A DNA stretch of 64,000 bases from Croceivirga sp. (GTDB taxonomy: Bacteria > Bacteroidota > Bacteroidia > Flavobacteriales > Flavobacteriaceae). The translations under genes and the position numbers were made by a program. The stretch lies in the NCBI GenBank assembly GCA_028284935.1, contig JANQQQ010000018.1:62001-126000 (forward strand). The letters run 5' to 3'. Numbering within the stretch: the stretch's first letter is position 1; every line of letters begins with the position of its first letter. Under the pieces are notes generated by a model, which saw only the letters and a program-made list of their open reading frames with translations, was not told the origin of the DNA and did not search any database. Shown here one piece after another: positions 1-64,000 of the stretch.

Positions 1-960
1 CGAACGAAAGCCAAAACCATGTGTGAATTCATCCAAAATGTTAAAGGGGCGAGGTTCGTAGTGGTCCAGATAGGTGTAAAAGATACTATTTGTGGTTCTC
101 AGCTTTGGATTAAATTGGTGGCTGTAGGAAACCCCCGTTAAGGTATACCTATTATCCTCAAAACCTCGGGCGGCCAGCCAGTTCGCCGCGGCCCTTCTGG
201 GGTCTTCCCTAAAATCTGTGGCATTTATGGTACTGGGAATGCCTGCATTGTAATCGATATGGTTGATTAAAAAGTCCAGCTTGCCTTTCTTACTTAAGCG
301 AACTGAAGAAGTCAATAAAAATCCATCCCGTTCAAAACTATTATTTTGTCGGAATCCATCCGTCTGAAGATGGTTGTAGCTAAAATTAATATTGAATCCT
401 TTTTCTGAGTGTCGAAACGCCAAGTTGTTCTTTGTGGTGTTGAAGGAACCGAAAGTGAAGGTATTGTTCAAAAAGGTTCGGCCCACTTCAGGAGGCTTGG
501 TGTTAAGAATAATGGCTCCTCCCAAATTGGCACCTAGGGAGGTTCCTTTTGGGCCTTTCACCACTTCAATCCTCCCCATATTCTCAAAATCATAAGCCTC
601 AATGGCAGAGACCCCTGTGCCATTGGTTACCGGAATGCCATTGAAATACATTCTAAGTTTATCCGTACCAAAAGGTGTTCGAGCCCCTATACCCCTGATG
701 GTAATCCTATTGGTATTTAATGCTCCGGAAAGGACGTATAGGCCGGAGATTTGATTAAGACCATTGGCAAAATCAATAGGGCTGAACTGCTCTAAATCGG
801 TAATGCCTACGCTTGAAGATTCGGTGATACCAATAGCCTTTTTTGAAATGAATTCCTCAATAAGGGTGACCTCATCTAGGGTGTTTATTGAATCGATTTG
901 TTGATTTTGGGAAATTGCCAAACTGGGAACAAGAAAAATCCAAAAAACTATTTTTTTCAT
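1..960 (-). CDS. TonB-dependent receptor, N-terminal part (runs off left edge)
   Basis: The first 320 residues of an outer-membrane TonB-dependent receptor are present; the rest lies beyond the window edge. It starts MKKIVFWIF with a Sec signal peptide ending near AISQ, and goes directly into a plug domain without the carboxypeptidase-like regulatory domain seen in the other receptors here. Plug features visible are RGIGARTPFGTDKLR, an FNGIPV loop, the IEVVKGP segment and LGGAIILNTKPP; early barrel strands follow. Such receptors import siderophores, vitamins or oligomers using TonB energy. Nothing in the N-terminal third tells the substrate. Confidence 0.9.
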   Translation of the reverse strand, partial: MKKIVFWIFLVPSLAISQNQQIDSINTLDEVTLIEEFISKKAIGITESSSVGITDLEQFSPIDFANGLNQISGLYVLSGALNTNRITIRGIGARTPFGTDKLRMYFNGIPVTNGTGVSAIEAYDFENMGRIEVVKGPKGTSLGANLGGAIILNTKPPEVGRTFLNNTFTFGSFNTTKNNLAFRHSEKGFNINFSYNHLQTDGFRQNNSFERDGFLLTSSVRLSKKGKLDFLINHIDYNAGIPSTINATDFREDPRRAAANWLAARGFEDNRYTLTGVSYSHQFNPKLRTTNSIFYTYLDHYEPRPFNILDEFTHGFGFRS

Positions 961-998
961 TGTTCCAAAGATGGGAATTTTAATCCTTAAAAGCTCCT

Positions 999-1193
999 TT
1001 ATTTTCTGAAGGAAAGCAAAATAAAAAATGCTCCTATAAAGCCTAAAACGATTCCCAATAAAAACAATAGGGCATAGTAAAATGGGGCACCTCCAAAGAA
1101 ATAGGTAGCCAGGGCAATTGTGGTCATGGTAATTCCACTAATGGCAAAAGCCCTTCCCAAATTATAGTTTTTACGATTTTTGTCATTTTCCAT
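999..1193 (-). CDS. Small two-TM membrane protein, unknown function
   Basis: This 64-residue protein begins MENDKNRKNYNLGRAF and has two hydrophobic helices, about residues 15-34 and 38-60, separated by FFGGAPFYY, with a short basic C-terminus. I start it at the ATG at 1193; an upstream in-frame start would read backwards through the xth start region and adds non-protein-like sequence. It sits back to back with xth and in front of the receptor that leaves the window. I do not recognise a family; its size and topology recall many small conserved flavobacterial membrane proteins. Confidence 0.65.
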   Translation of the reverse strand: MENDKNRKNYNLGRAFAISGITMTTIALATYFFGGAPFYYALLFLLGIVLGFIGAFFILLSFRK

Positions 1194-1239
1194 GATGGGC
1201 CGGTTAGGTTGGTTATTTTTAGCAAATAAATAAAAAGAT

Positions 1240-2004
1240 ATGAAAATTGTCTCGTACAATGTAAATGGTATTCGTGCTGCAATGAACAAAGGGTTTGTGG
1301 AATGGCTGGGGGCAGTGGATGCCGATGTGGTCTGTATCCAGGAGACTAAGGCTATGAAGGAACAAGTTGACGTTACTGCCCTGGAAGGCATAGGATATGA
1401 GCACCATTACTGGTTCAGTGCCCAAAAAAAGGGGTACAGTGGAGTGGCGGTATTATGCAAGAACCAACCGGACCATGTGGAATTTGGAACAGGAATCGAT
1501 TATATGGATCAAGAAGGTCGGAATCTTCGGGTCGACTTTGGTGACGTTTCGGTAATGAGTATGTATTTACCCTCAGGAACCAATTTAAATCGCCTTGAAT
1601 TTAAACTGACCTATATGGCCGATTTTCAAAAGTATGCGGATGAACTACGTAAGAAACGCCCTAACCTTGTCGTTTGTGGGGATTACAACATCTGCCATGA
1701 GGCCATTGATATCCACGACCCCGTTAGGAACAAAAATGTATCCGGCTTTTTACCCGTAGAGCGGGAATGGATCGGTAATTTTATTAAAACCGGATTTATA
1801 GACAGTTTCCGACATTTTAATGAGGAACCCCATAACTATACCTGGTGGAGCTACCGAGCGAATGCCAGGGCAAATAACAAAGGATGGCGGTTGGATTATG
1901 GTATGGTCAATGAAAGTCTTAAAGACCGCTTAATGCGTTCCGTGATATTAACCGAGGCCAAACATAGTGATCACTGTCCCATTTTATTGGAAATTGAAAA
2001 ATAA
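1240..2004 (+). CDS. xth: Exodeoxyribonuclease III (AP endonuclease)
   Basis: A 254-residue DNA repair enzyme of the ExoIII/APE1 family, which cuts DNA 5' of abasic sites and removes 3' blocking groups with Mg2+. The family motifs are all visible: SYNVNGIRAA at the N-terminus, CIQETK carrying the metal-binding Glu, CGDYNICHE with catalytic Asp/Asn, LDYGMV, and the C-terminal SDHCPI with the catalytic His. Length and start fit the family. A short hairpin (2016-2037) after the stop probably ends the transcript; tas follows with its own promoter-like element. Confidence 0.96.
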   Translation: MKIVSYNVNGIRAAMNKGFVEWLGAVDADVVCIQETKAMKEQVDVTALEGIGYEHHYWFSAQKKGYSGVAVLCKNQPDHVEFGTGIDYMDQEGRNLRVDFGDVSVMSMYLPSGTNLNRLEFKLTYMADFQKYADELRKKRPNLVVCGDYNICHEAIDIHDPVRNKNVSGFLPVEREWIGNFIKTGFIDSFRHFNEEPHNYTWWSYRANARANNKGWRLDYGMVNESLKDRLMRSVILTEAKHSDHCPILLEIEK

Positions 2005-2015
2005 CGTTCCCTTAA

Positions 2016-2037
2016 AAAGCCGACCTTGTCGGTTTGG
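2016..2037 (+). terminator. Probable terminator after xth
   Basis: A stem of about eight pairs centred on GCCGAC/GTCGG(T) with a three-base loop, followed by only a short T run. It lies 12 bases after the xth stop and just before the tas -7 element. The weak T tract makes it a modest terminator. Confidence 0.5.
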
Positions 2038-2038
2038 C

Positions 2039-2046
2039 TATATTTG
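2039..2046 (+). promoter_or_regulatory. Promoter -7 element for tas
   Basis: TATATTTG matches the Bacteroidota -7 consensus TAnnTTTG and ends 27 bases before the ATG at 2074. No clear TTTG is seen at -33. Confidence 0.5.
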
Positions 2047-2073
2047 ACGTTTTCTAAGCCAAACTATGCCTGT

Positions 2074-3114
2074 ATGAAATATACAAGACTACCCACCACC
2101 AACATACGTATCAGTAAAATCTGTTTGGGAACCATGACTTGGGGTCGGCAAAATTCAGAGGAGGAGGGGCATGAGCAGATGGACTATGCCCTAGATCAAG
2201 GCATCAATTTCTTTGATACGGCTGAGCTGTACCCTATTCCTCCAAAAAAGGAATTATACGCCGTGACTGAAGAAATCATCGGAAGCTGGTTCAAGAAAAC
2301 TGGAAATCGGGATAAGGTGGTTTTGGCTTCAAAAATTGCAGGGCCGGCTCCTTTCACAAAACATATTCGAACAACAGGTTTCAGTAGGGATTCCATTAGT
2401 ACTGCGGTGCATGGAAGTTTGAAGCGATTGCAGACCGATTATATAGATTTGTATCAGCTACATTGGCCGGAACGGAACACCAATTTTTTTGGGCAAAGGG
2501 GTTATGATTCCGAAAACCATGATTTTTGGGAGGATAACATCCATCAAATATTGGAAACCCTTCGGGATTTGGTCCAAGAAGGGAAGATTCGTCATGTAGG
2601 ATTGTCAAATGAGACCCCATGGGGAGCTATGCGATACCTTGAGGAAAGTAAGGTGCATGAAGATTTACCGCGAATGTTGACCATTCAAAATCCATATAGT
2701 TTATTGAATCGATTGTTCGAAGTAGGATTGTCTGAAATATCCATGCGTGAGAAAATAGGCTTATTGGCCTACTCTCCCCTAGGTTTTGGAGTCTTGAGCG
2801 GAAAATATTTAGAAGAGATTAAACCTAGAAAGGGAAGGTTGACCTTATTTCCCAATTATAGCCGGTATAGCGGGAAGAACGCCACCCTTGCTACACAGCG
2901 CTATGCTGATTTGGCAGAAGAACATGGTCTGTCCTTAACCCAAATGGCGTTGGCCTTTGTGAATACACGTCCATTTATAACCAGTAATATTATTGGTGCT
3001 ACCACGATGGAACAGTTAAAGGAGAATGTTGACTCCATTAACGTGAAATTATCGGATGCCGTTCTGGAAGGAATTGAGGCCATTCATAACGAAATTCCCA
3101 ATCCTGCTCCATGA
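2074..3114 (+). CDS. tas: NADP(H)-dependent aldo-keto reductase, Tas family
   Basis: A 346-residue TIM-barrel oxidoreductase very close in pattern to E. coli Tas. Visible motifs: LGTMTWGRQNSEEE at the start, FDTAELYP with the catalytic Asp/Tyr, ASKIAGP with the catalytic Lys, LYQLHWPERNTNFFG with the His, and the cofactor-site stretch LAYSPLGFGVLSGKY, ending NPAP as in Tas. I chose the ATG at 2074; the open frame extends upstream from a TTG at 2026, but that part covers the promoter. Its physiological substrate is not known; in E. coli tas was linked to tyrosine auxotroph suppression. The stop overlaps the start of a tiny membrane-protein frame. Confidence 0.93.
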   Translation: MKYTRLPTTNIRISKICLGTMTWGRQNSEEEGHEQMDYALDQGINFFDTAELYPIPPKKELYAVTEEIIGSWFKKTGNRDKVVLASKIAGPAPFTKHIRTTGFSRDSISTAVHGSLKRLQTDYIDLYQLHWPERNTNFFGQRGYDSENHDFWEDNIHQILETLRDLVQEGKIRHVGLSNETPWGAMRYLEESKVHEDLPRMLTIQNPYSLLNRLFEVGLSEISMREKIGLLAYSPLGFGVLSGKYLEEIKPRKGRLTLFPNYSRYSGKNATLATQRYADLAEEHGLSLTQMALAFVNTRPFITSNIIGATTMEQLKENVDSINVKLSDAVLEGIEAIHNEIPNPAP

Positions 3115-3218
3115 TACTCAACATTTTTTTACGAATAGGATTCGGTCAAGTAGTACTAATAGTTGTAGTTATTTTGATCATCTTCCTTGCCACCAGGATG
3201 TTTCGAAACAAGCGGTAA
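3111..3218 (+). CDS. Possible 35-residue single-TM protein coupled to tas
   Basis: An ATG that overlaps the tas stop as ATGA opens a 35-codon frame reading MILNIFLRIGFGQVVLIV, continuing as a strongly hydrophobic stretch to residue 26 and ending in a positively charged tail RMFRNKR before TAA. The ATGA overlap, one clean membrane helix and a basic end in the positive-inside sense argue for a real small protein. The N-terminal pattern G-x-x-Q then aliphatic residues recalls the TatA transmembrane helix, but the amphipathic helix of TatA is missing. Function unknown. Confidence 0.45.
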   Translation: MILNIFLRIGFGQVVLIVVVILIIFLATRMFRNKR

Positions 3219-3237
3219 ATCCAAATTCAGTTTTATA

Positions 3238-5394
3238 TTAATCCGAGGATAAGGTATATGCCCTGTACTCATCTCCAGAAGCTGTACCCATCTTGCCGCC
3301 TCCGCAGGCGATGACCAAAAATTGTTTTCCCTCCACTTCATAGGTAGCAGGCGTGGCGTATCCTCCGGCAGGAAGTTGGTCTTCCCATAATTGTCTTCCA
3401 GTATTTAAATCAAAGGCACGGATCTTTTCATCATTGGTTGCTGCGATGAAAAGTACGCCCCCTGCAGTGATGACCGGACCGCCATAATTTTCGGTTCCTG
3501 AAACGGGAACATTGGGGTCGTTGAGTTTTTCTTCATGACCCAAAGGTACTTTCCATAGATATTCCCCTGTATTCAAATCAATGGCATTCAAGGTGCCCCA
3601 GGGCGGTTTTACCACGGGAAAGCCTCTTTCATCTTTAAAACGGCCAAAACCCGCCACGGCATAGGGTACTTTTATAGATGATTGTTCTGCCCGGTGATCG
3701 GTTTCCATTTCCATTTTAGATACAAAATGGGCAATGGCATCAATTTCGGATTCCGATAGATTGGGCATGCCAGGCATGGCCCCTTTCCCATTTTTGATAA
3801 TGCTTCCAATGGAATCCAATCCAAATCGTTCCTTTACATGCTGCAGTTCTGGAATACCGGCCAAGCCTTGTAGTTCACCACCATGGCATCGCGCACAATG
3901 AATTTGGGTCAATGCTTCCCCGGGATGAGTGTCTTGACCATCGCCCTCTGTCACCTCTTTCATGCGCACAATCCAGGCCATCTCATTGGAGTTCACGTAC
4001 ATGACCCCATTTCTGGGGTCAAGTGCGGCACCACCCCATTCCGCACCGCCATCGGCTCCAGGATAAAGAATGGTTCCTGTAGTATCGATGGGAATGAACT
4101 GTCCTTTTGAAGTAACACTTCGTAATTTTTCCAATACTGTTGGAGGGTCAATATTTTGGTCTTTATCCACAAAATCATCTACAAAAGCGGGACGGTTAGG
4201 GTCATATAGATCATCTTCATTTAGTTGTTGTCTTGCAAAAGGTTCGGGCTTTTTAGGTAGGGGTTGGGTAGGATGTGCCTGTTCCCCGGCCAGTGAAGAA
4301 GCTGGATAAGATTTTTCTTCAATTGGGAACATAGGTTCGCCAGTAACCCTATTAAATACAAAAACATGGCCGCTTTTGGTCACTTGGGCCACGGCCGGAA
4401 TTTTTTCACCATCCCTCTCCATTTCAAAAAGATTGGGTGGAGCTGGTAAGTCCCTATCCCACATATCATGCCGTATAAATTGAAAATGCCAGAGGCGTTC
4501 ACCGGTTTTGGCATCCAGAGCCAATAGACAATTGGCAAATAGATTTTCCCCATGACGATCCCCGCCGTACCAATCAAATGCTGCAGAGCCTGTTGGAAAA
4601 TAGACAATTCCACGTTCCAAATCCACAGCATTGCCCGACCAACTATTGGCCCCTCCCACCGTTTTATGGGCGTCTTTGGGCCAGGTATCATAGCCAAACT
4701 CTCCTGGTTGGGGAATGGTGTGAAATGTCCACTCTATTTTTCCCGTGCGCACATCATAGGCACGGATATGACCGGGGGAGGAACCGGGGCCTTCACCTAC
4801 CCGAGTGCCCATGATTATAAGATTTTTAAAGATGGCCCCAGGAGTATTTGCGTACACTGCCATTTGGGCAATCTCCCTTCCAAGGCCTGCCCTTAAATCA
4901 ATACTGCCGTTATCCCCAAAAGTGGAAATGGGTTCTCCCGTTTTTGCTGAAACGGCATACAATCGAAATCCAGAAGCAAAAAATAGTCTTGACTCCTCAT
5001 CAGGTTGATTTGATTCCCAGTAACTCAATCCCCGATTTAAACCAAGTCCAGTGTTATCCTTGTCCGAAGGAACATATTTCCAAAGTTCTTCTCCAGTTGC
5101 TGCACTTAGTGCAAAGAGTTCGATAGCGGGATTTACTCCGTAAAGAATACTGCCAATGATTAAAGGATTGGTTTGTATCTGCGTGGTTCGCCCCTCTTCC
5201 AAACCACCACTTTTATAGGTCCACGCCAGTTCCAGTGAACTGACATTCGAGGTATCTATTTGATTCAAAATGGAATAGTGGGTTCGTTCCGGGTCACCCA
5301 AATAGTGTTGCCAAGTGGTAAAGGAGTTTTTTGAGGTGTCTTCTGCACATGAGAACAAAAGGAAAATAAGGAGGGTAAAACCATACTTTTTCAT
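3238..5394 (-). CDS. PQQ-dependent dehydrogenase with inserted cytochrome c domain, lipoprotein
   Basis: This 718-residue protein starts at MKKYGFTLLIFLLFSC, a lipoprotein signal with a lipobox Cys, so it is likely anchored in the periplasm. The body is an eight-bladed quinoprotein propeller: repeated LDAKTGERLWHF / LNTGEYLWKV / LNTGRQLWED blade motifs, GGANSWSG, FIRHDMWDRDLP and the closing GGVLFIAATNDEKIRAFD. Between blades, residues 500-504 read CARCH, a heme c attachment site, with a downstream AMPGMP carrying the likely Met ligand. Known relatives oxidise sugars or alcohols and pass electrons via heme to the respiratory chain. No PQQ synthesis gene is in the window. The substrate cannot be told. 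Confidence 0.9.
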   Translation of the reverse strand: MKKYGFTLLIFLLFSCAEDTSKNSFTTWQHYLGDPERTHYSILNQIDTSNVSSLELAWTYKSGGLEEGRTTQIQTNPLIIGSILYGVNPAIELFALSAATGEELWKYVPSDKDNTGLGLNRGLSYWESNQPDEESRLFFASGFRLYAVSAKTGEPISTFGDNGSIDLRAGLGREIAQMAVYANTPGAIFKNLIIMGTRVGEGPGSSPGHIRAYDVRTGKIEWTFHTIPQPGEFGYDTWPKDAHKTVGGANSWSGNAVDLERGIVYFPTGSAAFDWYGGDRHGENLFANCLLALDAKTGERLWHFQFIRHDMWDRDLPAPPNLFEMERDGEKIPAVAQVTKSGHVFVFNRVTGEPMFPIEEKSYPASSLAGEQAHPTQPLPKKPEPFARQQLNEDDLYDPNRPAFVDDFVDKDQNIDPPTVLEKLRSVTSKGQFIPIDTTGTILYPGADGGAEWGGAALDPRNGVMYVNSNEMAWIVRMKEVTEGDGQDTHPGEALTQIHCARCHGGELQGLAGIPELQHVKERFGLDSIGSIIKNGKGAMPGMPNLSESEIDAIAHFVSKMEMETDHRAEQSSIKVPYAVAGFGRFKDERGFPVVKPPWGTLNAIDLNTGEYLWKVPLGHEEKLNDPNVPVSGTENYGGPVITAGGVLFIAATNDEKIRAFDLNTGRQLWEDQLPAGGYATPATYEVEGKQFLVIACGGGKMGTASGDEYRAYTLSSD

Positions 5395-5425
5395 GCTGGC
5401 GATTTTCCTAAAAATAAGGAAAATA

Positions 5426-6787
5426 TCAGCCAAACAAATAGGTAACCACATCTTCTACTTTGGATACCAATCGCACTTCAACTTTTGGCTTTTTAATACC
5501 GATTTTATTGCTTTTGGAAATAAAAATGGTCGAAAAACCTAATTTTTCAGCTTCAAGAATGCGCTGGTCAACGCGTTGGACAGGCCGAATTTCCCCTGCC
5601 AAGCCAATCTCAGCAGCAAAGCATATTCCTTTTTCAATGGGAATATCGGCGTTACTGGAAAGGATGGCAACCATGACTGCCAAATCGATGGCGGGATCGT
5701 CCACGGAAATTCCGCCGGTAATGTTCAAGAAAACATCCTTAGCTGCCAATTTAAAACCAGCTCGCTTTTCCAAGACGGCCAATAGCATGTTCAGCCGTTT
5801 GGCGTTAAAACCCGTGGCGGAACGTTGGGGTGTTCCATATACCGCCGTACTGACCAAGGCCTGAACCTCAATCATTAAGGGCCTTATGCCTTCAACGGTA
5901 GCCGCAATTGCGGTACCGCTGAGCTCTCCTTCACTATTGGAGATTAATACTTCAGATGGGTTCACTACCTCCCTGAGTCCGTTACCCTGCATTTCATAAA
6001 TACCCAACTCAGCAGTGGAACCAAATCGGTTTTTTAAAGAGCGAAGGATACGGTATACATAGTTACGATCCCCTTCAAACTGAAGCACGGTATCCACCAT
6101 ATGTTCCAAAATTTTGGGTCCTGCGATGGTACCATCTTTTGTAATATGCCCAACTAAAATGACCGGGGTATTACTTTCTTTGGCAAATTTGATAAGTTCG
6201 GCCGTACATTCCCGAATCTGCGAGATACTGCCAGCAGCTGATTCAATATAATCCGTGTGTAGGGTTTGAATGGAATCAATAATGATTAAATCAGGTTCCG
6301 TAGCTACAATTTGTTGGAAAATATTTTGTGTCTTAGTTTCGGTAAGCACGAAGCAGTTTTGGGAATTCGGAAGAATTCGGTCTGCCCGCATTTTGATTTG
6401 CTTTTGGCTTTCCTCTCCGGAAACATAAAGGGTTTTCACGGGCAGCTTCAGTGCAATTTGAAGGAGTAGGGTGCTTTTCCCAATTCCAGGTTCACCGCCC
6501 AAGAGTGTTAAGGAGCCAGGGACCAACCCACCACCCAAAACACGGTTGAACTCTTGGTCCAACATAGTAATACGAATCTCCGACTCATTTGTAATTTGAT
6601 GGACCGGGAGCGGTTTGGCAGTTCTGGAAGAACCGTTTGTGGAAGTTTTCCAAGTGTTCTTGGGTTGTTTTTGCACCACTTCCTCTACAACGGTATTCCA
6701 TTGTTTGCATGAGGAACACTGTCCCACCCATTTAGGGTATTGGGCGCCGCAGTTTTGACAGAAATAGGCAACTTTCGTCTTGGCCAT
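5426..6787 (-). CDS. radA: DNA repair protein RadA
   Basis: A 453-residue RecA-like helicase that helps branch migration during recombinational repair. The N-terminal zinc finger has Cys10, Cys13, Cys24 and Cys27; the Walker A motif is GGEPGIGKST; the RadA-specific LKNRFGS motif follows; and the C-terminal third is the Lon-protease-like domain (LAVMVAILSS, EIGLAGEIRPV). Length and start are standard. A TATCTTTA element at 6807-6814 on the minus strand, 20 bases upstream, is a possible -7 box. The PQQ dehydrogenase starts 31 bases after it and may be co-transcribed. Confidence 0.97.
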   Translation of the reverse strand: MAKTKVAYFCQNCGAQYPKWVGQCSSCKQWNTVVEEVVQKQPKNTWKTSTNGSSRTAKPLPVHQITNESEIRITMLDQEFNRVLGGGLVPGSLTLLGGEPGIGKSTLLLQIALKLPVKTLYVSGEESQKQIKMRADRILPNSQNCFVLTETKTQNIFQQIVATEPDLIIIDSIQTLHTDYIESAAGSISQIRECTAELIKFAKESNTPVILVGHITKDGTIAGPKILEHMVDTVLQFEGDRNYVYRILRSLKNRFGSTAELGIYEMQGNGLREVVNPSEVLISNSEGELSGTAIAATVEGIRPLMIEVQALVSTAVYGTPQRSATGFNAKRLNMLLAVLEKRAGFKLAAKDVFLNITGGISVDDPAIDLAVMVAILSSNADIPIEKGICFAAEIGLAGEIRPVQRVDQRILEAEKLGFSTIFISKSNKIGIKKPKVEVRLVSKVEDVVTYLFG

Positions 6788-6889
6788 CTAAAGCTCGGAA
6801 TTTGGCTAAAGATAGTGTTTTGGATGGTTGGTACTTGAATTCCAGAACTAAGAAATATACCGAAATAATTATCAAAACATGGAATCCAA

Positions 6890-8032
6890 CTAGTATCCAA
6901 AATCTGCCTTAATGGCATCAATTTTTTCCAAAGCCATGTCTTTGGTCAGAAAGTCAATGGGCTCCATCAAAAATGATTTTTCAAAGGCCTTCATGGCTTT
7001 TTTGGGTTCGCCAGCGAGTTCTAAATGTTCTCCTTCCAGATAAAATCCGAGCATGGTTTCTGGAAATTGCTCTTTGCAGATGTCAGCGAGTGCTTTCAAA
7101 GAATCAAAATCATCTTTCTTTAAAGCACCGGCATAAATGGCCATGATATCATTTAATTCCACTTCCTTTCTAAAACCCAACAGGTTTTCTATCATGCCAT
7201 ATTTGTCCTTCAAGTATTGGATAACGGGCTCATTGGAAGTTAGGATTTGCTCTTTATATTCCTTGGGACTTATGGGACGGAACAGTTTGAAAACGTTGTC
7301 AAATGCTTTACTGATGCCATAGGCAGCAATGGATATATGATCGGGTTCTTTGTATTCATCAAAGAAATAGTGCAAGTTCTCTTTGCCAATGGAGGCAATG
7401 GCGTTGTTCATTTGAAGGATTCGGTTGCGGTCCTCGGCCTTACCTTTTTCCAACACGAGGTTATAGAAAATCTCCTGATTTAAGTCGGACAGTCTAGAAG
7501 GTATTCTACTTTCCATTTCGGTAGCCAAAACGGGTGAAATGATTAGATATGAATTGAACAATGACTTGTCCTTAAATAAAAAGTAATTTCCAAAATTGGC
7601 CGTTATGTCATATCCAATGAACATTTTAAAAGGAGCCACGTTGTAGCTGGTCTCTAAGTAAGGAATCAATTCAGTTCCCAAAAACTCGTAAAAGAGCTTC
7701 CCTTTTTCTGTAGGTAATCCGGTGGTTTGCTCAAAGTCGCAATCTTCCCAGCGGAGCTCATTTTCTTCTTGATGTACCCCTACAATAATGGATTCCGGCA
7801 TGCGGTTGTATTTACTGAAAAACTTGGCATTGGAAACTACAAGGTCAAAGAGATAGTCTGCATCCAACACTAAAATCAAGGGATATTTTTTGTCTTCGGA
7901 ATAATTCTCTGGGAAATAGTAGGAGACGTCCCTTCTTTCCTGCAATTTGAACGATTCAAAGATTTCTTTTTTTACTTGGCCGTTCAGTCCAAGGCAGAGT
8001 AAGCCAAAAAGGAAAAGTAGTGGTTTGTTCAT
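6890..8032 (-). CDS. Esterase-fold secreted protein lacking the catalytic Ser
   Basis: A 380-residue exported protein with a signal peptide (MNKPLLFLFGLLCLGLNGQ). Residues 30-270 fit the putative-esterase (esterase D/IroE-like) alpha/beta hydrolase fold: YPLILVLDADYLF, ESIIVGVHQ, LIPYLETSY and YLIISPVLA. The nucleophile elbow, normally GHSxGG, reads G140-Y-D142-I-T-A, so the Ser is an Asp and the glycines are lost. The last 100 residues look helical and TPR-like (ALKKDDFDSLKALADI, AGEPKKAMKAFEKSF). I infer a non-hydrolytic or altered-function member. It stands alone between radA and a flippase-like gene. Confidence 0.75.
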   Translation of the reverse strand: MNKPLLFLFGLLCLGLNGQVKKEIFESFKLQERRDVSYYFPENYSEDKKYPLILVLDADYLFDLVVSNAKFFSKYNRMPESIIVGVHQEENELRWEDCDFEQTTGLPTEKGKLFYEFLGTELIPYLETSYNVAPFKMFIGYDITANFGNYFLFKDKSLFNSYLIISPVLATEMESRIPSRLSDLNQEIFYNLVLEKGKAEDRNRILQMNNAIASIGKENLHYFFDEYKEPDHISIAAYGISKAFDNVFKLFRPISPKEYKEQILTSNEPVIQYLKDKYGMIENLLGFRKEVELNDIMAIYAGALKKDDFDSLKALADICKEQFPETMLGFYLEGEHLELAGEPKKAMKAFEKSFLMEPIDFLTKDMALEKIDAIKADFGY

Positions 8033-8057
8033 GGGGTATTGGTTTGATAATCAGAGA

Positions 8058-9023
8058 TTATCGATTTCGATTCAATAACGGTAAGAGCATAAAGGATATT
8101 GCCCCAAGGATAACGATCATTAAGGTTTGGGCAATCCACATAATCCATCCAAAGGCATCGCCGGAATTGGATGAAATGCCAAATAGCGCCAGTGCTGCAC
8201 TGACAAAAACAGGATAGCCCCCTAATCCTCCTGGGAAAACCATCATGGCAAAAGCTCCTGCGACGAAGGCCACCAAAAGCTCGGACAGCCCCAAAGCCGT
8301 AGTTTCAGGAATCGCAAATTTTATGGCCCAAAACATACCCACATAACAGATCCAAATAAAAAACGTATGAAGAATGAAAGGCCATTTGTCCCTCATTTTT
8401 AAAATGCTGCTTACCCCTTGGAGCATCCCATTTAAAAACTTTTTGATTTTTAAAAGGAATCCGTCTTTCGCTTTTCCAACCAAGCGTAAAAGCACAATAA
8501 GGCCAAAAATTCCAAGGATGAGGATCGCAATACTAAAAACCAAGTTAAGGCCATAATCTTCTAGATAGCCAAGGACAAAATTTGTTTGTAAGAGCAATGC
8601 GCATATAATAATGAGCAGCAACATAATAACGTCAATGACCCTTTCCGTAACAATGGTCCCAAATCCTTTTTCAAAAGGAACATCTTCATAAGTGGTCAAA
8701 GCAGTGGCCCTTAAAAATTCTCCCGAACGTGGAACACCGAGGTTAGCCAAATAAGCTATCATGACCATAAAGAAATTATTGCTGACCTTAGGGGTATAAC
8801 CTAAAGGACGTAAGAGGTAATTCCACCTTATGGCTCTTGAAACATGACTGAGTATTCCTATGACTATCGAGATTGATATCCAAAATGGGTTGGCTTTGGC
8901 AATATTGTCCACAATATTTTTTCTATCCGCCGGAGATGTACTGCTGTAAAGAAAAATAAGCAATGCAATCCCTAAGCCAAAAGGAACAACAATCTTAAGT
9001 GCTTTTTTAAACGTTTTGGACAA
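8058..9023 (-). CDS. Lysylphosphatidylglycerol synthase TM-domain / flippase-like membrane protein
   Basis: A 321-residue polytopic membrane protein of the UPF0104/AglD2-like family, with about eight hydrophobic segments and the family signatures HVSRAIRWNYLL, LGVPRSGEFLRATAL, GTIVTERVIDV and FPGGLGGYP. Members are thought to act as lipid or lipid-linked sugar flippases; the substrate here is unknown. The best start is a TTG at 9023, one base after the panD stop, because no in-frame ATG occurs before the second membrane helix. This implies co-translation with panD. Confidence 0.85.
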   Translation of the reverse strand: MSKTFKKALKIVVPFGLGIALLIFLYSSTSPADRKNIVDNIAKANPFWISISIVIGILSHVSRAIRWNYLLRPLGYTPKVSNNFFMVMIAYLANLGVPRSGEFLRATALTTYEDVPFEKGFGTIVTERVIDVIMLLLIIICALLLQTNFVLGYLEDYGLNLVFSIAILILGIFGLIVLLRLVGKAKDGFLLKIKKFLNGMLQGVSSILKMRDKWPFILHTFFIWICYVGMFWAIKFAIPETTALGLSELLVAFVAGAFAMMVFPGGLGGYPVFVSAALALFGISSNSGDAFGWIMWIAQTLMIVILGAISFMLLPLLNRNR

Positions 9024-9024
9024 A

Positions 9025-9375
9025 TTATTTCAATAAGTTGGTATCCTCATTGGGAAAGACCAAGGATGGATTAAAAACCTTTGCTTCTTCAATATCCATC
9101 CATGCATAAGTAATCAAAATAAGAACATCACCAACGGCAACCTTACGCGCAGCGGCACCATTTAGCGTAAGCTCGCCGGAGCCCCTTGGACCTGGTATCG
9201 CATAGGTTTCCAAACGCTCACCGTTGTTATTGTTAACAATCTGAACTTTTTCCCCACGAATGATATTTGCGGCATCCATCAAGTCTTCATCAATGGTAAT
9301 GCTACCAATGTAGTTAAGATCGGCTCCAGTTACCTTTACACGATGAATTTTGGATTTTACTACTTCTACTTGCAT
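9025..9375 (-). CDS. panD: Aspartate 1-decarboxylase
   Basis: A 116-residue pyruvoyl enzyme that makes beta-alanine for pantothenate. The self-cleavage site Gly24-Ser25 in [10 protein letters not shown] is in place, as are the substrate-site residues of [12 protein letters not shown] and the [13 protein letters not shown] segment. I use the ATG at 9375 (MQVEVVKSK), which puts the cleavage site at the canonical position; a start four codons upstream is possible. It lies 18 bases downstream of panC, forming a panC-panD-flippase unit. Confidence 0.97.
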
Positions 9376-9393
9376 ATTATGGGGCAAAATTAT

Positions 9394-10242
9394 TTAATTC
9401 AGGGCGATATTGTCAATTAAACGGATGCCTTCCGCATAAACAGCAACGAAGGCCCTATATTTTCTATCCTTTTGAATTTTAGTTGTTGGAGTTAGGGTGT
9501 CCACATCCGTTATTTCAAAATACTCCAATTCAAAAACCGGGTTTTTATGGAACTGTTGGAATACCCACTCATTAATATTCTTAGCATTTTCCATGCCAAA
9601 TTTAGTTTTGGCAGATAACAAAGTTTCATGAATGAAACCTGCTGCTTTCCTGGTCGATTGAGACAGTCTTTCATTGCGCGAACTTCTGGCCAAACCATTG
9701 GGTTCCCTTTCGATAGGGCAGGGTACAATTTCCAAATCAAGGTGGGATTGTTCCACTAATTTTTGGATAATTTGTAATTGCTGGAAATCCTTTTCTCCAA
9801 AATAAGCCCTTGTAGGTTCTACCGCTTTAAACAGCAATTCTACAATGGTCGCCACCCCGTCAAAGTGCCCTGTTCTAAACTCTCCCTCCATTACTTTTTC
9901 CAAGCCATTAAAATTAAAGGCCTTGGAAGTTACATTTCCATCATATATTTCCGTTTGACTAGGCGTAAAAATGACGACTTCTTTTGAAACCGAAAGTAAA
10001 AGGGCGACATCCTTTTTTAGATTCGAGGGATATTTGTCCAGGTCTTCCGTGTTATCGAACTGGGTCGGATTTATGAATATAGTCACCACTACAAGGTCAT
10101 TATCTGCCAAGGCTCTCTTCACGAGGGAAAGATGACCTTGGTGAAGTGCTCCCATAGTTGGAACCAGGCCAATCGAACAGTTTTTCGATTTCCATTCCTT
10201 TAGGACTTCATTAAGCTCTTTTTTACTTTCTAACACCTTCAT
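9394..10242 (-). CDS. panC: Pantothenate synthetase
   Basis: A 282-residue ligase joining pantoate and beta-alanine with ATP. It shows LVPTMGALHQGHLSLV (HIGH-like motif), FINPTQF, the GxFDGVATIV segment, YFGEKDFQQLQI, and the KMSKS-like RSSRNERLS. Standard length. It heads the panC-panD operon and is transcribed divergently from the GT5-like gene from a region with opposed -7 boxes (10262-10269 minus; 10301-10308 plus). Confidence 0.97.
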   Translation of the reverse strand: MKVLESKKELNEVLKEWKSKNCSIGLVPTMGALHQGHLSLVKRALADNDLVVVTIFINPTQFDNTEDLDKYPSNLKKDVALLLSVSKEVVIFTPSQTEIYDGNVTSKAFNFNGLEKVMEGEFRTGHFDGVATIVELLFKAVEPTRAYFGEKDFQQLQIIQKLVEQSHLDLEIVPCPIEREPNGLARSSRNERLSQSTRKAAGFIHETLLSAKTKFGMENAKNINEWVFQQFHKNPVFELEYFEITDVDTLTPTTKIQKDRKYRAFVAVYAEGIRLIDNIALN

Positions 10243-10261
10243 GACCTAAAACAAAAGCGTG

Positions 10262-10269
10262 CAAAAATA
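10262..10269 (-). promoter_or_regulatory. Promoter -7 element for panC-panD
   Basis: On the minus strand the sequence is TATTTTTG, matching TAnnTTTG, 19 bases upstream of the panC start. Confidence 0.6.
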
Positions 10270-10300
10270 CTATAAATACTGGTATTAGGCATAATTTTTG

Positions 10301-10308
10301 TACTTTTG
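10301..10308 (+). promoter_or_regulatory. Promoter -7 element for the GT5-like/DUF4270 unit
   Basis: TACTTTTG followed by CG, a close match to TAnnTTTG, 36 bases before the ATG at 10345 and only about 30 bases from the opposing panC element. Confidence 0.6.
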
Positions 10309-10344
10309 CGCCTACGTTAAGTCAGATGAACAAAAATTGCATGT

Positions 10345-11154
10345 ATGACTGGTAAAAAGATATTGTTCGTATCTTCTGAATTAGTGCCCTACCTACCTGA
10401 GAATCAAGTTTCCTTAATGTCTTACGAAGCCCCAAGAATGGTAAACAGTAACGGGGGTCAAATTCGTATTTTCATGCCAAGGTATGGGAATATCAATGAA
10501 CGAAGACATCAATTACACGAGGTAATTAGGCTTTCTGGAATGAACTTGGTTATCAATGATATGGATATGCCCCTTATTATTAAGGTGGCCTCCATTCCAA
10601 GGGAACGTATACAGGTCTATTTCATTGATAATGATGAATATTTTAAGAGAAAAGCCACTTTTGAAGATAAAGATGGAAATCTGTTTCAAGATAATGATGA
10701 ACGGGGGATTTTCTTTGCTAAAGGCGTTGTTGAAACGGTAAAGAAATTGAATTGGTCGCCAGATATCATTCATGTGCATGGTTGGATGGCTTCTTTACTA
10801 CCCTTATATCTAAGGGAATATTATGCTGATGAGCCTATCTTCATGGACAGTAAAATTGTGACCTCGGTATACGGAAAAGGATTTGATGGGGAATTGAGTA
10901 ATGAAATGTTGGATAAAATTGCATTTGACGGGGTCGATCAAAATAAAATTGAGGTCCTAAAAACTCCTGACTATAATAATTTGTTAAAGGTTGCCGTGGA
11001 TTATTCCGATGCCATTATTTTAGCCTCCGAAGAGGTTCCTAATGAATTGGTTGATTATGTAAATGAGCAGGGCAAACCAACTCTTCCCTACGTTTCATTC
11101 CAAGAAACGGATGAAGCCTATGCCAATTTCTATAACACTCAAGTTTTAAGTTAA
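10345..11154 (+). CDS. Glycogen/starch synthase N-terminal-domain protein
   Basis: This 269-residue protein matches only the N-terminal Rossmann half of GT5 glycogen synthases: ILFVSSELVPYL, GGQIRIFMPRYG, VYFIDNDEYFKRK, and DIIHVHGWMASLLPLYLR. The C-terminal nucleotide-sugar-binding half is absent, and the usual KxGGL motif near the start is not intact, so ADP-glucose transfer is doubtful. The ending is natural (no frameshift visible; DUF4270 starts 5 bases later), so this is a stand-alone half protein rather than a broken gene. It is often found at this place in Bacteroidota; role unknown, perhaps binding or regulation in envelope sugar metabolism. Confidence 0.85.
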   Translation: MTGKKILFVSSELVPYLPENQVSLMSYEAPRMVNSNGGQIRIFMPRYGNINERRHQLHEVIRLSGMNLVINDMDMPLIIKVASIPRERIQVYFIDNDEYFKRKATFEDKDGNLFQDNDERGIFFAKGVVETVKKLNWSPDIIHVHGWMASLLPLYLREYYADEPIFMDSKIVTSVYGKGFDGELSNEMLDKIAFDGVDQNKIEVLKTPDYNNLLKVAVDYSDAIILASEEVPNELVDYVNEQGKPTLPYVSFQETDEAYANFYNTQVLS

Positions 11155-11159
11155 GCCAA

Positions 11160-13082
11160 ATGGTTTTTAAGTACGGTAGGATTTCAGCGTTAGCTGGAAT
11201 TTCTTTTTTATTGGTTTTTCTGGCTTCCTGTGAAGAAGATTTAGATACCTTGGGAAATGGGGTGATTTCTAACGAACCCTTTGTTACGGACAAAGCTGAG
11301 TTTGATGTTTTTGCCTTCAACAGAAGTGCTGTGGCCGTTCAGACCAATAGGTTACCGTTATATCAAATTGGGGTATATAACGATCCAATATACGGAAGAA
11401 GGCAAGCGATTGCAACATCACAAATTACATTTCAAAACATCCCAGGTAATCCCGTTTTTGGAAATTTTACGCAAGATGTGGAGGATTTGCCAGAAGGGCT
11501 TCGCAACAATGACGATATTTTGGACACCATTCCGGAAAACGAGACCATCAAAGAAGTAACGCTTTATTTACCATATCAATTGGTGCCTGCCTCTACTAAT
11601 AGGGATACCGATGGTGATGGAATACCTGATGAGTTGGAGTCCCCTGAGGATAGGGATAACCCGGATAGTGACCAAGATAATGATGGTCTTACCGACATAG
11701 AAGAATTCCGTGCTGGAACCAACCCTTTTGATGCTGATACTGATGGTGACGGTGTGCCGGACGGCGAGGACGAAAACACGATCGTCAATAGTTTTGCCAA
11801 CACATTTGCGTTGGATAGTATCCTTTCAAGCCGATTTATAAATATTGAAAACGAAAACCAATATGTAGGGGAAGAATTTAATCTAAGGGTGGAACGCTCC
11901 TCATTTTTCCTTAGGGATTTAGATCCAGGTTCAAATTTTGAAGAGAATCAGGAATATTTCTCAAATACGGATATTACTACTTTCGTTGAAGGAGAGCCCT
12001 TATTTGATGAAACGGTAACCATTGATAACAAGGAAATAATAACTTTCGATGAGGATGATCCAGATACGGATGAGGATGAATCCTTACTAGTTGCAACCAG
12101 ACTTGGTCCAGGGATACAAGCAACGTTGGACCCGCAGTTCTTTCAAGAGAACATCTTGGATAAGGAAGGTAGTCAAGAGCTATTGAGCCAGAGCAACTTA
12201 TCAAATTTCATCCGGGGACTTCATTTTTCCATTACCCCATCAAGTGAAGATTTAATGATTTTGTTTGATTTGACCCGGGCTAACATCACAATCACCTACG
12301 AATTTGATGACTTTGTCTTGGACGAAGAGGGGGATGGAACCGAAGGAACCATAGAAAAAGCCGAAGGTCAATTTGTTTTTAATCTGTTACAAGTAAATAA
12401 TAATATTATTGTCGGAAATGCCGTCAACACCTTTATAGATGATCCATTGCCCTCAGAGATTGTTGCTCAATTGGGCCAGGACCAAACAAATGCCGGTAGA
12501 CTTTATCTTAAAGGAGGAAGTGGAACTTTTTCAGACCTACGCTTGTTCGATCGAGATGAATCCATTGCGAATGCCATCATAGAGGACATTAAGTCCAACA
12601 ACTGGGTAATAAATGAGGCCAACTTAGTTTTTTATGTAGATCGGGATGCCATTGATTTAACCGGAGGTACCGTAGAACCTCCACGAATCTATCTTTTTGA
12701 CGCGGAGAACAGTAGACCACTTTTTAATGTGGCTACCGAAACCCAAACCTCTGAGGATCCTTTGGGACTTTTCTTAAATTATGATGGAATATTGGAAAGG
12801 AATTCCGCTGGCGAGGGAATTAAATATACCATTCGGATAACGGAGTATTTAAATGACATTATCGTTAGGGATTCTACGAATGCACCACTTAGACTGGCAT
12901 TGACATCAAATATTGGAATTGCAACAACTCAAGAAGCTGAGTCCAGTATGGGAGATAGGGTTGATTTACCTATAATGAACACTCTAAATCCTTTAGGAAC
13001 CATTTTGTTTGGCAACAATGTCCCCATTGAAGAAGAAGGCAAAAAGCTTAAGCTTCAAATTTTCTACACGGAAACGGACTAA
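11160..13082 (+). CDS. DUF4270 lipoprotein with thrombospondin type-3-like repeats
   Basis: A 640-residue lipoprotein (lipobox LVFLASC) of the DUF4270 family, which is Bacteroidota-specific and of unknown function. Family segments include FNRSAVAVQTNRLPLYQIGVY and the late GRLYLKGGSGTFSDL. Residues about 149-204 are an inserted set of Asp-rich repeats (DTDGDGIPDELE, DSDQDNDGLTD, DADTDGDGVPDGED) of the TSP3 / calcium-binding type. It starts 5 bases after the GT5-like gene, so the two are surely one operon. I infer an outer-membrane or surface-facing protein needing Ca2+. Confidence 0.88.
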   Translation: MVFKYGRISALAGISFLLVFLASCEEDLDTLGNGVISNEPFVTDKAEFDVFAFNRSAVAVQTNRLPLYQIGVYNDPIYGRRQAIATSQITFQNIPGNPVFGNFTQDVEDLPEGLRNNDDILDTIPENETIKEVTLYLPYQLVPASTNRDTDGDGIPDELESPEDRDNPDSDQDNDGLTDIEEFRAGTNPFDADTDGDGVPDGEDENTIVNSFANTFALDSILSSRFINIENENQYVGEEFNLRVERSSFFLRDLDPGSNFEENQEYFSNTDITTFVEGEPLFDETVTIDNKEIITFDEDDPDTDEDESLLVATRLGPGIQATLDPQFFQENILDKEGSQELLSQSNLSNFIRGLHFSITPSSEDLMILFDLTRANITITYEFDDFVLDEEGDGTEGTIEKAEGQFVFNLLQVNNNIIVGNAVNTFIDDPLPSEIVAQLGQDQTNAGRLYLKGGSGTFSDLRLFDRDESIANAIIEDIKSNNWVINEANLVFYVDRDAIDLTGGTVEPPRIYLFDAENSRPLFNVATETQTSEDPLGLFLNYDGILERNSAGEGIKYTIRITEYLNDIIVRDSTNAPLRLALTSNIGIATTQEAESSMGDRVDLPIMNTLNPLGTILFGNNVPIEEEGKKLKLQIFYTETD

Positions 13083-13159
13083 GTTGGGTCAAATTATACA
13101 AGTCAAGGGTTTTTTACGTTATATAACCTAGATTTCAAATGAAATTCGCATTCAAAGAC

Positions 13160-13167
13160 TACTTTTG
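13160..13167 (+). promoter_or_regulatory. Promoter -7 element for glmS
   Basis: TACTTTTG followed by CGG lies 41 bases before the glmS start; a TTTC at 13133-13136 is a weak -33 candidate. Confidence 0.55.
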
Positions 13168-13208
13168 CGGCATATTAATAATTTGATAATTGTTTTAAAT
13201 ACTAATTC

Positions 13209-15056
13209 ATGTGTGGAATAGTCGGGTATATTGGTCAAAGAGACGCTTATCCAATCATAGTAAAGGGACTTCAAAGACTTGAATACAGAGGGTATGACAG
13301 TGCTGGATTGGTCCTTTATGACGGCAACGACATTTGCCTAACCAAAACCAAAGGGAAAGTTGAAGATCTTAAGAATAAGGCCGAGGCAGCTTCCTGTAAC
13401 ACAGGCCAATTGGGATTGGGACATACACGGTGGGCCACTCACGGAATTCCAAATGATATTAACTCCCACCCTCATTATTCCAATTCTGGTGACTTGGTCA
13501 TCATTCACAATGGAATAATAGAAAACTACGAGTCCATCAAAAAGGCGCTTATAAAAAGGGGCTATACCTTTGAATCCGATACGGATACGGAAGTTTTGGT
13601 CAACCTTATTGAAGAGGTTAAGAATACGGAGGAAGTGAAATTGGGACAAGCGGTTCAAATTGCTTTGAACCAGGTCGTAGGGGCTTATGCCATTGCCGTT
13701 TTTGATAGAAATAAGCCTAATGAAATTGTAGTGGCCAAGTTGGGCAGCCCGCTGGCTATAGGTATAGGGGACAACGAGTATTTTGTTGCCTCAGATGCCT
13801 CCCCATTCATTGAGTTCACCAATAACGCCGTTTATCTTGAAGATGAGGAAATGGCTATTATCCGTCCAGGCAAGGAAATAAAGTTGAGGAAGATTAAAGA
13901 TGATGCCATAGCCTATCCAAACATTCAAGAGCTTCAACTCAACATAGAGGAAATTGAAAAAGGGGGCTATGACCATTTTATGCTAAAGGAGATTTATGAG
14001 CAACCACGCGCAATTTTAGATACCTATAGGGGAAGACTTTTGGCAGACCAAGGACTTATTAGAATGGCTGGAATTGACCAGAATCTTGAAAAGTTCCTAA
14101 ATGCCAATAGGATTATTATTGTTGCTTGTGGTACTTCTTGGCATGCTGGACTTGTGGCCGAGTATATCTTTGAAGATCTTGCAAGAATACCCGTTGAAGT
14201 AGAGTATGCTTCCGAGTTTAGATATCGAAATCCAGTAATAACGGAGAACGATGTATTAATTGCTATTTCGCAGTCGGGGGAAACAGCAGATACTTTGGCT
14301 GCAATTAAAATGGCCAAGGAAAAAGGGGCTTTTGTATTCGGGGTATGTAATGTAGTGGGGTCTTCCATCGCCAGGGAAACCCATGCCGGGGCATACACCC
14401 ATGCGGGTCCAGAGATTGGAGTGGCCTCCACGAAAGCATTTACTACCCAAATTACCATCTTAACCTTAATTGCCTTAAAGCTGGCAAAGGAAAAAGGAGC
14501 TTTTTCAGACTCAAAGTTCCATGAATATCTAACAGAATTGGAAGCAATTCCCGAAAAGGTGGAAACCGCTTTGCAATCCAATGTCCTTATCGAGCAGATT
14601 GCGGAAGTTTACAAGAATTCTTCCAATTGTCTTTATCTAGGGAGAGGATATAATTTTCCAGTGGCCTTGGAAGGCGCACTTAAACTAAAGGAAATTAGCT
14701 ACATCCATGCGGAAGGATATCCTGCTGCGGAAATGAAACATGGCCCTATAGCATTGATAGATGACCAAATGCCCGTAGTGGTTATTGCCACTAAAAAAGG
14801 GCATTATGAAAAGGTGGTTAGCAATATTCAAGAGATAAAATCAAGACACGGAAAAATTATTGCAGTGGTCTTTGAAGGTGACGAAATGGTGTCTGAACTG
14901 GCCGACCACATCATTGAGGTTCCAGAAACTTCCGAACCACTTTCCCCACTTTTGACCACCATTCCACTGCAATTATTGTCATATCACATTGCTCTGATGC
15001 GAGGTTGCAATGTAGATCAACCTCGAAATTTGGCAAAATCGGTTACCGTGGAGTAA
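13209..15056 (+). CDS. glmS: Glucosamine-fructose-6-phosphate aminotransferase
   Basis: A 615-residue enzyme making glucosamine-6-phosphate from fructose-6-phosphate and glutamine, the first step to UDP-GlcNAc. MCGIVGYIG gives the Cys2 nucleophile of the N-terminal glutaminase domain; RYDSAG, HTRWATHG and HNGIIENY follow. Two SIS sugar-isomerase domains carry ACGTSWHA, SQSGETADT, STKAFTTQ, and the C-terminal AKSVTVE with the catalytic Lys. Full family length. Ends in a clear terminator at 15084-15109. Confidence 0.98.
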   Translation: MCGIVGYIGQRDAYPIIVKGLQRLEYRGYDSAGLVLYDGNDICLTKTKGKVEDLKNKAEAASCNTGQLGLGHTRWATHGIPNDINSHPHYSNSGDLVIIHNGIIENYESIKKALIKRGYTFESDTDTEVLVNLIEEVKNTEEVKLGQAVQIALNQVVGAYAIAVFDRNKPNEIVVAKLGSPLAIGIGDNEYFVASDASPFIEFTNNAVYLEDEEMAIIRPGKEIKLRKIKDDAIAYPNIQELQLNIEEIEKGGYDHFMLKEIYEQPRAILDTYRGRLLADQGLIRMAGIDQNLEKFLNANRIIIVACGTSWHAGLVAEYIFEDLARIPVEVEYASEFRYRNPVITENDVLIAISQSGETADTLAAIKMAKEKGAFVFGVCNVVGSSIARETHAGAYTHAGPEIGVASTKAFTTQITILTLIALKLAKEKGAFSDSKFHEYLTELEAIPEKVETALQSNVLIEQIAEVYKNSSNCLYLGRGYNFPVALEGALKLKEISYIHAEGYPAAEMKHGPIALIDDQMPVVVIATKKGHYEKVVSNIQEIKSRHGKIIAVVFEGDEMVSELADHIIEVPETSEPLSPLLTTIPLQLLSYHIALMRGCNVDQPRNLAKSVTVE

Positions 15057-15083
15057 CTAAATGATTACATCGTTTTAATGAAG

Positions 15084-15109
15084 AAACCGCTATTAAGGCG
15101 GTTTTTTTT
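15084..15109 (+). terminator. Terminator after glmS
   Basis: AAACCGC / GCGGTTT stem with a seven-base loop followed by a run of T, 27 bases after the glmS stop. Confidence 0.88.
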
Positions 15110-15265
15110 GTTAAATCCTTAGACTTGAACACGAATTTCTAAGAAAAATATACTATGCATGCATAATTATTTTTAAATTTTATGGGATTCAAGTCAAAAA
15201 AATGTATCTTCCACCACTGTTATTTAACTTGATTTTAAAACTAACTTAACGCAAACTCTTCCCCG

Positions 15266-18028
15266 ATGAAAAAATTGATTTTCGTATTTGCACTGTTGAT
15301 TGGGACAATTACGTATGCCCAAACTACGGTTACAGGAACAGTAGTAGATGAGAATAATGAACCCGTTCCTGGGGCCAATGTTGCAGTGGTCGGAATAGCC
15401 GAAGGTGCAGTGGCCGACTTTGATGGTAATTTTACCCTGAGCACATCGGCAACCCCGCCATTTCAATTGAAAGTTACCAGTATTGGTTATTCTGAGGCAA
15501 CCGTTGAAGTTACCTCAAACAACCAAGTCCTTTCCATAACCCTGCGTGAATCATCCACCTTACTGGATGAAATTGTAATTTCCGCTTCCAGAACACCTGA
15601 ACGTATTTTTGAGTCTCCGGTTTCTGTGGAGCGATTCGGCATTCAGGATATTAAAAACACTACAGCCGAATCTTTTTATGGGGGACTCCAGAATTTGAAA
15701 GGCGTTGATATCAACACAAACAGTTTAACCTTCCAATCCATCAACACCAGGGGTTTTGCCACGTTTGCGAATGTGAGGTTCATGCAATTGGTGGACGGAA
15801 TGGATAACTCCGCTCCGGGTTTGAACTTTGTACTAGGTAATTTGGTGGGTATGAACGAGTTGGATGTGCAAAGCGTTGAGATTCTTCCGGGCGCGGCTTC
15901 GGCCTTGTACGGGGCAGGTGCCTTCAACGGTATTTTGTTCATGCAGAGCAAGAGCCCATTCGACTTTCAGGGAATAAGCACTTATTTAAAAACAGGGGTT
16001 ACTTCGCAAGAAGCAGCAGGAAGCAACCCATTTTATGACGTTGGTATTAGGGCAGCACATGCCTTTAGTGACAAATTTGCCGTAAAGGCCAATTTCTCCA
16101 TCTTACAAGGGGAAGATTGGCAAGCGGTAAACGAAGACAACTTAAATAATCCCGGTCTCGGAAGGGAAGACCCAAATTATGATGGCTTAAATGTCTATGG
16201 GGATGAAGTGAACTTTCCCCTAAATTTTGACGCCCTAGCGGGTCTTCCAGCGGGAACATTGGGATCGGCCGTGGTTTCCAGGACGGGGTATAACGAACGG
16301 GATTTGATTGATTACAATGCACAAAGTGTAAAAGCCGATTTAGCGTTGCATTACCGCCCTTTTGGAGACGACTTGGAAGTGATTTATAATGGTCGTATAG
16401 GCCGTGGTACCACCATTTATCAAGGTATCAACAGATATTATGTAGATGGTTTTAAAATGCAACAACACAAGTTGGAGTTGAAAAACGACAACTTTTTTAT
16501 CAGGGGGTATATCGTATCGGAGAATTCCGGGAACGCTTACGATTCCAGATTTGCCGCCATCAATACCAATAGACGTTGGAAATCAGATGCGGATTGGTTT
16601 GGTGACTACGCAGCTACATTCATTGGAGCTCGTTTAGGGGTAGGAACCGGAGTTCAAGCTACCGAGGAACAGGCACATGCTGCGGCAAGGGCCGCTGCGG
16701 ATACCGGCAGATTCCTTCCGGGAACGCCGGAATTTGATAACGCTTTTAATCAAGTAATCGCAGACGGCGACTTGACAACAGGAGCTCGTTTTATCGATAA
16801 CACCAAATTCCGCCATGTGAACGGCAATTATAATTTGGCCCATTTGATTGATGATTGGGCGGATATCCAAGTTGGCGGTTCCTTTAGGGAATATGAACTG
16901 AACTCCCAGGGAACCATCTTTACGGATATTGACGGACCCATTACCTACAGTGAATTCGGGGGATATGTACAGTTTCAGAAGAAAGTCTTTGATGATCGAC
17001 TTAAATTGACTGCATCAGGGCGCTATGACAAAAACGAATTTTTTGATGGCTTTTTCTCTCCAAGGGCGGCCCTGGGCTTAACTTTGGGCGAAAGACGCAA
17101 TCACAACATAAGGGTGTCATTTCAGACTGGTTTTAGAAACCCAACGACCCAAGACTTGTTCATAGGATTGGATGCCGGTAGGGCCGTTTTAGTGGGCTCG
17201 GCTCCGGACAACTTAGATCGTGACGTACGGACCTTTGAATTAAGCCCAGCGGGACAAACCCTTACGGGAAATACAACTGCCCAAGTAGTGGGTAGGGCGG
17301 CCTATGAAAATGCTTGGGACGCCTTGGCATTGGGAGCCGGGAATTTCCAGGCCATTAATACTCCAATTGTGCAGCCAGAGGAAATCACGGCTTATGAGGT
17401 GGGGTATCGGGCGCAAATTGGCAAGTTCTCCATCGATATGAATGCCTACTATAATCAATACACCAATTTCATCGCAGGGGGATTTGTTCAAGTTCCATTT
17501 TATGGAAATGTTTTTGGAACGGAGCAAGAACAAAATCTTGCCAGAGCAGCAGTTGCCAATGGGGATAGTAGGTTGTATCAGACCTATACCAATTCGCCGG
17601 AAGAGCTAACTGCTTATGGCGCTAATATTGGCGTGGATACCAAAATTGGAGGGTTCAACGTAGGCGTGAATTATACCTATAACCTTCTTGAAGATGAAGA
17701 GGAAATTCGGGCGCGTGGGATACGGACCAATTTCAACACCCCGGAGCATAGGTTCAAAGCTTCATTTGGCCACACGGAACTGTTTAAAAACTTTGGTTTT
17801 GGCCTAAATTATAGATGGAGCGATGAATATTTCTGGGAAGCGACCTTCCAGGATGGGGATATTGATTCCTTTAGTGTATTTGATGCACAGGTGAACTACG
17901 CTGTACCTAGTATCAAATCCGTCTTTAAGCTGGGGGGATCCAATATATTGAATGAAGAGTACGTGACCGCATTTGGTACGGGTAACGTTGGAGCCATTTA
18001 TTATATTAATTGGAGTATCAATCCCTAA
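15266..18028 (+). CDS. TonB-dependent receptor with carboxypeptidase-like regulatory domain
   Basis: A 920-residue outer-membrane receptor. Signal peptide MKKLIFVFALLIGTITYAQ; residues about 20-100 form the carboxypeptidase-D regulatory-like domain (TGTVVDENNEPVPGANV, DFDGNFTLS); the TonB-box region is LLDEIVISAS; the plug (about 110-235) includes NTRGFATFANVRFMQLVDG and VEILPGAASALYGAGAFNG; the rest is barrel with Asp/Asn-rich loops. It lacks a SusD partner next to it, so I do not call it SusC. It stands alone between two terminators; the ligand is unknown. Confidence 0.92.
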   Translation: MKKLIFVFALLIGTITYAQTTVTGTVVDENNEPVPGANVAVVGIAEGAVADFDGNFTLSTSATPPFQLKVTSIGYSEATVEVTSNNQVLSITLRESSTLLDEIVISASRTPERIFESPVSVERFGIQDIKNTTAESFYGGLQNLKGVDINTNSLTFQSINTRGFATFANVRFMQLVDGMDNSAPGLNFVLGNLVGMNELDVQSVEILPGAASALYGAGAFNGILFMQSKSPFDFQGISTYLKTGVTSQEAAGSNPFYDVGIRAAHAFSDKFAVKANFSILQGEDWQAVNEDNLNNPGLGREDPNYDGLNVYGDEVNFPLNFDALAGLPAGTLGSAVVSRTGYNERDLIDYNAQSVKADLALHYRPFGDDLEVIYNGRIGRGTTIYQGINRYYVDGFKMQQHKLELKNDNFFIRGYIVSENSGNAYDSRFAAINTNRRWKSDADWFGDYAATFIGARLGVGTGVQATEEQAHAAARAAADTGRFLPGTPEFDNAFNQVIADGDLTTGARFIDNTKFRHVNGNYNLAHLIDDWADIQVGGSFREYELNSQGTIFTDIDGPITYSEFGGYVQFQKKVFDDRLKLTASGRYDKNEFFDGFFSPRAALGLTLGERRNHNIRVSFQTGFRNPTTQDLFIGLDAGRAVLVGSAPDNLDRDVRTFELSPAGQTLTGNTTAQVVGRAAYENAWDALALGAGNFQAINTPIVQPEEITAYEVGYRAQIGKFSIDMNAYYNQYTNFIAGGFVQVPFYGNVFGTEQEQNLARAAVANGDSRLYQTYTNSPEELTAYGANIGVDTKIGGFNVGVNYTYNLLEDEEEIRARGIRTNFNTPEHRFKASFGHTELFKNFGFGLNYRWSDEYFWEATFQDGDIDSFSVFDAQVNYAVPSIKSVFKLGGSNILNEEYVTAFGTGNVGAIYYINWSINP

Positions 18029-18050
18029 AATTAAAATAAAGCAATACGAT

Positions 18051-18078
18051 AAAGGTGTTCGTTTGAGCACCTTTTTTT
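18051..18078 (+). terminator. Terminator after the TonB-dependent receptor
   Basis: AAAGGTG / CACCTTT stem around a ten-base loop, followed by a T run; 22 bases after the stop codon. Confidence 0.85.
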
Positions 18079-18126
18079 ATGTCCAAAAAACAAGGAATGA
18101 AGTTTCTTTTAACGAGTGGAAAATCA

Positions 18127-18134
18127 TATCTTTG
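18127..18134 (+). promoter_or_regulatory. Promoter for atpD-atpC
   Basis: TATCTTTG followed by CGCCC matches TAnnTTTG; a TTTC about 20 bases upstream fits the -33 position. The 5' leader to the atpD ATG is about 58 bases. Confidence 0.65.
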
Positions 18135-18185
18135 CGCCCGAAATTTGATAGTGTATTCTCCTACAACGGAACAATCCTAAATTGA

Positions 18186-19706
<1,521 letters not shown>

Positions 19707-19784
19707 GCCAAACTTGGATTGGAGAATTCCAACAATTCAAATTCCAAGTTGGGGTTTGTTATTTGTAATTTGAGATTTTAAAAA

Positions 19785-20063
19785 ATGTATTTAGAAATTG
19801 TATCCCCGGAAGCTACATTGTTCGCTGGCGAAGTTACCTCAGTGACCGTTCCAGGAGTAAACGGTGAGTTTCAGATGTTGACGGATCACGCTCCAATTGT
19901 TTCCCTACTTCAAGAGGGGCAGGTAAAGGTGCAAGGCGATATTGAAATTGAGGAAGAGTTTCAAAACAAGTTCAGTACAGGGACCAATGGAGAAACCGTA
20001 CTTTCCATAACTAGCGGTACCATTGAAATGAAGGATAACAAAGTCATTGTTTTGGCGGATTAA
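19785..20063 (+). CDS. atpC: F1 ATP synthase subunit epsilon
   Basis: A 92-residue protein matching the beta-sandwich domain of AtpC: LEIVSPEATLFAGEVTSVTVPGVNGEFQML, DHAPIVSLLQEG. The C-terminal helical hairpin that inhibits ATPase activity in E. coli is missing, so the short Bacteroidota form is present. It follows atpD by 78 bases and is closed by a terminator. Confidence 0.95.
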   Translation: MYLEIVSPEATLFAGEVTSVTVPGVNGEFQMLTDHAPIVSLLQEGQVKVQGDIEIEEEFQNKFSTGTNGETVLSITSGTIEMKDNKVIVLAD

Positions 20064-20088
20064 TTGGGCCATAAACTTGATGATTTTA

Positions 20089-20112
20089 GCCACTTTTTGA
20101 GTGGCTTTTTTA
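20089..20112 (+). terminator. Terminator after atpC
   Basis: AGCCACT / AGTGGCT hairpin with a TTTTG loop and a T run. Its end overlaps the stop codon of the convergent GNAT gene. Confidence 0.88.
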
Positions 20113-20640
20113 TTCTTCAAGGATAATCAAAGACCAAACTTTTCCTTCTGAAGCATGCCGTGACAATTCTTTGAATCCAATAGCTTTGTGAGCATTCATT
20201 GAACGAATATTTCGTACATCCACTTCGGTAATGATTGAGCCAAATTCATCTTTCGTGTAGGCTTGCATATTCCTGTAAAGGCCTCTAAAAACCCCTTGAC
20301 CGCGATGGGTCTTTGCGACACAGATTTGACCCATGACTATAAATTCCTGTCCGGAATACACCTTTTTAATTTCTTCAAATAGGGATTGCAGTAGGGGAAT
20401 ATCATGTGCGAATTCTGGGGTCATGGAAAGGGCATAACCAATTACTTTGCCATTTTCCACTGCCAAGGTATGCGGGAAAGCAGCGTTCATTTCCCATAAC
20501 AAATCGAAAGAATGCTCTACAGTCAAAAATCCTTGTTCCTGCATTTCTTTTTTGCTAAGTTTATTAGGAAGGTTTTGTTTTTGTAAGGCAAGGATTTGCC
20601 TAATTTCTTCTTTTGTCCGGGCCTGTTTGTATGCAATCAT
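20110..20640 (-). CDS. GNAT family N-acetyltransferase
   Basis: A 176-residue acetyl-CoA-dependent acyltransferase. Motif A is IVMGQICVAKTHRGQGVFRGLY with the R/Q-x-x-G-x-G/A acetyl-CoA loop (RGQGVF); the end has VRNIRSMNAHKAIGFKEL typical of motif B. Substrate unknown. It is transcribed away from bioF; on the minus strand TATCTTTA ends only five bases before its ATG, a near-leaderless arrangement. Confidence 0.85.
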   Translation of the reverse strand: MIAYKQARTKEEIRQILALQKQNLPNKLSKKEMQEQGFLTVEHSFDLLWEMNAAFPHTLAVENGKVIGYALSMTPEFAHDIPLLQSLFEEIKKVYSGQEFIVMGQICVAKTHRGQGVFRGLYRNMQAYTKDEFGSIITEVDVRNIRSMNAHKAIGFKELSRHASEGKVWSLIILEE

Positions 20641-20674
20641 TATCTTAAAGATAGTACTTTTGACAAATGGTCAA
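20641..20674. promoter_or_regulatory. Divergent GNAT/bioF control region, near-leaderless bioF promoter
   Basis: Only 26 bases separate the two start codons. TACTTTTG at 20655-20662 is a consensus -7 box whose expected start site falls at or just before the bioF ATG (20667). TATCTTAAAGATA (20641-20653) is a palindrome containing the opposite TATCTTTA box. A second inverted repeat, TTGAC-N5-GTCAA (20660-20674), spans the bioF start codon and could be an operator. Confidence 0.55.
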
Positions 20675-21821
20675 TTTCCCACAAAACCTCCAAAAAAGAC
20701 TGTCCAAGCGGCATACGGAAAATGCCTTTAGGAAACTGGATTCAAAACTTGGATTGGTCGATTTTTCGTCCAATGACTATCTCGGATTTTCAAGGGAAGG
20801 GGCAATTTCCAAAATGGCCCTGGAAATAATGGTTTCGGAAAAAATCAACCAAAATGGGGCCACTGGTTCCAGATTGCTTTCTGGGAATCATGGACTTTAC
20901 GCCACCTTGGAAGCGTATCTTTCGGAGTATTACAATGCTGGGGCGGCCTTGGTTTTTAACTCAGGTTACGATGCTAACCTAGGGTTTTTTTCAACCGTTC
21001 CGCAAAAGGAAGACATTATCCTTTATGATGAGTTCTGTCACGCAAGTATCCGGGACGGAATTCAACTGAGCCATGCCAAGGGGTATAAATTTAGGCACAA
21101 CAGTATGGATGATTTGGCAAGGAAATTAGATTCATTGCTTATGAAGCCCAGGAATGCGGATTCCGAAATCTACGTTTCCACCGAATCCATTTTTTCGATG
21201 GACGGGGACTCCCCCAATTTAAATGAATTGACTTCCTTTTGTGAAAAACACAACCTACATTTAGTAGTCGATGAAGCCCATGCTTTGGGAGTTTTTGGTA
21301 AAGGAATACTAAATGCCCTTGGATTGGAAAAAAAGGTTTTCGCCAGAATCATTACGTTTGGCAAGGGCTTGGGAGTTCACGGGGCAGCTGTTTTGGGAAG
21401 TACGTATCTAAAGGACTTTCTGGTCAATTTTTGTAGAAGTTTCGTATATACCACTGGACTGCCTCCCCATACGCTAGCCACCATTTTAGGGGCCTATCAT
21501 TTTCTCGAAAGTCAAGGAGGGGAACAATTGATGGGAAGACTTAAGGACAATATTACGTATTTTAAAAGCGTAGTTGTTGAGATGGGGTTGAGCACCTATT
21601 TTATAGGGAATCATTCGGCCATCCAAAGCTGTATCGTAGAAGGGAATGAAAAAGTAAAATTGCTATCCCATAGCTTGGAGGACAAGGGCTTTGATGTACG
21701 TCCCATCCTAAGCCCCACTGTGCCAAAGGGAGCGGAACGCCTTCGGTTTTGCCTTCATGCCTTTAACACTCAAGCAGAAATTCTAGGGGCATTGGAAGTA
21801 GTTAAAAAGAATTTTGGATGA
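20667..21821 (+). CDS. bioF: 8-amino-7-oxononanoate synthase
   Basis: A 384-residue PLP enzyme condensing pimeloyl thioester with alanine, the first ring-building step to biotin. DFSSNDYLGFSR, NGATGSRLLSGNHG, DEFCHASIRDG, VVDEAHALGVFG and TFGKGLGVHGAAVLG (PLP Lys233) are all present. The ATG at 20667 gives an N-terminus that aligns with known BioF proteins. Its stop overlaps the start of the DUF2007 gene (ATGA), starting the coupled bioF-DUF2007-bioD-GT90 run. Confidence 0.95.
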   Translation: MVNFPQNLQKRLSKRHTENAFRKLDSKLGLVDFSSNDYLGFSREGAISKMALEIMVSEKINQNGATGSRLLSGNHGLYATLEAYLSEYYNAGAALVFNSGYDANLGFFSTVPQKEDIILYDEFCHASIRDGIQLSHAKGYKFRHNSMDDLARKLDSLLMKPRNADSEIYVSTESIFSMDGDSPNLNELTSFCEKHNLHLVVDEAHALGVFGKGILNALGLEKKVFARIITFGKGLGVHGAAVLGSTYLKDFLVNFCRSFVYTTGLPPHTLATILGAYHFLESQGGEQLMGRLKDNITYFKSVVVEMGLSTYFIGNHSAIQSCIVEGNEKVKLLSHSLEDKGFDVRPILSPTVPKGAERLRFCLHAFNTQAEILGALEVVKKNFG

Positions 21822-22204
21822 AGACTGAGTTTTATACGGTAACCTCCTCAACATACCCTGCGGATATCCAAATTCTAAAGGGGAAACTGGAATCTGAGGG
21901 GATTCCTGTTTTCTTAAGAGATGAAAACACCATTAATACAGATCCCCTGATCAGTGATGCCATAGGAGGGGTAAAACTCCAGGTATATGCGTCCGATAGG
22001 GAAAAAGCCATTGGTATTTATAAACAATTGAAGACCTATGTTTCGGACGAAGACGGTAATTTAGTAGCTTGTAAAATTTGCGGTAGAAAACAATTGGAGG
22101 TGATTTACTTAAGGAAAAACTTAGTATACAAACTATTTCCTTTTCTTGAACCCAAAAAATACAGATGTGATAATTGTAATTTCTTATCAAAAAGTTTAAA
22201 ATGA
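21818..22204 (+). CDS. DUF2007 domain protein with C-terminal zinc ribbon
   Basis: A 128-residue cytoplasmic protein. Residues 1-75 fit DUF2007 (FYTVTSSTYPADIQILKGKLESEGIPVFLRDE), a ferredoxin-like fold often labelled putative signal transducing protein. The C-terminal part has two CxxC pairs, Cys85/Cys88 and Cys117/Cys120, a likely zinc ribbon. It overlaps bioF and bioD by four bases on either side, so it is translated with biotin enzymes, but its role in that pathway is unknown. Confidence 0.8.
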   Translation: MKTEFYTVTSSTYPADIQILKGKLESEGIPVFLRDENTINTDPLISDAIGGVKLQVYASDREKAIGIYKQLKTYVSDEDGNLVACKICGRKQLEVIYLRKNLVYKLFPFLEPKKYRCDNCNFLSKSLK

Positions 22205-22827
22205 GAATCTTTGTAACCGGTATTTCAACAGAGGTCGGTAAAACCATTGCTTCGGCCATCATCACCGAAGCCCTTCAAGCAGATTATTGGAAACCTGTTC
22301 AAGCGGGTGATTTGGACAACTCCGATAGTCATAAGGTAGCGCAATTGATTTCCAATACCAAGACCAAAATTCATTCCAATAGCTATGCCCTGAATACCCC
22401 AATGAGTCCCCACGCCGCTGCGGAAATTGATGGAATTCAAATTGATGTAAACAAAATTGTAGCACCTGAAACTAAAAATCGCTTGGTTGTTGAAGGCGCT
22501 GGCGGTCTTTTGGTTCCTTTGAATGAAACCGACACCATTTTCGATATCATAACATCCAATTACAAGGTCATCGTGGTTTCCCGCCATTATCTAGGTAGCA
22601 TCAACCACTCCCTTCTTACCATAAATGCGCTTATGGAAAAAGGATTTGGCGTAGGTGTCATTTTCAGTGGAGATGAACATCCCACCACCGAAAGTATCAT
22701 TTTAAAAAAGACCGGAGTAAAAATGTTGGGCAGAATTAATGAGGAAAATGGATTTGACAAGGCCACCATTTCAAAATATGCATCATCTTTCCAAAGCAAT
22801 TTAGAAGACTTTTTAATGGATGATTAG
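22201..22827 (+). CDS. bioD: Dethiobiotin synthetase
   Basis: A 208-residue ATP-dependent carboxylase-type ligase closing the ureido ring of dethiobiotin. P-loop FVTGISTEVGKT, substrate segment YWKPVQAGD, and VVEGAGGLLVPLNE with the acidic metal-binding residue are visible. Starts in an ATGA overlap with the DUF2007 gene. Confidence 0.95.
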   Translation: MRIFVTGISTEVGKTIASAIITEALQADYWKPVQAGDLDNSDSHKVAQLISNTKTKIHSNSYALNTPMSPHAAAEIDGIQIDVNKIVAPETKNRLVVEGAGGLLVPLNETDTIFDIITSNYKVIVVSRHYLGSINHSLLTINALMEKGFGVGVIFSGDEHPTTESIILKKTGVKMLGRINEENGFDKATISKYASSFQSNLEDFLMDD

Positions 22828-23797
22828 AAATCCAATCTCACATAAGAATATTAAGTTCTTTTACTATGCCAATGGCGCCTTTTTAGAGGTTCTAAGAAGG
22901 CTGGGAAATAAAAAATCACGTGAAAAGTGGGTAAGGATAATTGATTCCCTGGATAGGGATATCCTGGAAAAACGGCTTGCGTACTACAATAAGTTACAGA
23001 CTTCTTTTGAAGTTTCACAAGAACCCATCCGTATTAGGGATTTGGAGTTCCCCCGAAAGAATAAGGCGTATTACTTTGATTTGCTTGAATTCACCCGCTA
23101 TTTTAATGACGATTTGAAATTGGCCTATGAATTTGGGGATGTTACCGCAATACCGGCGGCACCCACCTTGGTCAAAAGCAGACCTATTTCCGGTTCCAAT
23201 GAGAATTCCATTTTGTTCAAATTCAATAAGATTAGGCACTATACCTTCACCAACGACAGAATTCCTTACCAGAAAAAAAAAGATAGGCTCATTGGCCGCG
23301 CCAGTGTTAAGCAAGAGCACCGCCGCAGGTTTTTGCGAAAATACTTTGACCATCCCATGTGTGATTTGGGGCAAATTAACTCTGGTACGAATCACGACCA
23401 ATGGTTAAAGGATAAAATCTCCATCAACGATCATTTAAAATATAGGTTTATCTGGTGTCAAGAAGGTAATGATGTGGCCAGTAACCTTAAATGGGTGATG
23501 AGCTCCAATTCCATTGCGGTAATGCCGAAACCCAAGTATGAAACTTGGTTTATGGAGGGTACTTTACTTCCAAACGTACATTATATAGCTTTAAAAGATG
23601 ATTTCAGTGACTTGGCGGATCAATTGAATTATTATCTAGAGCATGAACAGGAAGCCATGGAAATCATCAGGAAGGCCAATGCACACGTACAAGGGTTTAG
23701 AAATCCAAAACTTGAAAATGCGCTTTGTCTCCTGGTCGTGGACAAATATTTTACGCTAAGTGGGCAATTAAGGCCTTTGTTTCCAAAATGGTATTGA
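22820..23797 (+). CDS. CAP10 / GT90-type glycosyltransferase-like protein
   Basis: A 325-residue protein that overlaps bioD by eight bases. It has the CAP10/LpsA-type pattern: RDLEFPRKNKAYYFDLLEF, KFNKIRHYTFTNDRIPYQKKKDRLIGRASVKQEHRRRFLRKY, YRFIWCQEGNDVASNLKWVMSSNSIAVMPKP, and WFMEGTLLPNVHYIALKDDF. The family transfers xylose or glucose in capsule or LPS in other organisms. Why it sits between bioD and bioA is not evident; it may simply ride in the operon. Confidence 0.8.
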   Translation: MIRNPISHKNIKFFYYANGAFLEVLRRLGNKKSREKWVRIIDSLDRDILEKRLAYYNKLQTSFEVSQEPIRIRDLEFPRKNKAYYFDLLEFTRYFNDDLKLAYEFGDVTAIPAAPTLVKSRPISGSNENSILFKFNKIRHYTFTNDRIPYQKKKDRLIGRASVKQEHRRRFLRKYFDHPMCDLGQINSGTNHDQWLKDKISINDHLKYRFIWCQEGNDVASNLKWVMSSNSIAVMPKPKYETWFMEGTLLPNVHYIALKDDFSDLADQLNYYLEHEQEAMEIIRKANAHVQGFRNPKLENALCLLVVDKYFTLSGQLRPLFPKWY

Positions 23798-23823
23798 TTT
23801 GAGGTATTCTGAAGGTTTACCGC

Positions 23824-23831
23824 TATTTTTG
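23824..23831 (+). promoter_or_regulatory. Promoter -7 element for bioA
   Basis: TATTTTTG matches TAnnTTTG and lies 18 bases before the TTG start of bioA. A GGTA-N11-TACC inverted repeat (23803-23821) just upstream could be an operator. Confidence 0.55.
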
Positions 23832-23849
23832 CTTCCTAAATTTTAAGAC

Positions 23850-25115
23850 TTGAGTTTAGTTCATCGGGATAAAAAGCACTTATGGCATCCACTGACCCAG
23901 CATAAAACGGCGTCACCACCTTTGGGTATTGTGAAGGCGGAAGGTGCGCTGTTGTTTGATGAGGAGGGCAGGTCTTATATAGACGGTATAGCTTCTTGGT
24001 ATACCTGTATGTTTGGGCACGGCAACAAAAAGATCATGGATGCCATGACCAAACAAATGAAGGAGCTGGATTTTACCATGTTCAGTGGTTTTACGCATCG
24101 TCCCGCAGTAGAGCTCTCCGAAAAGTTACTGGAAATCCTTCCAGAAAACCAATCCAAAATTTTCTTCAATGACAACGGTTCCACAGCAGTTGAGGCAGCC
24201 ATAAAAATGGCATTGCAATACTATTTTAATAAAGGGGAAAAAAGGGATACGTTGATTGCTTTTGAGGATGGATTTCATGGAGATACTTTCGGTGCCATGA
24301 GTGCTTCCGGACTTTCATCCTATAATGGTCCCTTTGAGGATTTTTTGTTGAAGGTGGAACGGATTCCAGTCCCAACCGATGATACCATTGAAAGTGTTAT
24401 TTCCCAGTTGGGAGGAATTTTAAAAAATAATGCTTGCGCCGCCTTTGTTTTTGAGCCTTTAGTGCAAGGCGCTGCGGGAATGAAGTTTCACTCCGCAGAA
24501 GGTCTAAATGCTTTGATTGGTTGCTGTCATCAACATGAGGTACTTTGCATTGCCGATGAGATCATGACAGGTTTTGGTAAGACAGGACGACATTTTGCTT
24601 GCGATTATCTAACACAAAAACCGGATATTTTTTGTTTGAGCAAAGCCCTGACTGCAGGCATGTTTCCTTTGAGCATTACCAGTACCACAGAAGCTGTTTT
24701 TAATGCTTTTTTGAGTAATCAGGTAACCAAAGGTTTTTTTCACGCTCATACCTACAGTGCCCACCCCATTGGTTGTGCAGCTGCCATCGCAGCCATCGAT
24801 TTGCTCACTTCCGAGGAAATTGGTCAGGGCATTCGTAGAATAGCGAGCTCCCACAAAATGTTTCAAAAAAGGATTGAGACACACCAAAAGATAAAGGAAG
24901 TACGTACCATAGGAGTCATTTTGGCTTTGGATTTGGATGTGGAAATGGATAGGTATGGAAGCCTGAGGGACGAGCTTTATCAACTATTCCTTGATAGGGG
25001 TGTCATCCTTAGACCTTTGGGGAACACTGTTTATGTACTTCCTCCTTATGTGATACAAGAACAAGAGCTGTCTTTTATTTATAACAGCATAGAAGAAGTT
25101 TTGGAACAGATTTAG
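23850..25115 (+). CDS. bioA: Adenosylmethionine-8-amino-7-oxononanoate aminotransferase
   Basis: A 421-residue class-III aminotransferase making 7,8-diaminopelargonate with SAM as amino donor. HLWHPLTQHKT, GIASWYTCMFGHGN, FFNDNGSTAVEAAIKMALQYY, FHGDTFGAMS, IADEIMTGFGKTG, the PLP Lys265 in LSKALTAGMFPLS, and HTYSAHPIGCAAA are all present. The start is a TTG (MSLVHRDKKHLWHP); no in-frame ATG fits before the conserved WHP motif. Confidence 0.95.
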   Translation: MSLVHRDKKHLWHPLTQHKTASPPLGIVKAEGALLFDEEGRSYIDGIASWYTCMFGHGNKKIMDAMTKQMKELDFTMFSGFTHRPAVELSEKLLEILPENQSKIFFNDNGSTAVEAAIKMALQYYFNKGEKRDTLIAFEDGFHGDTFGAMSASGLSSYNGPFEDFLLKVERIPVPTDDTIESVISQLGGILKNNACAAFVFEPLVQGAAGMKFHSAEGLNALIGCCHQHEVLCIADEIMTGFGKTGRHFACDYLTQKPDIFCLSKALTAGMFPLSITSTTEAVFNAFLSNQVTKGFFHAHTYSAHPIGCAAAIAAIDLLTSEEIGQGIRRIASSHKMFQKRIETHQKIKEVRTIGVILALDLDVEMDRYGSLRDELYQLFLDRGVILRPLGNTVYVLPPYVIQEQELSFIYNSIEEVLEQI

Positions 25116-25116
25116 T

Positions 25117-26289
25117 ATGCTAAAAGCCCCCATTTACATTACCGCACTTTCCTCTGTTTCTGCATTAGGCTCAGATTCCAAAGCGATTTTGGAAGCATAT
25201 CAAAATTCAAATCACCTCCTGACCTACAAGGAATTGGGGGACAAAAAGGAGTGGGTAGGAGCACTTCCAAGGACCAAAAAAGAGGCCATTCAAAAAATGC
25301 GGCAGGTGGACACCAAGTATAGAAACCTTGATGATTCTGTGTTGTCCGCAATGTATGTTTCAAGAAAAGTACTGAAACAGGCAGGTTGGTCCAAAGGTGA
25401 TGATTTTGGCATCAATATCGGTTCTTCGCGAGGAGCAACGCAACTTTTTGAAGCCTATCATACAGAGTTTTTGGAAAAAGGGAAAACATCAACCTTGGCC
25501 TCACCAACAACCACCTTGGGCAATATTTCGTCATGGGTAGCCCATGACTTGCAAGGTAAGGGCCCGGTGATTTCACACTCCATTACCTGCTCTACGGCTT
25601 TACATGCTGTTTTAAATGGTATAGCTTGGATTAAAAGCGGACTAACGAATAAGTTTTTGGTGGGAGGAAGTGAAGCTCCCCTGACACCATTTACCATCGC
25701 CCAGATGAGAGCGTTAAAGATTTACTCAAAAGCTGGCGAAACCGTTCAGGGTCCAAACTACCCATGCCGAACCCTGGATTTTGGGAAAAGCGAAAACACC
25801 ATGGTATTGGGAGAGGGGGCAGCAATGGCCTGTTTGGAGAAAGGGAACCCTAAAAATGCACTGGCAAAAATTATAGGGGTTGGTTACGCCACCGAAGTTT
25901 TAGACCATAATGTCTCTATTTCCACCGAAGCACGGTGTTTTCAAGATGCCATGAAAATGGCCTTGGGCAATATAAACCCAGGGGAAGTCGACGCTATAGT
26001 TGCACATGCCCCAGGAACCATTCAAGGGGACATGGCAGAAGTCAGAGCTATTGAAAGAGTGTTTGAGGAAAACATACCATTTTTAACCTCCAACAAATGG
26101 AAAATTGGGCATACGTTCGGTGCTTCCGGCATGCTGAGTGTCGAAATGGCCATTTTAATGCTACTTCACCAAAAACCTTTAGTGGTTCCTTTTGTGGAAC
26201 ATGGGGACCTTCCTAAAAAGATGGATAAGGTTTTGGTCAATGCTGTAGGATTTGGGGGCAATGCGGTATCTGTGCTTCTTTCTAGATAA
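25117..26289 (+). CDS. Beta-ketoacyl synthase (KAS I/II-type) in the biotin cluster
   Basis: A 390-residue thiolase-fold condensing enzyme starting one base after bioA. The catalytic triad is intact: Cys158 in SITCSTALHAV, His297 in VAHAPGT, His332 in KIGHTFGASGML. It is FabF-like, not FabH/BioZ-like, and shorter than housekeeping FabF (about 412). Being between bioA and bioB, it most likely helps build the pimeloyl chain or a related acyl group, but this is inference; it could also be a general fatty-acid or secondary-lipid ketosynthase. No partner acyl carrier protein is adjacent. Confidence 0.85.
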   Translation: MLKAPIYITALSSVSALGSDSKAILEAYQNSNHLLTYKELGDKKEWVGALPRTKKEAIQKMRQVDTKYRNLDDSVLSAMYVSRKVLKQAGWSKGDDFGINIGSSRGATQLFEAYHTEFLEKGKTSTLASPTTTLGNISSWVAHDLQGKGPVISHSITCSTALHAVLNGIAWIKSGLTNKFLVGGSEAPLTPFTIAQMRALKIYSKAGETVQGPNYPCRTLDFGKSENTMVLGEGAAMACLEKGNPKNALAKIIGVGYATEVLDHNVSISTEARCFQDAMKMALGNINPGEVDAIVAHAPGTIQGDMAEVRAIERVFEENIPFLTSNKWKIGHTFGASGMLSVEMAILMLLHQKPLVVPFVEHGDLPKKMDKVLVNAVGFGGNAVSVLLSR

Positions 26290-26296
26290 ACTAAAA

Positions 26297-26327
26297 AAGT
26301 ATGTTTTTTGTCATAGTAGACATACTT
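26297..26327. promoter_or_regulatory. Inverted repeat upstream of bioB (possible operator)
   Basis: AAGTATG (26297-26303) and CATACTT (26321-26327) form a perfect seven-base inverted repeat with a 17-base gap, each arm flanked by a T- or A-rich run. It lies just upstream of the bioB -7 element, a good place for a repressor such as BirA, but the arms do not resemble the E. coli BirA site. Confidence 0.4.
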
Positions 26328-26337
26328 ATGTTTTTTC

Positions 26338-26345
26338 TATTTTTG
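26338..26345 (+). promoter_or_regulatory. Near-leaderless promoter of bioB
   Basis: TATTTTTG ends five bases before the bioB ATG, so the expected transcript start is at or within a base or two of the start codon. Confidence 0.5.
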
Positions 26346-26350
26346 ACCTT

Positions 26351-27451
26351 ATGAGTGAAACACGACACAACTGGACCAAAGAAGAGATACTTGAGATTTA
26401 TAATACACCCCTTATGGAACTACTCTATAAGGCTGCTACCGTCCATAGGGAAAATCATGACCCCAATACGGTTCAGGTCTCTACACTACTGTCCATTAAA
26501 ACTGGGGGTTGCCCTGAAGATTGCGGGTATTGCCCACAGGCGGCTAGGTATCATACCGATATTGAAGGAAACGATTTAATGTCCGTACCACACGTTAAGG
26601 CACAAGCGCTACGGGCAAAAGCTTCAGGGAGCTCAAGGGTTTGTATGGGAGCGGCATGGAGAAACGTAAAGGATGGTCCCGAATTTGATCAGGTGTTGGA
26701 GATGGTCAGAACGATCAATAAATTGGATATGGAGGTATGCTGTACCCTGGGCATGGTAACTGAAAATCAAGCTAAACGTCTCGCTGAGGCTGGGCTATAT
26801 GCTTATAATCATAATTTGGATACTTCTGAAGAGTATTACAAAGAGGTGATTTCGACCAGAGGTTATGAAGACCGTTTGCAGACGATTGAAAACGTTCGCA
26901 AGACCAGTGTTACGGTTTGCAGTGGTGGAATAATAGGTATGGGTGAAGCAGTGGAGGACCGCGCAGGAATGTTGGTCGCCCTTTCAACCTTAAGTCCCCA
27001 ACCGGAATCGGTACCCATAAACGCTTTGGTAGCGGTGGAGGGAACCCCCATGGAAGAGGAAAAACCGGTGGAAATATGGGAGATGATCCGAATGGTGGCC
27101 ACTACAAGGATTGTCATGCCTAAAACCCAAGTACGTCTCTCTGCTGGCCGGACTCAAATGAGTCGTGAAGGCCAAGCGATGTGCTTTTTTGCGGGGGCCA
27201 ATTCCATTTTTGCTGGGGACAAACTTTTAACCACGCCAAATCCAGATGTTAATGAGGATATGGCTATGTTTGAAGTATTGGGCCTTAATCCGCAGCAAGC
27301 CTTTGAAAAACATCCTCAATCCGTAACCGTGGAGGCCGAAGACTCCAAATATGATGCTATGGGCGAGAAACCCAAATGGTCAAGACCGGGACACAAAATT
27401 GAACGTAACGAATTGGCCAAACAAAAGGCAAAAGTTACGGCTGAAAAGTAG
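26351..27451 (+). CDS. bioB: Biotin synthase
   Basis: A 366-residue radical SAM enzyme inserting sulfur into dethiobiotin. The SAM cluster motif is Cys54-x3-Cys58-x2-Cys61 (GGCPEDCGYCPQ); AAWRNVKDG, CCTLGMVT, YNHNLDTS, GGIIGMGE and RLSAGR are also conserved. I use the ATG at 26351; the frame extends upstream only through the control region. The C-terminus carries about 30 extra Lys-rich residues. Confidence 0.96.
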   Translation: MSETRHNWTKEEILEIYNTPLMELLYKAATVHRENHDPNTVQVSTLLSIKTGGCPEDCGYCPQAARYHTDIEGNDLMSVPHVKAQALRAKASGSSRVCMGAAWRNVKDGPEFDQVLEMVRTINKLDMEVCCTLGMVTENQAKRLAEAGLYAYNHNLDTSEEYYKEVISTRGYEDRLQTIENVRKTSVTVCSGGIIGMGEAVEDRAGMLVALSTLSPQPESVPINALVAVEGTPMEEEKPVEIWEMIRMVATTRIVMPKTQVRLSAGRTQMSREGQAMCFFAGANSIFAGDKLLTTPNPDVNEDMAMFEVLGLNPQQAFEKHPQSVTVEAEDSKYDAMGEKPKWSRPGHKIERNELAKQKAKVTAEK

Positions 27452-27507
27452 GACGATTAGGACATAAATTCCTTTTTACTAAATTAGTCCGTTCAACATG
27501 TTACGTT

Positions 27508-28377
27508 TTGAAGCTTAACCTTGAACAGATACCTAGAGTAAAAACGCTTTCTAAAAAGGCCTTTATAAGAGATTATTTTAGGCCTCAAAAACCAGTGGTC
27601 ATTGAGAGTTTTATTGAAGACTGGCCGGCCTTTCACAAGTGGAACCTGGATTACATCAAAGAAGTCGCAGGGGATAAGGAGGTACCCTTGTATGATGACC
27701 GTCCAGTGAAGCATGATGAGGGTTTTAATGAACCCCACGCTCGAATGAAAATGTCGGATTATGTTGATTTGCTTCAATCCAAACCTACCAAGTACCGTAT
27801 CTTTCTCTGGAATGTATTAAAAGAGGTCCCAATTTTACAAAAGGACTTCAAGTTTCCTGATTTTGGAATACGGTTGATGAAAGGATTACCTATGCTTTTT
27901 TTTGGCGGAAGTGATTCACACACTTTTATGCATTATGATATTGACCTAGCCAATATTTTTCACTTTCATTTTGAAGGGAAAAAGCAATGCATTTTATTCT
28001 CGCAAGACGAAACCAAGCACCTTTATAAAATACCCCATTCGCTCATAACGAGGGAGGATATCAATTTCGCAGACCCCGATTTGAAGAAGTGGCCGGCTTT
28101 GCAACATGCCAAGGGCCATATTGCCCATTTGGAACACGGCAACGTGCTTTACATCCCCGAGGGGTACTGGCACCATATGAAATATTTGACCCCTGGTTTT
28201 TCTATGAGCCTACGCGCTATTGCCAGAAAACCAAAAAACTTTGCAAAAGCAGTCTATAATATTTTCTTCATGCGGCATTATGATAATTTTATGCGAAGAC
28301 GAAAAGGCCAGGATTGGATTGATTGGAAGAATGAAGAGGCCATTCGAAGAACCAATGATTTGATGGGTGCAGCCTAA
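27508..28377 (+). CDS. Cupin-like (JmjC/FIH-type) Fe(II)/2-oxoglutarate oxygenase-like protein
   Basis: A 289-residue protein of the cupin_8 family. The metal site is visible: His142-x-Asp144 in FMHYDID and His222/His223 in GYWHHMKYL, in the usual jelly-roll context (ANIFHFHFEGKKQCILF, HGNVLYIPEGYWHH). The N-terminal PVVIESFIEDWPAF is typical. Relatives hydroxylate protein or tRNA side chains; target unknown. The start seems to be TTG at 27508, as no in-frame ATG precedes KLNLEQIPRV. Its last four bases overlap the convergent recX. Confidence 0.85.
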   Translation: MKLNLEQIPRVKTLSKKAFIRDYFRPQKPVVIESFIEDWPAFHKWNLDYIKEVAGDKEVPLYDDRPVKHDEGFNEPHARMKMSDYVDLLQSKPTKYRIFLWNVLKEVPILQKDFKFPDFGIRLMKGLPMLFFGGSDSHTFMHYDIDLANIFHFHFEGKKQCILFSQDETKHLYKIPHSLITREDINFADPDLKKWPALQHAKGHIAHLEHGNVLYIPEGYWHHMKYLTPGFSMSLRAIARKPKNFAKAVYNIFFMRHYDNFMRRRKGQDWIDWKNEEAIRRTNDLMGAA

Positions 28378-28826
28378 ACCAACTCCTTGATTTTTTCATA
28401 AACCAAATCACTTTCCCAACCCCTATACAACAAATAATCCGCCAACTTCCTTTTTATTTTTTGGGGATGGGTTTCCTTGATTTCCTGTAAACGTTTTTTT
28501 GCCAAGGCATCCAAGGTAGTTAAGTAATCACCTTCTGAAATCTCTTGGAGCGCGGATTGAATATTGAATTTGGAAATATTCCGATGTTTTAATTCACTGA
28601 TAATTCGGTTCTTCCCCCATTTTTTGCTTCTGAACTTGCCACGGGCAAAGCTTTTGGCAAAACGTTCTTCGTTGAGATAGTTCTCTTGAATGAGATGGGC
28701 CAAAATGTGGTCCCTAGCTTGGGATAACATACCAAAAGATGTGAGTTTGTCAACCACTTCTTTGTGACAGCGTTCTTGATAAGCACAGTAATTCTCTATT
28801 CTCTTTTTGGCCTCGGCTACGGTCAT
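28374..28826 (-). CDS. recX: Regulatory protein RecX
   Basis: A 150-residue all-helical protein that modulates RecA filaments. Three-helix repeats are visible: AKKRIENYCAYQERCHKEVVDKL, IQENYLNEERFAKSFARGKFRSKKWGKNRIISELKHRNIS, and LADYLLYRGWESDLVYEKI. No recA neighbour; in Flavobacteriaceae recX is commonly separate. Confidence 0.92.
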   Translation of the reverse strand: MTVAEAKKRIENYCAYQERCHKEVVDKLTSFGMLSQARDHILAHLIQENYLNEERFAKSFARGKFRSKKWGKNRIISELKHRNISKFNIQSALQEISEGDYLTTLDALAKKRLQEIKETHPQKIKRKLADYLLYRGWESDLVYEKIKELV

Positions 28827-28839
28827 ATCAACAATGGTA

Positions 28840-29676
28840 TTAAGAGCTTTGGATTTGAGGATACATGGTACCTACATCCATAAGACCCCATTTTGCGGCA
28901 AGATACCCCCCTAAGAAAAATAATAGACCCAATACTAGGGTTAGACCAATTAGAATTCCAAAAAATAGAAGGATTTTTAAAATTAATTCCGCTAGGGACA
29001 ATTGATACAATTGTTTATAAGCATAACAATAAAGGTAAAATGTAGCCAATAGGTTAAGGAAAAATAGCATGGGGTGGATGGTAATTGCCACCAAGAAAAA
29101 AAGAGTGGTAAAAAGAAATCCAACCCCTTGAAGATAAGCATTGATTACAAGGTGTTCCCCAAAATTATAGGGCTTCCGGAAAACCAGCCAGCACATAAAG
29201 GCATATACCGGTAAATTAATAAGTGTTAAAATATTTAGATAGCGCAATACAAATACTTGGGCCTTTTTGGAGTCCGCTCTTGATTTCTCCTGAAACGCCT
29301 CACTTTCATAAATCCCACCAATATTTTCTGCCATCCATTGCATTTGTGACTCGTTGGCTCTATCGGAAATGGCCAAGTACTGTTCACTGAAAACGTTAAA
29401 TAAAAAAATACCAATCGTCAGACCAATTACCAAAAACCCAATGGGGTTCATGTACTTTTTTCGTGTCCCGTCAATATATTCCCTTAACAATATACCTGGA
29501 CGAGCGAACATCGTTCGCACTGTGAAAAAATATTTATTGTCCCATCCGAAAATACTGGTAATTGCCTCAGAAAGCAAGGACCTTAATGTGATACGATTTT
29601 TGATGACTTTTGCGCCGCAATGCTCACAAAAAAATGCATCATCATTTAGGGGATGATTACAATTTTTGCAATTCAT
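28840..29676 (-). CDS. DUF3667 membrane protein with zinc ribbon
   Basis: A 278-residue protein with an N-terminal zinc ribbon (Cys3, Cys6, Cys17, Cys20), the DUF3667 core (RTMFARPGILLREYIDGTRKKYMNPIGFLVIGL), and about five membrane helices. Function unknown. Its start overlaps the stop of the DUF4177 gene (ATGA-type), so they form an operon; recX begins 13 bases after its stop. Confidence 0.85.
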   Translation of the reverse strand: MNCKNCNHPLNDDAFFCEHCGAKVIKNRITLRSLLSEAITSIFGWDNKYFFTVRTMFARPGILLREYIDGTRKKYMNPIGFLVIGLTIGIFLFNVFSEQYLAISDRANESQMQWMAENIGGIYESEAFQEKSRADSKKAQVFVLRYLNILTLINLPVYAFMCWLVFRKPYNFGEHLVINAYLQGVGFLFTTLFFLVAITIHPMLFFLNLLATFYLYCYAYKQLYQLSLAELILKILLFFGILIGLTLVLGLLFFLGGYLAAKWGLMDVGTMYPQIQSS

Positions 29677-29876
29677 GGGAGGTCCCTTTCAAAATACAAA
29701 TAGATGTAAACCGCAGCTCCGAAATTCGTGGCATCAGTTGAAACCAAATGCCATCCCTCTTTTGACATGATGTCCAATTTCTCTTGAATTTCCTTTTTTG
29801 AGGACTTGACAATATGTTTGGAGTCAAGGGTAACTTTGGAGTAATAAATCAAAGTTTCAACTTTGTATTCTTTCAT
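29673..29876 (-). CDS. DUF4177-like small protein
   Basis: A 67-residue cytoplasmic protein with the DUF4177 pattern: EYKVETL, then the ELNELGxxGWHLVS-like stretch KLDIMSKEGWHLVSTDATN, and YLYFERDL at the end. Function unknown. Overlaps the DUF3667 gene by four bases. Confidence 0.75.
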   Translation of the reverse strand: MKEYKVETLIYYSKVTLDSKHIVKSSKKEIQEKLDIMSKEGWHLVSTDATNFGAAVYIYLYFERDLP

Positions 29877-29904
29877 AATGGGATTGGTTTTCCAAAAACA
29901 AGAT

Positions 29905-29942
29905 ATAAAAAAAAGCGACCCCGTTTCCGAAGTCGCTTTTTA
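29905..29942 (-). terminator. Terminator after rng
   Basis: Reading the minus strand, AAAAGCGAC / GTCGCTTTT form a nine-pair stem with a 12-base loop followed by a T run, immediately beyond the rng stop. Confidence 0.85.
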
Positions 29943-31490
29943 TCATTTTAAAACCTTACCCTCTTTATCTTTAAATCGATATTCCAAATAGGTATAGGCA
30001 TCCCTGGGTTGAATTTTCACCCATTTTTTATGTTCCAGATACCATTTTGTCCGTATGGATGGAAACCCTTTGGTCAAATAAGCTGCAATAAATGGATGTA
30101 AATTAAGCACAATCCCATTATCGGTGTTTTTGCCCTTTAGGATTCGTTCTAAATCCACATTTATTTTGTCAATCAAAACAATGGGGGCCTCCACTTCTTG
30201 TCCATTCCCACTGGGGTTTTCCTCACTGGTTTTGATTTTCATCTCAGGTCGGACCCGCTGTCGGGTGATCTGTACCAAACCAAATTTGCTGGGGGGCAGG
30301 ATTTTGTGTTTAGCGCGATCGTCCTTCATTTCATCCCTTAGGTGATCAAAAAGCTTTCTTCTATGATCTCCGCGTGTCATGTCAATAAAGTCGACAACGA
30401 TGATACCTCCCATGTCTCGAAGTCTCAATTGGCGGGCTATTTCACTTGCCGCCAAGAGGTTTACTTCCAATGCAGTGTCTTCTTGGTTTTTTGCCTTGTT
30501 CGATCGATTTCCGCTGTTGACATCAATAACGTGCAATGCTTCTGTATGTTCAATGACCAGATAAGCGCCTTTGCTCATGGATGCCGTTTTCCCAAATGAC
30601 GTTTTTATCTGGCGTTCAATACCAAATTTTTCAAAGATGGGGGCAGCACCATTATATGGCTTAACAATGGATACTTTATCAGGGGCAATCTCATGTAGGT
30701 ACTCCTTTATGTTTTCAAAAAGGATTTCGTCGTCAACATGGATTCCAGTGAAGGAATCATTAAAAACATCTCGCAAAATGGATGATGCCCTGTTAACCTC
30801 TACCAATACTTTGGATGGATGCTCAGCCCTATAAAGGGATTTACACATATTGATCCACTTGTGGTGAAGGTTTTGAAGGTCTTTGTCCAGTTCGGCTACT
30901 TTTTTGCCTTCTGCTACAGTGCGTATAATTACGCCAAATCCTTTGGGCTTAATGCTGGTTACCAGTCTTTTTAGCCTATCCTTTTCTTCTCTGCTCCCTA
31001 TCTTCTGTGAGACGGAGACCCGATCGGAAAAAGGGACCATGACCAAATAACGTCCGGCTATGGAAAGCTCAGAACTTATTCTTGGGCCCTTTGTGGAAAT
31101 GGGTTCTTTTACAATTTGCACCAAAATGGATTGATTGGCCTTAACAACTTCGTTGATACTGCCATTCTTATCAATATCTTTTTCAAATGGAAAATTCTTA
31201 AGGGAGAAATCCTTCAGTTTTCCGGTACGTGCCAGTTTAACAAATTTTAGAAGGGTAGAAAGTTGCGGGCCAAGGTCATGATAATGCAGAAAAGCATCCT
31301 TTTCATAACCAACATTTACAAAGGCCGCATTTAATCCTGTCACGGGTTTTCTGATTTTTGCCAAGAAAATATCTCCAACCGAAAAACCATTATCGTCCTC
31401 TTCCTTATGAAGTTCAATTAATTTTCCATCTTTTAACAAGGCAAAATCAACAGCATCGGAACTAGAGCGTACAATTAATTCTCTATTCAC
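29943..31490 (-). CDS. rng: Ribonuclease G/E family
   Basis: A 515-residue endoribonuclease. N-terminal RNELIVRSSSDAVDFALL, S1-like region VGDIFLAKIRKPVTGLNAAFVNVGYEKDAFLHYHDL, and the catalytic DNase I-like core HVIDVNSGNRS and GGIIVVDFIDMTRGDHRRKL with the Mg2+-binding Asp residues. It lacks the long C-terminal scaffold of RNase E and fits RNase G. Zn-link Cys residues of E. coli RNase E are not obvious. Downstream of the small basic protein and HU on the same strand. Confidence 0.95.
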   Translation of the reverse strand: MNRELIVRSSSDAVDFALLKDGKLIELHKEEDDNGFSVGDIFLAKIRKPVTGLNAAFVNVGYEKDAFLHYHDLGPQLSTLLKFVKLARTGKLKDFSLKNFPFEKDIDKNGSINEVVKANQSILVQIVKEPISTKGPRISSELSIAGRYLVMVPFSDRVSVSQKIGSREEKDRLKRLVTSIKPKGFGVIIRTVAEGKKVAELDKDLQNLHHKWINMCKSLYRAEHPSKVLVEVNRASSILRDVFNDSFTGIHVDDEILFENIKEYLHEIAPDKVSIVKPYNGAAPIFEKFGIERQIKTSFGKTASMSKGAYLVIEHTEALHVIDVNSGNRSNKAKNQEDTALEVNLLAASEIARQLRLRDMGGIIVVDFIDMTRGDHRRKLFDHLRDEMKDDRAKHKILPPSKFGLVQITRQRVRPEMKIKTSEENPSGNGQEVEAPIVLIDKINVDLERILKGKNTDNGIVLNLHPFIAAYLTKGFPSIRTKWYLEHKKWVKIQPRDAYTYLEYRFKDKEGKVLK

Positions 31491-31612
31491 CTTTATGTTA
31501 ATTTTGTAGTTCCACCAGTAGTAGTGAAACCTAGATTATACAATTATATATTTCCGATTATATATCGAATTTGTAATGGAAATTTTGTCCAGTTATGTCA
31601 AAGAACGTATAA

Positions 31613-31644
31613 ACAAAAAAGTAGTCGAAGGCGACTACTTTTTC
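31613..31644 (-). terminator. Terminator that contains the stop codon of the 29-residue protein
   Basis: AAAAAGTAGTCG / CGACTACTTTTT pair as a 12-bp stem with a four-base loop. The TAG stop (31635-31637, read on minus) lies inside the stem. Confidence 0.85.
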
Positions 31645-31724
31645 TTGTGTCGGTTGGCTCTTCTGCGTTTCTTACGCTTATGGGTGGCCACCTTATGTCT
31701 TTTTCTTTTCTTACCGCTAGGCAT
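31635..31724 (-). CDS. 29-residue highly basic protein, probably ribosome-associated
   Basis: The frame reads MPSGKKRKRHKVATHKRKK then RRRANRHKKK and stops. Eighteen or so of 29 residues are Lys, Arg or His, with no acidic residue. Near-identical short proteins are widespread in Bacteroidota, and the KKR-x3-K-x3-HK-x-KKRRR spacing recalls the bS22/mS38 family of small ribosomal proteins. That a ribosomal role exists is inference. It lies between HU and rng and has its own terminator. Confidence 0.8.
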   Translation of the reverse strand: MPSGKKRKRHKVATHKRKKRRRANRHKKK

Positions 31725-31749
31725 ATAGTGCTGGTTTAATGTTACTCGA

Positions 31750-32040
31750 TTACTTTACCTGTACATTACTTTTAACTCCCTCTACAAAAACCTTGGCAGG
31801 TTTAAATGCTGGAATGTTGTGTGCTGGAATTTTTATGGTGGTGTTCTTGGAAATGTTCCTTCCAGTTTTTTCCGCTCTCGTCTTGATAATGAAACTTCCA
31901 AAACCTCTTAGATAAACATTGTCCCCATTCTCCAAGGAGTTCTTCACTTCCTCCATAAATGATTCAACCGTTGCCTGTACGTCTCCTTTTTCAATCCCAA
32001 GTTTTTCCGAGATTCTAGATACAATATCTGCTTTCGTCAT
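31750..32040 (-). CDS. hup: HU/IHF-family DNA-binding protein
   Basis: A 96-residue histone-like protein: TKADIVSRISEKLG, VESFMEEVKNSLENGDNVYLRGFGSF, then the DNA-binding arm TRAEKTGRNISKNTTIKIPAHNIPAFKPAK. The RGFGSF and AFKPAK signatures are standard. Bends DNA and organises the nucleoid. Likely gives a transcript that continues into the 29-residue protein gene 25 bases on. Confidence 0.93.
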   Translation of the reverse strand: MTKADIVSRISEKLGIEKGDVQATVESFMEEVKNSLENGDNVYLRGFGSFIIKTRAEKTGRNISKNTTIKIPAHNIPAFKPAKVFVEGVKSNVQVK

Positions 32041-32073
32041 TGCGTATAAATAATTTGGTTTTTTTTAGGCTTG

Positions 32074-32081
32074 CAAATATA
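32074..32081 (-). promoter_or_regulatory. Promoter -7 element for the HU gene
   Basis: On the minus strand TATATTTG, followed by CAAG, matches TAnnTTTG, 33 bases before the HU start codon. Confidence 0.6.
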
Positions 32082-32153
32082 TAAATGTTTTGTATAATGC
32101 CCTAAAATTTAAGTATATAAACTCCCAGTCAAAAGAAATAGTATTTTCCATAC

Positions 32154-33200
32154 ATGGATTTTTCAAAAAAGATTCTTCAGTGGTACCAAGGGAACAAAAG
32201 GGAATTACCTTGGAGACAGAGCACTGATCCCTACAAAATTTGGCTTTCTGAAGTAATGTTGCAGCAAACCCGGGTAGCACAAGGGCTACCCTATTACGAG
32301 AAATTCGTGGAAGCGTTCCCTTCCGTTCAGGATTTGGCAACGGCCAGTGAAGAAAAAGTATTAAAACTATGGCAGGGTTTGGGCTATTATTCGCGTGCAA
32401 GAAACATGCATGCAACGGCAAAAATGGTTGTAACCAAGTACAAGGGCAGTTTTCCAAATACCTACCATGAATTACTGCGATTAAAGGGCGTGGGAGACTA
32501 TACCGCAAGTGCCATCGCATCCATTTGTTTTGATGAACCTGAGCCGGTAGTGGATGGCAACGTGTATCGTGTGCTTTCCAGATATTTTGGAGTGGATATT
32601 CCCATCAATTCGACCAAGGGAGTAAAATATTTTAAGGAATTGGCGAGGAAAGTAATGGACCGTGAAAATATCCGCGATTATAACCAGGGGATCATGGAGT
32701 TTGGCGCTATTCAATGTGCCCCAAAGAAACCGTATTGCTTGTTATGTCCTTTAAAGGACGGTTGTGAGGCCCTAAATGGGAATCGAATACAGGAGTTGCC
32801 CGTAAAATTGAAAAAGGGAAAAATTCGTGAGCGATTCTTTAATTACTTGGTGTTCGTGGATAAGAAAAACAATACAAAACTGGAACAGCGCAAAGGAAAG
32901 GGTATTTGGCAGGGACTTTTTCAGTTTCCATTGATTGAAACAGAGGAATTCGTTACGGAAAAACAGCTAAAGCCGGCCATAGCTGAACAATTTCCCAACC
33001 TTGATATTGAATCGATGAGATTGTACAATCAAGAAGCCATAGTACACAAACTATCCCACCAGCATCTACAAACTAGGTTCTGGATAGTCGAGGTAAAATC
33101 AAGTTTGACTACTACTGTTTCTTGGTTGAATATTGAGGATTTCCCTGTTCCCATCCTTATTGCAAACTTCATTAAAAGTTTTAAAAATCACTATTTTTGA
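32154..33200 (+). CDS. mutY: A/G-specific adenine glycosylase
   Basis: A 348-residue repair enzyme removing adenine opposite 8-oxoguanine. Catalytic Glu in SEVMLQQTRV, helix-hairpin-helix LLRLKGVGDYTASAIAS, catalytic Asp in VVDGNVYRVLSR, and the 4Fe-4S ligands in CAPKKPYCLLCPLKDGC (C-x6-C-x2-C-x5-C). The C-terminal NUDIX-like domain recognises 8-oxoG. Full length. It ends just at the ssb promoter. Confidence 0.96.
   Translation: MDFSKKILQWYQGNKRELPWRQSTDPYKIWLSEVMLQQTRVAQGLPYYEKFVEAFPSVQDLATASEEKVLKLWQGLGYYSRARNMHATAKMVVTKYKGSFPNTYHELLRLKGVGDYTASAIASICFDEPEPVVDGNVYRVLSRYFGVDIPINSTKGVKYFKELARKVMDRENIRDYNQGIMEFGAIQCAPKKPYCLLCPLKDGCEALNGNRIQELPVKLKKGKIRERFFNYLVFVDKKNNTKLEQRKGKGIWQGLFQFPLIETEEFVTEKQLKPAIAEQFPNLDIESMRLYNQEAIVHKLSHQHLQTRFWIVEVKSSLTTTVSWLNIEDFPVPILIANFIKSFKNHYF
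33192..33199 (+). promoter_or_regulatory. Promoter -7 element for ssb, inside the end of mutY
   Basis: TATTTTTG overlaps the last codons and stop of mutY; the ssb ATG is 14 bases downstream. This gives ssb a promoter independent of mutY. Confidence 0.5.
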
Positions 33201-33212
33201 CAAATATCTTAT

Positions 33213-33665
33213 ATGAGCGGAACAGTAAACAAAGTGATGCTGATTGGGCATCTTGGAGATGAGGTCAAAGTCCATTATTTCGAGGGCGGCGGTTGTGTTG
33301 GGCGCTTCCCATTGGCGACCAATGAAACCTATACCAATAAACAGACAGGGGAAAAAGTAACGAATACGGACTGGCACAATATTGTGGTCAGAAATAAAGC
33401 GGCTGAAATATGCGAAAAGTATCTGAGTAAGGGAGATAAGGTTTACGTGGAAGGTCGCCTAAAGAACCGGCAATGGCAGGGTGAGGATGGCAATACAAGG
33501 TACACTACAGAGGTACACGTTCAGGATTTCACTTTTTTGTCGAACAAAAATGAGGGACTCGGCCAGTCATCCCGCCCCAATGTTCAAATGCAAGAGCCAG
33601 CATCCCCACAAGGAAATGATGTAACCCCATCTGTGATGGAAGATGACGATGATTTGCCATTTTAA
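33213..33665 (+). CDS. ssb: Single-stranded DNA-binding protein
   Basis: A 150-residue OB-fold protein: NKVMLIGHLGDEVKVHYFEGG, RFPLATNETY, TDWHNIVVRNKAAEICEKYLSKGDKVYVEGRL, with the acidic C-terminal partner-binding tail EDDDDLPF. Length and tail are standard. Placed between mutY and the gld genes. Confidence 0.96.
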   Translation: MSGTVNKVMLIGHLGDEVKVHYFEGGGCVGRFPLATNETYTNKQTGEKVTNTDWHNIVVRNKAAEICEKYLSKGDKVYVEGRLKNRQWQGEDGNTRYTTEVHVQDFTFLSNKNEGLGQSSRPNVQMQEPASPQGNDVTPSVMEDDDDLPF

Positions 33666-33684
33666 CCTTTCCAAATATTCTTGA

Positions 33685-35016
33685 TTGGACCCCGAACCCC
33701 ATAGTGCGATACTACTAGCCACTCTTGACGGAATTTTAGTTATTAAGTGGTGTATTCTTTTGGTACTTCTGTTGTGTTCGGCCTTAATTTCCGGAGCTGA
33801 GGTGGCATTGTTCGGCCTGTCCCAAACAGACTTGAATTCCATTTCCGAAGAAAATACCAAGCGAGGAAGTATTATACTTCGATTGTTGTCCAAGCCCAAA
33901 AAATTGCTGGCAACGATTCTCATCGCCAACAACACCATTAACATTGGAATTGTTTTATTGTTCAGCAATATTGGGGATACTTTGTTCAGTAAAATTGATC
34001 AGGTTTTGTTTGGATTGGTTTCGGTATGCTTCCTTTTGGAGGTGGTCGTTGCTACTTTTCTTATTCTGATGTTCGGGGAGATACTTCCAAAAATATATGC
34101 AAATCGCAATAGCATCCAGTTTGCCCATTTTATGGCGATTCCCCTTAATATATTGGACTATCTTTTTACTCCCTTTAGTAATCCAATGCGTTCCGCCACC
34201 CTCTTTTTACAGGACAAATTAGGAAGGCAGAAATCCAATCTTAGTGTGGACCATCTTTCCCAGGCCCTGGAATTGACCTCCGAAGGGGATACCACTAAGG
34301 AAGAACAAAAAATTCTTGAGGGCATCGTTACTTTCGGAAATACGGATACCAAGCAGGTGATGCGCCCCAGGCTCGATATTTTTGCTCTTGATGAAGAGAT
34401 GAAATACCCAGAGGTTTTGGAAGAGATTAAGAAGAATGGATATTCCAGAATACCTGTTTTCTCAGAGAATATGGATAACGTGCTGGGTGTACTTTATGTG
34501 AAGGATTTGTTGCCCTATCTGGATAGGAAGTCATTTAATTGGATGTCGCTCATTCAGGAACCTTATTTTGTTCCTGAGAACAAAAAATTGGATGATCTCT
34601 TACAGGAATTTCAGGAACAAAAAAAGCATATGGCCATCGTAGTGGACGAATATGGAGGTACTTCTGGAATAGTGACATTGGAAGACATCATCGAAGAAAT
34701 TGTTGGGGATATCAGCGATGAGTTTGATGACGAGGACCTTACCTACTCCAAACTGGATGAGCATACTTTTGTGTTTGAAGGAAAAACCAACCTCAAGGAT
34801 TTTTACAAGGTCGTTAAAATGCCGGATGAACATCAAGAATTGTTTGAACAACAAAAGGGGGAGTCCGAAACTATCGCTGGATTTGTGTTGGAGATATCGG
34901 GGAGCTTTCCAAGAAGGGGCGAAAAAATTAGTTTTGAAAATCACCAGTTCACTGTGGAGAGTCTGGATAAAAAGCGGTTGAAACAGATAAAAATAAATTT
35001 ACCCCATGAGGTATAG
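33685..35016 (+). CDS. gldE: Gliding motility-associated protein GldE
   Basis: A 443-residue membrane protein with an N-terminal DUF21/CNNM transmembrane domain (CSALISGAEVALFGLSQTDL), two CBS domains (VMRPRLDIFALDE, GYSRIPVFSENMDNVLGVLYVKDLL, MAIVVDEYGGTSGIVTLEDIIEEIVGDI) and a C-terminal CorC/HlyC transporter-associated domain. The start is TTG at 33685 (MDPEPHS), matching the usual GldE N-terminus. In Flavobacterium GldE works with GldD in gliding and type IX secretion. Its end overlaps gldD by 11 bases. Confidence 0.93.
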   Translation: MDPEPHSAILLATLDGILVIKWCILLVLLLCSALISGAEVALFGLSQTDLNSISEENTKRGSIILRLLSKPKKLLATILIANNTINIGIVLLFSNIGDTLFSKIDQVLFGLVSVCFLLEVVVATFLILMFGEILPKIYANRNSIQFAHFMAIPLNILDYLFTPFSNPMRSATLFLQDKLGRQKSNLSVDHLSQALELTSEGDTTKEEQKILEGIVTFGNTDTKQVMRPRLDIFALDEEMKYPEVLEEIKKNGYSRIPVFSENMDNVLGVLYVKDLLPYLDRKSFNWMSLIQEPYFVPENKKLDDLLQEFQEQKKHMAIVVDEYGGTSGIVTLEDIIEEIVGDISDEFDDEDLTYSKLDEHTFVFEGKTNLKDFYKVVKMPDEHQELFEQQKGESETIAGFVLEISGSFPRRGEKISFENHQFTVESLDKKRLKQIKINLPHEV

Positions 35017-35557
35017 TTGGTTATTGCTTTTCATTTCAATGGTATTGACTTCCTGTGGAGGGGATACTTTGCCCAAACCCAAAGCAATGCTCCGTTTGGA
35101 GTTTCCTCCGGGAAACTATCAGGGATTTCAGGGCGATTGTTCTTATGGATTTGCCGTAAACGGACTTTCTACCTTAAAGCAAAAAACAGATTGCTCCATG
35201 GAAATTGATTATCCTATGATGAAGGGATCCATTTACCTTACCTATAAACCCATAACCAATAATTTGAACAAGTTATTGACAGATGCCCAACGACTGTCCT
35301 ATGAGCATGTTGTAAAGGCGGATAACATTATTGAACAGCCTTTTATTAATGCAGAGGACCGAGTATTTGGGATGTTTTATGAGGTAACGGGAAATGCAGC
35401 GTCACAATCGCAGTTCTACGTAACGGATAGCCTCAATCATTTTGTAACGGGCTCCCTTTATTTTTATGCCAAGCCAAATTATGATTCCATCTTTCCAGCT
35501 GCCATCTATCTCCAAAAGGACATACGAAGGATTATGGAAAGTTTGGAATGGAAGTAG
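35006..35557 (+). CDS. gldD: Gliding motility lipoprotein GldD
   Basis: A 183-residue lipoprotein (lipobox VLTSC) with the GldD pattern PKPKAMLRLEFPPGNY and MKGSIYLTYKP, VFGMFYEVTGNAASQSQFYVTDS, HFVTGSLYFYAKPNYDSI. Required for gliding in F. johnsoniae; presence implies a gliding or type IX secretion-competent lineage. Translationally coupled to gldE. Confidence 0.95.
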   Translation: MRYSWLLLFISMVLTSCGGDTLPKPKAMLRLEFPPGNYQGFQGDCSYGFAVNGLSTLKQKTDCSMEIDYPMMKGSIYLTYKPITNNLNKLLTDAQRLSYEHVVKADNIIEQPFINAEDRVFGMFYEVTGNAASQSQFYVTDSLNHFVTGSLYFYAKPNYDSIFPAAIYLQKDIRRIMESLEWK

Positions 35558-35577
35558 CCTCTTTCTTTTAGGGAGTA

Positions 35578-35997
35578 CTATTCTTTGCCAAGAAGTTCTT
35601 CTGCCTTTTCCAAGCTGGAATTGATTTGTTCCTTAAGGGCTTTTACCTTTTCCTCCTCTTCATTGAGCCATTCCAGTTTTTGAGGGGTCAATTCCTTTCC
35701 ATTTAAGATTTCATCCGAATCAAAACGATCACCAAAGCCCATCATCCAATCCATCATGGATGTATTGGCATTTTGTAAGTCCATCATGGCAGCTTCATAT
35801 TGTTGACCCATTTCGGTTGTGTCCACTTTTGCCTTTAATTCAGCCGTATATTTCGCCAATGTGCCCATTTTGGGCATTACTTCATCATGGATGGCCATGA
35901 CCTGCTCCATTTGGGTAGGCTCTTGGGAAACCTTTTTTTCTTGTTTACAGGAAATCATTAAAAAGATAGATAGAAATAGAATAAAACAACCTTTCAT
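35578..35997 (-). CDS. Lipoprotein with coiled-coil, unknown function
   Basis: A 139-residue lipoprotein: MKGCFILFLSIFLMISC signal with lipobox, then a mainly helical, charged body (AELKAKVDTTEMGQQYEAAM, LNEEEEKVKALKEQINSSLEKAEELL). I start it at 35997 where the signal peptide begins. Flavobacterial homologues are usually hypothetical. Convergent with gldD, divergent from the DUF4199 gene. Confidence 0.75.
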   Translation of the reverse strand: MKGCFILFLSIFLMISCKQEKKVSQEPTQMEQVMAIHDEVMPKMGTLAKYTAELKAKVDTTEMGQQYEAAMMDLQNANTSMMDWMMGFGDRFDSDEILNGKELTPQKLEWLNEEEEKVKALKEQINSSLEKAEELLGKE

Positions 35998-36099
35998 AAC
36001 GCGAAAACTAATTAGAATGAATACCAAAATTAAACATTGTCAATGGTATTCGTATTGATATAATTCTTAAATTAAAAGAGCAACAACAACTTGAAAATC

Positions 36100-36546
36100 A
36101 TGAAAAACATTACCCTTCCCATCCGTTTTGGTATTGTCGCCAGTGGCTGTTTAATTGCTTACTTTCTAGTTCTAGCGTTGCTGGGGAAGCATACAAACGT
36201 CTTCTTTAGCCTGTTCAATGGTGTAATTACGGGATTTGCCATTTATGAAACCTTGAAGTACACCAAAATTCGAGAAGGGGCACAATTTGGTTACGGGAGC
36301 GGTTTCAAAGCCGGCCTTACTACTGGGATTGTGGCGACCATCTTATTCACAATTTTCTTTGCCCTATATTCCACAGAATTAAATCCTTCTTTTTTACAGG
36401 AATTGTCAGAAGTCTGGGCCAAAGACTACTCTAATTTTAAGGGGATAGTGTTCTTCACGGTATTCATTATGGGCATTGCCACCTCGATTGTCCTTACCTT
36501 AACCTTCATGCAATTATTCAAAGCATCCAATAACCCTAAAAAATAA
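36100..36546 (+). CDS. DUF4199 membrane protein
   Basis: A 148-residue protein with four membrane helices (residues about 8-27, 31-48, 67-88, 115-138) and the DUF4199 segment GAQFGYGSGFKAGLTTGIVATI. Function unknown. I use the ATG at 36100; a TTG three codons upstream is in frame. Confidence 0.8.
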   Translation: MKNITLPIRFGIVASGCLIAYFLVLALLGKHTNVFFSLFNGVITGFAIYETLKYTKIREGAQFGYGSGFKAGLTTGIVATILFTIFFALYSTELNPSFLQELSEVWAKDYSNFKGIVFFTVFIMGIATSIVLTLTFMQLFKASNNPKK

Positions 36547-36592
36547 TTGGGCTAAAACATGCAGTATCTCTTGTAGATTAGTGATTTAGCAG

Positions 36593-36600
36593 TATATTTG
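36593..36600 (+). promoter_or_regulatory. Promoter for rplU-rpmA
   Basis: TATATTTG matches TAnnTTTG, with TTG at 36571-36573 in the -33 position. Confidence 0.7.
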
Positions 36601-36604
36601 CACC

Positions 36605-36624
36605 CGCTATTTAAGAAAATAGCG
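36605..36624 (+). promoter_or_regulatory. 5' leader hairpin of rplU
   Basis: CGCTATTT / AAATAGCG form a perfect eight-pair stem with an AAGA tetraloop at the very 5' end of the predicted transcript. It may stabilise the mRNA or take part in autoregulation by L21; no family is assigned. Confidence 0.5.
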
Positions 36625-36650
36625 AGCTGTAAATAACAAATAAACACATT

Positions 36651-37214
36651 ATGTACGCAATTGTAGAGATGGCAGGGCAGCAATTTAAAGTTGCAAAAGA
36701 CCAGAAAGTGTACGTTCACCGTTTACAGACGGAAGAAGGCAAAAAGGTTGTTTTTGACAAGGTACTTCTTTTGGATGATAACGGCAGCGTGACCGTTGGC
36801 GCCCCAGTCATAGAAGGTGCAGCCGTTGAGGCAAAGGTGGTTAAGCACCTAAAAGGCGATAAGGTCATTGTCTTTAAAAAGAAAAGAAGAAAGGGATACC
36901 GCAAGAAAAATGGTCATAGGCAATATTTGACCGAGATTGTGGTTGAGGGAATCGTGGCCAAAGGTGCCAAAAAGGCGGCTCCGGCCAAGGCCAAGGCGGA
37001 AAAATCCGTTGCTAAGGAAGAAGCTCCTAAAGCCAAAAAGGCTGAAGCGCCAAATAAGGAAACAGCTCCTAAGAAAGAAGCAACCCCAAACGCAGCAACA
37101 GCTAATTTAAGTAGTAAAACAGTAGCTGAGCTTAAGGAGATGGCAAAAGCAGCTGGAATCACTGGAATTTCATCAATGAAAAAGGCCGAGCTTATTGAAG
37201 CTTTGAGCAAATAA
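36651..37214 (+). CDS. rplU: Ribosomal protein bL21 with long C-terminal extension
   Basis: Residues 1-100 are a normal bL21 ([50 protein letters not shown]). The remaining 85 residues are an Ala/Lys/Glu-rich linker followed by a compact helical end, [20 protein letters not shown] and [14 protein letters not shown], which has the SAP / Rho N-terminal-like pattern. Ordinary bL21 is about 103 residues, so the extension is an added module seen in flavobacterial L21. Followed by rpmA. Confidence 0.96.
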
Positions 37215-37235
37215 CAACTGTAAAACGAAAACATC

Positions 37236-37493
37236 ATGGCTCACAAGAAAGGTGTAGGTAGTTCTAAAAACGGTAGGGAATCAGAATCGAAACGCTTGGG
37301 TGTTAAGATTTTTGGTGGACAAAAAGCAATCGCTGGTAACATTTTGGTGCGTCAGCGAGGTACAAAGCACAATCCAGGGGAAAATGTATATGCAGGTAAA
37401 GATCATACGTTACATGCCAGGGTTGATGGAACTGTAAAGTTTGAAAAGAAAGCAGGTGGAAAATCCTATGTTTCCATTATCCCAGAAGCTTAG
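37236..37493 (+). CDS. rpmA: Ribosomal protein bL27
   Basis: An 85-residue protein with [52 protein letters not shown]. No N-terminal cleavage extension of the Firmicutes type. 21 bases after rplU, same operon, ended by a strong terminator. Confidence 0.97.
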
Positions 37494-37516
37494 ATAGCCA
37501 CAAAGAATTATATGGG

Positions 37517-37553
37517 AAGCCCCGGTCAATTTTGGCCGGGGCTTTTATTTTTA
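37517..37553 (+). terminator. Terminator after rpmA
   Basis: AAGCCCCGG / CCGGGGCTT, nine pairs, ten-base loop, then T-rich. Confidence 0.92.
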
Positions 37554-37626
37554 ATAATTTCTTAAAACTTAAATAATCTGAAGTTCAATAGGATTGTACT
37601 TCTTGATGAGGTTTTAAGGAAAAAGA

Positions 37627-39210
37627 GTGAAAAAGCAATTTCTTCTTGGCTGTTTTTTATCCTACACCTTTGTTCTTTATGGGCAGAAGGCCAATTTCAG
37701 TTCATCCTACAGACGGCATTCCGATTCCCTATTTTTTGTGCTAAAGTCCAACTTGGAAACGGCCAAAAAGGGATTCTCACCCATACTTCAGGCAAAAGGA
37801 CACTTGGCACTTGGGGAGTTCTATAGAACAACGGGGGTCTATTCCGAAGCGATGGAACAATTCAAAACGTCTTTGGAGCTTTTGGGTCCCATACCAAAGG
37901 ATACCCTTTATCTTTCCTTAAACAATAGTATTGGAAAAGTCCATCTTTCCCTAAACAGATTTGAGCTGGCAGAACAATACTTTCTTGAAAGCGTCAACCT
38001 GTCCAATGTATTGGGCAATACCAAGGGTTTGGCAGTTTCTAAGGGACTCTTGGGGGTATCATACGAAAAGGAAGGAAGGTATTTAGAGGCTTTGGAGTAC
38101 CAAAAGGAAAGTCTTTCCTTGTTCCAAACCCTAAAGAATAGCAAAGGAATTGCTGTTGCCAACGAAAACATTGGGAGTATCTATGAAGACCTTGAGCAGT
38201 ATGAACGGGCTCACGACTATTTTTTGAAGTCCTATGGGTATTTGAAGGGGAAAGGTATTTGGCAGGAAGCAAATGTGCTTAATAATTTAGGAGATGTGTA
38301 TAGAAAAAGTGGCGATTACAGCAATGCCATGGCTTATACGGAAAACGCAATGGATGTTGCATTAAAAATCAGGGATAATCATCAATTGGAAAGTGCACAC
38401 AAAGATTTGTCCAAAACGTATGCGCTTACGGAGGATTTTAGACAAGCCCATTATCATTTATTGGAAGCGGAAAAGTTTCACAAAGCTTGGTTGGAAGACC
38501 AGAATACAAACCAACTCAATGTGCTTCATACCATATATGATACCAATAAGAAAGAGAGTCAAATTGAACTTTTGAAGGAACAGAACAAGACCAACAGGGC
38601 CAATCAAAACGTGTTGTGGGTTGCCCTTTTTGCCGTATTGGCCATTTTTACGGTAATTTATATTTACCTGACCAAAAAGCGCAAGGCAAAGCTTAAAATC
38701 CAAGAGTACAAACAACGCGTTCTCAAAGCTGAGTTGGAGAAAAAGGAAATGGAAGAGAAGAATTTGCAGGAACAAGTGCAGTTAAAAACAGCGACATTGT
38801 CAAGGTACAGTCTACATCTTTCACAGAAGAACAAAATACTATTGGAACTTTCAAAAACACTAAAAAATATCGTTGCGAGAAGAAATACCGACTTTAGTTT
38901 TAAATTAAGGGAACTGGTAGGAGAGATTGATTTCAATTTGCAGCAAGAAGATGAATGGGACGAATTCATGAACTTCTTCAAAGAAATACACCCAGAATTT
39001 ATCAAAAAGCTCTCTTCCCTTTCCCAAAACAGTTTATCCCCTTCAGAATTGCGCTTGGGAATGTTGTTACGTTTGAATTTATCCTCAAAGGAAATTGCCT
39101 CCATTTTAAGGGTTACCCCAGATAGTGTTAGAGTAGCACGTTACAGGCTGCGAAAAAAACTTCCCATAGACCAGAAAGAAGAATTGGTTCACTTCATGGT
39201 TGACCTTTAA
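37627..39210 (+). CDS. Membrane-anchored TPR-HTH transcriptional regulator
   Basis: A 527-residue protein: signal-anchor MKKQFLLGCFLSYTF, five to six tetratricopeptide repeats in residues about 40-300 (ALGEFYRTTGVYSEAMEQFKTSLE, NLGDVYRKSGDYSNAMAYTENAM), one membrane helix near 327-347, a Lys/Glu-rich coiled coil to about 400, and a C-terminal LuxR-like helix-turn-helix (LSPSELRLGMLLRLNLSSKEIASILRVTPDSVRVARYRLRKKL). This architecture is common in Bacteroidota and often regulates an adjacent TonB receptor locus. The start is GTG. The next genes are a receptor and a phytase, its likely targets. Confidence 0.88.
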   Translation: MKKQFLLGCFLSYTFVLYGQKANFSSSYRRHSDSLFFVLKSNLETAKKGFSPILQAKGHLALGEFYRTTGVYSEAMEQFKTSLELLGPIPKDTLYLSLNNSIGKVHLSLNRFELAEQYFLESVNLSNVLGNTKGLAVSKGLLGVSYEKEGRYLEALEYQKESLSLFQTLKNSKGIAVANENIGSIYEDLEQYERAHDYFLKSYGYLKGKGIWQEANVLNNLGDVYRKSGDYSNAMAYTENAMDVALKIRDNHQLESAHKDLSKTYALTEDFRQAHYHLLEAEKFHKAWLEDQNTNQLNVLHTIYDTNKKESQIELLKEQNKTNRANQNVLWVALFAVLAIFTVIYIYLTKKRKAKLKIQEYKQRVLKAELEKKEMEEKNLQEQVQLKTATLSRYSLHLSQKNKILLELSKTLKNIVARRNTDFSFKLRELVGEIDFNLQQEDEWDEFMNFFKEIHPEFIKKLSSLSQNSLSPSELRLGMLLRLNLSSKEIASILRVTPDSVRVARYRLRKKLPIDQKEELVHFMVDL

Positions 39211-39340
39211 CGGTCATAGTTTTAGGGATGGTTATCCGTTTGTAAATTAATTGTAATTGTTGCCTTATTGTTTACCCTGCTCTACACTTTTGTTTCCTTT
39301 TTGTTGCCCTTAATATTAAATGCTAACCAATTGATATATA

Positions 39341-39348
39341 TAGCTTTG
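39341..39348 (+). promoter_or_regulatory. Promoter -7 element of the receptor-phytase unit
   Basis: TAGCTTTG followed by GG matches TAnnTTTG, 25 bases before the receptor ATG. The 160-base gap upstream is T-rich and may hold the HTH regulator site. Confidence 0.6.
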
Positions 39349-39373
39349 GGATAAAACCTAACACGCTATATCA

Positions 39374-42244
39374 ATGAAATCAATACACCTACAACAACTA
39401 CTTTTTGTAACGCTCTTTTCCCTTTTTGGGTGGATACAAGGCATTGCCCAAACAGGTAATATTTCCGGAACCATTTCCGATGAAAATGGTATTTATGTCT
39501 CGGGAGCCAACGTTTATGTCGAAAGCCTAAATAGGGGAACCATTTCCAATTTTGATGGACGTTTTACTTTGGTCGGAATTCCACAAGGCACCTATAACGT
39601 TAAAATTACCTATATCGGATATGGTGACGTGGATGAAAGGGTTACCGTATCCGAAGGGGAGACGGTAGGTATATCCGTGTCACTATCCCCTACCAATTAT
39701 CAGTTGGATGAAGTTGAGGTAGCTGCCCATGGACTTAGTGGTCAGGCCAAGGCGTTAAATACCCAACGTACCAACCTGAACATTACCAATGTGGTATCCA
39801 CCGATCAAATAGGTAAATTCCCTGATGCCAATATCGGTGATGCCGTAAAGAGAATACCCGGGATTACCATGCAAGTAGATCAAGGTGAGGCAAGAAACGT
39901 AATTATTAGGGGTCTCTCACCGCAGCTGAACTCGGTTACATTGAACGGCAGCCGTATCCCTTCCGCAGAAGGGGACAACCGTAATATCCAGATGGACTTG
40001 ATTCCCTCGGATATGATTCAGACCATTGAAGTGAACAAAGCGGTGACCCCTGATATGGATGGGGACGCCCTAGGTGGCTCTGTTAACTTGGTCACCAGAA
40101 CCGCACCACAGGGATTTCGACTTTCGGCTACCGTGGGTTCTGGAATCAATTTTATCACGGATAGGCAGAACCAGAACCTTTCCTTCCTTTATGGAGATAG
40201 GACCAAAGACGGGAAATTTGGTTGGATGCTTGGAGCAGTAATTCAAAATAACGATTTTGGATCGGATAATTTTGAGGCTGAGTGGAACAATGAATTTTCA
40301 TTTACCAACGCAGGTGGCGAAGAAGAAGATTTGGAGGTTTCTCCGTATACCGACGTTTTTGAGCAACGAACTTATTTGGTTCAAAGGGTACGACGAAGCT
40401 TTTCGGCGAATTTAGATTACCAATTTGATGCCAACAACTCCGTCTACTTAAAGACCATGTACAACTGGAGGGATGATAGGGAAAACCGCTTTGTTGTTGC
40501 CTCGGAAGTCTTGGATGCAGAAGATATTCAAGAAGGTGATTTTACCATAACTGGGGGCGTTCCTACCCGTTTCCCAGCTGAGGTGGCCCGAGAGACCAAA
40601 GGGGGTATTGACAGCGATCGAAATCAGAATACCCGACTGGAGGACCAACGGATGCAAAACTATACTTTGGGGGGGGACCACCTTTGGGGAAAAGTAAAAG
40701 TGGATTGGTTGGCTTCCTACGCAAAAGCCTCTGAGGAACGTTTGGACGAACGCTATGCGCAATACACAGCAGAATATATTGTGAACAATGACAACAGTGA
40801 CCCCGAGTTCCCTATTATGACCGCCGAAGACCCGGCCAACACCGATGATTTGGGTGCTTTTGAATTTGATGAGATTACCAACGAAACCCAATACACGGAT
40901 GAAGAGGACATCAATCTCTTTCTTAACGTTGAACTTCCCGCAGATTTATTTGGTAAGGGAGATGGGACCATTCAGTTTGGGGCACGTGGCAGATTTAAAA
41001 GCAAAACCCGAGACAATAACTTCTTTGAGTACGATTTGGAAGATACCTTTCCAACAATGGACGGCATACCAACAGTGAATATGACGGACCCTGATTTTTT
41101 GGCCGGAGGGGAATATGCGGCCGGCTTTTATCCCAGCGCCAGATGGCTGGGAGGCCTTGATTTGAACGAAAACAATGGGGATCCGGTTCTGGAGGAATTC
41201 TTACCCGGTAATTTTGACATCACTGAAGATGTGCTTGCGGGTTATGTAATGTTCAACCAGAAAGTATCGGATAAGTTCAGTGTTTTGGCCGGGGTTCGTG
41301 TGGAAAATACACAGTTGGAGTCCAATGGTTTCAGTCTAAATTTTGGGGAAGATGATATTGTTGTTGAGGAAGTCGGTGATGATACCTCATACACCAATGT
41401 TTTGCCCGGGGTCCATTTGAAATATGACATCTCCAATAGTACCATCTTAAGATTCGCGTGGAGCAATACCTTGGCACGACCCAATTATGAAGATTTGATC
41501 CCAAGGGCGGAAATAGTGAATGCCGATAACGAAATTATTCTGGGTAATGCGCAATTGGATCCCACTACCTCAATGAATTTTGACTTGATGGCAGAACACT
41601 ACTTCCAAAGCATCGGGGTAATTTCTGGAGGCCTTTTTTATAAGGAAATCAATGACTTTATCTATACCTTTATTTCTGAAGCTCCAGACGATTCCTTTGG
41701 GCCCGGAACGGCTGGTTTTGATGTATTTCAACCGTTGAACGGGGATGATGCTTCCATTTTTGGGGCGGAATTTGCCTTTCAACGTCAACTGGACTTCTTA
41801 CCGGGATTTGCCAAAAATTTCAACATCTATTTGAACTACACCTTCCTTACTTCCAGTGCCAATGGCATCCGGAATGAGGATGGCGATGAGCGTTCAGATG
41901 ACCTAGATCTTCCCAATACGGCACCTAATATGTTCAATGCCTCACTAGGCTATACAGGCAAGCGATTCAGCGCTAGATTATCTGCCAACTTTTCAGATGC
42001 CTATATTGATGAGTTGGGAGGTAATGCTTTTGAAGATAGGTATTATGACAAACAGTTTTTCCTTGATTTCAATTCCAGTTACGCCATTAACAGCAAGCTA
42101 AGGATCTATGCGGATTTGAATAATATTACCGACCAACCCCTCCGATTTTTTCAAGGTGTCAGCGAACGTACCCAACAGGCGGAGTACTATGGCTTACGTC
42201 TCACCTTTGGTTTGAAATACGATTTGTTCAAAAGAAGACAATAA
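39374..42244 (+). CDS. TonB-dependent receptor, phytase-linked
   Basis: A 956-residue outer-membrane receptor. Signal peptide to GIAQ; carboxypeptidase-like regulatory domain at about 29-112 (SGTISDENGIYVSGANVYV, NFDGRFTLVGIPQGTYNVKITYIGY); TonB box near LDEVEVAA; plug with NIGDAVKRIPGITMQ, RNVIIRGLSPQLNSVTLNG, GDALGGSVNLVTR. The latter are typical of the Caulobacter/Xanthomonas-type TonB receptors (TIGR01782-like). The barrel ends GLRLTFGLKYDLFKRRQ, with no terminal aromatic. Phytase starts 65 bases later, so inositol phosphate or its breakdown product is the likely ligand. Confidence 0.92.
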   Translation: MKSIHLQQLLFVTLFSLFGWIQGIAQTGNISGTISDENGIYVSGANVYVESLNRGTISNFDGRFTLVGIPQGTYNVKITYIGYGDVDERVTVSEGETVGISVSLSPTNYQLDEVEVAAHGLSGQAKALNTQRTNLNITNVVSTDQIGKFPDANIGDAVKRIPGITMQVDQGEARNVIIRGLSPQLNSVTLNGSRIPSAEGDNRNIQMDLIPSDMIQTIEVNKAVTPDMDGDALGGSVNLVTRTAPQGFRLSATVGSGINFITDRQNQNLSFLYGDRTKDGKFGWMLGAVIQNNDFGSDNFEAEWNNEFSFTNAGGEEEDLEVSPYTDVFEQRTYLVQRVRRSFSANLDYQFDANNSVYLKTMYNWRDDRENRFVVASEVLDAEDIQEGDFTITGGVPTRFPAEVARETKGGIDSDRNQNTRLEDQRMQNYTLGGDHLWGKVKVDWLASYAKASEERLDERYAQYTAEYIVNNDNSDPEFPIMTAEDPANTDDLGAFEFDEITNETQYTDEEDINLFLNVELPADLFGKGDGTIQFGARGRFKSKTRDNNFFEYDLEDTFPTMDGIPTVNMTDPDFLAGGEYAAGFYPSARWLGGLDLNENNGDPVLEEFLPGNFDITEDVLAGYVMFNQKVSDKFSVLAGVRVENTQLESNGFSLNFGEDDIVVEEVGDDTSYTNVLPGVHLKYDISNSTILRFAWSNTLARPNYEDLIPRAEIVNADNEIILGNAQLDPTTSMNFDLMAEHYFQSIGVISGGLFYKEINDFIYTFISEAPDDSFGPGTAGFDVFQPLNGDDASIFGAEFAFQRQLDFLPGFAKNFNIYLNYTFLTSSANGIRNEDGDERSDDLDLPNTAPNMFNASLGYTGKRFSARLSANFSDAYIDELGGNAFEDRYYDKQFFLDFNSSYAINSKLRIYADLNNITDQPLRFFQGVSERTQQAEYYGLRLTFGLKYDLFKRRQ

Positions 42245-42309
42245 TCATAGAAATACCCTCTATTCATTCTTTTTTAAAATGGATGGAGGGTTTCCCTACA
42301 GTATTCTTT

Positions 42310-43329
42310 ATGAAAAGCTATTTTACAATTTTTGTTGTGGTCATGATTTTGGTTTCCTGTAATCAGAGTAATCTGCCCGCTATTCCCCCTGACGTTATTA
42401 CGGAAAAGACCCCCAATGATACGGATGACCCTGCCATTTGGATCAACAGGGAAAACCCAGCAGAAAGTATCGTTTTTGGCACGGATAAGGAGACCAATGG
42501 TGGTGTTTATGCCTTTGACCTTCAAGGAAAGATGATTCCGGCCATGAGCATTAAAAATATCCAAAGGCCAAACAATGTGGACATCGAGTACGGGTTTGCC
42601 TTGAACGATTCCATTAAAGTGGACCTTTTGGCCTTTACCGAAAGGGAGAAACAGCAAATACGCCTGTTTTCCGTTCCAGCTATGGAACCGTTGGATGAAG
42701 GGGGCTTTCCCGTTTTTGAGGATGCCACCGGTTTTGAGGAGAACCTTCCTATGGGGATTGCACTATATAAATCACCTAAAGACGGTAGTGTTTACGCCAT
42801 TGTGGGTCGCAAAACAGGACCTTTGGAAGGGTATTTATATCAATACTTGCTGAAATCGGACAGTTTGGGGCTTGGCTTGGAACTGGTTCGGAGGTTTGGA
42901 AAATACAGCGGTCAAAAGGAGATTGAAGCCATAGCAGTGGATGATGAAAAAGGGTATGTATACTATTCCGATGAAGGGGTATGTATTCGAAAATACCATG
43001 CCGAGCCCAGTATGGGTGATGAAGAGCTATCCTGTTTTGGAGGGGAATATTTCCTTGAAGATATCGAAGGTATAGCCATAGCAACGTATCGAGATGGAAA
43101 AGGATACATTATTGTTTCGAATCAACAAAAAGGGGAATTCAATATTTTCTCAAGGGATTCCAATACGTTTGTAAAACCGGTAAATCTATCCACCACCGAG
43201 ACGGATGGCTGCGAAGTGGTCACCCTTCCCTTAAACGATACGTTTTCTGATGGTCTTTTCGTTGCAATGAACGATACCAAGGAATTCTATTTCTATAACC
43301 TGGGCAAACTAGGATTGGCCGAAAAGTAG
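42310..43329 (+). CDS. Beta-propeller phytase (3-phytase), lipoprotein
   Basis: A 339-residue lipoprotein (MKSYFTIFVVVMILVSC) of the beta-propeller phytase family, which removes phosphate from myo-inositol hexakisphosphate with Ca2+. The conserved Asp/Glu/Arg residues are visible: DTDDPAIWI, FGTDKETNGGVYAFDLQG, RPNNVDIEYGF, EIEAIAVDDEKGYVYYSDE, DIEGIAI and IIVSNQQKGEFNIF. I start at 42310, where the signal begins; the frame is open nine codons further up. Lipidation suggests cell-surface or periplasmic placement beside the receptor. Confidence 0.93.
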   Translation: MKSYFTIFVVVMILVSCNQSNLPAIPPDVITEKTPNDTDDPAIWINRENPAESIVFGTDKETNGGVYAFDLQGKMIPAMSIKNIQRPNNVDIEYGFALNDSIKVDLLAFTEREKQQIRLFSVPAMEPLDEGGFPVFEDATGFEENLPMGIALYKSPKDGSVYAIVGRKTGPLEGYLYQYLLKSDSLGLGLELVRRFGKYSGQKEIEAIAVDDEKGYVYYSDEGVCIRKYHAEPSMGDEELSCFGGEYFLEDIEGIAIATYRDGKGYIIVSNQQKGEFNIFSRDSNTFVKPVNLSTTETDGCEVVTLPLNDTFSDGLFVAMNDTKEFYFYNLGKLGLAEK

Positions 43330-43352
43330 CCGCCCCGTGAATACCAATTCTA

Positions 43353-44189
43353 TCAAAAAGCCTCAGCAAACAGTTCTTGTAGACTGGCCCACGATTTAGC
43401 ATCAGCATCGGCATCATAGGCCAAGGGTAATCCAAACTTTTCCCCATTGGCATCTGCTTCTTTGCTTGTAAAACTATGCTTTACCCCAGGGTAGGAGATA
43501 TAGTCATAGCTGGCCCCAATAGAGTCCATAGCCTTTTTAAAGGCTGTAATGGATTCCGGACTGATAAAGGGATCGTCCGCACCATTGCATACTAGAACCT
43601 TGGCCTTGAGTTGGTCATTGGGCATCACCGGAAGCTGCACCCCACTGTGAAACGCAGCAACGGCGTCCAAATCGGCCCCCGAATTGGCCATGGTCAATAC
43701 CACCCCACCTCCAAAACAATACCCAATGGCCCCGATTTTATCTCCATCAACCGATTCATGTGACTTTAATAGGTCCAAGGCAGCATTAAAACGCGCTGTG
43801 GCCTCTGGCATATTGGCAAAAACGCTACCTGCAAACTTTCCGGCATCATCAGGGTGATCGGCGAGTTTACCATCCCCATACATATCCACCGCAAAAGCAG
43901 TATACCCCAATTCAGCAAGCATGTCGGCACGTTGGCGGACGTAATCATTATGTCCCCACCATTCATGGACAATCAGCACACCAGGGCGTTTCCCTGCTAG
44001 GTTTTCATCATAGGCAATATAGCCCTTAAGGTTAGTGGAATCTGTGGCATAGGTCACTTCCTCCCCCTTAATTTTTATGGGAAGTTCTTCTTGGGTTTCA
44101 TTGGTTTCTACGGTCTTCTCCGTTTTGGATTTGCACGATGCCAAACTAATCAAGCCTGCTACCAGCAATAGGGCGGTGATTTTTTTCAT
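43353..44189 (-). CDS. Dienelactone-hydrolase-family lipoprotein
   Basis: A 278-residue lipoprotein (MKKITALLLVAGLISLASC). The alpha/beta hydrolase fold has RPGVLIVHEWWG, the Cys nucleophile in IGYCFGGGV, the Asp in CNGADDPF and the His in GVKHSF, the Cys-Asp-His triad of dienelactone hydrolase. Natural substrate unknown; many members are general esterases. A start five codons upstream (44204) is possible. It probably sits in the periplasm. Confidence 0.88.
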   Translation of the reverse strand: MKKITALLLVAGLISLASCKSKTEKTVETNETQEELPIKIKGEEVTYATDSTNLKGYIAYDENLAGKRPGVLIVHEWWGHNDYVRQRADMLAELGYTAFAVDMYGDGKLADHPDDAGKFAGSVFANMPEATARFNAALDLLKSHESVDGDKIGAIGYCFGGGVVLTMANSGADLDAVAAFHSGVQLPVMPNDQLKAKVLVCNGADDPFISPESITAFKKAMDSIGASYDYISYPGVKHSFTSKEADANGEKFGLPLAYDADADAKSWASLQELFAEAF

Positions 44190-44237
44190 TTTTGGGATAT
44201 TCATGGTTTGATTAAAGATAAGCAATCCTGTACCAAA

Positions 44238-44777
44238 TCACTCTCCCAAAATATCCTTTATGATCTTGAGGTGATGGTTGGTATGGATTTCCAAAAACCT
44301 ACGGGTCTGGTCCCGATCCAGATGATCAAAAACCGGATGGGCAAAAAAGGCATTCTCATCCAAACTGGAAATGGCGCTGAGGTTTTGTCGAGCCTCGGTC
44401 AATTGTAATTGCAAACTATCCAATTGGACCACATTGGGTGGTCTCACACTTTGAGGGGATTGTGCCCTTCCCCTTGGAATAGTGCCAGAGGTATGTACCA
44501 CAATTCTCTGGATATTGAATTGGGAATGGTATTCCTCGGGGTTGGAGGCCCTAAGTCTTTCCGAAATTCGATTAATGGTTTTGAGCGTATGATCCAAATG
44601 CCAGGCAACATTGGCTTGGGAAACCGCTGTGTTTTCTACATCCCTTTGGGAAAAATAATTTTCGATTTCCAAGAGCTGCCCATCTAAAAAGTGGGGGTCG
44701 TCTTGCCTATTATTCCTTATGGAAATAATGGTAACGCCCACTACCAAAAAGGATAACACCCAGGATACACGCTTCAT
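44238..44777 (-). CDS. Membrane-anchored DinB/DUF1569-fold protein
   Basis: A 179-residue protein with an N-terminal signal anchor (residues 5-20) and a four-helix DinB-like body. Candidate metal ligands are His60/His63 (VAWHLDHTL) and His165/His168/His169 (IHTNHHLKII). DinB-like proteins include bacillithiol and glutathione-related transferases, but no substrate can be assigned. Same strand and 48 bases before the dienelactone hydrolase gene, perhaps co-transcribed. Confidence 0.75.
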   Translation of the reverse strand: MKRVSWVLSFLVVGVTIISIRNNRQDDPHFLDGQLLEIENYFSQRDVENTAVSQANVAWHLDHTLKTINRISERLRASNPEEYHSQFNIQRIVVHTSGTIPRGRAQSPQSVRPPNVVQLDSLQLQLTEARQNLSAISSLDENAFFAHPVFDHLDRDQTRRFLEIHTNHHLKIIKDILGE

Positions 44778-44996
44778 GTTTATACTGTTTTCCATCCCCA
44801 CCACATAACGTTGTGGCGAATTGCCTTTCTTTTTTTAAATGTAAACGAAGTAGTTTTTAATTTCTTCTCCTTCTCTCTAACGATGTTGTTTTTTGCTTTC
44901 ACTTTGATTGTTTTTTGATTGATACTTTATTTGACGTTCAAAATTGAAATTTGTAACCAAAAACATAAAGAAATAAACTTCCTTTTCGATTTTGTT

Positions 44997-45815
44997 TTAA
45001 GCGTAGGTCTTTTGATGTTTGGTCATTCCTCCCATGACCTTACTCATGATATGAATCTTTCCCCACCTGGGAACGGTTCTTAACCCAGAGACCAAAATTT
45101 TGGTCAACAATCCCGGGAAGACCGTATGCTTTTTACCCAGTGCCTTTAGTATGGCCGAAGCGACATCATCCGGTTTCAACGCATTGTCCATTTTCAAGTC
45201 GGCCACTTGACCAAAACCGGATCTTACAGGCCCCGGAGCAGCTGCCAAGACATCAACGCCAAAGGGTTTTAGTTCATGGTATAGCCCCTCTCCCAAGGAT
45301 TGTACATAAGCCTTTGTAGCGCTATAGTGCGCTGCGTTGGGAACACCTTGAAAGCCAACGATGGAACTCATCAGTATAATGCCACCTCTTTTTTGTTCGG
45401 CAAACTTTCGGGCAAAATAATGGGTCATCATCATCAAGGCCAAGGAGTTTACTTTTAACATGCCCATTTCTTTCTCAAGATTTGTATCCTTAAAATGTCC
45501 AGAGGTGCCAAATCCGGCTGAGGCGATGAACAATCCAATGGGAATATGCTTCACTTCCTCAACCACCTTGTAGACCTCTGGAGTTGATGCAATATCGGCT
45601 ACGACGACCTCGGTGATGATGCCGTGCTCTTCTTCGAGAGCATCACTGAGGGACCATAATTTTTCTTTGTTCCTGCCCGATAGTACAACATTCATCCCGA
45701 TGATGGCAAGATGCGTGCTCAAGGCTTCCCCAATTCCTGAGGAGGCTCCCGTAACCAATGCCCAGGGACCATATTTTGCAACAAATTGGGTATTAAAGTT
45801 TTTTGAAAATGCCAT
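44997..45815 (-). CDS. Short-chain dehydrogenase/reductase
   Basis: A 272-residue NAD(P)-binding oxidoreductase: cofactor motif VTGASSGIGEAL at residues 21-32, NVVLSGRN, ADIAS, and catalytic Ser-Tyr-Lys in LMSSIVGFQ and HYSATKAYV. The C-terminal part (GLLTKILVSGLRTVPRWGKIHIMSKVMGGM) is of the 17-beta-HSD/DltE-like class. Substrate unknown. Lies 9 bases after the receptor on the same strand. Confidence 0.92.
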   Translation of the reverse strand: MAFSKNFNTQFVAKYGPWALVTGASSGIGEALSTHLAIIGMNVVLSGRNKEKLWSLSDALEEEHGIITEVVVADIASTPEVYKVVEEVKHIPIGLFIASAGFGTSGHFKDTNLEKEMGMLKVNSLALMMMTHYFARKFAEQKRGGIILMSSIVGFQGVPNAAHYSATKAYVQSLGEGLYHELKPFGVDVLAAAPGPVRSGFGQVADLKMDNALKPDDVASAILKALGKKHTVFPGLLTKILVSGLRTVPRWGKIHIMSKVMGGMTKHQKTYA

Positions 45816-45824
45816 GGTATTGAA

Positions 45825-48212
45825 TTAGAATTGAAATTTATATCCGAAGTCTGGAAAGAACCCTATTTGATTCACTTGGTCCACTTGATTGGTCAATCGG
45901 TTATAACGCCGTACAAATACGTTTTCATTGTTGGTCACGTTTTGTAAGTCGACATAGAATTGATGTGACCTTTTCTTTGTTTTGCTGTTTAATCGAATTC
46001 CGAATTTAACATCCCATCGGAAGTAGTCATCAAAGCGTTCGCTAAATGCCAGCTCTTCCCTGTCCACTTCAAACCCTGCTTGTTCGGACGCCTCAAGGTC
46101 GATGGGTGTAAAGTATTGACCTCCTGAGGTGGCCAGACGGGTATCTACAAACAGAACATTACGTCCACCCGCCCCTATTTTAAATTCCCGTCCCGTTAAA
46201 AAATTGAGAACATATCCATTGTTAAAAGGCGTATTCCTTTCAATACCATCACTTCCCTCATATCTGCTTTCGAAAAAAGAACCGGTCAAAAGGCCATAAT
46301 ACCCTTTACTAAAGAATTTTTCCAAGGTAAATTCTATTCCACGGTTGAAGCCCGTTCCTTCATTTACCAAACCCGTTCTATTGTTGTCAAAAACAAAATC
46401 GGCTCCCTCTGTAAGGGAGGAATAGCTTGAGGGAAAGGATTCCACGGCGGCGTTATCAATGTCCTGATAGTATACCTCCACCTTTCCACGCCAGCTGGGG
46501 GCCAGTTTTACATCATAGCCCAAAACGTAATGGGAACTTCGAACAAAATCTAGATTTCTATTGGTCTGTACGACTACACCATCAATGGTCTCATTGATAA
46601 AAAGTAAGGGTAAGGGTACAGGTTGATGGTGCAACCCATAGCCTATACTCAAGCTCTGGGAATTGGTAAGCGCATATTTAAGGCTGGATCGGGGTTCAAA
46701 AACGAACTGTTCGTTCAAACCGTTGTAAAGACTGTGGAGACCCGCATTTAAGGTTAGCTTTTCAGTAAGTCGAAAACGCCCTTGTATATAAGGCTGAAGC
46801 GAAATAAATGATTCATCCACATCGCGGATGACCGTAAAATCGGGATCTCCGTCACCGTCGTTGTCGGGTTGCTCCTCCCTATCCCTAAACAAGGATTGCA
46901 AACCAAAGTTTTCTACCAAAAGCCCTGTCCTAAAGGTAATGCGGCTGTTTATTTTGCTATTAAAAAGTGTGGAAAAGGTAAATCGGTTTTCTCGGTCATC
47001 GGTATCAAAAAACGGAATAATACGTTCTTGGGGGGTGTCCTTATCAATAAATCGATCCGCATTGTTTTGACTTTGCGATAATGAGGCTCCAACCGTTGTT
47101 CTTAGAAAGGAATTTTCTCCAATACCTACCTGATGTTTCAGACCAAGGACCCCAAAGCGCGATTCCACAAAAAGGTTTTCGTCCTCTGATGCAAAGAGGT
47201 CATCCCCATCGATTTCGTCCCCAAGAAAATCAATATCCGATGCCGCCAAGATTCCGAAAACGGAAAATTGTCCGAGTTTTCCCTTGCCAAAGTTTAGATT
47301 AAAGGAAACATCTGCATAATTTGGTACGGCAGTGGAGGCACCTCCGGCACCTCCGCCTACAAGTCCTACCAAGGAATATCTAGCGGCTACCAAAAAGGAG
47401 CCATTGTTTTGACCCATGGGACCTTCTGCGGTGGCTTCCAAACCAGTAAAGGCACCTGCTTGGAACGAGTATTCATAGTCATCTACATTTCCGGTTCTAA
47501 AGCCTAAATCGAAGACCCCTCCAATGGCATTCCCATATTCGGCGGGAAAAGCTGAAGTGATAAAATCAGAGTTTTTAAGCATGTTGGGGTTAATGGCGGA
47601 TACCGGTCCCCCTGTGGTGCCAAAAGCAGCAAAATGGTTAGGGTTGGGTGTGGGAATACCCTCCACCCGCCAAAGCAATCCAATAGGGGAATTTCCCCGA
47701 ACAACAATGTCATTGCGGCTATCATCAGGTGTGGAAACTCCGGCAAAGTTGGCTGCTAATCGCCCCACATCGCTTCGTCCACCGGAGAATCTGGTTACTT
47801 CTTCAATACCGAATTGACGGGCAGAAACGGCTGCGGCCTTGTTCAATGGTCGGTCTTTATTGGTATCCGTAGTGAGGACTATTTCATCCAGTTGGTTGAA
47901 GGATTCCAATAGCGAAATATTCAAGTCAATATCTTTTCCCGTGGTGACCACAATATTGGGAATGGTGGTACTTTCATATCCGATAAAACTTACCCTGATG
48001 GTTTGTCGTCCCAGAGGGACACCTTTTAAAATAAACCGTCCATCAAAATCGGTGATTACACCCGTGGCAAGTTCGGTGTTCAATAACTCAATGGTTGCCC
48101 CTTCCAACGGATTTTCTGATTGTTTGTCCCGCACCACTCCTTTAATGGTTCCTGTTTGGGCCATGAGTTGTTGCCCTAGGATGATTACTAATAATACGAC
48201 TAACTTTTTCAT
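45825..48212 (-). CDS. TonB-dependent receptor, divergent from a LytTR two-component pair
   Basis: A 795-residue receptor starting MKKLVVLLVIILGQQLMAQ. Regulatory-like domain at about 20-105 (KGVVRDKQSENPLEGATIELLN, DFDGRFILKGVPLG); TonB box LDEIVLTT; plug with RFSGGRSDVGRLAANFAGV, RNDIVVRGNSPIGLLWRVEG, FPAEYGNAIGGVFDL; barrel ends FGYKFQF with a terminal Phe. It contains one Asp-rich DNDGDGDPDF loop. A CATCTTTG element 22 bases upstream resembles the -7 box with one mismatch. Ligand unknown; the neighbouring LytTR regulator is the prime suspect for control. Confidence 0.92.
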   Translation of the reverse strand: MKKLVVLLVIILGQQLMAQTGTIKGVVRDKQSENPLEGATIELLNTELATGVITDFDGRFILKGVPLGRQTIRVSFIGYESTTIPNIVVTTGKDIDLNISLLESFNQLDEIVLTTDTNKDRPLNKAAAVSARQFGIEEVTRFSGGRSDVGRLAANFAGVSTPDDSRNDIVVRGNSPIGLLWRVEGIPTPNPNHFAAFGTTGGPVSAINPNMLKNSDFITSAFPAEYGNAIGGVFDLGFRTGNVDDYEYSFQAGAFTGLEATAEGPMGQNNGSFLVAARYSLVGLVGGGAGGASTAVPNYADVSFNLNFGKGKLGQFSVFGILAASDIDFLGDEIDGDDLFASEDENLFVESRFGVLGLKHQVGIGENSFLRTTVGASLSQSQNNADRFIDKDTPQERIIPFFDTDDRENRFTFSTLFNSKINSRITFRTGLLVENFGLQSLFRDREEQPDNDGDGDPDFTVIRDVDESFISLQPYIQGRFRLTEKLTLNAGLHSLYNGLNEQFVFEPRSSLKYALTNSQSLSIGYGLHHQPVPLPLLFINETIDGVVVQTNRNLDFVRSSHYVLGYDVKLAPSWRGKVEVYYQDIDNAAVESFPSSYSSLTEGADFVFDNNRTGLVNEGTGFNRGIEFTLEKFFSKGYYGLLTGSFFESRYEGSDGIERNTPFNNGYVLNFLTGREFKIGAGGRNVLFVDTRLATSGGQYFTPIDLEASEQAGFEVDREELAFSERFDDYFRWDVKFGIRLNSKTKKRSHQFYVDLQNVTNNENVFVRRYNRLTNQVDQVNQIGFFPDFGYKFQF

Positions 48213-48271
48213 AATTTTTTTGCTTTGTTGTCCCAAAGATGTTTGCCTTAACTGAACTAGTGGTAAACAGA

Positions 48272-48321
48272 ATCGTTAAACCGTTGATTTTGGAATTGAC
48301 GGCAAAGGTTAGGCAGTTAGA
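48272..48321. promoter_or_regulatory. Cluster of GTT repeats, possible LytTR binding site
   Basis: Four GTT-centred units occur at 48272-48280, 48280-48288, 48305-48313 and 48313-48321. ACCGTTGAT fully matches the LytTR half-site pattern [TA][AC][CA]GTTN[AG][TG]; the others match in part. They form two pairs 33 bases apart, 30-80 bases upstream of the receptor promoter-like element. Confidence 0.35.
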
Positions 48322-48399
48322 CTGATTTCAAGGTCGGTTTTACAAGCATCAACAACTTAAATGGAATAGAAACAATTCAAGATACTTTTTGACAATCCA

Positions 48400-48407
48400 T
48401 ACTTTTG
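48400..48407 (+). promoter_or_regulatory. Promoter -7 element of the LytS/LytTR operon
   Basis: TACTTTTG matches TAnnTTTG, 42 bases before the kinase ATG. A second near-match, TACTTTTA, lies 11 bases further on. Confidence 0.5.
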
Positions 48408-48449
48408 AAGAATAGCTACTTTTAAGACTTAAGTATCTTTAAGGTTGAT

Positions 48450-49535
48450 ATGAAGCGCTATTTTACTAAAAAGGGATTGTGGAAACTGTTTTTTAGGTGG
48501 ATGGTAGTCAATATTGTCTTCTTTTTTATCAAGATTTCTGTAGAACACGGCCAAGGGGACTCTGATTCCTTTTTTCAACCGACCGCAGTTTTCTATTATG
48601 TAACGGCTTTCTTCTTTTTTATAGTGACTTGGGAGTACAATGACCGACTTATATATAAACAACTACAATCAGGAGGGCTCAATCTAAAGAGTAGCCTTAT
48701 GATTTTTGGAAAGACCATGGCATTGTTGGTCCCCTTAACGGTCATTATCTATTACTTGGCGCTTTTTCCACTCAGGGAAACGATGGGAATTGTTTGTGAA
48801 AATCCACCAGTTGAGTTCAGGGGAAATATTTTTCGGGCGTGGTTATTGGGTTTTGCCGTAATCTTTGTCAACCTGTTTTATTTTTCCATTAAGCAAAAGG
48901 ACGAGATTACCCGCCAAATGGAAGATTTAAAGCGGGAGATGATGGCTTCGCAATACACTTCGCTTAAGAATCAAATCAGCCCCCATTTTTTATTCAACAG
49001 CTTAAACACCTTGACTTCCTTAATGTATGAGGATCGAGATCTGGCTTCAGATTTTGTGACGCGCCTTGCAAGTACCTATCGCTATATTTTGGACAATCGG
49101 GAATATGATTTGGTCGACTTGGAAAAAGAGCTCAACTTTTTGGATGCTTATATCTTTATGATGAACGTGCGTCACAAAAATGCCGTTGACATCACTACTG
49201 AAGTGGATTTGGACACCAAAACGTATTTTATACCTACACTATCCCTGCAAATGTTGGTCGAAAATGCACTCAAACACAACCAGTATAGCAAGGAAAAACC
49301 CCTTACTATTGCTATCTCCACCATTCAGCAAGATGCCCTAGTGGTACGTAACAACCTTCAAAAAAGGGGTGATGTAGCGGCAACTACTAAAATGGGGTTG
49401 CAGAACATCAAAAAAAGATATGCGTACTATTCAAACAAACAGGTTTTGGTTCGAGAGGAAGCCGATTACTTCGAGGTTATCATTCCGTTATTGCGAAATA
49501 ATGATATGAAAACCACCTTAAAAGCAATTTCGTGA
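48450..49535 (+). CDS. LytS/YehU-type sensor histidine kinase
   Basis: A 361-residue kinase with four membrane helices in the first 150 residues (near 15-30, 47-62, 83-106, 130-147), a short linker coiled coil, and the His_kinase family core: phospho-acceptor His179 in KNQISPHFLFNSLNTL, then an ATPase domain with LQMLVENALKHNQ (N box) and GLQNIKKRYAYY. No separate sensor domain; the signal is probably sensed in or near the membrane. Overlaps the response regulator by one base. Confidence 0.93.
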   Translation: MKRYFTKKGLWKLFFRWMVVNIVFFFIKISVEHGQGDSDSFFQPTAVFYYVTAFFFFIVTWEYNDRLIYKQLQSGGLNLKSSLMIFGKTMALLVPLTVIIYYLALFPLRETMGIVCENPPVEFRGNIFRAWLLGFAVIFVNLFYFSIKQKDEITRQMEDLKREMMASQYTSLKNQISPHFLFNSLNTLTSLMYEDRDLASDFVTRLASTYRYILDNREYDLVDLEKELNFLDAYIFMMNVRHKNAVDITTEVDLDTKTYFIPTLSLQMLVENALKHNQYSKEKPLTIAISTIQQDALVVRNNLQKRGDVAATTKMGLQNIKKRYAYYSNKQVLVREEADYFEVIIPLLRNNDMKTTLKAIS

Positions 49536-50290
49536 TGAGGGCGGTCATTGTTGAGGACGAGGAATTCGCAGCCAAACGCTTGGGGCAAATGGTCAATGAA
49601 CTGGCCCCTGAAATCCATGTGGAGACCACATTGAATTCAGTAGAAAGTGGCACTCAGTGGTTTTCCATCAATGAACAACCTGACTTGATTTTTCTGGATA
49701 TTCAATTAAACGATGGGTACGGTTTTGATATTTTGGATGACTTGAAAGAGCACCCTCCTGTCATTTTCACTACCGCTTACAATGAATTTGCCATCCGTGG
49801 TTTCAAATACAATGGTCTCGATTACCTACTTAAACCTATTGTTAAAGAGGATTTGAAGAAGGCCCTTGAGAAATTTAAAAAAAATATCACCAGAAATGGC
49901 AATGGGGCAACGGAGAATTTGGAACATCTAAAGCAATTGTTTCACAAGGAATACAAACATCGCTTTATGGTCAAAGTAGGCAATATGTTCAAGTCCTTTA
50001 ATGTAGGGGACATCGCCTACTTTAAATCCCATGAAGGGATGATTTTTTTGTATACCCATATGGGACAGCACTATCCCATTGAATACACCATCGATCAGCT
50101 GGAAAACATTTTGAATCCCATTCATTTCTTCCGAATTAATCGCAAGTTCATGGTTTCTGTAAAGGCTGTAACTGAAATCCATAGCTATTTCAATAGCCGC
50201 TTATTATTGAAAATCCTTCCTAAAGAGGAGGAGCAGGTCATCGTTTCAAGGGAGCGTACCACCAACTTTAAGCGATGGCTGGATATGTAA
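49535..50290 (+). CDS. LytTR-family response regulator
   Basis: A 251-residue regulator. Receiver domain residues 1-120 with Glu7-Asp8, phospho-acceptor Asp55 (LIFLDIQL) and Lys100 (DYLLKPI). LytTR DNA-binding domain at about 140-250 (FMVKVGNMFKSFNVGDIAYFKSHEGMIFLYT, HFFRINRKFMVS, VIVSRERTTNFKRWL). The kinase stop and this ATG overlap as TGATG. Partner of the preceding kinase; likely target is the divergent receptor. Confidence 0.94.
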   Translation: MRAVIVEDEEFAAKRLGQMVNELAPEIHVETTLNSVESGTQWFSINEQPDLIFLDIQLNDGYGFDILDDLKEHPPVIFTTAYNEFAIRGFKYNGLDYLLKPIVKEDLKKALEKFKKNITRNGNGATENLEHLKQLFHKEYKHRFMVKVGNMFKSFNVGDIAYFKSHEGMIFLYTHMGQHYPIEYTIDQLENILNPIHFFRINRKFMVSVKAVTEIHSYFNSRLLLKILPKEEEQVIVSRERTTNFKRWLDM

Positions 50291-50292
50291 AT

Positions 50293-50321
50293 AAAACCCC
50301 CGCATTGCTGCGAGGGTTTTT
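50293..50321 (+). terminator. Terminator after the LytTR regulator
   Basis: AAAACCC-c-CGC / GCG-a-GGGTTTT stem with a short loop and T run; it also faces the 3' end of ahcY from the other strand (A-rich on the far side), so may act in both directions. Confidence 0.85.
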
Positions 50322-50346
50322 CAAATCTTACATCTAAATCCAGGTT

Positions 50347-51663
50347 CTAGTATCTATAATACTCCGGTTTGTACGGTCCTTCAACACTAACCCCAATATA
50401 TTCCGCCTGGTCTTTCTTTAACTCGGTAAGCTCAGCACCCAATCTAGCCAAATGGAGTTTGGCCACTTTTTCATCCAAGTGCTTGGGTAGCATATAAACT
50501 TCGTTATTATAGTTTTCGCTATTCCTCCAAAGCTCAATTTGTGCCAAGGTTTGGTTGGTGAAAGAGTTGCTCATTACAAAACTCGGGTGACCTGTGGCAC
50601 AGCCCAAATTTACCAAACGACCTTCTGCCAAAACGATAATATCCTTACCATCTACAGTGTACTTATCCACTTGGGGCTTTATTTCATCCTTGGTATGCCC
50701 ATAGTCGCCATTCAACCAAGCCATATCAATTTCATTGTCAAAGTGTCCAATGTTACAGACAATAGCCTTATCCTTCAATGCACGGAAATGCTCTTCTCGA
50801 ATGATGTCCTTATTTCCAGTGGCCGTAATCACCACATCAGCGTTTTGAACAACGTTTTCCAATTTTTTTACCTCGTAACCATCCATACAGGCTTGTAAGG
50901 CACATATGGGATCTATTTCGGTGATGGTCACAATGGCACCTGCTCCTCTAAAAGAAGCGGCAGTTCCCTTACCAACATCGCCATAACCGGCAACAACCAC
51001 ACGTTTACCGGCAAGCATGGTATCGGTGGCCCTCCTAATGGCATCAACCGCACTCTCTTTACAACCGTATTTATTGTCAAACTTAGATTTGGTCACTGAA
51101 TCATTTACATTAATGGCTGGCATGGGAAGCGTACCATTTTTTACGCGATCGTACAATCGATGGACGCCTGTTGTGGTCTCTTCCGAAAGTCCCTTGATAC
51201 CAGCAGTCAATTCTGGATATTTGTCCAATACCATATTGGTCAAGTCACCGCCATCGTCCAAAATCATGTTCAAAGGCTGTCTTTCCTCTCCAAAGAACAA
51301 GGTTTGTTCAATACACCAGTCAAATTCTTCCTCGTTCATGCCTTTCCATGCGTATACTGGAATTCCAGCGGCTGCAATGGCTGCTGCAGCATGATCTTGG
51401 GTCGAGAAGATATTACAGGAGCTCCAGGTAACATCGGCACCCAACTCCACCAAAGTCTCAATCAAGACCGCTGTTTGAATGGTCATGTGAAGACAACCAG
51501 CAATCCTGGCGCCTTTGAGGGGCTGTTCGTTTTTATATTCCTCACGTAATGCCATCAAGCCTGGCATTTCTGCTTCGGCCAGTTCAATTTCCTTTCTTCC
51601 CCAGTCTGCCAAAGCAATATCTTTTACTTTATATGGAACGTATGCAACAGTTTTGGTGCTCAT
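50347..51663 (-). CDS. ahcY: Adenosylhomocysteinase
   Basis: A 438-residue enzyme that hydrolyses S-adenosylhomocysteine to adenosine and homocysteine, clearing the by-product of methylation. [32 protein letters not shown], the NAD site [21 protein letters not shown], and the C-terminal [22 protein letters not shown]...YKPEYYRY are all typical. Full length; own promoter at 51702-51709. Confidence 0.98.
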
Positions 51664-51701
51664 AATTGTGTATTTGAAATATTTATAGCAATTTTCGGGT
51701 G

Positions 51702-51709
51702 CAAAGATA
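51702..51709 (-). promoter_or_regulatory. Promoter -7 element for ahcY
   Basis: Minus-strand TATCTTTG followed by CACCC is a full match to TAnnTTTG, 38 bases before the ahcY start. Its presence argues against a PPTase start at 51699. Confidence 0.65.
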
Positions 51710-51731
51710 CAAATTCACCCTACTATTAGTC

Positions 51732-52358
51732 GTGCCACTTCACAAAACCATAACAGTTTCAGAAGATACCAAGGTTTACCTTTGGAAGGTTACTGAAACC
51801 GAGAAAGAACTTGCCCAGAACATAGCACTTACCCCTCACTGTCAAGAACGTATGGAGGACATGAAATCTCAAATGCACCGTAAGGCATTTTTAAGTATTC
51901 GGCACCTCATGGCATTGGCAGGGTATGAAGACAAGCATCTCTTCTATAACGAGTTTGGAAAGCCGTTTTTGGTCGATGGCACCCATATTTCCATTTCGCA
52001 TTCCCATAATTTTACAGGTATTGTTGTAAGCAAGGCCCATAAAGTGGGGATTGATATTGAAAAACAGCGGGAAAAAATTTTGAGGATAGCCCATAAATTT
52101 ACCCCCTTGTACGAATATAGAACCATTGCCAATACCGAGGCATTGATATTAAAACTGACCCAAGTGTGGTGTGCCAAGGAATCGCTCTATAAATTATTTG
52201 CACAACCCGGACTTAGTTTTTTGAACCATATTGTGGTGAACGACTTTGGGTTGGGGGATGGCAAAACCACGGCCAAAATTTATTTTGACGGGAGCAAATC
52301 CACCTATGAAGTACAGTTTGACGAATTTGACGGGTTTTCCTGTGCCTTTGCCTTTTGA
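51732..52358 (+). CDS. 4'-phosphopantetheinyl transferase (Sfp-like)
   Basis: A 208-residue transferase that loads the phosphopantetheine arm on carrier proteins. Motifs: GKPFLVDGTHISISHSHNFTGIVVS, the Mg-binding KVGIDIEKQREKIL and the WCAKESLYKLF motif. I use the GTG at 51732 (MPLHKTI); an in-frame GTG at 51699 lies in the ahcY promoter. Divergent from ahcY. The carrier protein target is unknown, fatty-acid ACP being the default. Confidence 0.9.
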   Translation: MPLHKTITVSEDTKVYLWKVTETEKELAQNIALTPHCQERMEDMKSQMHRKAFLSIRHLMALAGYEDKHLFYNEFGKPFLVDGTHISISHSHNFTGIVVSKAHKVGIDIEKQREKILRIAHKFTPLYEYRTIANTEALILKLTQVWCAKESLYKLFAQPGLSFLNHIVVNDFGLGDGKTTAKIYFDGSKSTYEVQFDEFDGFSCAFAF

Positions 52359-52377
52359 ATCACCCAAAAGTTTCCCT

Positions 52378-52385
52378 TAGCTTTG
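52378..52385 (+). promoter_or_regulatory. Promoter of the DUF77-pnuC-kinase-DUF4301 operon
   Basis: TAGCTTTG with TTTG at 52354-52357, 20 bases upstream: one of the best two-part Bacteroidota promoters in the window. It overlaps the end of the PPTase gene. Confidence 0.7.
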
Positions 52386-52405
52386 AGCAGCAAATTTCTA
52401 AACCT

Positions 52406-52666
52406 ATGGACATTTCGGTTGAGCTTACCCTAACGCCACTTCAGGATGATTTTGAACCGCCCATCATCCATTTTATCAAGAGCCTTAGGGCATCTGGATT
52501 AAGGGTTTTGGAGAACCCCTTGAGCACACAGGTTTTTGGATCGTATGATGCCGTCATGAAATTGTTGACGCAGGAAATCAAAACGGCATTTGAAAATACG
52601 GATAAAGTCCTCTTGTATATGAAAATTGTAAAGACCGACCGCAGCGAATATGAACCCCATTTTTGA
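52406..52666 (+). CDS. DUF77/YkoF-like small protein (possible thiamine binder)
   Basis: An 86-residue ferredoxin-like-fold protein: MDISVELTLTPLQDDFEPPIIHFIKSLRASGLRVLENPLST, then QVFGSYDAVMKLL and a final beta strand. The strand-helix pattern and the T-x-V-x-G turn fit the DUF77/YkoF group, some members of which bind thiamine or its pyrimidine. It begins at the ATG at 52406, just after a good promoter, and overlaps pnuC by 17 bases. Confidence 0.7.
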   Translation: MDISVELTLTPLQDDFEPPIIHFIKSLRASGLRVLENPLSTQVFGSYDAVMKLLTQEIKTAFENTDKVLLYMKIVKTDRSEYEPHF

Positions 52667-53288
52667 TTGGTTATTTGCACAGTACGATGGAGTGCCGACC
52701 CATTTGGTCGTTCTTGAAATTATTGCGGTAATCTTTGGCTTTCTTAGTGTTTGGTTTTCCAAAAGAGAGAATATTTTGGTGTATCCAACAGGCATTGTTT
52801 CCACAGCTATTTTCGTTTACATTCTTTTGGTGTATGGGTTATTGGGTGATATGCTCATCAATGCCTATTACTTTAGCATGAGCATTTATGGATGGTGGAT
52901 ATGGACACGCAAAGTTGATGATACGCATTACATCCCCATTACTAAAATAGATGCAAGGGAGAAAAGGTGGAGCCTATTACTTTTTTTGGGGACCTTGATT
53001 TTTGTGACCGCGGTGTATTACCTATTTGGAAAGTTCGATTCATGGACTGCTTATGTGGATATATTGACAACGGCCATTTTCTTTGTGGGGATGTGGTTAA
53101 TGGCCAAAAAAAAGCTGGAAAATTGGACCTTTTGGATTATCGGTGATATTATTTCGGTTCCCCTTTATTTTTATAAAGGGTTGGTCTTTTCGTCATTTCA
53201 ATATTTTTTGTTCACCATAATTGCCATTTACGGTTATATCGCATGGAAGAAAAACTTGGGCAAGAGCCCTCAGACCTTATTAAAATAG
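52650..53288 (+). CDS. pnuC: PnuC-family vitamin transporter (nicotinamide riboside or thiamine)
   Basis: A 212-residue membrane protein with about seven helices and the PnuC pattern: LEIIAVIFGFLSVWFSKRENILVYPTGIVST, YYFSMSIYGWWIWTR, TAYVDILTTAIFFVGMWLMAKKKLENWTFWIIGDIISVPLYFYKGL. PnuC proteins move nicotinamide riboside, PnuT thiamine, by facilitated diffusion followed by phosphorylation inside. The neighbours (DUF77 upstream, TPP riboswitch 3 kb downstream) favour thiamine; the NadR-like kinase favours nicotinamide riboside. Undecided. Confidence 0.88.
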   Translation: MNPIFDWLFAQYDGVPTHLVVLEIIAVIFGFLSVWFSKRENILVYPTGIVSTAIFVYILLVYGLLGDMLINAYYFSMSIYGWWIWTRKVDDTHYIPITKIDAREKRWSLLLFLGTLIFVTAVYYLFGKFDSWTAYVDILTTAIFFVGMWLMAKKKLENWTFWIIGDIISVPLYFYKGLVFSSFQYFLFTIIAIYGYIAWKKNLGKSPQTLLK

Positions 53289-53809
53289 TACTTTACGGTC
53301 CCGAATCCACCGGAAAGACGACCTTGGCGAAACAACTGGCGGAACACTACCATACCGTTTGGGTGCCTGAATATGCTAGGGAATACCTTCAAAAAAAGTG
53401 GGATGAAACACAGGAAATCTGCACTCTTGAAGATTTGATTTCCATTGCCGAGGGACAGATGGACCTAGAGAACCGCTTTGCCAAACAGGCCAACAAGGTG
53501 CTTATTTGCGATACGGATATTTTAGTGACCAAAGTATATTCCGAAGCCTATTTTGATGGATATTGCGACCCTGTCTTAGAGCAAAATGCCCTAAACAACA
53601 CCTACAATCTCTATTTTTTAACCAGTATCGATGTACCATGGGTAAAGGACGATTTGCGTGATCGACCCGATGAAAGACCATTGATGTTTAACCTTTTCAA
53701 AACAGCCTTGGAGAAATATCGACGTACTTTTATTATTTTAGAAGGAACCCAAGAAAAGCGGCTACAAAAGGCCGTTACGGAAATCGACAAATTACTGATT
53801 CATGATTGA
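53243..53809 (+). CDS. NadR-type nucleoside kinase (AAA ATPase)
   Basis: A 188-residue P-loop kinase like the C-terminal kinase domain of NadR: IVLYGPESTGKTTLAKQLAEHY (Walker A), WVPEYAREYL, ICDTDILVTKVYSE (Walker B), and the lid DLRDRPDERPLMF. No NMN adenylyltransferase domain. It overlaps pnuC by 46 bases in another frame, unusually long for this region, because the only usable ATG is at 53243. It would trap the substrate imported by PnuC; nicotinamide riboside by homology, thiamine by context. Confidence 0.87.
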   Translation: MEEKLGQEPSDLIKIVLYGPESTGKTTLAKQLAEHYHTVWVPEYAREYLQKKWDETQEICTLEDLISIAEGQMDLENRFAKQANKVLICDTDILVTKVYSEAYFDGYCDPVLEQNALNNTYNLYFLTSIDVPWVKDDLRDRPDERPLMFNLFKTALEKYRRTFIILEGTQEKRLQKAVTEIDKLLIHD

Positions 53810-55340
53810 TTTTACAGAAAATGATGTTGCCCAATTAGAAAAGAAAGGCATTTCAAAAGAAAAGGTGGCACGCTATATCGAAACCTTCAAGGAAGGAATT
53901 CCATTTGTCAGCTTAATGAAAGCAGCTGTTGTAGATGAAGGCATTACCAAGGTCACAGAGGGGGAAGGAAAGGAATTGATTTCTTTTTTTGAGGATAATA
54001 GTAAAGACCGCAAACTTTTAAAGTTTGTTCCCGCCTCTGGCGCGGCCTCCCGAATGTTCAAGGCCATGTTCAGTTTTACCGAAGCTTATAACCCAAATAC
54101 GGAATCCCTTTCCAATTACATTAAAAGAACCGGTGATACAGCTGTAGAACAGTTTTTCGAGGGGAGGCAAAACTTTCCCTTTTATGACGAAGTCTTGCAA
54201 CGCATTGAAGGAAAACACTCCAATGATGGCGAACTGGCACACGCCTTTATCAATGAAATGTTATCTGAAGAGGGATTGAATTATGGCTTTTACCCAAAAG
54301 GATTATTACCTTTCCATGAATGCAAGCGCGGCTCGGCAACACCCTTTAAGGAACATTTAAAAGAGGCGGCGTTATATGCAAAAACAAATGGTAGGGCCAA
54401 TCTTCACTTTACCATAAGTCCCCAGCACGAAGCCATGTTTAAAGAGGAGGAAGCTATTTCGGTGCCTAGAATCTCCCAAAAAACGGATACGGAGTTTCAT
54501 GTATCCTATTCCTTCCAAAAGACTTCAACGGATACCATAGCCGTGAATACTGATAATACCCCTTTTCGAAATTCGGATGGGTCATTACTGTTTCGGCCAG
54601 GTGGTCATGGGGCTTTGATTGAAAATCTGGACGAGCAGGATGCCGATGTAATTTTTATCAAGAACATTGATAATGTAGTTGTTGACAAGAACTTGGAAGC
54701 GGTGGCCAATAGTAAAAAAATGCTTGCTGGACTTCTATTGAAAGTTCAATCAAAGGCTTTTGAGTATGCCGCAGCGCTGGAAATGGAAGAAATTCATCCT
54801 CAAGTTCTCATGGATATCACCCACTTTTTGGAGAAAGACCTGAACGTAAGATTCCCTGATGAATATGATGCCCTAAGTCTCGAAGAACAATTGGCCATGG
54901 TAAGGGATAAAATCAATAGGCCTATCAGAATTTGTGGAATGGTGAAGAATGAGGGAGAGCCTGGGGGCGGACCCTTTTGGATTTCGGATGCCTTAGGAAA
55001 CGTTTCGCTGCAGATTATTGAATCTGCACAAGTGCAAATGGATGATAAGGAACAGGCGAGCCTATTTAAGAATTCCACCCATTTTAATCCCGTTGACATT
55101 ATTTGTGGGGTAAGGAACCACAAAGGGGAAAAGTACAATTTACTTAACTATGTTGATGAAAAACAAGGCTTTATTACCGGGAAAACACAGGAGGGCAGGG
55201 AATTAAAAGCCTTAGAGCTCCCAGGGTTATGGAATGGGGCCATGGCGTTCTGGAATACCATTTTTGTTGAGGTGCCGTTGGTTACCTTTAACCCGGTAAA
55301 GACGGTGAATGACCTTTTAAAACCTTCCCATCAGGTATGA
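53802..55340 (+). CDS. DUF4301 family protein
   Basis: A 512-residue cytoplasmic protein of Bacteroidota family DUF4301. Distinct segments are LLKFVPASGAASRMFKAMFSF, GLLPFHECKRGSATPFKEHL, NLHFTISPQHEAMF, SLLFRPGGHGALIENL and RICGMVKNEGEPGGGPFWI. Phrases such as GSATP, RPGGHGALI and the sugar-phosphate-like layout resemble nucleotidyltransferases, but function is not established. Overlaps the kinase by eight bases and ends the operon. Confidence 0.9.
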   Translation: MIDFTENDVAQLEKKGISKEKVARYIETFKEGIPFVSLMKAAVVDEGITKVTEGEGKELISFFEDNSKDRKLLKFVPASGAASRMFKAMFSFTEAYNPNTESLSNYIKRTGDTAVEQFFEGRQNFPFYDEVLQRIEGKHSNDGELAHAFINEMLSEEGLNYGFYPKGLLPFHECKRGSATPFKEHLKEAALYAKTNGRANLHFTISPQHEAMFKEEEAISVPRISQKTDTEFHVSYSFQKTSTDTIAVNTDNTPFRNSDGSLLFRPGGHGALIENLDEQDADVIFIKNIDNVVVDKNLEAVANSKKMLAGLLLKVQSKAFEYAAALEMEEIHPQVLMDITHFLEKDLNVRFPDEYDALSLEEQLAMVRDKINRPIRICGMVKNEGEPGGGPFWISDALGNVSLQIIESAQVQMDDKEQASLFKNSTHFNPVDIICGVRNHKGEKYNLLNYVDEKQGFITGKTQEGRELKALELPGLWNGAMAFWNTIFVEVPLVTFNPVKTVNDLLKPSHQV

Positions 55341-55360
55341 TACCAAAGACCAATGAAATA

Positions 55361-55389
55361 AAAGCCACCCCAAGAAGGTGGCTTTTTTT
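55361..55389 (+). terminator. Terminator after DUF4301
   Basis: AAAGCCACC / GGTGGCTTT stem, seven-base loop, seven T's. Confidence 0.9.
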
Positions 55390-55443
55390 ATGGAATGTGA
55401 CTTTTCAAAAAAAGAGGTGTCTTATTTAATAGAGACAACAAAC

Positions 55444-55596
55444 ATGGGAGATATTTTAAAATCGGTGCTATTTGGGATGGTTTTGGTCGTTACCTTAAGT
55501 ATCGCAGCTCCGATTCTAAACAATGATAAAACAGAAGTTGTGGTAGTCCCAGAAGATTTGGAACTACAAACGGAAAAAGATATTCATATTCCGTAG
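55444..55596 (+). CDS. 50-residue membrane or exported peptide
   Basis: MGDILKSVLFGMVLVVTLSIAA is a signal or anchor helix, followed by an acidic tail (VVVVPEDLELQTEKDIHIP). Frame continues upstream to 55378, but that portion runs through the terminator. Homologues unknown to me. Gene prediction rests on the clean signal-like segment only. Confidence 0.5.
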   Translation: MGDILKSVLFGMVLVVTLSIAAPILNNDKTEVVVVPEDLELQTEKDIHIP

Positions 55597-55741
55597 TAGC
55601 CCATGGGCTCACGGATTTTTTGGTTGGTTGATTTGGTTGAAGGGCCGTATCGTATCTACTTTACGGTCCTTTTTTATGAAAGGGAGAAATAAGAAACACC
55701 GTTATGGGTGATGCTATGCTACACTAACCATGCATTATCCC

Positions 55742-55790
55742 AAATCCTTTGAGAAAAGGATGGGAAAGGCTGCTTTGCAGCCTTTTCTTT
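55742..55790 (+). terminator. Tandem hairpins after the 50-residue peptide gene
   Basis: First hairpin ATCCTTT / AAAAGGAT, flanked by CCC / GGG; second AAAGGCTGC / GCAGCCTTT with a TTT loop and a T-rich tail. The second is a standard terminator. The 145 bases between the peptide stop and the hairpins hold no further gene. Confidence 0.75.
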
Positions 55791-55871
55791 TATGATGATA
55801 AAAAAGGTCTAAAAACATCCATTTCAGCTATTACATCGTAAATAGAGGACAATAAGGTAAAAGGAAGAAAG

Positions 55872-56171
55872 ATGAAAAAGTTCGTTCTCTTAATTATACT
55901 ATCAACGATGACCTTAGCCACATCCTCTGCGAATATCCCTGCATTGGAAAAAGTCACTATGGTGGCAGCTGATGAGTACAAACGGGTTGATTCGAGTGAA
56001 CTGACTCCCGCGGTCGTTGAGCAAATATTGAAGGAATACCCAACTTCCAAACTTGGAGCGGTCTACAAGAACAATAAGGGTCAATTCAAACTAGTTATGG
56101 TGTTGCAAAGTGGTTCAAGACGTACCGTATACATTGACCAATATGGACGATGGTTCACCCCAAAACGTTAG
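55872..56171 (+). CDS. Small secreted protein, unknown function
   Basis: A 99-residue exported protein: signal MKKFVLLIILSTMTLATSSA, then ELTPAVVEQILKEYPTSKLGAVYKNNKGQFKLVMVL and SRRTVYIDQYGRWFTPKR. The helix followed by three or so strands recalls PepSY-like / BLIP-like secreted proteins common in Bacteroidota. Located just upstream of the thiamine riboswitch. Confidence 0.75.
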   Translation: MKKFVLLIILSTMTLATSSANIPALEKVTMVAADEYKRVDSSELTPAVVEQILKEYPTSKLGAVYKNNKGQFKLVMVLQSGSRRTVYIDQYGRWFTPKR

Positions 56172-56244
56172 GCAAACCCTCATCCAGTACCACCCGACCC
56201 CTTTCTTTTTAGAATTCTTCTTTTAGCAATAAGAAAAACAGTAG

Positions 56245-56252
56245 TACATTTG
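56245..56252 (+). promoter_or_regulatory. Promoter of the thiamine receptor operon
   Basis: TACATTTG matches TAnnTTTG with a TTTA at 56222-56225 at the -33 distance. Transcription would start right before the TPP aptamer. Confidence 0.7.
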
Positions 56253-56258
56253 CAACCA

Positions 56259-56339
56259 TCTCAAAGGGGTGCTTCCCAATTAGGAGGCTGAGATTATACC
56301 CATTGAACCTGGGCGGATAATGCTGCCAAGGGACCGAGC
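56259..56339 (+). ncRNA. TPP riboswitch (THI element)
   Basis: The conserved aptamer parts appear in order: AAGGGGTGCTTC near the 5' end, GGCTGAGATTATACCC, TTGAACCTGG, GCGGATAATGC and the 3' AAGGGA, with CTC (56260-56262) pairing GAG (56336-56338) to close stem P1. This matches the Rfam THI-box consensus as I know it. It senses thiamine pyrophosphate and turns off the genes that follow. Confidence 0.93.
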
Positions 56340-56345
56340 GTAAGG

Positions 56346-56367
56346 AAAATGTCCGGCGGACATTTTT
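56346..56367 (+). terminator. Hairpin after the TPP aptamer, likely expression platform
   Basis: AAAATGTCC / GGACATTTT, nine pairs with a GGC loop, ending in a run of five T's, starts eight bases after the aptamer. It would act as a transcription terminator when TPP is bound. A perfect palindrome GCCAGTGCACTGGC follows at 56380-56393. I did not find the competing antiterminator by eye. Confidence 0.65.
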
Positions 56368-56476
56368 AGAGGGGAGTTAGCCAGTGCACTGGCAAATTAG
56401 TCTCAATTTGGGTCGCTCAAATAAATCAAGTATAACCAGAATAATAGCCCCTTTTATTCGTAAAACGTATTTACGG

Positions 56477-58645
56477 ATGAAACTATCTATGTTCGCAACA
56501 ATGGCATTGTGCAGCCTGGCGATGGCATCGCTGAAAGCACAAAATCAACAACAGGACTCAACCCAAGGGAAAAAAATTGATTTGGATGAAGTGGTCGTAT
56601 CCGCTTCACGCGCCAATGATAAAATTCCAGTCACCTATGCCCAATTGGAAAAAGAGGAAATTCAACGGATCAATCTTGGGCAAGACATCCCTGTACTATT
56701 GAATTTTTTACCTTCCGTGGTAGCTACTTCTTTTGATGGAACAGGGGTAGGCCCCACGGATTACAGGATTCGAGGAGCTGATAACTCTAGGATTAATGTA
56801 ACAATTAATGGAATACCCTATAATGATGCAGATAGTCAGACTACTTTTTTTGTCAACCTGCAGGACTTTGCATCTTCTGTGGAAAACATTCAAGTACAAC
56901 GGGGTGTTGGAACATCAACCAATGGGGCGGGAGCCTTTGGGGCAAGCCTTAATATTTTGACGGACCATGTCAACGAAGAAGCTTTTGGACAGCTATCAAG
57001 TAGTGTTGGGAGTTTTGGAACATTTAAAAACACGGTGCGTTTTGGTACGGGTTTACTTGGAGACCATTTTGCATTTTCTGGGCGACTGTCCAAAATAGAT
57101 TCCGACGGATATGTAGATCGGGCCTTTTCCGATTTGCGTTCCTACTTTTTGGATGGGGTGTATAAGGATGAAAACACCCAGATAAAGGCCGTAATCTTTG
57201 GGGGGGAAGAAATTACAGGACTTTCCTTTGCTGGGCGGAATGCCGAAGGACTGGAAGCGGACAGGACATTTAACAATGATGGTCTTTTTTTGGATGGGGA
57301 TGGGAACACACAGTTCTACGACAGGCAGACGGACAATTATAAGCAAGACCATTTTCAGTTGCATATTACCCAACAATTCGATGAAAATTGGACAGGGAAC
57401 CTATCCTTGCACTATACCAACAGTCGAGGGTTTTTTGAACAGTATTTGGAATCGGATCCCAGTTTTTCCAATCCTGATTTGACTTTTTATGGATTACCTA
57501 CCTTCGAGTCCGGTGGGGAAACCATTGATAGAACCGATCTCACCACAAGAAGACATCTCAACAGTGACTTCTACGGAACCGTGTTCAGCGTACTCTATCG
57601 AGGGGATAAGTTGAACGCCACTTTTGGAGGTGCATGGAACAGGTATGATGGGGAGCAGTTTGGGGAGGTAACCGCTGTGGAGTTTGGACAGCTGCCTTCC
57701 TTTCCGTTTCGATTTTATGACAATGGAACCGATAAAAGGGATTTTAATGCCTATGCCAAGGCCTCTTTGCAATTGAACGAACAATTTTCACTCTTCGGAG
57801 ATCTTCAGGTACGAACCATAAACTATGAAGCTGCTGGCAGCTATTTTACTTTTGATGGTATTGCCAACCTGGATGTTGACGAGCAATATACCTTTTTCAA
57901 TCCCAAGGCTGGAATAACGTACCGACCTAACAATAAGAACAGTATTTATTTGTCCTATGCGAGGGCCAATCGTGAGCCTGCTAGGGTCGATTTTGAAACC
58001 GGTTCCCCGGAATCTGAGAGCGTCAATGATTTTGAATTGGGATGGCGCTACGTTTCACAGCACTTTCAACTGAATACCAATGTCTATTACCTGGATTTCG
58101 AAAATCAGTTGGTATTGACAGGGGAATTGGATAACGTAGGTTTTCCAATACGGACCAACAGTGGGCAAAGCTATCGTTTGGGACTCGAAGTGGATGTCAA
58201 CGTTCAATGGAACAAATGGAGCATTCGACCCAATATTGCATTGAGCTCCAATAAGAATATTGACTTTTTGGTGGAAGATGGAAATGGAGGTTTTACCAAT
58301 CTAGGGAATACCAATATTTCCTTTTCACCGGATTTTGTTGCGGGCAATGTGCTCACCTACAGTATTTCCGATACGTTTAGGGCCAGTTTGTTCTCAAAAT
58401 ATGTAGGGGAGCAATTTATGACCAATGAAGACAGCAATCCACTGGAAAGCTATTTTGTTAATGATGTCAATCTGCAATATTCCATTCCCGGAATTGCCAT
58501 CCTAAAATCATTGGTTTTGACGGCTCAAATCAACAATATTTTTAATGCGGAATACGAAAATAATGGGTATGTGTTCTTTGAGGAATCCTTTTTCTATCCT
58601 CAGGCAGGGACTAACTTCTTGGTAGGGGCCACCTTAAATTTTTAG
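56477..58645 (+). CDS. TonB-dependent receptor for thiamine or a thiamine precursor
   Basis: A 722-residue receptor without the regulatory-like domain. Signal MKLSMFATMALCSLAMASLKA, TonB box region KIDLDEVVVSAS, plug with LPSVVATSFDGTGVGPTDYRIRGADNSRINVTINGIPYND and IQVQRGVGTSTNGAGAFGASLNI, and a barrel ending in LNF. I choose the ATG at 56477; the frame opens at a GTG at 56384 inside leader structure. Control by the TPP riboswitch assigns it to uptake of thiamine, TPP or the pyrimidine part. The ThiY-like gene starts 3 bases after its stop. Confidence 0.93.
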   Translation: MKLSMFATMALCSLAMASLKAQNQQQDSTQGKKIDLDEVVVSASRANDKIPVTYAQLEKEEIQRINLGQDIPVLLNFLPSVVATSFDGTGVGPTDYRIRGADNSRINVTINGIPYNDADSQTTFFVNLQDFASSVENIQVQRGVGTSTNGAGAFGASLNILTDHVNEEAFGQLSSSVGSFGTFKNTVRFGTGLLGDHFAFSGRLSKIDSDGYVDRAFSDLRSYFLDGVYKDENTQIKAVIFGGEEITGLSFAGRNAEGLEADRTFNNDGLFLDGDGNTQFYDRQTDNYKQDHFQLHITQQFDENWTGNLSLHYTNSRGFFEQYLESDPSFSNPDLTFYGLPTFESGGETIDRTDLTTRRHLNSDFYGTVFSVLYRGDKLNATFGGAWNRYDGEQFGEVTAVEFGQLPSFPFRFYDNGTDKRDFNAYAKASLQLNEQFSLFGDLQVRTINYEAAGSYFTFDGIANLDVDEQYTFFNPKAGITYRPNNKNSIYLSYARANREPARVDFETGSPESESVNDFELGWRYVSQHFQLNTNVYYLDFENQLVLTGELDNVGFPIRTNSGQSYRLGLEVDVNVQWNKWSIRPNIALSSNKNIDFLVEDGNGGFTNLGNTNISFSPDFVAGNVLTYSISDTFRASLFSKYVGEQFMTNEDSNPLESYFVNDVNLQYSIPGIAILKSLVLTAQINNIFNAEYENNGYVFFEESFFYPQAGTNFLVGATLNF

Positions 58646-58648
58646 CAT

Positions 58649-59557
58649 ATGAAGACTTTGAAATTAGCTTTGGATTGGACACCAAATACCAATCATATTG
58701 GTTTTTTTGTAGCCCAGGAACTGGGATTTTATGAGGAGTTGGGACTAAAAGTTGTCCTCTTGAATCCGGAAGATGATAATTATACGCTTACTCCCGCAAA
58801 GAAGGTAGAAATGGGAGTAGCCTATATGGCGCTGTGTCCGTTGGAAAGCATCATTAGTTATCAAACCAAACAGCAACCCTTTAACGCAGTGGCTATTGCC
58901 ACATTGTTTCAGGAAGATTTGAGTGAGATCGTGGTGCTGGATGATAGTCCAATTCAACGGCCTAAAGAATTGGATGGTCACTCTTATGCGTCGTACAAAG
59001 CAAGGTATGAAGATGAAATCGTCCGTCAGATGATTGTCAATGATGGCGGAAAAGGCGACATAGAATTGGTATATCCCGACAAGTTGGGAATTTGGGAGAC
59101 CCTTTTGAGCAAAAAATATGATGCCACTTGGATTTTCTCCAACTGGGAAGGTGTTCAGGCAAGAGGTAAGGGGATAAAACTAAGAGGCTTTCGCCTGGCC
59201 GATTATGACATTCCCTATGGATATTCCCCAGTGATTATGGCATCAAAAAAGAAGGTGGATTATGCCCCATCCATATACAGAGCATTTGTTGAGGCTACAA
59301 AGCAGGGATTTCTATATGCTAAACATCAACCCGAAGAAGCTGTTGCTATCCTTCAGCCACATGTTGCTAAACAGGATAGGGATATTGATTTATTGACCAG
59401 TCAATTGGAAACCATCCCGGCATACGGGGAAGATAGGAATTGGGGTAGGATTGAATCCGACCGCGTGGAACAGTTTTTAAACTGGTTAAAAGCCGTGGGA
59501 TTGGAGACCACCCCTCTATCTTGGGAGCATCTAATCTATTCAGGGATTGATTTTTAG
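58649..59557 (+). CDS. ThiY/NMT1-like pyrimidine-binding protein without a signal peptide
   Basis: A 302-residue protein of the NMT1/THI5-like (periplasmic binding protein) family: MKTLKLALDWTPNTNHIGFFVAQELGFYEELGL is the typical N-terminus, followed by GVAYMALCPLESIISYQ, YDATWIFSNWEGVQARGKGI and RLADYDIPYGYSP. The mature domain begins at residue 1: no signal peptide or lipobox, unlike ThiY. The CCCFC motif of fungal Thi5 is absent, and at the places of its Lys62 and His66 I read Ala and Leu. No ABC permease or ATPase is adjacent. It is coupled to the receptor and under the same TPP switch, so a role in pyrimidine handling is likely. Confidence 0.88.
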   Translation: MKTLKLALDWTPNTNHIGFFVAQELGFYEELGLKVVLLNPEDDNYTLTPAKKVEMGVAYMALCPLESIISYQTKQQPFNAVAIATLFQEDLSEIVVLDDSPIQRPKELDGHSYASYKARYEDEIVRQMIVNDGGKGDIELVYPDKLGIWETLLSKKYDATWIFSNWEGVQARGKGIKLRGFRLADYDIPYGYSPVIMASKKKVDYAPSIYRAFVEATKQGFLYAKHQPEEAVAILQPHVAKQDRDIDLLTSQLETIPAYGEDRNWGRIESDRVEQFLNWLKAVGLETTPLSWEHLIYSGIDF

Positions 59558-59652
59558 TCCTTCAATGGTCTCAAGACCTGGAATTGATGGATGGGCCATA
59601 CAATTGGTCTAGTTCCCTCAGTTAATTCCCGTAGTGAAGGGTGTTTTCTTTT

Positions 59653-59660
59653 TACTTTTG
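59653..59660 (+). promoter_or_regulatory. Promoter -7 element for the Gfo/Idh/MocA gene
   Basis: TACTTTTG followed by GC, 13 bases before the ATG at 59674; short leader. Confidence 0.5.
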
Positions 59661-59673
59661 GCAAAAGTCGATC

Positions 59674-60669
59674 ATGGAGAGCGAACCTTTCTTTCGTAAA
59701 AGAACAATCCGCTGGGGGATTATTGGTTGTGGGAATGTTACCGAGATTAAAAGTGGTCCTCCCTATCAAAGGACCAAGGACTTTGAGCTCGCGATGGTCA
59801 TGCGCAGGGATGCGGAAAAAGCAGAGGATTATGCAAATCGGCATAGTGTGCCCAATTGGACCACAAACCCTTTAGAGGTTATTGATAACCCTGAAATTGA
59901 TGCAATCTATATTGCTACCCCTCCAGACACCCATAAGCTCTATGGTTTGCAAGTGGCGGAAGCGGGAAAACCCTGCTGTATTGAAAAGCCCATGGCCCCT
60001 TGCCATGCCGATAGTCTTGAGATCTATAATGCCTTTGATCAAAGGAAAATCCCTTTGTTTATTGCCTACTATCGCCGATCCTTGCCAAGATTCAACAGGG
60101 TGAAGCAATGGCTCGATGAAGGACGTATTGGAAAAGTGCGCCACATTCATTGGGTGAAGACCCGAACCTCAAGTCCATTGGACAAAAGTGGGGATTATAA
60201 TTGGCGCACCGATGCCAACGTTGCTCTAGGCGGTTATTTTGATGATTTGGCCAGTCATGGCCTCAACCTATTTACCTATCTATTGGGTGATATCGTTGAA
60301 GCTTCGGGTATTGCCAGCAATCAGCAGGGATTGTATTCTGCCTATGATACGATTTCTGGAAGCTGGAAGCATAAAAACGGCATTACGGGTTCAGGTGCTT
60401 GGAATTTTGGTAGCTACCAACCCATTGATAAAGTCGAAATTTTAGGTGCAAGAGGTGAAATTCATTTCTCGGTTTTGGATGAATCACCTTTGCAATTGAT
60501 TTCTGATATGGGAAATCAATCTGAATTTATCGAACACCCGGAGCACCTGCATCAATACCACGTGGAGAACATCCGAAAGCACCTATTCGGTAAAGGCGAA
60601 CATCCATCACAAGGGGGTTCTGGGCTGCATACCAGTTGGGTGATGGATAAAATTTTAGGTGTGATGTAG
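59674..60669 (+). CDS. Gfo/Idh/MocA-family oxidoreductase
   Basis: A 331-residue NAD(P)-dependent dehydrogenase. Rossmann start IRWGIIGCGNVTEIKSGP, IDAIYIATPPDTHKLYGL, the catalytic-type EKPMAP motif, then the alpha/beta C-terminal domain with GGYFDDLASHGLNLFTYLLGDI carrying the conserved D-x-x-x-H. Substrates in this family are sugars or inositols; which here is unknown. It probably has its own promoter, so may not belong to the thiamine operon. Confidence 0.92.
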   Translation: MESEPFFRKRTIRWGIIGCGNVTEIKSGPPYQRTKDFELAMVMRRDAEKAEDYANRHSVPNWTTNPLEVIDNPEIDAIYIATPPDTHKLYGLQVAEAGKPCCIEKPMAPCHADSLEIYNAFDQRKIPLFIAYYRRSLPRFNRVKQWLDEGRIGKVRHIHWVKTRTSSPLDKSGDYNWRTDANVALGGYFDDLASHGLNLFTYLLGDIVEASGIASNQQGLYSAYDTISGSWKHKNGITGSGAWNFGSYQPIDKVEILGARGEIHFSVLDESPLQLISDMGNQSEFIEHPEHLHQYHVENIRKHLFGKGEHPSQGGSGLHTSWVMDKILGVM

Positions 60670-60672
60670 TTT

Positions 60673-61113
60673 CTAATTGGAAATAATCACGGAATTACCG
60701 GCCAAAACTGCCCGGTAGGGCTGAAGATTAAAAAACCGACCACCATCCTCAGGAGGGTTGAGCAATTGCCCAAAAAAGAGGTTGTACTCAAAATCGTCAC
60801 AGGGGCAGCGTACATTTTGCCCCTCCAATATCATGGTAGAACAAGTATTGGGTGCATGGTTGGGACAGTTGGCTTCCCAAGCAACAAATTGATTGTCCGG
60901 TCCGGTTCTCATCACAAAAACCCCTCGAATGCCGACCCCATCGTTTGGAACATAAATAGGGTTCCCAATGTTATTTAAATCCGTATATAAAGGAAGGTTG
61001 AGATTGAGGTCGAACCTAAAATTAACGTCGGGCAAGAACGGATTTCTATTGGGACCATCACTTTCACAGGAAAACAGTAACGTCATGAAAATCAGTAAGA
61101 AAAGCTTTTTCAT
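60673..61113 (-). CDS. Rieske-like lipoprotein with degenerate cluster motif
   Basis: A 146-residue lipoprotein (MKKLFLLIFMTLLFSC). The last 70 residues follow the Rieske fold: VAWEANCPNHAPNTC, GQNVRCPCDDFEYNLFFG, LQPYRAVLAGNSVII. In a working Rieske site the boxes are C-x-H and C-x2-H; here box 1 is Cys83-Pro-Asn-His86 and box 2 is Cys103-Pro-Cys105-Asp106, so at least one His ligand is lost. Cluster binding is doubtful. Similar lipoproteins recur in Flavobacteriaceae. Convergent with the oxidoreductase gene. Confidence 0.82.
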   Translation of the reverse strand: MKKLFLLIFMTLLFSCESDGPNRNPFLPDVNFRFDLNLNLPLYTDLNNIGNPIYVPNDGVGIRGVFVMRTGPDNQFVAWEANCPNHAPNTCSTMILEGQNVRCPCDDFEYNLFFGQLLNPPEDGGRFFNLQPYRAVLAGNSVIISN

Positions 61114-61149
61114 GGGGCTTATTTTGGATAAAAATCACTAAATTTTATG

Positions 61150-61157
61150 TATCTTTG
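61150..61157 (+). promoter_or_regulatory. Promoter -7 element for greA
   Basis: TATCTTTG followed by CG, a full TAnnTTTG match, about 125 bases before the greA ATG. Confidence 0.65.
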
Positions 61158-61161
61158 CGTT

Positions 61162-61265
61162 AAATCCTCGCTAAAAGCTGTGCAAGCACGGTCAAAGCAG
61201 AGGATTTTTCAATTAAATAAAGCGAATTCGTTGGGAGAATAATCATTTTCCCCAGCGTCTTTTTG
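61162..61265 (+). promoter_or_regulatory. Structured greA leader with two terminator-like hairpins
   Basis: Hairpin 1: AAATCCTC (61162-61169) pairs with GAGGATTT (61200-61207), enclosing a smaller GTGC/GCAC stem, followed by T's. Hairpin 2: 61229-61239 pairs with 61246-61257 (CGTTGGG / CCCAGCG core, with G-T pairs), followed by TCTTTTTG. Both have the stem-plus-T-run form of intrinsic terminators and precede the greA start at 61283. Confidence 0.5.
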
Positions 61266-61282
61266 TATTAAACGGAAGCGTC

Positions 61283-61759
61283 ATGTCTAAAATTTCATAC
61301 TATACCGAAGAAGGATTAAAAAAACTAAAAGAAGAATTAGATCACCTTAGGGATGTGGAACGCCCAAAAGCTTCCCAGGCCATTGCCGAAGCTAGGGATA
61401 AAGGGGATTTATCCGAGAATGCGGAATACGATGCTGCCAAAGAAGCGCAAGGTCTTTTGGAAATGAAGATTGCCAAAATGGAGGAGATCGTGGCCAATGC
61501 TAGAATCATTGATGAATCCCAATTGGATACCTCCAAGGCCTTGGTCCTGTCCACCGTTAAAATTCGTAACCAAGCTAATAAGATGGAAATGAAGTATACC
61601 TTGGTGGCCGAGAGTGAAGCCGATTTAAAAGCAGGAAAAATTTCCGTCACCTCGCCCATAGGAAAGGGACTTTTGGGTAAATCCGTAGGTGATATCGCAG
61701 AGGTTCAAGTCCCCAATGGTACTTTAAAGTTTGAGATTTTAGAAATAACAAGGGAGTAA
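61283..61759 (+). CDS. greA: Transcription elongation factor GreA
   Basis: A 158-residue factor that makes RNA polymerase cleave backtracked RNA. The N-terminal coiled coil has the tip residues in AIAEARDKGDLSENAEYDAAKEAQGLLE (the D-x-x-E-N-x-E-Y motif), and the C-terminal FKBP-like domain has TSPIGKGLLGKSVGDIAEVQVPNG. Full length. Preceded by a structured leader and followed by a strong terminator. Confidence 0.97.
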   Translation: MSKISYYTEEGLKKLKEELDHLRDVERPKASQAIAEARDKGDLSENAEYDAAKEAQGLLEMKIAKMEEIVANARIIDESQLDTSKALVLSTVKIRNQANKMEMKYTLVAESEADLKAGKISVTSPIGKGLLGKSVGDIAEVQVPNGTLKFEILEITRE

Positions 61760-61783
61760 ATACCCAGGGAAAAGTTTTATTTT

Positions 61784-61816
61784 AGTCCTGTTCGCCATTG
61801 ACGAACAGGACTTTTT
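61784..61816 (+). terminator. Terminator after greA, abutting the HIT gene
   Basis: AGTCCTGTTCG / CGAACAGGACT, a perfect 11-bp stem with a seven-base loop and five T's. Its T run ends only 6-12 bases before the HIT gene start codon. Confidence 0.9.
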
Positions 61817-61827
61817 ATTTCATGACC

Positions 61828-62217
61828 ATGGCCAGTATTTTTACTAAAATCATTAACGGAGAGATTCCCAGTTATAAAATCGTAGAAGACGATAACTATT
61901 TTGCTTTTTTGGATATCAATCCAAATGCTGAAGGGCATACCCTTTGTGTTCCAAAAAAAGAAGTAGATAAACTCTTGGACCTTGATGAAGAAACGTACAT
62001 GGGACTAATGGCTTTTTCCAGAAAGGTGGGTATGGCCATTGAGGCTTCAATTCCATGCGAACGGGTGGGGCTCACCGTAATAGGACTTGAAGTTCCCCAT
62101 GTACACGTACATTTGATTCCATTGCACACGATGCAAAATGCAACATTTCAGCATAAGGTAAGATTAACCCCGGAACAATTTGAGTCGGTTGTGGCCCGTA
62201 TCCGACAAAAGCTTTAG
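61828..62217 (+). CDS. HIT family nucleotide-binding protein (HinT-like)
   Basis: A 129-residue histidine-triad hydrolase: SIFTKIINGEIPSYKIVEDD, FLDINPNAEGHTLCVPKKE, and the triad VPHVHVHLIPL (H-x-H-x-H). Acts on nucleoside phosphoramidates in homologues. I use MASIFTKI at 61828; an ATG two codons upstream is also possible. Its transcription is puzzling: a strong terminator ends just before it. Its stop overlaps the convergent zinc-ribbon gene. Confidence 0.92.
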   Translation: MASIFTKIINGEIPSYKIVEDDNYFAFLDINPNAEGHTLCVPKKEVDKLLDLDEETYMGLMAFSRKVGMAIEASIPCERVGLTVIGLEVPHVHVHLIPLHTMQNATFQHKVRLTPEQFESVVARIRQKL

Positions 62218-62564
62218 GGCATTCCTTCCAAATAGAAATAGATTCCAGCAGCGACCAGGGCAATAGCCACCATCATAAGTACGTAGAATAATGTGGTAAA
62301 CCTGATGGAAGCTTTATCCGGTGTTACCAATTTGTTGAAATACTCAAAAACCCGTTCAATGTCTGGCGTCCAGTTTACTGGATAAATCCTGGACCCACAT
62401 TTTTTACAGGTAATCTCATGGGTAACTTCACCAGTTGTTCTATGGAAAAAGGCGGTATAGGTATGTTTTTGAAAAAAGGTGAGCTGTAGCTCCTGGTTAT
62501 AACATTCAGGGCAATTGTTGGTGATGGCCGCTTCTTTAATTATGACTCTTTTGACCTTTGACAT
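62214..62564 (-). CDS. Zinc-ribbon membrane protein, unknown function
   Basis: A 116-residue protein: zinc ribbon with Cys18/Cys21 and Cys53/Cys56, then one membrane helix at about 88-110 and a short tail. Function unknown. It follows the histidine kinase by 2 bases on the same strand, so the two are likely one operon. Confidence 0.75.
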   Translation of the reverse strand: MSKVKRVIIKEAAITNNCPECYNQELQLTFFQKHTYTAFFHRTTGEVTHEITCKKCGSRIYPVNWTPDIERVFEYFNKLVTPDKASIRFTTLFYVLMMVAIALVAAGIYFYLEGMP

Positions 62565-62566
62565 GG

Positions 62567-63712
62567 CTAGCCTGTTCGTAGGGAAATTTGCATAATGGTA
62601 CCCTCCTTACTTGACGAAAGTACTTTAATTTTCCCTTTATGATATTCTTCTATGATTCTTTTAACTAATGACAGGCCAAGCCCCCAACCCCTCTTTTTTG
62701 AAGTGACACCGGGGTTGAAAATCGTTTGAAAATCACTTTTTGGTATTCCATGACCCGTATCTGAAATAAGGACATGAACCTGATTTCCGGAGGTTTCTAT
62801 TTGGATGGCAATATTCCCTTTTCCTTTCATGGCATCAATGCCATTTTTGACCAAGTTTTCTATGCTCCAATTATATAAAGGGAGATTCAGGAACACGGGC
62901 AGCTCCTCGATTTGAGAAGTGAACGTAAAATGAATCAGCTTGGAGCTCCTTTTTTTAAGGTAGTCGAAGGCTTTTTTGGTTTCCGATACAATATCATATA
63001 CTTCCAGTTCTGGGATAGACCCAATTTTTGAAAAACGCTCTGTAATCGTCTGCAACCGATCAATGTCCTTTTCAATTTCCTTGGTGATTTCCGGGTTGAT
63101 TTTTTCGTTCTTTAGCAGTTCGTTCCATCCCAGTAATGAGGTAAGGGGAGTTCCTATTTGATGGGCCGTTTCCTTTGCCATACCTGCCCAAAGTTTATTC
63201 TGTTCCGAGGCCTTGTTGGTCTTGAAAAAGAAAAAGATGACCGCTCCAAATAAAAAGATGATCAATAGAAGTGCTACGGGATAAAATTTGAGTTTGTTCA
63301 GGACTTCGGAATTTCCATAGTACAGGGTTTGTAATAGATCTCCGCCTTGAATGATTTCTATGGGCTGGTTTTCGCCTGCAAACTTTTTGATGAGTGATTG
63401 TATTTTAAGGGAATCCTCGGCAATTTCGGGAGGGATATTATGTGTTTTTAAAGAACCTTCCTCATTTACTAAAATCATGGGAGTGGACGTATTGTTACCC
63501 ATAATAATCAGGGGTAAATTCCCTAGTTCTTGATCTATGGGTGATTGAAGTACTTCCAATTCCGCAGCCGCCCAATTTTCCATTTTTAGGCGTTCCTCCT
63601 CCTTGAATGTTTCAAAGAAGCTGTTGGTGTTCCATAATATTAGGCTCACAACAATAAATGCGGAAACAAGTAAAAAAATATTGGAAGTGCGCCTCTTTGG
63701 ATTGAACTTCAT
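62567..63712 (-). CDS. Sensor histidine kinase, orphan
   Basis: A 381-residue kinase with membrane helices at about 12-28 and 144-163 enclosing a periplasmic sensor domain of about 115 residues, then HisKA with phospho-acceptor His184 (AKETAHQIGTPLTSLLGW), and an ATPase domain with N box (IENLVKNGIDAM), DTGHGIP and GWGLGLSLVKRII. No response regulator is adjacent. On the minus strand TATCTTTA (63731-63738) lies 18 bases upstream, a likely -7 box. Confidence 0.93.
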   Translation of the reverse strand: MKFNPKRRTSNIFLLVSAFIVVSLILWNTNSFFETFKEEERLKMENWAAAELEVLQSPIDQELGNLPLIIMGNNTSTPMILVNEEGSLKTHNIPPEIAEDSLKIQSLIKKFAGENQPIEIIQGGDLLQTLYYGNSEVLNKLKFYPVALLLIIFLFGAVIFFFFKTNKASEQNKLWAGMAKETAHQIGTPLTSLLGWNELLKNEKINPEITKEIEKDIDRLQTITERFSKIGSIPELEVYDIVSETKKAFDYLKKRSSKLIHFTFTSQIEELPVFLNLPLYNWSIENLVKNGIDAMKGKGNIAIQIETSGNQVHVLISDTGHGIPKSDFQTIFNPGVTSKKRGWGLGLSLVKRIIEEYHKGKIKVLSSSKEGTIMQISLRTG

Positions 63713-64000
63713 ACGAAAACGTATTGTAGATAAAGATACTGGAAAAGGATTTATAAGTAATAGGCTTAAGCCCGACTTACAAACGCCATTGGGCCCATAT
63801 TATTGGCAATATACCCATGTAAGAAATAAGGGGAAGCGTATACTGGTCCTATGGCGATTGCTTATGCCTTTTTTGGAATACCATAATAACGGTTGGGAAT
63901 ATGGAAAGTTCCCTACCCTTTGGGTTTTTTCATCCAAGGTTTCGGTATACTCCTCCAAAATGTCAATATCAAAGATGTTCCAAACGCTGCTTTATTTCTT
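63713..64000. other. Right edge: mostly non-coding, possible C-terminal end of another minus-strand gene
   Basis: After the kinase start I see no complete gene. On the minus strand a frame enters from the right edge and ends EIKQRLEHL with a TGA at 63969-63971, which could be the tail of the next gene. A plus-strand frame also stays open from about 63716 to the edge, but it lacks a convincing start and has unlikely composition. Confidence 0.3.

Follow-up and report, generated by a model that had tools for sequence, protein, structure and literature searches.

Downstream of a TPP riboswitch and a TonB-dependent receptor in Croceivirga sp. (Flavobacteriaceae), a 302-aa protein of the NMT1/THI5 family is encoded without an export leader. 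In the reading preferred here, to which we give an even chance of being right, this member of a transport family has been repurposed to bind thiamin or thiamin phosphate in the cytosol, where it retains scavenged vitamin B1 and hands it on. We infer the ligand, the sign of the regulation, the direction of transfer, and the role, which we take to be trapping or carrying, not catalysis or sensing. At low TPP, the riboswitch would raise the receptor and the binding protein together; the receptor would deliver thiamin to the periplasm, inner-membrane passage would be through a facilitator of the PnuC/PnuT type, and inside the cell the binding protein would keep the vitamer and hand it to a kinase and ThiL.

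According to the accessible part of the source, many aquatic bacteria need vitamin B1 from outside (PMC10881298). How Bacteroidota keep and use traces of this vitamin is little known. If the proposal is true, a member of an ABC binding-protein family carries or converts a vitamin in the cytosol, and the family, common to bacteria and archaea, is under TPP control in some of its hosts. No bacterial protein dedicated to carrying thiamin in the cytosol is known to us, and none was found in the open-licence literature searched. Since the family has few members, clear limits, and cultivable carriers such as Maribacter antarcticus, Marivirga, Spirosoma oryzae, and Halonotius, its ligand and function are directly testable.

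The window, i.e., the whole stretch of DNA analysed (64,000 nucleotides), harbors the following features:

52650..53288, + strand: PnuC-family transporter, candidate inner-membrane route (PnuT or PnuC); PF04973, 181.8 bits
53243..53809, + strand: AAA_28/NadR-like kinase, candidate thiamin or nicotinamide riboside kinase; PF13521, 147.2 bits
about 56244..56251, + strand: TAnnTTTG-type promoter box TACATTTG, read by eye in the sequence
56255..56350, + strand: TPP riboswitch aptamer (THI element); RF00059, 49.1 bits, E 1.9e-8, sub-gathering
56345..56367, + strand: 10-bp hairpin 3' of the aptamer, candidate expression platform; -10.3 kcal/mol, z -3.24
56477..58645, + strand: TonB-dependent receptor, by its omr1/OMthi-like position a putative thiamin receptor of the outer membrane; PF00593, PF07715
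58649..59557, + strand: leaderless NMT1/THI5-family protein, 302 aa; PF09084, 156.6 bits

The 302-aa protein covers the PF09084 profile completely (1-216 of 216; curated cut-off, 20.5 bits), its AF2 model has a pLDDT of 94.2, the Pfam scan revealed no second domain, and its one Cys is residue 63. The TAG of the receptor gene lies in the same frame, two codons ahead of the ATG, so an export leader is impossible from any start. Hence, the protein, described as devoid of a signal peptide in the preliminary description, indeed carries no export signal at its true N-terminus and is probably cytoplasmic, a location that is well supported. The receptor gene (best start, ATG at 56477; stop ending at 58645) matches PF00593 with 95.6 bits and PF07715 with 45 bits, in agreement with its earlier designation, and is separated from the NMT1/THI5 gene by the three bases stated before. 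The claimed lack of an ABC partner also holds beside the gene, as the Pfam scan of the neighbouring ORFs showed no adjoining ABC gene. The omr1/OMthi genes likewise sit after a TPP riboswitch, as far as the accessible parts of the sources go (PMC5613172, PMC10881298). By this position, the receptor is a putative outer-membrane thiamin receptor.

The membership of the operon in the TPP regulon is well supported. The THI element claimed earlier for its leader is borne out by an RF00059 alignment spanning the full model (1-105), at a score below gathering (49.1 vs. 54.3), so the default RF00059 cut-off is not reached. Among the genome-wide RF00059 candidates, of which 150 out of 155 were scored, no other reached E<=0.001; folded alone, the aptamer was not more stable than its shuffles (z -0.96). 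The hairpin 3' of it, previously called terminator-like, is real by its z-score but was not listed by the terminator scan, and since its T-run lies inside the stem, only the putative label "terminator-like" is justified. The box TACATTTG is visible and was named after TAnnTTTG, which we take to be the Bacteroidetes promoter consensus, but the sigma-70 promoter scan of the leader, with this box included, found none.

The neighbourhood survey extends the link to TPP-controlled outer-membrane uptake, suggested in the preliminary description, beyond this genome. Seven related loci (L007-L012, L022) carry a TPP aptamer 5' of the receptor, and such an aptamer lies upstream of the receptor and the gene in seven of the eight Flavobacteriaceae loci examined (weakest E 0.0025), L119 being the exception with no TPP aptamer. 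In Marivirga (L022), three aptamers above the gathering score precede a PnuC and kinase pair homologous to that of the window, the leaderless gene, and the receptor, respectively; the riboswitch of the leaderless gene ends up 6 bases ahead of its ATG. In Maribacter (L012), the gene row reads receptor, 2OG oxygenase, PnuC, leaderless gene. At the same time, no TPP riboswitch was found at nine loci (L013-L019, L024, L119), and such a receptor was not seen near 7 of the 15 Bacteroidota members, the 9 members from other groups, and L119 (some stretches being short); both results count against the binding-protein reading.

The candidate for the inner-membrane step, the PnuC-family gene, is the single PF04973 match in the genome and is overlapped by the kinase ORF; a kinase candidate adjoins PnuC in 10 of 16 PnuC loci. 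Two features of this PnuC also speak against a thiamin-binding protein: its gene has no TPP riboswitch, and it exceeds the cut-off for nicotinamide riboside PnuC (100.1 vs. 42.45 bits). Elsewhere in the genome, an NMT1 protein is encoded with an ABC ATPase and a permease (L003); this operon is without a TPP riboswitch, and a check for potential counter-evidence named earlier, ThiX/ThiZ genes with a conventional ThiY controlled by this riboswitch, revealed none.

The leaderless family, small and with sharp limits, extends beyond this genome. Its clade A1 (n = 24) comprises 15 Bacteroidota, 2 Chloroflexota, and 7 haloarchaea, and one branch with a support of 100/100 parts the 24 leaderless proteins from 50 secreted relatives. 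The final tree is without L003, L117, L118, and L119; it was rebuilt because the long branch of the distant L003 protein had distorted the first version. A hydrophobic, leader-like stretch lies upstream in 50/50 secreted relatives, and a hydrophobic in-frame extension is absent in 23/24 clade members (hydrophobicity limit of 1.6 for the first 32 residues, with two clade members near it at 1.59 and 1.51). The exception, L015, displays such an extension with a GTG inside; like the two values near the limit, this counts against the binding-protein reading. Plasmid matches amounted to 147 records, all below 60% identity (28-37% for the 15 listed). A thiamin ABC transporter near the haloarchaeal L117 and L118, considered on ThiP/ThiQ-like matches, was dropped because its binding protein looks, by eye, iron-type.

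Invariant columns number 45 in the clade (mean identity 50.5%), 55 in 24 secreted proteins (60.8%), and 19 in all 50 secreted proteins (44.8%), the sets being unequal in divergence. The polar invariants of the clade include Glu66, Asp90, Tyr113, Ser115, Tyr116, Arg119, Glu121, and Glu167; in place of Tyr116 and Arg119, the 50 secreted proteins have Trp/Phe and mostly Pro (39/50). In the profile alignment, this region coincides with the GEFG stretch of Thi5, which presumably holds the PLP phosphate; Tyr116 and Arg119 at this position would therefore suit a phosphorylated ligand.

The best match by both sequence and fold is 4nmy, a thiamin-bound ABC substrate-binding protein from Clostridioides difficile. 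The profile comparison yielded 200 bits for 4nmy, 111 bits for ThiY, and 45 bits for Thi5, and the Foldseek order was the same (4nmy, E 3.3e-27, TM 0.86/0.87; ThiY, 3ix1, TM 0.87/0.87; Thi5). Since the TM scores for ThiY and 4nmy are equal, it is mainly the sequence that favors thiamin. Thus, the comparison with ThiY and Thi5 recommended in the preliminary description confirmed a common fold family but placed 4nmy, not ThiY, nearest by sequence. Of the "cytoplasmic pyrimidine carrier" envisaged there, the cytoplasmic part stood and the pyrimidine did not, the nearest relative being thiamin-bound and the genome having no ThiC or ThiE match.

The window genome revealed one ThiL and no match to ThiC, ThiE (PF02581), or TPK; to judge from these profiles, thiamin synthesis seems to be absent. 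HMP would therefore have no known use and a pyrimidine enzyme no outlet, and the former emphasis on a pyrimidine was not sustained. For the same reason, a ThiC-replacing HMP-P synthase, i.e., a prokaryotic analogue of Thi5, is very unlikely, even though 22/24 carriers lack ThiC, including 9/9 haloarchaeal carriers against its presence in 72/116 sampled genomes of the same class. Strong ThiE occurs in just 10/24 carriers, with ThiM adjoining it in 8/10 of these, which, as far as gene order tells, is a sign of salvage; the Thi5 residues are missing, as an earlier hand alignment had correctly indicated. This reading was dropped because of the missing ThiE match and because Flavobacteriaceae as a rule lack ThiC anyway (ThiC match in 25/120 sampled genomes, none in 95/120). 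Thiaminase-like degradation was likewise rejected by reasoning: a gene that would be raised at low TPP, in a genome with no ThiE match, is not expected to destroy thiamin.

That the protein is a new enzyme of the cytosol, built on the binding-protein fold and converting an imported or damaged thiamin vitamer to thiamin or TMP, is conceivable, if rather unlikely. Enzymes do occur within the fold (the structure matches include Thi5 and DszB, a desulfurization enzyme), the numerous invariant columns with many polar residues could mean catalysis, the oxygenase in the Maribacter row is of the 2OG-Fe(II) type, and ThiL is retained in carriers that gave no ThiE and TPK matches, which calls for a source of TMP. 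Still, the clade has no invariant Cys or Lys, its single invariant His is common to 50/50 secreted proteins, and a kinase candidate already stands beside PnuC at most PnuC loci. The broader possibility of an unrecognised enzyme across Bacteroidota, Chloroflexota, and haloarchaea, which would add a B1 salvage step feeding ThiL in cells mostly without ThiC, is deemed unlikely. A ligand-responsive sensor signaling thiamin status to a partner protein in the cytosol would find parallels in the regulatory domains of the CmpBCD transporter (among the fold matches by titles), which we take to be cytosolic; with no second Pfam domain, no obvious partner, and TPP already sensed by the riboswitch, it is decidedly unlikely. 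Finally, the family name and the extension in L015 would suit an ordinary substrate-binding protein with non-classical export, or wrongly called starts in some members, which is scarcely credible given the in-frame stop in the window, the lack of adjoining ABC genes, and the 23/24 members without a hydrophobic extension.

Among the known systems, the Bacteroides OMthi, pnuT, and tnr3 loci combine a TPP riboswitch with an outer-membrane receptor, and PnuT and a thiamin-kinase-type gene belong to the same regulon; the accessible part of that text contains 0 occurrences of an NMT1 protein (PMC5613172). The clade shares with 4nmy the motif DWTPNTNHTG and the columns of Tyr113, Trp161, Trp166, and Tyr192; at the same time, 4nmy has 25% identity, is an ABC-transporter protein by its title, and lacks Pro49, Pro64, Tyr116, and Arg119 of the clade. 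ThiY (3ix1), the formylaminopyrimidine-binding component of ThiXYZ, has the same family and fold; it is ABC-linked and, by its title, periplasmic, whereas the 302-aa protein has neither a leader nor ThiX/ThiZ beside its gene. Thi5/THI13, the HMP-P synthase, is a cytosolic member of the same family; its Lys62 and His66 columns are occupied in 24/24 clade members by Cys/Ala/Gly and Ile/Leu/Val, its CCCFC motif is absent in all 24, with no Cys in the aligned stretch, and ThiE, the user of its product, has no counterpart in the window genome. PLPHP/YggS differs from the 302-aa protein in its unrelated fold and in its vitamin. It is, however, a PLP carrier for which passing a vitamin cofactor on within the cell has been proposed, according to the accessible part of the source (PMC13353753).

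The gene under study encodes a 302-aa NMT1/THI5-family protein and lies three bases behind a TonB-dependent receptor gene, downstream of a TPP riboswitch aptamer:

56255–56350, forward strand: TPP aptamer (RF00059, 49.1 bits, E 1.9e-8; gathering score 54.3)
3′ of the aptamer, forward strand: 10-bp hairpin
56477 (ATG) to 58645, forward strand: TonB-dependent receptor
58649–59557, forward strand: NMT1/THI5 protein, 302 aa (PF09084, 156.6 bits)

The aptamer is below the default Rfam threshold, its single-sequence fold is not better than that of shuffled sequences (z −0.96), and it is the only one found in its own genome (4.23 Mb, 99.99% complete; 150 of 155 candidates scored).

Since the stop codon of the receptor is in frame with the gene, two codons 5′ of its ATG, no start codon can supply a leader to the window protein, which bears out the lack of a signal peptide noted in the preliminary description. 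This feature recurs in A1, an alignment of the window protein with the best 23 of the 80 best loci kept from a scan of 84,980 species genomes (15 Bacteroidota, 2 Chloroflexota, 7 haloarchaea; 42–69% identical to the window protein). The first 32 residues fall below a hydrophobicity of 1.6, our own threshold for a leader-like stretch, in 24/24 A1 members (highest 1.59 and 1.51; window 1.35). In 23 of them no in-frame upstream extension exceeds this limit; the exception, L015, has an extension scoring 2.53, with a GTG inside it as the sole upstream start. These measurements cover the A1 members, three further members (L117, L118, L119) lying outside them. A stretch above 1.6 directly precedes the matched domain in 50/50 other relatives, examined among the 57 remaining loci (L049, L063, L068, L071, L074, L077 and L081 left out). 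The two sets were measured over different regions, with the upstream extension of the 24 measured separately. At L016 (Phaeodactylibacter xiamenensis, around 7985–8001), the nearest ATG is by eye out of frame with the gene and the start position is ambiguous.

In a tree of 74 proteins, the 24 leaderless and 50 secreted ones are parted by a single 100/100 branch. The A1 profile scores five members at 379–482 bits, including three outside A1 (G067, G172, G190), and the next best match at 97 bits (E ≤ 1e-20, 116 genomes of the Halonotius class). The family is bounded and rare, occurring in 2/120 Flavobacteriaceae and 3/116 genomes of the Halonotius class, the window's own and the centre genome included, respectively. 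Since it spans two domains, horizontal transfer is suggested.

An aptamer precedes the receptor in 7/8 Flavobacteriaceae loci (the window, L007–L012). All seven score below gathering (E from 1.9e-8, on a short stretch, to 0.0025) and have a core sequence in common, at the same place; the eighth locus, L119, lies on an 11-kb contig of an 87% complete genome, and no aptamer and no receptor were found there. At six of these seven loci the leaderless gene directly follows the receptor; the exception is L012, from Maribacter antarcticus, where genes for a 2OG-Fe(II) oxygenase and a PnuC protein intervene. This oxygenase-like protein (L012:6595-7383; PF03171, 34.8 bits), behind the TPP aptamer, is possibly a vitamer-modifying enzyme. 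In Marivirga arenosa (L022), three aptamers above the gathering score lie within 2.4 kb (6656–9026), one each before PnuC plus kinase, the leaderless gene and the receptor. The second (7900–7994) ends six bases before the ATG (8001), and the leaderless gene here belongs to the TPP regulon independently of the receptor. The search was negative at eight other loci (L013–L019, L024), which counts against the generality of TPP control; Rfam scanning covered neither L026 nor the haloarchaeal loci. Such control is common to part of the family.

Other neighbors were also noted. Relatives of a 99-aa window protein with a signal-like start (55872–56171; no Pfam match) lie no more than 7.5 kb from the gene at each of the six loci L007–L012. 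A Gfo/Idh/MocA oxidoreductase downstream (59674–60669), found likewise in L007–L011 (as two ORFs in L011) and absent in L012, is probably plain synteny. A small protein on the reverse strand (60673–61113), with a lipoprotein-like start, a CPNH...CPCDDF stretch and no Pfam match, appears Rieske-like by eye.

The genome survey for thiC proposed earlier was carried out: ThiC, ThiE and TPK_catalytic searches gave no matches in the window genome, and one ThiL exceeded the cut-off. The only PnuC-family gene found there overlaps an AAA_28/NadR-like kinase ORF (pair at 52650–53809), its own end lying 3.0 kb upstream of the aptamer; the pair is a candidate for either a thiamin or a nicotinamide riboside route. 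An ABC ATPase, NMT1 protein and permease operon on contig 16 of this genome (L003:692-3184, by eye) is without a TPP riboswitch; its NMT1 protein has an N-terminal hydrophobic stretch.

Among carriers of the leaderless gene, several of which are metagenome bins where absences carry less weight, ThiC occurs in 2/24 (G130 Fulvivirga, G137 Spirosoma), strong ThiE (>100 bits) in 10/24, adjoined by ThiM in eight of the ten, with weak ThiE matches in two more. TPK is present in 3/26 and ThiL above the cut-off in 25/26, the remaining one having TPK; ThiL in non-carriers was sampled in 14 named controls. PnuC is found in 15/15 Bacteroidota carriers vs. 0/11 others, with kinase pairing at 10/16 PnuC loci. 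ThiC is present in 25/120 Flavobacteriaceae, and in 72/116 genomes of the Halonotius class vs. 0/9 haloarchaeal carriers. Apart from the two carriers with ThiC, the common thread is scavenging, not synthesis.

A fold comparison with ThiY and Thi5 was run on an AlphaFold2 model (pLDDT 94.2, pTM 0.91) and put a third protein ahead of both. The best Foldseek match was 4nmy, a substrate-binding protein that its entry title gives as thiamin-bound (E 3.3e-27, TM 0.86/0.87), followed by ThiY 3ix1 (2.8e-25, TM 0.87/0.87) and then Thi5; A1 profile scores were 200, 111 and 45 bits, respectively. Accordingly ranked third, Thi5 also differs at the residue level. The iron-binding CCCFC motif of Thi5 is visible in the Thi5 sequence aligned to the A1 profile. 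Arg119 of the leaderless clade aligns there with the Glu of the Thi5 GEFG stretch, which we take to bind the PLP phosphate; a literature search gave no confirmation of this. Arg119 belongs to the residues invariant in this clade and not in the secreted set, together with, e.g., Pro49, Pro64, Ser70, Asp90, Tyr116 and Tyr190; Asp9, Trp10, Asn13, Asn15 and His16 are among those invariant in both. The columns of Thi5 Lys62 and His66, whose roles are described in PMC10848271 (CCCFC does not occur in its accessible text), hold C/A/G and I/L/V, respectively, so these residues are indeed missing, as first aligned by hand. HMP synthesis, one of the roles suggested in the preliminary description, fits poorly; an enzyme of some kind is the main rival explanation. 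A cytosolic binder of thiamin or thiamin phosphate, helping to retain the scavenged vitamin, fits the location, the control, the nearest structure and the ThiE-less setting.

Among known systems, OMthi and PnuT of Bacteroides are described in PMC5613172, the accessible text of which does not mention NMT1, and omr1 with a nearby TDP riboswitch is reported for two Flavobacteriales clusters in PMC10881298. For a cytosolic vitamin carrier, a parallel is offered by PLPHP, a proposed carrier of PLP (PMC13353753).
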